A stretch of 64,000 nucleotides of DNA, from assembly GCF_018320785.1 (NCBI RefSeq), contig NC_054875.1:34823657-34887656 (forward strand), read 5' to 3'. This document shows, one piece after another, positions 1-64,000 of the stretch. This DNA is from Cheilinus undulatus (taxonomy: Eukaryota; Chordata; Actinopteri; Labriformes; Labridae). Position numbers and translations under genes: made by a program. The stretch's first letter is position 1. Each line of letters starts with the position of its first letter. The notes below the pieces were generated by a model that saw nothing but the letters and a program-made list of their open reading frames with translations, ran no database searches and was not told the origin of the DNA.

Positions 1-19893
<19,893 letters not shown>

Positions 19894-21255
19894 CAGCTGT
19901 GGCATCAGCGGACGTCTGGGTTTCCCACTGCAAGGACACAGCAGCACTGAGCACTGAGGACTCACGGTGTGGGCGAATGGCTTAAAACTAGAGACGCCAT
20001 CACTTGAATCCCAAGCTAAGAGGAAAATAACTTTAAAGACTTCAAAAAGGAAAAGTGTTCTTGATGAGAGGAAAATGTTCTCGTTCAACAGCCATTTTGG
20101 CCGGTAAACATGTTGAAGGACAAGCGTTTTTCTCATGTCTAGCCTCTCTCTCAGGCTTCTTGAAAGATGCAAAGTCTGTTTATTTAAAACAAACGCCTTT
20201 AGCCTGTGTCAAAAGAAGATTAGTGCTGTACATAAGGCTACTTTTTTATTTTACTTTGTGTTTTTGTTTTCGGTAATTTTTATTTCACATGGATTATGAA
20301 AAGGTACTCATATTTTGTTTCTGGATTTAACTATTTATTTTGATCTCAATGTTTTGTGCAAAAGGTCCTTTATGAAAAGTGTGAATACATACGTGCACAA
20401 ATATCCTGTTTATTACACGTTTATAAGTGTGTATGTACATGCATATTTGTGTGTGTATGAATATATGTATAAAGTGAGGAGGAATATATTGACCAAAGAC
20501 TAAAGTATTTACTAAAAGCAAGGCAAGACATGTTTGATATGTTCTCGCTAAAGTCAGCAATGATCACCGCCTCTGTTTTTTTTCTACAGAAGGCCTGAAC
20601 CCTCTTTTTTCCCCGACTGCTGGCAGCAAAGGCTGCTTCATCGTTTTCATAGAATATATAAGATTTATTTATTTTGTCTGTCATTCAGGCAGCAAGGAGC
20701 TGATCACTTTGACTCTAAATTATGCCCTTGACCTCTAAAGACGACTAAGGATGTTACAAGAAGGTGGTATGTGAAAGTTATATTTTTATCTAGAAGCTTG
20801 AGCAGATCATCCTCATTTTAAGTCTCTTTGGTTCCATAGAGCCTGAGCAGCGTATGGACAGCTGCTCTCAGCTGTAATCTTATCACTCTCCTTCACAGAA
20901 GTATTTTTATTTTGGTGAAATGAAGGAACGTTATATAAGTTAGTTGCTCCAGAGCCATCAGGGGGAAAACCTGGGATTTCAGCGCAGTGCTACCACACAG
21001 CCTGATTCTTCTATGAAGAAGAAATAGATGAAGGAAAGAATAATCTATTGATTTTGACTGAATACTGTGCTTTGTAATCCTGAAGGGGCATAACTTTTTT
21101 CACTGTGAGGTTTTTATGAGACAACAAAAACTGCTTTCTTGCCAAACATAACTGCTTTGAAGCATGTCTGATTGTGGTATCTTGTTTTCATTTTTGTTTG
21201 TTTTAATGTAGGGTATTTTGTATCACTTCTGTATCCATCATTTGTATATTCTTAA

Positions 21256-21257
<2 letters not shown>

Positions 21258-21291
<34 letters not shown>
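21258..21291. repeat. (TTA)n microsatellite
   Basis: About 11 uninterrupted TTA units in the probable adcy6 3'UTR. Confidence 0.95.
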
Positions 21292-21789
21292 GGAGATTCT
21301 GATTAATTATTATGCTTATTATGATGATTCCATTCCAATGAAAAGGATCAAAGACCAGCACGCTTTCTTGTAAAATGCCAGTCGTAAAGCTAAAGCTCAC
21401 TGGTACCAACTGATCAACTGCAGCCGATGAGTCCTGCTGTTCAGTCCTGACGTACATTAAGTGCGCCAGACATTGACTGTTTACTAATACACAGTCTAGA
21501 GATGTGATCATGTATAGGAAGTATTAACCAATGGCTGCCTTTGCAGCAGAACCCGGGTGGTGTATGCTCACATAAGCATCGCAGTTAACAAACACATATA
21601 CAGGTGATTCACTGTGCTTTTTTTATTCATGCCACTACTGCAGTATTGTAAATCTCAGCCAGACTTTAAAGGGGACATCTACTTTCCACATCAACTCCTC
21701 AGCACTTACAGATGGCATCCCTGGTGTTAAACGATGTGAAAGGACAGTGCAGATTAGCAAACATGCATCTTGTATTTCTTGTATCCTAA

Positions 21790-21815
21790 CCCCCCCCCCA
21801 CACACACACACACAC
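21790..21815. repeat. C-run followed by (CA)n
   Basis: About ten C followed by about eight CA units. Confidence 0.95.
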
Positions 21816-22672
21816 GCTCAGTCTTTCAGTACTACTAGCTGAGTTTGATTGCCTTAAGTTATTAAAAACAAATCATAGAGAAACACTGAACAGGAACTGT
21901 GCCTGCTTGCCCTGCCTGGACTGCTCATGTTTGGTCAGAGAAACTGGGAATGGATAAGGGCTTGTCAAGACTAATCTTAAGTTATCGCGCTCATCATTTC
22001 TCCTGCTCTTCCGCCACACTCAACAATGGCAGCCAACAGTTGATCATGTTTGTACCAAAGCCAGCTCACGCAGCCTTGTGCTATTGGTCCCTCCTGTGCA
22101 ATGATATTTAGCCTCAGGCGAATCGGGAGCACCAGAGGACAGAAATATAACGGAGATCACCCACTATCAAGCGAACTGTGACCAATGAAGAGTGATTCAT
22201 GTAAGCAGAGTTTATAGAAAGGACTTGAGTTTATAAAAATGTGCATTGTATGTATTCTATTTCTATTGGCTGTCCATGGACTTGTGTTGATTGTTAACTC
22301 TTGGGATGTTTTGGAGGGGGGAAACAGGAGAGGGGAAGGGAGGAAGGTTGTCCCCCATACTACTGAAACAGTGTTTTGCTCAGGCCTGATGAATCCTTCC
22401 GTATTTGTTTTTGTTTTATTTGTATTTTCCCTGAGTTGGAGAGGTTGAAAGGGGAGTGTTCTGCAAAATGGAAAGACGAGAAGAGTTGAGGACTATGACA
22501 AAGAGAAAAATAACATTTCCCTTGAAGAAAAAATAAAAAAAATCAATGGCTCTTTTGTGTGTTTAATCATCACTGATGCTGTTCTGCATTTGCGTATTAT
22601 ATATGACCAGAGGACCAGAATGAAGCATGACTGGTAAAACTAATATAAAATGGATTAAAAACTTTTTAGACA

Positions 22673-22678
22673 AATAAA
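22673..22678 (+). terminator. candidate adcy6 poly(A) signal
   Basis: AATAAA just before transposon-derived sequence starts; the alternative AATAAA at 22532-22537 is equally possible. Confidence 0.4.
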
Positions 22679-22689
22679 ACTTACATAAT

Positions 22690-23850
22690 TACACAAATGC
22701 ACTGGCAGTGTTTCAGTGTGAAGACAATGCCAGTGTATCTGTGCAGTTGGACTGTGTGCAGCAGTTTTTCTTGCCATTTTGATAACAAAAAATCACCCAA
22801 TAATGGAGTGCCTGGGACAAAATTATTATCAGCCCCCTTGAGAACTGACCTTTCTGTTGAGCCACTGTTGTGCAATAATGTGCTTTAACTTGGTAATGCT
22901 CAAAGCTTGTAAAATCAAGTCTTCCAATAGTATAAAAGCTTAAGTAAGGGTTTGAGCTGTCACTGGAGAAAGCATCATCAGTTTAGACTTGAGAAAAATA
23001 ATTGTTGATGCTCACAAAGCAGGAGGATATGCAATTTTATTACAGCATTTCAAAGCCTCAAGAACTGGAGTAATTATCAAGAAATTCAAACAGAGCCACA
23101 CAGTCCAGAACAAGCCTGGCAGAGGTAGCAACCAAAAGATTTCAAAGACTGGAAAGAAAACTAGTGAGAAATGTGTCTAAAGATCCCTGAACTACTGCCA
23201 GGACTCTATGGAAGGACGTAGCCAATTTGGGAGTTGTAGACTCAAAAGACAACCACTGGAGCCCCGCGCAGAAATGGACTGAAAGGTTGCAGACCAAGAA
23301 AAACTCCTTCGAGCCAGTCTAAAGGTTGCTAAGGACAACCTGGAGCACAATCATTCATACTGGAAGCATGTCTTTTGGTCAGATGAGACCAAACTAGAGC
23401 CCTTTGACCATAGAGATGTTGATTATGTTTAGAGAAAGAAGGGAGAGGTATAACCCAAAGAACTCCATCCCCATGGTGGAACACACTAGCAGTGGTATTA
23501 TGCTGCAGGTATGTTGTAAGATCAAATATCCATTTGACTGCAGGGATGTAAGTGTTGGATGATTCAAATTTCCTTGTGTGACCCGAAGATGTCCTCTCAA
23601 TGCTTGTGCCATTTTTAGTCAATGAACCAGAGGGCGAGCTTTCAGATTCTCCCAGTTGCCATTTTTTCCCACAAGCCTGACTTCGCAGAGGAAATCCTTG
23701 AATGATGGACAATGTCTGTGATGCACCTAAGATCAAACCAAACTTAACTGAACTGATGCAGCCTCTAGTGGCGTACAACACCTCCATTTGCACAGGCCAC
23801 TTTGCACCATCTACAGGCATAGTAAGGTATTAGAAAAGCAGCCTTTTTAC
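22690..23850 (+). mobile_element. Tc1/mariner transposon relic
   Basis: Plus-strand fragments of a transposase are readable across broken frames: RTLWKDVANLGVVDSKD, FGQMRPN (a shifted WSDETK-type block near 23375) and 'ccccatggtggaacacactagcagtggtattatgct' in place of the usual HGGGSIMLWG block. Stops and indels are frequent. An antisense open frame of 163 codons over 23329-23820 is judged accidental. Confidence 0.7.
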
Positions 23851-24629
23851 TGCTGCTGGATCTGATAGTCTCTCAACCAGAAGGTCAGGGGTTTTGGTCA
23901 AAGACGAAACTGTCCTATGTCTTTAACCAAAATCCCTGACCACCTAGCTGAAAGACATCTGACTACCTACTGAGTTACAGGTGTATTATACAGTTGTAGT
24001 AATAATGTATAGTTGTATTTATTCCCACGACACTCCTAGACTCCCCTGAAGGCCCACCAGTGTATCTTAGCACACCACTTGGGAACCACTGGTCTGAACA
24101 GTCTGGTATCTGGTGTTATAGATAACAAAATAAAAACCTCACAAAATGAGTAAAACAAAGAGTGAAAAACAATTTAGTATTGTAATGACAGTCAAAACTT
24201 TGCTATATGAAATATTAAATGAAACAATATTCTGTCTTTACAAAATAAAACCTAAAACTCTGAACTATATCTTGCATTTCTAGTTTTTATCACTTTATTT
24301 CTGTCAGTTGTTAGTAATGTGCATCCGACGTGAACATTTGAGCAAATGTCTCATAGGTGATGGAATAGGTGGAATATTTCTTATAGGGAAAAATCCCACA
24401 AATCTAATAAGTAATCTAAAAACTTCTACTTGCCTCAAATTAACAATATAACTAATAAAATGACACAAAAACTATGAAACCAGCAGACTCACTTTAAAAA
24501 CATATCATGTTAGCAGGCCCTGAGCTGCTGTCTGATTGATTGACTGAGATTGAGGTAAAGATCCCAACATTGCACAGTTTCTAAATTAGCTCTGCATTTA
24601 ACTATTGACAAGACCACTGACTTTTAAAA

Positions 24630-24830
24630 CTCAGAGGATATTATTGATGTCAGTGGAAGCTTCATATAAGCCAGACATTACCAAGTCCATTGCCAAGTGT
24701 TGGATGGAGTGGTGTAAAGCACACTGACACTGGTCTATAGAGCAGTGGAAATGTGTTCTGTGGAGTGGTGAATCACGCTTCTCTGACTGGCAGTCAGATG
24801 GGCAAAACTCCACAAAACTAAGCATATTTT
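24630..24830 (+). mobile_element. Tc1-like transposase fragment
   Basis: The plus strand reads WKCVLWSGESRFSDWQSDG, matching the WSDESRFS block of Tc1-like enzymes, preceded by CAGCAC-type tryptophan-rich sequence. It is a short isolated fragment. Confidence 0.55.
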
Positions 24831-25217
24831 CCCAAAGTGTGTCTCTGCTTCAGTTTAATCACATCTGAAATTCACATCAGAACCAATGGTCCTTCTGGCA
24901 TTACTTCAACATGTGAAAAAAGCAAGAACCAAGTGCAGTCAAAACGTGATGAAATCCCGGTCAGTCAGTGTCATTTCCTTCACAAACCTGTTAAAAAAAT
25001 GAATTATACTCACTGAGATAGAGATTATAATTTCCAGCATTACATTTCTAAGTGTTACCCACTTTGTCATCTCACTGTTCTTTAGAGGAAACTGTTTGAC
25101 CTGAGTCCACAGTTCAGGACTTTTTGAAGACATCCATCCATACTGTTGGCTGTCTTTTAAAGGCCTTATCTACAGCTGATTGGGGGCTGGAGAGAAGACT
25201 TTTTCACATCTCCATGT

Positions 25218-26400
25218 AACACAGTGCCTATAAAAGTATTCACCTCCTTTGATTTTTCACCCTACTATTGGTTTTATAAATCATTCATGGTCAATATATA
25301 TATATAACTACAAAAAATCTTTAATGTCAAAGTGAAAACAGATTTCTACAAAGTAATAGCAGTTAAACAAAAAATGTAACATAAAATAAGCGAATGCATA
25401 AATATTCACCCCTTTTAAAGTTGCTGACCTAATTCAACAAAAGTCCAGTCAACTGGTGCTTGTAGTCTCAAATTAGTGAACTGGGGATCACCTGAGTTCA
25501 ATGAATGTGTCTCAAGTTATTGTAGTAGTAGTAAAGACACCTGTGTCTGGAAGGTTCAGTCACTTGTTAATCAGTATCCTGGCTACTATTACACCATGAA
25601 GTCTAAAGAGCACTCCAAGCAACTCAGAGAAAAGGTTACTGAAAAGTATAACACCAGGGATGCATATAAAAAAAATATCCCAGGAACTGAACATCCCCCA
25701 GAGTTCAACTGAATCCATCATCAAGAAATAGAAAGAATATGGCACATGTGTAGATCTGTCTAGATCAGGCCGTCCTCACAAACTGAGTGACCGTGCAAGA
25801 AGACTAGTGAGAGAGGCCACCAAGACACCTATGACTACTCTGAACGAGTTACAAGCTTCAGCAACTGATACGGGAAAGACTCACCAGTCAAAGCTTTATG
25901 GCAGCGTGGCAGAAAGAAAGGCACTGTTGCATAAAACTCATTAAATCTCATCTAGAGTTCACCAAAAGGCATGAGGAAGACTCCATTGTTGAGAGGAAGA
26001 AAGTTCTTTGGTCTGATGAGACAAAATTGTGCTTTTTGGCCATTGGACACCAAACACTGAACATCACCACAAACATACCATCACAGCTGAGAAGCAAGGT
26101 GGTGGCAGCATCATACTGTGGGGGTGCTTCTTAAGGTAGGTGAAAATGAAAGCTGCAAAATGGAAGGCAGTCCTGGAGAACAATCTTATTCAGTTTGCGA
26201 ATGAACTTTAGCCTGGGAGAAGATTTACTTTTCAGCAAGAACTGAAGCATACAGCAAAAACTACACAGACATGGTTTAAAGACAATAAGGTGAATTTTCT
26301 TGAGCGGTCATGTCAAAGCCATGACCTCAGTCCAGTAGAGAATAAAAAAGAATAGATAATAAGAAACCCAATATGAAGGAAACTGATGAGGCAGGTAATC
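25218..26400 (+). mobile_element. Tc1/mariner transposon relic
   Basis: Begins CAGTGCCTATAAAAGTATTCA, a usual fish Tc1 left end. The decayed transposase shows KVLWSDETKLCFLAIG near 26005-26050 and SKVVAASYCGG in place of [11 protein letters not shown] near 26090-26130. It is the reference for the split copy at 18290-19080. It is not functional. Confidence 0.8.
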
Positions 26401-26434
26401 CAATCTTTAACCATTTTAAGTGAATAACTTAAGC

Positions 26435-26476
<42 letters not shown>
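26435..26476. repeat. (AAT)n microsatellite
   Basis: About 14 AAT units at the end of the Tc1 relic. Confidence 0.95.
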
Positions 26477-26478
<2 letters not shown>

Positions 26479-26496
26479 TAGAAAAGACATTATTTT

Positions 26497-27140
26497 ACAA
26501 CCCCAACTCTAAAAACATTGGGGCGCTCTGTACATTATAAATGAAAACAGAACGCAATGAAATGAAAATCTCATAAACCCTTACTGAAACTGAGACATTT
26601 TACCATTTGAAAAATATTGGCTCATTCTGAATTTAATGGCATTAACACATCTCGGAAAAGCAGACTGGAAAAGTGAATGGTATGAATGAAAAACAGCCGG
26701 AATAAATGGTAAGGTAAATTGCCAATGGGTCAGTCACATGACTGGTATAAGAGGTGGATTTTAGAAAGGCAGAATCACTCAGACGTGAAGCTGAGCAGAG
26801 GTTCACTGATCTGCGAAAAAAAAACAGCATCTTAAAGTTTTGAAAAAAACTACATAAAATGGCCCTTAACATAATGTTGTCAAGACTTTGAGTATCCCAC
26901 CATCTACAGTGAATTATATCATCAAAAGATTCAGAAAATCTGGAGAAATCTCTGTGCACAAGGGTCAAGGTCAAAGGTCAATATAGGATGTTTGTGATCT
27001 TCAGGTCTTCAGGTAGCACTGCTTTAAAAACAGTCTGTTCTGGAACACTTCCAGAAATCATCATCTGTCAGCACAGTCCACAATGCCATCCACAAATGCA
27101 GGTTAAAGCCTACTGAGCAGATCCCAGTGCTTAAACTAAA
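26497..27140. repeat. dispersed fish DNA-transposon-type repeat
   Basis: Starts ACAACCCCAACTCTAAAAAC and ATTGGGGCGCTCTGTACA, a very common fish interspersed repeat usually written 'ACAACCCCAATTCCAAAAAAGTTGGG'. It runs through CTCATAAACCC to TCCACAAATGCAGGTTAAAG. The superfamily was not determined here. Confidence 0.6.
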
Positions 27141-27409
27141 AAAGGTAACAATGGATGGGTTAAAATGAATAAATAAATGTAATTATTTTGAATCATTGCA
27201 TGGGATCAAGAGTGAAAGACCTGAGCTGTGAAAATATTTTTGTTTGCATTTCCAATCTTGCAGCCTTTTTCACATAAATCATGTGATGTCTATTGGAAAG
27301 CTGCTGACTGTGCTAAGAAGAATTTACCAGCCACTAAACCGGTTGGAGTAGAGAGTAGTTATGTTTGTAGTGATGATCAAAACACAGCAATGACAGCCTA
27401 ACAGGCTGA

Positions 27410-27512
27410 TATAAATGGGCCTGTTAGGTTTTCATTCATAGCTGTGAGAAAACGTTGCTAGAGAAGCTGAGCACGGCTGAAGGAGCTGGATATTATTCTC
27501 TGTCAGAGCTGA
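27410..27512 (+). promoter_or_regulatory. possible galnt6 promoter and noncoding first exon
   Basis: TATAAAT at 27410-27416 is followed about 100 bp later by a good donor, GA|gtaagt, at 27513. Joining to the acceptor ttgttctag before 28033 would leave a short 5'UTR ahead of ATG 28050. This is speculative: it rests on signals only. Confidence 0.3.
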
Positions 27513-28049
27513 GTAAGTGCTAAATTAAAGCATATTTAAGAATTCTTTAAGAGTAGAAGAACTGCCTCAGACTTGTTTACTGTTTATTGGTTGGGGCTAT
27601 GGAAATGCAGTTTTACATTTTCTGTTACCAAACAAATTATAACTTAAGAATTAAGATATAATTATTCTAATAGAGGTCCAAGACTAGAAATAACTTATTT
27701 TATAATAAAGTACCATTTTGACATTTGATTTTTTTTTTTATCAAAAGCTAAACTAGCAGTAATGTATGTTTTTTAATTTTAATACATGATGTACATTGTA
27801 CTCAGCGTATCCTTCAGTAATGTTTGTATCAGTACTGTACAGTGGCTCTGCCGTTCTTAAAAGACTATACTAATTGTTCAGTGTAATTTTAAAAAAATAT
27901 GTCCTATGTGTCCTTCTTTAAATCCAGTTTTACATTAGTTTCTTTGTAATAATTCAGATACCCTCATGTTTAAAAATATTCGTACTGTATTAACTTGTGT
28001 TTTCAATTTATGTGCGTTCACTTTTGTTCTAGGTTGGTTTTTCCCCATC

Positions 28050-31000
28050 ATGCCCATATTTAACCGTCGACTCAACTTTTCAGAAAAGGTTGCCATTTTC
28101 GCCATACTACTTTCACTTTCGTTTCCATACATCAACATAAATCCCCTAGAGTTCCTGCAGAGGTGGGTCCCACCTGTGGAAGATGATGCACCACCCAACG
28201 GATCCACCCTCCAGACTTCTGACCCGTTAACAAACTGCACACAGGGTTTTTACACAGAGGAGGAGCTCGCGCCTCATATTCAAAGGCCTCTTGAAGATCC
28301 CTTAGCCCCCGGTGCTCATGGGAAACCGTTTGAGTGGAGGCCAATGACAACTGAAGAACTGAGGGAGGAATTATATGGCTATAATATAAATGGGTTCAAC
28401 CAGTTTGCCAGTGATCGAATCTCCCTGCACCGTGATGTGGGTGAAGACACACGACACCCAGAGTGAGCACACCCATTCTTCAGCTACCCAAACAAACCTT
28501 TAGCATGAGATTGTGAAGTTAGGGGAATTCAGATTGTGTTTACACTGCTTTTAACTTTCTGTTTCACTCTGACAGTTGCTTGGAGCAGAAGTTCTTCCGT
28601 TGTCCAGGCCTTCCTACCACAAGTGTGATCATCGTGTTTCATAACGAGGCCTGGTCCACTCTGCTGAGGACGGTCTACAGCGTCCTTCATACGGCGCCAG
28701 CAGCCCTCCTCAAAGAGATCATACTGGTGGATGATGCCAGCACTCATGGTTAGTGCTTCAGTACATGTAAAGACTGGTTAATGGGCAAGATATATTCACA
28801 ATTTACACCACTGAATCCTTAAACATCCCCATAGTCACTGTATACTTTTACATATGTATGGGTGGTGGGAGAGTGTCCACATAATTAGAGGTCAAAGCTA
28901 TGTCACTGATGTTTTTCCTCTGAAATGCACAGAAATAGAATATTTGGTACATTTTTCTTGTAAAAACATTACACCAGGGGTGTCAAACTCAATCACAGAA
29001 GGGGCCGGAACCTACGGGCTGGGTATATCTGTACCATGGGCTGGATTTGGCCTTGAGCTTGACCCCCTTGCGTTACACAATATACTGTGCTTGTCTCACC
29101 TAAATATTTTTTTTGTATTGTTATTCTCTGGATTGCAGGTTTTAGGACTACCAGGTGTCTCTATGTACCTGTAACAGTCATTTGGGGGGGGGGGGGCTTG
29201 AGTGTATTAATTATCACAAAGAACATCACATCCAAAATGATCTTAGGACTGATGGCTCAGTCCTAAAACTTCCCCACAACCAGATTCTTCTTCACTCAAA
29301 GCACTGACCATATCTGCTTACATTTTACAGTAATGAATGCATTTTTGTGCCTGTGGTTTCCATGTTGAAGATTGATCTATGACTTCTAATCAGGCAGTAC
29401 AGCAAAAGCAAGAAAGTGTTTCCATAAGATCTATTGTTTATATACTGGGGTGAAATAAAACAGGGAAAATGTGTGCTTAATTTGGGCTATATTTTACCTG
29501 ATGGTGGTTGTACTGCTAAAAGTAAATGGTCTTTTCTCTGTAACTACTAATACTTTACTATTCATTGTTGTCCATGTGGGCTGCTCTTCCTTTAGATCAT
29601 CTTCAGTCTCATCTTGATGAATATGTGCAGCACCTGAAAATAGTGCATGTTGTATGACAGAGGGAGTGGAAAGGCTTAATTCAAGCCCGACTGTTAGGAG
29701 CACAGCATGCCAAAGGAGATGTGCTCACTTTCCTGGATTCACACTGTATGTAACCCAATGCAGTACTTTTCATTATTTATTAAGGGTTCATATTGAAAGC
29801 CACATTCAGACAAAATAATGAATAAAGAATACATGCAGTACATTTCACCAGTAACCTTGCCACACCTCTGTGTGAATATTTCACTGTATAATACATGTTG
29901 CTTCATTCTCCTCACTTTCTGCATAGGTGAGTGCTTTCCTGGATGGCTGGAGCCTCTCCTAGCTCGGATAGCTGAGCAGCCTTCTGCTGTGGTGAGCCCA
30001 GTAATTCCCACAATTGACTATGATGACCTTGAGTTCATTAAGCCGGACCCATTAGAGCACAGTCGTGGGAATTTTAACTGGGAGCTAGAGTTTGGATGGG
30101 AGAATATTCCTGAAGAGGAGAGGAAGAGAAGAAAGAATGAGACGCATCCTTTCAGGTGGGGCTGTCACAGTACCAGCATTATAAACTTTCATTACATACT
30201 TGTAAAAAATTAATTATAGTGTTGAATGATATCACTACCTATCTTATATTAAGGTCTAACTAATAGAAAGAGACACCTAATAATGGCTTACACTGTAAAA
30301 AAAGATACACCATAACTAGTCAATAAAATTGAGGCAACAGATTGCACACAATATGTTTATCTAGATCTAGATATATTTTTTGTGTTGACTGAACTTAACA
30401 TTTTTAAGTAAACGCAGATGAATAATACAGATAAGTTTAACTTAATAATTTTGTGTAGAAGGTGCTAATTTTTTTAAGAAAAGCCAACTAAACCTAGGTT
30501 AACCAGACTCAAATGAATGGAGTTGAATTAACTCAATTTTATCAATTTTAGCAGTTGCACAAAAGAAATTTGCCTCAATTCCACATATGTTTTTTAAGTT
30601 GACTCAACTTATTATTTTTAAGTAATTCCAAATTAATTTACTTACAGTTTTAGCTCAACAAATTACATGTATATTTATCATCATAGGTAATTGCTTATCT
30701 TATAATGTTAAATAGTACTCAATGACAAAGGTTTTTTTATGTTATCATTTCACCCAAGGTGGATTAACTTACGTGATCATTTATAGCAATGATTGTTGGT
30801 GAACCACTGAACCAATAGCTTAAGTTTCACCAATGTCAATAGGCTATACAATGTTCATTAACAGTTACAACAGCAAAATTGCCCCCTATACGCGGGACCT
30901 CTTTAATTGAGAGGGCAACTTCACTCATGGTGCATTCTGTTTAATTATTTTATCTAACCCTTATTTAACCAGAAGAAAACCTCACTGAGATTAAAAATCT

Positions 31001-34000
31001 CTCTTTTAAGGGTGTCCTCACCAAGACAGTAGCAGCAAACTGCGTGCATACAGATTTAGTGCTCAAAGGCATTCTGGGAAAACTGCAGATTTGTCATAAC
31101 TTAAATAATTTGAGTAATAACCAAGTGTTAGCTACGTCTTGATATCTATGGCTATAACCTTATAAAAACAGCTATATGTGTTCAAAAAATACAGAAACTC
31201 ATTTAACTTCCTGACACAAGCTTCACCACCAAAAACAGTAAATCCCAAACGGGTGGGTAACTGCAGCACTGAAAATGTCCTTGGAAAAGTGTAAATCCCA
31301 ACCAGGAAAGAACAAAATGGCAGTTTCTCCCTGCACATGCTCAGACAGGGCAGTATATGGTCCTCATTTGAACACAGTTTTTTTTATGTTCCTGGTACAC
31401 ATTTAAATCAACTAGCCTGAACACATTTTTAAGATTACTTGTACATAATTACAATCACTTTAGTTGAACACAATTTTTTTTACATTATTTTAACACATTT
31501 CAAACCAACTTATTTGAACAAAGTTTTATTATGTTACTTTTACACAATTAAAATAAATTCATTTGAAATGGAGACAGCACATTTTGAAATTAGTCAAAAA
31601 ATATACGAAGGATTAAATTACACATTCAAATTAGTGAAACAAACTTAATAATTATATGTTATAAATACTAAGAGTCAAAATCTGTTTTTACAGTGTATTT
31701 CTAGTTTTCAGTTTTGAAAAGTTGTACTATTAAAGCTTAGATATTTTTCAATGTCATTAAAATTTGAGAGCTTTCCTGAAGAAAGTACACACCTGAGAGT
31801 TTCAGCTGGAATTCTTTGAGAGCACCATTATACATTTTACTGTGGTTGATTAACTAAATAAATGGGTGATATAGCCCAAGTAAGACAGCAAACAGCTTTC
31901 AAAAAATTTAAAAGAGAGAATAATATTATGAAAGGGAAAATTATTAAGTTAAAAAATACTTAAATCAGTCCTCAATTATAGACTACTGGTTGTAACTATT
32001 ACAGTACAAGCCATAACTGAAAGTTCTGTTATATGTCCACACGGTGGCGCTGTTCACAACGAAGACTTTTAGTTGCAGCCATGGCCTGTGGGTTTATTAT
32101 ATGATTTAACCTTATCTGAATTGTGATGATACACTTTTTGACAAAAAGTGAACAGATTCAGGGTATATTTTAGCATATTTAGGGCTAGAATCAAAGAGAG
32201 GAGTACTTAAAAAAAATCAGTCATTTCTGTGAGTGAAAGTTATGTGTCGTGTTTTGTAGAACTCCTACTATTTGTGGCGGGCTCTTCTCTGTATCCAAAT
32301 CGTTCTTTGAGCATATCGGGGCTTATGACGATGAGATGGTTTTCTGGGGAGGTGAGAATTTGGAGCTGTCCTTCAGGGTAAGGAGTTTTTCAGTCTTTCT
32401 CGTGACAGTGTTCACATAATTTCAACACTTTCAGTCTCATTTTGTACTGTGCCCTTCCTGTAAAGGTCTGGCAGTGTGGAGGTCAGCTTGAGATAATTCC
32501 TTGTTCAGTTGTGGGGCACATTTTCCGCAAAAATATCCCTCACAAATTCCCCAACGCCTTCTCTGTGATCAACCGTAACCTGGTGCGGCTTGCTGAGGTC
32601 TGGATGGACGACTACAAATGGATTGTCTATCGCAGAAATCTAGGGACAGCTGCCATTTTTTGGGGTGTAAGTAGGAATACTCAGCCACTATATTTATGAT
32701 GCCACATGAACTTACTGACTATATATTACTTTTCCTTTTGATTTTCCTCCAAGGATTCATTTGGCAATGTTACTGAGCGCCTTGATCTCAGGAAGAGATT
32801 AAACTGCAAGAGCTTCTCTTGGTACCTGAACAACATCTACCCAGAGGCCTACGTACCTGACATCATAACAGACAGAGAAGGACAGGTAGTTAACATCTGG
32901 AATGTATCAGACATTCAGACTCTATTAAACATCTACAAGTCATACTCCCTAACAACCTTTCAGAAACATTTGGTCTAATTGTAGACTTTTAAATTCAAAG
33001 ATGCAGTCAATACAAAGGTGGCATTAGTTGAAACTTCATGATAAGTAGATCTGGATGAATATTCTTCCAAGAATACAATCCCTTTCAGGACCCATGAGTC
33101 AAAATACCTTACGAGCCGTTTGTAGAATTGGGCAGACAAGACATACATGGAAAGACATGCGTGGTGAGGGAAAGGGCCAGGACTGAGTATATAACTCTAC
33201 AGTTAAGAAAGGAAAAGGTTGGAATAGGCCTTCTTTGCCTGTAAGAGTATTATTATGCAGCTTAACTGATCACCAATATTCTGTATACTGCAGGATGGAA
33301 GGATACAGAAGGCACAATAATAAAAGGAATGCCAAATAAAACCTTGATAGCGGATCGCAGACTGCAGAATGAACTGATGGTTTCAGATAATCCCATATTT
33401 GACATTCTTCTGAAATCCCTGCACTAAAAAGTTACAATTTACAGAATAGACAATCCATTAATCTTCTGAGGTGGTTTGCCTAAGATTCAGATTTGATGGC
33501 CCCAAGTAAAAATGATGAAAGATTTAGAAAATGGATCTCTAAAGGTTTAACTGACCACAATTTATTTATCCACAAGGGGGCATCCTAGAGATTTGAAACC
33601 CTAATGGTTGGGTGAAAAAGACTTTTGAAGACCTGTAAAAGCCAGGCAAATCATTACTTATCAGCACCTAAAAGAGGCTTCAGGAGAAAGTGAATCAGGG
33701 TTCCTATGAGCATTCCCATTGTTAGGCCCCAAAGATGTAATAAGAGATTTTTGTGACATCAGGGTAGTAGGGAGATGTGTTGGAGACTTTGTGGAACCAG
33801 TGGAGCTATTCGCATTCATATCCTCTGGCATTGCTAGGTTATTAGAACATATTAGGAAGAGATCCATAAACATTTTTATTTATTTAGTGGATTTATTTGA
33901 TAGAGACAGTGAAGATTACATGGGAAACAGGCTGTTACAAACAAGCTATAAGCAACTGATGTTTCACATATAAGGATTATTAGCTCTAGATGGGCTTTTT

Positions 34001-36991
34001 AGAAAATGAAAGAAGGTAAAAGGAAATATATCAAGTTTGCATAAAAATTACATAAAAATTGTTACAGATGTTTAAAAAAAATAAGAGTAAATGGTAAACA
34101 TTTACATCACAGTTACATAAAATTACAGCGGACATGGAGTAGGTAAAAATGCTAACATTTCTGATTCTGTTTCAGCCACCTTTTAACATATTTGTTTACA
34201 GTCTATATGTCTTGTGTTATTTCATTTCAGTTAAGTTGGTATTGCATTCCTTATTTGAGAGCCTCTTATAGAAAAAGCTGACTGTCCCAGGGTGGTCTTA
34301 CGATGGGCAGTTTTACAATTACCACTGGCTGTGCCCGTGCAGGTCCTACCATCAGTTTGCCTCATAAAAAGTTGACAAAATTTCCGTTACTAAGTTGTGT
34401 AAGCATTTCAAAACCAGTTTCAAACAGGAGAGTTTTATAAAACTATCAAAGCTGTGCAAATTATACTGCTTTAGTATGCGACAGTGGAGCCATCTCCTGG
34501 GTTTTTTAATCCATTGTTTTTAATATTTGGTTTTACAAAGCTGCAAAAGGCTTAATCATGGTTAACAAGGCTTGGCTGCACACTGTGACACGATACACGT
34601 GGCATACACATATATATACAGCTGTGTTGCTTTAATTAATACAGTGTCTTATTAATTTGAAACAGTTGACATTTCTTTTAACCATCTTTGCGACCTTTTT
34701 GATGGGTTTTTCAAATTTAAGTCTGGAGTCTAGAACCTCCCCTAAAAATTTAAAGTCATTAACCATCTCAATGTCTTCTCCCAGTACTGCTACTCTGGGT
34801 TTTACTGATTGTATTGTTTTTTTTACCCCTAAAGATTTATTTTTTGAGCCTTTATTGATAGAGGACAATAGATAGAGTCAGAAACAGGGATGAGAGAGTG
34901 GGGGAAAGGGCCACAGACCAGACTTGAACCCAGGCCACCAGTGTACACGGGGCGCGCCTTAAACCACTAGGCCATCTGCGTCCCTGTATTGTTTTTTTTT
35001 ATGTAAAAGCACATGGAGACTGTCTTTTTCATGTTCAAAGTGAGCTTATTTAGATCAAGCCACTTACATAACCCACTTATATATTAAGATAGTGTCTCAA
35101 TTGCCTCATTTGTGTCTTTGCTGAAGTGTAAAGGACTGTGTCATCAGCATAGAGCTGACAGCCAGCCCCCGGACAGCTTTCAGGCAGATCAGTGATAAAA
35201 AGGCTAAAAATCTATTGGCCTAATATTGAGCCTTGGGCCATCTTACTCTGTCGAAGGACAACATATGAAAACATTTCCTTTAAATGTGAAACTATGTACT
35301 TTTGTGATATATTATTTGAGAACTGAGAGATTGACAAGAAAAATGACTTTCTATACTGATGACAGCATTTAAAAAAAAACATCACAAAAAAATGATTAAA
35401 GGTGGAACCACCCAGACCCTGAGAGTGCAAAATGAAAAGTTTTGTAGGATCTGGACTAAATCAACTGAGTACATAAAACCTGCTTATTTTATCTAGTCTT
35501 TCTATGTATGAACTTTGACAACTCACGAAAAGTAATATGCTGTTTGTACATATGGTCCAGTAACTCAGGGATTTATGTAAAATGTTAAAAAGCACTTTGG
35601 ACAAAGACTCATAGACTTTGAGTAACTGTCCTTCACAATTTTCAATGGAGAAAATAACACAGGAGGGATCCAGGACATTTTTTGATGTTATAAGTCTTAT
35701 GTGCACTGGTAATAGGTAATAAAGAAAATTAAATACTACTAATAATACAAATTTAATAATAACATTATAATATGTTAATTCATAAAATAACTATTTTCCC
35801 CTGCAGTTGGAAAACTTTGAATGGGAATGCTACCTATATGCAGATACCACAGATAGAGACTGGATGCCTGTTCAGTGTGATGAAGACGAAGGACAGGTAT
35901 GCAAAATCAAATGGCTCTCAGTCAGAAGGTCAGAAAAGGGGGGGGGGGTCTGTGGGGTCACTGGTTAAAAGAAGACAGGATATTAAAGAAATATCACATT
36001 AGAGGGAGTTAAACTAAATATCAGCACTTCACAGTGAATTTGCAGAGTTAAAGTTACACTTAAAGAGTTACATTTAACACTATCTTTGCTTTACCAGTTC
36101 AACGAGTTCCTCATCTTACCTGAGATTCACCTTGCTTCAGGCAAGCTGAACATTCTCCCAAACACTGATCAGTTTGTATCCGTTGTAACCACAAAGCAGC
36201 TATCAAGTTTAGTGCACTTTTGTTGTATTTTTTACAGCAGCAAGTTAAATGAAGAGTCTGTATTAGGATTTGGACATACCAACTTGGTTAATCAGGACAA
36301 ACTGCTGGCTGTTAGGTTAACTCGATGTACTCAGAATACCTGGCTTTGGACTGGTGATACACATTGTGAAAAGTCACAGTGATGTTATGTTCTGTAACCG
36401 CACTCATTTGAGGCCTCTTGTCCAAATCCCCTGTCATATAAAGTTGTACATGCCATCATTTTGGATAAAAAGTTACATTATTGTGTTATTTATATATATA
36501 TAAAAAAGAAGTGCTATCACAGGCAATTCTTCCCCTGTCTTAAAGTACTGTCTCTGTGTTACCTGCAGTATTTTGAATACACATCCCAGCAAGAGATACG
36601 GGTCAGCGACACCACTGATTTGTGTTTGCATGTGACTCCTGTCTTGGGTATGGTGTCTCTTGAACCCTGCCAACTGAAGGGTAAAGGAACCAAAGCAGCA
36701 CCTGAGCAAGTGTGGATCTTCACAAAGGTATTCTATTGCTTCATTACCTCAGACTATAGAGCAATTGATGTTACAACACTTTCTCAAACGGCTCGGGGAA
36801 ATACTGACATTTCCTTTTCCTCATTCTTGTCACTCAACTTTTAAAGCCAGTTACATTGTTTTTTTTTCTTCTTTCAGACGGACCATCTGAGAAACCCACT
36901 TTCAGGAATGTGTTTGGCTGTCTCTGTTGAGGAGGTGTATGTGACCGCCTGTGAAGCAACCGATCTGAGCCAAAAATGGATCTTTTCATAA
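28050..36991 (+). CDS. galnt6: GALNT6-like polypeptide N-acetylgalactosaminyltransferase, with in-frame stop
   Basis: Golgi type II enzyme family that moves GalNAc from UDP-GalNAc to Ser/Thr, starting mucin-type O-glycans. Exons: 28050-28462, 28576-28748, 29596-29745, 29927-30155, 32260-32377, 32466-32666, 32754-32885, 35807-35896, 36569-36727, 36878-36991. All joins keep frame, giving 593 codons (human GALNT6 protein 622). ATG 28050 has A at -3 and is followed by a short cytosolic tail and a hydrophobic segment (residues 14-28). Landmarks are [23 protein letters not shown] (DxH metal motif), [18 protein letters not shown], and a C-terminal ricin-type lectin region ending QKWIF. GALNT6 over GALNT3 is favoured by [18 protein letters not shown] and FEHIGAYD. 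Codon 216 is TGA (29655-29657), before the DxH motif, so the gene may be a pseudogene, a null allele or contain a sequence error. Confidence 0.85.
28976..29110. repeat. dispersed repeat ('GGGGTGTCAAACTC' type)
   Basis: Starts CAGGGGTGTCAAACTCAATC followed by GGGGCCGGAACC and GGGCTGGATTTGG, a common fish interspersed repeat. The matching opposite end was not found, so this is a fragment. A G-run lies just beyond at 29184-29197. Confidence 0.55.
29655..29657 (+). other. galnt6: in-frame TGA in galnt6 exon 3
   Basis: The exon reads KIVHVV[19 protein letters not shown] where family members have VVRQ-ERKGLITARLLGA. The position is normally arginine, so a CGA to TGA change explains it. The rest of the exon and gene stays open. 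Confidence 0.85.
30289..31697. mobile_element. 1.4-kb non-autonomous element with CACTGTAAAAA termini
   Basis: The left end TACACTGTAAAAAAAGAT (30289) and right end ctgtttttacagtgta (to 31697) are inverted repeats of about 13 bp. The interior is AT-rich with repeated 'ttgaacacatttttttatgtt' and 'agttgactcaactt' motifs and no transposase. It fills most of the galnt6 intron 30156-32259. The target duplication was not resolved. Confidence 0.55.
32886..34329 (+). other. galnt6 intron segment, no recognised gene
   Basis: Left part of the 2.9-kb intron 32886-35806. It has an 84-codon plus-strand frame at 33719-33973 and an antisense one over it, neither matching a known family. It may be decayed retrotransposon sequence, but this is not supported. 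Confidence 0.4.
34330..35240 (-). mobile_element. non-LTR retrotransposon (L2/CR1/Rex-like) reverse-transcriptase fragment
   Basis: On the minus strand: MAQGSILGQ near 35210-35240 (family form PQGSILGP), LFITDLPES, then the catalytic [14 protein letters not shown] near 35130-35165. After a SINE insertion it continues as [20 protein letters not shown] and KKVAKMVKR. Stops and frame changes show it is dead. The right end (its 5' side) is truncated, as is usual for LINEs. Confidence 0.75.
34825..34986 (-). mobile_element. tRNA-derived SINE inserted in the LINE
   Basis: Minus strand: GGGACGCAGATGGCCTAGTGG (tRNA-like, box A TGGCCTAGTGG), box B-like GGTTCAAGTC, a CCCCCACTCTCTCATCCC body, then a CAATAAAGGCTC tail ending in A-rich sequence. 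The LINE sequence AAAAAAAACAATAC occurs on both sides (about 34811-34824 and 34984-34999), a target duplication from retrotransposition. Confidence 0.75.
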
Positions 36992-37309
36992 ATGTAATCC
37001 TGAATTTGTACACGTGGATTTGTGCATGGAGGTTTGCTTCAAGGTTCAGATTTTTCAGACTGTACCTCAGTACAATTTTCACACTATGTACATTCAAAGA
37101 GTTAAAGGTCTGTGTTATTGATTCCTTGTAGTACAGCTCCAATGTGAGCTGTGGGTGAAGAACCAAAGTCCCACTTATGTGCCTTAATGCCCTTTAAAGT
37201 TCAGCTGAAGCTCAACAAGCCCTTACTAGTCTGAGATCACCAACTCGAGAAGATTTTTACACTGTCACACAATCTCATAATAGCGCAGATCTGCACTTCA
37301 GTAAAATGC

Positions 37310-37560
37310 ACTTTAGGGCATCTGATAAGGATGCCTCCTCCCTATACCTCTGGGGTTCTTCTGGGCAGGCCCAACAAGGAACCCTAGGGTAGACCCCGAA
37401 CTCTGAAGGAACTTTGAGCAAGGGAACACCTCGAGATCCCCAAGGAGAAGGATGACAATGTCGCTGAGGAGAGGGATGTCAGTTTCCTTAGCCTGCTGCT
37501 ATCTTAACCCAGCACTAGAAGAAAATGTATGCATGTATAGGTGATGGATTCAGTACATTT
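37310..37560 (+). mobile_element. LINE 3'-terminal fragment
   Basis: Recognisable, diverged form of a common fish non-LTR 3' end. 'gggcatctgataaggatgcctcc' is followed by a decayed 'gaggtg..cgggca' block, 'gtagaccccg', 'cacctcgagatcccc', 'gctgaggagagggatgtc', and 'cctgctgctatcttaacccag', ending near GTGATGG. All quotes are partial. It lies between galnt6 and g6pd. Confidence 0.6.
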
Positions 37561-37568
37561 ATTACAAG

Positions 37569-37956
37569 TAGGACTATCAAGATTAATCAAGTTAATCTTG
37601 ATTAAGGTCCAACGTTAGTGCACAAATTGTTTTTAATCGTGATCAATCACTTTTTGTGCCTACATATTTCCTTTATTTCCTTTTTTAATCTATTTCTGCC
37701 ACTTTCTACCTATTATTCTGCTTGTTTTAAACCATGATTTACCATTTACAACACATCATGCCACCTTTTATCCATTTTAACTCTGTTTAAGGGAAGATGT
37801 TTACATTTTGAGGAGGTTTACATATTACTGCATAAATAAATGAAAAAAGATTTTGCTTTGATAAGATGTGTAACAAAAGATGCAAGTAATCACAACTTAA
37901 TATAGAAATTCTTAAAGTAATCACGATTGAAAAATAATAATCTTTTGACAGCCCTA
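37569..37956. mobile_element. MITE-like repeat with TAGGGCTGTCAA termini
   Basis: The left end TAGGACTATCAAGATTAATC and the right end ttttgacagcccta are inverted repeats (TAGGRCTRTCAA). The interior has 'gattaatc' and 'atcgtgat' motifs. A fragment of the same family is at about 55990-56090. It contains AATAAA at 37835-37840, which could serve as a galnt6 poly(A) signal. Confidence 0.55.
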
Positions 37957-38284
37957 ATGAAAAGATAAATATTTTACAGGAACAAAACGTGTTTCAACTA
38001 AATAAGAAAAAAAAATAACTTTACTAAAACATTTTGGGAATGTTTTTCTATTCAAGAAATTAAACTTGGAGTGGTATTTTTTTTTTGTAAATAAATTTCC
38101 AAAAACAAGTTGTCTCCTGCATTTCTGTCCCATTTTGTGCTTCCCTCCCCTCTTATTCGTGCTCCTTTTGATACTAAAACATGTATTTTTCACCATACCA
38201 GTCTTACGGGCTTGTGTTTATGTCTGCGCGCGCATGTACGTGAGGGGGGTTGTTCAGTTTAAGGACGCCCGTACGCCGCGTCGA

Positions 38285-38292
38285 TGACGTCA
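38285..38292. promoter_or_regulatory. palindromic cAMP response element
   Basis: TGACGTCA, the full CREB/ATF consensus, 15 bp upstream of ATG 38308 in the g6pd promoter region. Function is inferred from the motif and its position. Confidence 0.6.
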
Positions 38293-38307
38293 CTTGATTC
38301 GACAGCC

Positions 38308-53745
<15,438 letters not shown>

Positions 53746-54810
53746 ACTGTGATAAAAACAGATGAGGGAGGAGTAGAGGTAGGAGAGTAGGAAGATCTGC
53801 AGAAGGGGAAGTGAGTTGTGTCATGTTCCAACACTGAGATGTCTTTAAGGAGAGAACCGTTTCCACCGTGTGGATCCTTGAGGCAGCAGGAAGGATGTGA
53901 AAAGTTATTTGAAGAAAAAGAAAAGAGTCTTTCTCAGGTAAAGCAGGTATTCCTTGGAGCCATTTCATCAGACATTGAAGGGAGCATTATTGTTGTGTGC
54001 TTGAATCATGGGCCAACGCTATTTTTTTTTCTATTTTCATAAACTCATACATTCCAAGCAGCTTTCCATGTTTTATTTTACCGTTGGGACCAGGTCAGTT
54101 GTAGAGGGAACATAAAATCCGAACCAGGATGCTTCTTTGTCTGATAATCTGGCTCCAAGTAGGCATGAATTAGGTCTTAATTTGTCAGGATGGAGAATGG
54201 AAATAAAAATTGTGACAAGAACAGAGCAGAACAATAAAACACCCAGCTGTCATCCTCACCCAGTGTTAGTGCTGTACCAAAGACAGTCAGTGAATGCACC
54301 AGAGAGGAGGAGGAACACAGGACTGATTGTTCACCAATTTTCACTCTTTTGATTGTAGCACCATTATGCTTTAACGCCATTTATTAATCACACTTCTGTA
54401 TTTTAAACTTGCATATCGTCTTTGCCTCCTCTGTCTGGGACCAACAGGTCATAGCTGTCTGATAAATGAACTGTGGTTTACAAAGAGCGATGAAGGCAGT
54501 TTCTCTTCAAAGCATTCATTCTGAGATAGTCTTAAGTGTCCTTCTGGACTAGCAAAACAAGCTCTCTGTCTTGTTTAGTAGCCTCCCTTTGAGCTCTGTT
54601 CCCTTTTTGTTTACATTATTTTTCAAGTTTATTTAAGTTACTGATATTCATCTTATATTTTCATAATCCTCAAACAGTAGCGGCGTCCATCACTAATCAG
54701 TGAATGTCTTTATAATGACGTACTGTATGTATACTGCGTTTAACTTCTCTCACATTTAAAACTAGCTCCATTTACACATCTTGTAATAAAATAGTTTTAC
54801 TTCTCTTGGG
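53746..54810 (+). other. g6pd: probable g6pd 3'UTR
   Basis: Follows the TGA at 53743-53745. AATAAA at 54785-54790 is the best poly(A) signal, giving a 3'UTR of about 1.05 kb. No other gene is recognised in it. Confidence 0.6.
54785..54790 (+). terminator. candidate g6pd poly(A) signal
   Basis: AATAAA in the sequence after the g6pd stop, followed within 35 bp by a T-rich stretch. Confidence 0.5.
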
Positions 54811-57730
54811 GTTCAGATGTTCTTTTTTTTCTTACAACAAAGTCACAAATGATTGGTGCATGTTTAAAAAAGTTGCTTTGAATGGAGTCATTCCATGTTA
54901 TGACAATCCCCCAAAATGTATGACTCAATATAATAACCTGAAAAGAGCTGAGCTGTTATGCTCTCGAGCTCTACACATGTGATTTATTGGGGTCCTCTTC
55001 ATCCAGGGTGTTACCTGTTGGAAATAAAATAAACACACGGCACCTGCTAAGAACAGTATGAATATAATTACAAGAAGGTCTTTATTATAAAGGCAAAAAA
55101 TCATTTGCAAAACAATTCATGAAGGTAAGAATAGTCCAGTTAGCTTCCTTTAACACAAAAATCATTTTCTTAACTTTCTAATGAAATAAAAGCTTGCTAT
55201 GGGTCAACGAGTGAATTAAAATACCTAAAAAAAATACTAAAAAAGTCACACTGTTCCTTTGAATGTCTTATTGCAATCACTGTAGTAGCAAAGAGACACA
55301 ACAGTGAGAAACATCCAGCTGCTGCCCTGCTTGCACACGACTAATATATTTAACCCTGACAACCCTGAATATAAAGACTAACACAGACTACTTTTATCAC
55401 AAAAAAAAAAACTATATAGACATTTTCAGAGCCATTGCACTCAGGACCAAAGAAAAAAAACTCCTGAAAATTAACTGTCAATCATACACAGGTTGTTTTC
55501 GGGTGAAATTTGACCTTCGCTTTTAATTTGAAAAGCATGTGTTGCAAATGGAGCAGTCAAATCAAAAGATTAGATTTTTAAAAAAATCTTGAATTTAATT
55601 TCAGAATTTCTGTAGTTAATCTCAATGAATTGCATCCTTATTATCCCATTTTAAAATTCCATGTTTTTGTATCATTTTCTATTTTTCTACTGTCTTAAAC
55701 TAAGGGTAATTGACTCCATGTGTTGACACAGGCTCGCTGTTTTAGATTGAAGATTATGACATGAACTTAACCAGGGAAGAAAAATAACTTGTTGTGGATT
55801 GAAAGGAAATTAGAGAACAGTCAAAAGGTAAATGTTTAATATCACAAGGAGCAGATGACTTTTGACTTGTCCACAAAGCTGTCTGTGATTCATTTTAAAG
55901 ATGAGATATTAAGGAGCAGTGGTGTACTTATTTTACATCACTGTGGCTGCAGGGAAATGCTGCAGTGGATTAATCAAAGTGTGCTAAAAGGGACGATAAA
56001 TAATGGGATTAATCGTGATTTAAAAAACTGGTGCACTAATTGTGGACCATTAATCCTGATGGATGTGATTAATCTTGACAGCAGTCACAGTTTTGCTGTG
56101 AAAAAGGTCAAAAAGTCTTTGTGCAGTTTCACTAATCACTTTGCTTGACACCTGCCCCTCTGACATCACTTACTGGTAACACTTTAGAATAGAATAAAGA
56201 ATAATTACCTTGTAAAAAGTTGACATTTAATGAGTGACAACCCAGAAATAAGGTAACATTAGAGAAGTATTTTCCTATTAATAACATTTTATTTGCTAAG
56301 TTATTCCACACAATGTTGTGGCAGTTTTCTGGTAATTGCGTGTTTTTTAATCCTAACCCTAACTCACTAACCCAGTGGTTTTCAAATAGTGTGGCAACGC
56401 ACACTGCTGTGCCTTGGAAATCTGTACAACCATACACCATTAATACAACTCTACAACAACAGAAAGTATGTTATCATGTGTCACAACAATCATTTGTGCA
56501 GTGATGATGTGGTGCCTTGAGATTTTGGCTTGAGCTTAGGTGTGCCTTGAGCAGATAAACTTTGAAAACCACTGCCCTAACCTTAAAAATTACTAAATAA
56601 ATTTTCAGGAAGGATTCATTCAGGTAAGTAGGCCAATATAACGAAATTACCTGGGAATTATCAAGCAACTTATATAGAAAATTATATTTTTTCAAAGAAA
56701 TTACCTGTTAAAATGCCACCTTATTACCAGAGAAGAGCAAGAAAATTACAAGGATCTGCCTGATAATTAATACATTATTACTAGGCCAATGCTTCCTTAA
56801 TATTTTTGCATTATTACGCCGTTGAATGCCAAGTTTTAGAGGTAATTACCACTTTTTCTTGAGAAATTATATAATTACTACTTATAACTATGAAATTCTA
56901 GGTAATAAGAGCACACTATAAAAAAAGTTACTTTATAAATTAAGTCAGGATTTATGTTTATGATCTTGTTTGCTTTCATAGCACATAGACACCAAGTTTG
57001 TTTGATAAACAACTAAAACTTTGCCAAAGCAGCTTTAAATGGAACAACAAGGGGATAATTATGACCAAAGATATTTTGACTGAAAGATTTAGCTTTTTAT
57101 TCCCATCTAAAAAAAGAAAAAGAACTTACTCCTCTTGCCCTGTAGATGGGGGTGTTGTCATTTCAAAGAAATTGATCAGCTCAGACAAGTTCACACTTTA
57201 GTTTTGTCATCAATAGAAGTACATTTGAAATCACTGGCCAATTTAATAAAATAATTTTTTGTTTTCTTAAACTAAAAAACAGTTAAATACCTTTACAACC
57301 TAACTAAAAAATGCTTGTGTATGTTAAGTATAAATTCAAGCTAAATGGCTTGTTTAGTTCCCAACAGTCGTCTTCTTTATTGGCACATTGCAGCAAATCT
57401 TAACATGTTAAATCTGCCATCACAGAGGAACTTCTAAGACTTCACAAGGAGGAATTTGATAAATTATTATGAAAATTACCAAATATTTATTTAGTAGATA
57501 TTTGCTGAAATTTATAGTTATAGATGCTGGTATATATAGAATCTGTATCAATGTCTGTGTATAAAAAGGATATTGCTTTAAAAAAAAAGAAGGTGTACTT
57601 CATGTCACATGACCTTCCCAACATTTATCTTTCAGTCAAGACCCCCTCTGAGCTGCTGATTAATCTAAATAATAGAGATGGTTGTCATTTCAACGAGAGA
57701 GTGAAAAATGAATCAAGCTATGATTTGATG
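54811..57730. other. intergenic spacer between convergent g6pd and gpd1
   Basis: About 2.9 kb, AT-rich. It contains a fragment of the 'gattaatc' repeat (about 55990-56090) and a hAT-like MITE (56373-56574). No coding sequence was recognised; open frames are short and have no family resemblance. Confidence 0.55.
56373..56574. mobile_element. 202-bp hAT-like MITE with perfect 14-bp termini
   Basis: The ends CAGTGGTTTTCAAA and its exact reverse complement TTTGAAAACCACTG bound a 202-bp non-coding element. The flanking 8-mers CACTAACC and CCCTAACC match at seven of eight positions, an 8-bp target duplication typical of hAT. Confidence 0.75.
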
Positions 57731-58645
57731 ACTTGAATTAATTTATTCACAGACAAATGTTGACACATTTCAAACACAGGTTAGCTGTAACACAGAGGAA
57801 GACGGGATCAGGCAGGGTCACAATAACAATTGGCATTATGGATGGACTTAATTAGTCAAGTCTTTGGTCGGACCTCCCCCCCCAAAAAAGACAATAGAGA
57901 TGTCGCAACTGTGCTTTCTAAGGCACTTGCATTTCTTCTTAAAAACAGTTGCTGTGCGATTTACAGTTTGTGAATATACAGTACAAGACAGGAAATATCT
58001 TAGTGAATTATGTAAGACACTTATGATCATACAAAGACAACAAAAGTGAGGTATTACTCTATGATTAGACAGCTTACAGTCATGGACAGGCATTAAATGG
58101 ACGGCAACATAAATGTTAGATATCAATGATTACCTCATCAGAAGGCTTTCAACAGGTCTTTGCCCTGAGTTGTTGGCCCTGCAGAAATCTGAATGCATGA
58201 TGTATCAAAAAAATTAACAGTAGGATTAAACTGAAGAAATCGTTTGAAAAATGTGTTCAATATGATTCCGATGGAGTCAAATCTGTGTAGTGTATCATCT
58301 TGGCACCATGCACCCAGATTTCATCAAAAACAAAAAAATCAAGGCAAAAAGATCCACCCAACAATGACATGAGGAAAGAAACATCTTCCATCGGTCATCC
58401 TTCAAGTTGCAAATGTCAGGAAATACAAGAAAGCACTTAAACGACGTCAGAAACTGAATGTTAGAGGACAAAGATGTCAAACTAGAGCTTAACAAACAAA
58501 TGTTATGCAACCTGTCAACTCGCCGCCTGGAGCCTCAAGTTTGCATGACAGCTGTGCAGCTGCTGGTCATCCTCCATCTTTTTCTGACAGGTAACAGGTG
58601 AGTCATGGTTATGTTCTCAGAAGGCACGTGGTTTCTTTGCAGCTT
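57725..58645 (-). other. gpd1: probable gpd1 3'UTR
   Basis: Sequence between the gpd1 stop and the minus-strand AATAAA. No other gene or repeat family was recognised in it. Confidence 0.45.
57742..57747 (-). terminator. candidate gpd1 poly(A) signal
   Basis: AATAAA on the minus strand, about 900 bp after the gpd1 stop codon. Confidence 0.4.
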
Positions 58646-61600
58646 TTACATGTGCTCAGGATGGTTCTGCAAACAGCTTATGAACTCTGTGACTGGATGG
58701 CCCTGATAGCAGATCTGATACACTGCATTGAACAATGGAAACCTGGAGGGAGGAGTGTCGTGTTTAGTGAAAAAAAAAAATCATGCATTGTTTTAGTTTT
58801 ATTGTCTCATTTAGCGCTGCCGGTAACAACTCTTCAAAACTTACTTGTCAATTAGGTTTTTGTGCTTGAGGATGAGATAGACCTCAGCTGCTGTTGCTGG
58901 TCCCTGCAGCTTCTGACCGTTCAGCATCTCTTTCTCCAGCTCCTCAATGGACTGGGGAAGAGAAGACAGGTGACATAAATAAATTTTAACTTAACAAAAG
59001 AAAAAATGGTCCACACAATTAATTTACAAGCTCTTATTATTGACGTCAACAAAACCAATTCATTATGAAGGGCAGTAAATTATCTTTTCCATGGTGGATA
59101 TAGCATGCTCAGCCTAAACATGAACCTTTTCTGTTTGACTGCAGGATTATAGAAAAAAATATACTGGCCTGATTTTCATAAAATTTTTTAAAGAGTGAAC
59201 AGGCCTAGGAAAAACTTTAGAACTGTTTTTATGTTCTTATCTTGAACACCAAAGTACACACTGTCACATTTTGAAACAATGCTAGTGTGTTTGAAAACAG
59301 TGTGCACAAGTCTGCTATTCAGGAATTTACCTGATATTAGGTCCCTCTGACTTGTTTTGCTACTGTGGTATTGAACTAAGTTGAGCTATTATTTGATTTT
59401 TACTCATGAATTTTAAAATGCCAGTATCGTGACAGCTCTTGTAGTGTTCATGTATCTGCTCTGTAGCAAAGCTTATGAATCATCAGTCAGTGATTTTAGC
59501 ATTCATCAAGGGACACCTTCACAGTCACTTTTTCCTCAAACACACACCACTGATTTTGTCAACCAGCCAATGCAAACTATCAGCTTTGATTCAGGATCAA
59601 ACCAAGTAGGCTGTCAAAATTATAGGCAAAGTTACTTTAAAAATCAAAGCTCTCACCTTTCCCGTCTTCACAAAGGCTTCAGCTACTTTGCGATTACGGC
59701 CACCATAGCAGGTTGTGATCAGGTCTGCCACACCACAGCTTTCTAGGAAGGTTGCAGAGGACACGGGTCCAGCAGTGCAGAAGATGCGGGCAAATGCAAT
59801 CATCTCCATCAGACCCAACCTGATCACTGCTGCCTTTGTGTTGTCCCCAAAACCCAGGCCATCACAGAAACCCGCCCCAACTGCAACAATGTTCTGAAGG
59901 AGGGAAGAGGAGGACGATGTCAAGAAAGACCAGTGATACCTGAAGATACCTGGATGCTTTGGACAAGTATTGAAGCAAAGTTACTGCATTCATAGTCTGC
60001 CTAATGAACAAATTACTTCAATTTCACACTAAACTTTATAATGAACTACAGAACATGGACGAGTTTAGACCAACCCTTGTTGTATTGAGCTGAATAGTTG
60101 TCTTTTGTCTAATTCTTGAGGAGCAGCATGATTGTAGTATTTTCTTTTTTTAAATGTTTCATATATTGATATCTATGTTCCAATGTGCCATCCACTTAAT
60201 ATTTCAGCTGTAATTTGGTACACAGACATCAAGAGTAATTTATAACAATGAATATAAAAAATACTGAATACCAAAATATTTTGAGTATGCAAAAAGAAAA
60301 ATTTCTTACTGCTTTTTACTTACAGAATCATGAAAAAATATTCCTTCCCTAATACGCATGACAAATCAAATGTAAATAAAATTAGGTAACATGAGGATAC
60401 AAAGCAGACACAGTGTTTGGTCTTTATAACAAGAGACCAAAGAGTATGAGTCTAGACCTACCCTCTTTATACAAAAATAGACTGACAAAAATCCAAACAT
60501 AATTCTATTGAAATTTTTATGCTTTTTTTGGATATATGTCCAAAGTACAGATTTATAAATTATCAATATTAAGGAGCCATACTTCATATATTAGTCGATA
60601 ATCTTTTTTAATTGTATACCACCAAGGACTGTAAAATCTGATGTAGAAGATATACTATTAATACTGTTTTTTTGTTCATGTTGGCTGCATCCTATATTCC
60701 AGTGTGATTAATATAACACAATAAAATGCAAACATACAGTGCTTAACAAATTTATTAGACCACCTAAAGTAAAGTTTATGCCACAGTTGCCCTAAATTAA
60801 CAGCATTGGTAATTACCAAAATTATTTTTTATGTTTCTGCAATGGTTAATACACCAATATGTAGAAGCTCTTTAACCCAAATGATGTTTTTCATGCTAAA
60901 ATATAATTATTATTGTTATCCATGAATTTTCAAATTGACTGATTTACAAAAAAACTGAAAAAATAGTAAAGCACATTAATATTTCTTGATTTATCTGTTT
61001 ATTTACTTGCATTCCTGAACAGAAAAGTTAGTTTTAGTGGTTGAATGTTATGCTTGATTCATTTCTGACTTCTCAGAGAAGCCCAGTGAGCCGGCTCAAA
61101 TTTGGGTGAATTCAGTTTGAAATTCCTCATTCCTGTTCAAAATGGAAAAATGTGGAGAGCTGACTGAAAATGAAAGAGTTCGCATTAAAGCACTTCATGA
61201 AGCTGGATGGTCTCTGAGACAAATATGACAGGTGGTCTAATAAATTTGTTAAGCACTGTACATGCAGTTATGACTTTTAATGAAGCCACCAATATCATAT
61301 ATTGCACCTGACACTATTAAAAAAAACCCTCCCTTTTCTTTGTATATTGCAAGTAGCCACTTTCAGGGCTTTCAGTGTGCTGGCATGCATAGCTATGGAG
61401 ACCAGGCCAGCATCTGTTGGCACCATTTTTAAACATTTAAATAAAAACTGTGGTAATTTTATTTTATTTTTTCTATTTTTTGTCTTGTCTCTGATGATGT
61501 CTGTATTGTCTTGTTTGTGTTGTAGAAAATAAAAAAATAAAAAAAAATGGCAAAAAAACAAACTAACTGTGGTACACTGTTAAGCAAATAAACCTTGTGG

Positions 61601-63504
61601 AGTGCTGATGTGATTGCAAAGACTTAAGCTGTGGGTTATACTTCAACCATCACCATAGCCCGAGAGCTAAACCACCCTATCACAGTAACCTTGTAAACAA
61701 ACTCTACATGGTGAAAAGATATAATATTTGAAAGAACTACACAGCTGCAAAGAAACTGTGCATTGTAGACTTTGTTGAATACAATCAAAATAGTTTCAGA
61801 GGAAGGCATTTTAAATATAGGTTTCCCTTGTGGGAGAGCTCCATAATCAGACTTTGACTTAAATACTGGTGCAACTTTTTTCAGATTTTATGGTACTTTA
61901 CCTCCACATTAATGCATTTGGTCAGTTTGACTAGATAGGACAACAGAGATGGAATCTAAGCGCATTATTTGTGCACGGTTTAGTTTCCTACTGTATGTTG
62001 TGATACTTTCTCAGCCTTGATTAGACCCAGTATTTGATCTATCAGGTATATTTCTGTAGCATTCAACTGATGTTTGAAATTAAAGCTCACCTTCAAGGCC
62101 CCACAGATTTCCACCACATCATACTCCTCGACTACAGTCACTCTGAAGTTGTTTGTCTGCATAAGTTCCTTTAATAGAGCTCCATGGTTTTTATTCTTAC
62201 ATCCTGAAAATAGAAAATGTAACAGGTTATATTGTCCTTTTAATTTAAAGCATTTTTCATATTTAGAGTACAGCTGTACTGCTCCAAAGCCCTTAAACAA
62301 GTCACATTTATACAGCGCTGATCGTGCAAAACATAATCCTTTCAGGCACAGGTTAGAGTTCCCACAGTGCCATAACAGTAAATTCCATGAAGCATGTTGT
62401 TCACATCTAGTAAATGTCAAGCTGAACCAGCTCACTTTGTCATTTTCACAGCGACAGCAAGCTGATTAAACTTTCACCTCCATGCTGACAGTGCAGAAAG
62501 CTTTAGAACAGACTGAAACCAGACTTACACACTTCCTGATTCAAAGCCATAACTGCTTATTTTAATTTAAACAATCATTAAAGTTCAAGGTTTTGAAAGG
62601 CAAAATACAGTGAGCATGACACTAACCAATGGTGGTCTCACAAAACTTCTCATCAGCAACCTCATTGGCAATGTTGGCTCCCATCAGCACGCTCATAGTG
62701 ATACCAAGCTTCTCCTGGATCACATCAGAGATAAGTTTCAGCCCATCCGGCCCCTCATCCACACCCTGGAGGAACAAAGGATGCAGGTTTACATTAGGCT
62801 GCGGCCAGCTGGTATGTGGGGCAGGGATCACACTGCATAACTGGCTTACATATATTCTAGCAGACATGATTTAGCATCACACCTGGATCCAGAGAGAAAA
62901 GGTGAAAAACCCGTACAATTATGGCAATGCAGCACAAAGAGCAAAAGTCACACCTTGATAAGGGATATTCCAAGTGCTTCAGTCTTTATCTTCCCCTTTA
63001 TGGTGTCGCACACTCTCCCAACAAACTGATGTGGAATCACAAACACCAAAATGTCTGCGTCGCTAGCAGCTTCCACTAGATCTGGTACCGCCAGCTGTGG
63101 AGGGCGAGGACGATCGCGTAAGGGACAAATGTTTGCATGAGAACTGATTTAATGACATTCAGAAAACTATCGTTACATTCATACAAAAATCCCAACTGAA
63201 AGCTTTGAAAAAACAAGAATTGATGCATAAACATAGTATGGTGAGTCTGTACATCCAGTGTGTAAATGCCTCAAAAAGATTACCATTTTCATAAAAGTAA
63301 AGCCTGAAAAACCAACATTTTCTTACCACATTGGCTGGTAGCTTGTGCCCAGGAAGGTATTTCACATTTTCATGCTCAGCGTTAATAATTTCAGTCAGTT
63401 TGCGTCCGTTCACAGTCTCCTCAAACACCCACATTTTGACGGTGTTGTCGAATGTTGGCTTCTGAGCAGCATTGGCACCAACTATCTTGGCAATGGCAGA
63501 ACCC
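58646..63504 (-). CDS. gpd1: glycerol-3-phosphate dehydrogenase [NAD+], cytosolic (5' partial)
   Basis: Interconverts dihydroxyacetone phosphate and glycerol 3-phosphate with NADH/NAD+, linking glycolysis to lipid synthesis and the glycerophosphate shuttle. Exons in gene order: 63327-63504, 62954-63094, 62627-62765, 62091-62203, 59657-59893, 58845-58951, 58646-58742. All joins are in frame, giving 336 residues to the TAA. The missing first exon should encode about 14 residues ending in the GSGNW part of the NAD motif; the first base of the visible exon completes that codon. Key regions are [68 protein letters not shown] (catalytic lysine in GALK, split here by an intron), [13 protein letters not shown] and the end [12 protein letters not shown]1 fits better than GPD1L at [13 protein letters not shown]. 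Which teleost gpd1 paralogue it is was not determined. Confidence 0.95.
59894..62090 (-). other. gpd1 intron with a Tc1/mariner deletion derivative
   Basis: The largest visible gpd1 intron, 2.2 kb. It carries the 60737-61258 element. The rest is AT-rich with no recognised feature. Confidence 0.6.
60737..61258 (+). mobile_element. Tc1/mariner deletion derivative with exact terminal inverted repeats
   Basis: Both ends are exact reverse complements over about 30 bp (CAGTGCTTAACAAATTTATT and onward through AGACCACCT), flanked by TA on both sides. The interior keeps the start of a transposase, [20 protein letters not shown] followed by AGWSLRQI and a stop (61142-61228), which is the N-terminal helix-turn-helix of this class. 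The catalytic part is deleted, so it cannot move on its own. Confidence 0.85.
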
Positions 63505-64000
63505 CTGTATGTAAGCAGTTATACGTTATCGTTTAATGTACATAAGCAACTCTGTATCTCACTGCATTTAAATCCATGTGCATTCAATGAAACAGGCAGT
63601 GCTGGCCAGTTATTACATTCACATGATGACTGGGTTGATCAACAGGTCATCACTAAAAATGGCAAGTCAGATCATGTGCCGTCTATTGCTTCAGTAAAAA
63701 AAAAAATGCTGCTTTTTTTAACTTTCAGCTGGCTGTCAGCACTTAAGATTAGATGATGTATTTTGTTATCTACTCTTGATTCCTGTAGTATGTGACAAAC
63801 TTCAACGTGAATCATACCAATTAAAGCCACAGTCATATCTTTATGGTAACCATGAAGATTTTTCTGTTTTATTATGGTGCCACCAAATTTATTTTGCATC
63901 AAAGCAAAGCATTAGTAAAATTGAATAGATTTAACCTTAGGACCATGCTGCAAAGATAAATCAATTAATCATTTACTGGATTCAATATAATGCTCCCTGG
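63505..64000 (-). other. gpd1 intron 1 (partial)
   Basis: No first-exon sequence (GSGNW motif) was found on the minus strand up to base 64000, so the gpd1 start lies outside the window. Confidence 0.6.

Follow-up and report, generated by a model that had tools for sequence, protein, structure and literature searches.

A premature stop codon in an otherwise open galnt6-like gene of the humphead wrasse, Cheilinus undulatus

The galnt6-like locus and its neighbors

The window analyzed in this study is a 64,000-nucleotide stretch of the Cheilinus undulatus reference assembly. It contains a gene for a polypeptide GalNAc-transferase, a member of the enzyme family that starts mucin-type O-glycans. 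We rebuilt this gene from the window as 10 exons on the + strand (28050 to 36991), separated by nine GT-AG introns, with a coding sequence of 1779 nt and 593 codons. Exon 1 (28050–28462) carries the start codon, membrane anchor, and stem, and matched residues 1–139 of the Notolabrus protein P0001 by tblastn. The same Notolabrus probe matched exon 2 (28576–28748); exon 3 (29596–29745); exon 4 (29927–30155); exon 5 (32260–32377), with the WGGEN motif at codon 351; exon 6 (32466–32666), with the VGHIFR motif at codon 377; exon 7 (32754–32885); exon 9 (36569–36727), which encodes part of the lectin domain; and exon 10 (36878–36991), which encodes lectin domain sequence and the natural stop. Exon 8 (35807–35896) contains a degenerate first lectin repeat; it gave no match with the Notolabrus probe at E 0.01 and was placed from the gene model and alignment to homologs.

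The joined exons contain two in-frame stops: the natural end at codon 593 and a TGA at codon 216 (29655–29657) within exon 3. Because base shuffles of the coding sequence contained a mean of 30.4 in-frame stops, the near-open frame is not due to chance. The start codon and all splice sites are intact, and the rebuilt gene shows neither a frameshift nor any further premature stop; the TGA is the sole disabling lesion, and the reference lacks a full-length open reading frame. The DxH motif, D243-S244-H245, is encoded later in exon 3, and both it and the WGGEN and VGHIFR motifs lie downstream of the TGA. A sequence-only reading of this DNA had described 10 exons, 593 codons, and a single TGA at codon 216 ahead of a DxH site at codons 243–245; the rebuilt gene agrees on each of these points.

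Two structural candidates were rejected. A duplicate or mutually exclusive exon 3 was set aside because the Notolabrus protein matched exon 3 once in the window by tblastn. A second genomic copy or haplotig was set aside because a DNA search of 1,173,462,691 bases in 46 contigs, in which very common words were skipped, found a single full-length place; the remaining 35 of the 36 places matched only query bases 1–136, an intronic repeat. Intron 2 holds a dispersed repeat at 29400–29535, with 35 further places in the genome at 73–87% identity.

Downstream of galnt6-like, tblastn with human probes located G6PD (39832–53742, + strand) and GPD1 (58649–63503, − strand). Coverage of G6PD extended over residues 5–515 except 161–162, and that of GPD1 over residues 15–349, with the first exon not found and the last piece running through an intron with stops. 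In the exonic parts of both genes matched by these probes, inspected by eye, there was no stop or frameshift; therefore, poor local base quality is unlikely. Upstream of galnt6-like, open reading frames at 2652–3113 and 16330–16944 (+ strand) resemble adenylate cyclase by eye, and those at 10689–11391 and 14171–14551 (both − strand) look like Tc1-type transposase fragments, also by eye.

Relationship to canonical galnt6

With the stop read through as X, homology to GalNAc-transferases spanned the catalytic and lectin domains. The homolog set comprised the 120 proteins listed of 7315 over threshold (down to 701 bits, with lengths 0.55–1.75 times the query), and within it the top matches were teleost galnt6-like proteins, the best being from the wrasse Notolabrus at 66%. 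The best-scoring listed relatives, such as Notolabrus P0001, Tautogolabrus P0013, and Halichoeres P0039, have the same order of exons and the same catalytic motifs as the gene in the window, with a likewise degenerate first lectin repeat, and differ from it in having no internal TGA at codon 216. In a tree of 25 rows, built from the gene in the window and 24 of the listed 120 proteins, the gene grouped with five labrid galnt6-like proteins in a six-row set with support of 100/98, whereas canonical galnt6 formed a separate clade of seven proteins with support of 100/100. Its end branch, at 0.51, was the longest in the tree. The solved relative 6s22, a polypeptide GalNAc-transferase, aligned in one piece (residues 61–591, E 6.5e-202); compared with canonical GALNT6/GALNT3, the gene falls in the other clade and its first lectin repeat is degenerate. 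Judged by these sequence affinities, the gene with the premature stop is the C. undulatus paralog galnt6-like, not canonical galnt6, and the name galnt6 given to it in the sequence-only reading has to be replaced.

Canonical galnt6 lies on the same scaffold (C11, at ~24.04 Mb), 10.8 Mb from galnt6-like, and the C. undulatus galnt6 protein P0127 is 100% identical to it over 85%. Another paralog, probably galnt3, lies on C15 at ~44.13 Mb. The exons of both look open by eye, as judged from tblastn pieces obtained with a Tautogolabrus galnt6 probe rather than from a formal gene model; some of these pieces contain stops in their intronic stretches, and a stop lies at the edge of one piece at the last exon of the C15 paralog. 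The galnt6-like gene is probably a redundant duplicate, redundancy with these paralogs being assumed.

At the column of codon 216, 119 of the 120 listed homologs have Arg and one (Pholidichthys, P0018) has His, which bears out the earlier expectation of Arg in relatives. It is plausible that the lost codon was CGA and that a C-to-T change at its CpG produced the TGA.

In exon 5 (32260–32377), codons 326–327 encode Ile-Cys instead of Phe-Ala before GGLF. None of the 120 listed homologs has Cys at position 327; 117 have Ala, and Val, Ile, and Thr occur once each.

Evolutionary rate and age of the stop

In matched sets of ten proteins, the end branch of the galnt6-like gene in the window was 0.49, compared with 0.20–0.35 in five other labrids, and that of C. 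undulatus canonical galnt6 was 0.09, compared with 0.06–0.12. Relative rates were examined by counting the unique changes in the gene in the window and in each labrid ortholog, with Dicentrarchus as the outgroup. The galnt6-like gene had more unique changes in all five comparisons, and the difference was significant in three: 77 to 38 against Notolabrus (p 0.0004), 61 to 31 against Tautogolabrus (p 0.002), and 63 to 37 against Semicossyphus (p 0.012). The counts were 57 to 46 against Xyrichtys (p 0.32) and 53 to 43 against Halichoeres (p 0.36). When two outgroups were used, six of 10 comparisons were significant, those with Halichoeres and Xyrichtys not being among them. None of the five relative-rate comparisons for C. 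undulatus canonical galnt6 was significant.

The positions of these changes were sorted by conservation classes set without the six labrids, C. undulatus galnt6, and P0059. The gene in the window had unique changes at six of 198 columns that were at least 97% conserved versus 82 of 275 variable columns, and the other five labrids had zero to four at conserved columns. In a leave-one-out analysis it deviated at seven of 195 conserved columns, second among 121 sequences; Echeneis (P0058) deviated most, at eight of 193. Sebastes (P0033), with no reported stop, had six unique changes at 199 conserved columns. Given the values for Sebastes and Echeneis, any loosening of constraint would not be peculiar to the galnt6-like gene in the window. 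On these alignments, the deviation at conserved columns is mild and unlike the pattern of an old pseudogene. Since galnt6-like is faster than its labrid orthologs, significantly so in three of five cases, its loss looks like the end of a period of loosened constraint and not like damage to a gene under tight constraint; positive selection, instead of loosened constraint, may also be the source of the rate excess.

The absence of any further lesion, whether a stop, a frameshift, or damage to a splice site or the start codon, allowed an upper bound to be placed on the neutral divergence since loss: 0.0095–0.0166 substitutions per site (95%). This bound assumes indel-to-substitution ratios of 0.05–0.15, that three-quarters of indels break the frame, and that the sequence has evolved neutrally since the stop arose. 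At neutral rates typical of vertebrates, it corresponds to no more than a few million years. Neutral change on the scale of this branch would have destroyed the frame, so most of the speed of galnt6-like would predate the stop. The earlier choice among a very recent change, a polymorphic null, and an error thus stands, with this bound attached.

Origin and consequences of the stop

An assembly or base-call error would mean that codon 216 specifies an amino acid in the sequenced individual and that the gene works. Several features fit an error: the lesion is a lone substitution, the rest of the frame being intact, conserved sites are largely kept, and the evidence comes from a single reference with one full-length place in its assembly. 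The exonic parts of G6PD and GPD1 and the exons of the two paralogs, clean or open as judged by eye, argue that base quality is not generally poor, and the branch of galnt6-like, longer than those of its labrid orthologs, also speaks against an error, which we consider unlikely. Splicing could instead avoid the stop and yield a shortened protein with another role. Exon 3 is 150 nt long with phase 1 on both sides, so that skipping it leaves an open frame of 542 amino acids, and six in-phase AGs after the stop in exon 3 would drop 26–41 codons if used as acceptors (candidates identified by AG and phase). Skipping would, however, remove the DxH motif. Moreover, no C. undulatus protein for the galnt6-like locus is among the 120 matches listed, although the database includes galnt6 of this species; over the lengths covered, 0.55–1.75 times the query, this is weak evidence that no rescued isoform has been annotated. 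We regard avoidance by splicing as very improbable.

Recoding of the TGA by read-through, selenocysteine, or RNA editing would explain the preserved downstream frame, but a very recent mutation accounts for it too. The context is TGA CAG and not the read-through motif, TGA CTA, and 119 of the 120 listed relatives carry Arg, not Cys, at this codon; we give recoding hardly any credence.

We think it likely that the TGA is a genuine, recent nonsense mutation or allele in a fast-evolving, probably redundant galnt6-like duplicate. As a general rule, a stop far upstream of the last exon junction leads to nonsense-mediated decay of the transcript. The TGA lies 1017 nt and seven junctions upstream of the last junction; therefore, decay is expected, and the galnt6-like transcript would be a target of this pathway. 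Any 215-residue product that was made would lack the DxH metal site and should be inactive. The TGA allele would then be a null, either newly fixed or still segregating, and could be tolerated because constraint on the duplicate had loosened and because galnt6 and the C15 paralog cover its function. On balance, we favor the view that the humphead wrasse is losing an already accelerating GalNAc-transferase paralog, by a null that is segregating or was fixed within approximately the last few million years, a figure that depends on the neutral rate used.

Recent pseudogenes and segregating nonsense alleles of duplicated genes are a familiar class, and galnt6-like resembles them in having one nonsense change, an intact remainder, and paralogs present. 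The event would be of this ordinary, already known kind, a newly arisen null in a duplicate that is probably redundant. If the interpretation is true, the locus offers a clean case of a duplicate glycosyltransferase gene at the point of loss, with paralogs and fast-evolving orthologs for comparison, and living populations could be used to follow what becomes of the allele and how it affects mucin-type glycosylation. It would also call for caution, in that a gene still present in other individuals of this endangered species may be absent from its reference gene set.

Wrasses are agastric. A link between the loss of galnt6-like and stomach loss was dropped, because galnt6-like is kept in Nothobranchius, Xiphophorus, and other labrids among the 120 listed proteins, the first two being genera that are counted, themselves or through their kin, as agastric in the available part of PMC10991444, and because neither "galnt" nor "mucin" was found in the available part of its main text. 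Literature on galnt6 in teleosts, zebrafish, and wrasses, on GalNAc-transferase paralogs, and on the humphead wrasse genome and pseudogenes contained nothing that pointed to this gene, as judged mainly by the openings of abstracts.

Among percomorph galnt6-like proteins, the first lectin repeat (exon 8, 35807–35896) is degenerate, varies strongly, and is often lysine-rich (aligned among P0001–P0063). In galnt6-like of salmon and pike it reads CLDV-GEKN-GG, and the annotated galnt6-like proteins P0004, P0013, P0040, and P0057 are without exon 8. From these alignments, it would appear to be a fast-decaying and perhaps optional carbohydrate-binding repeat across a whole fish clade.
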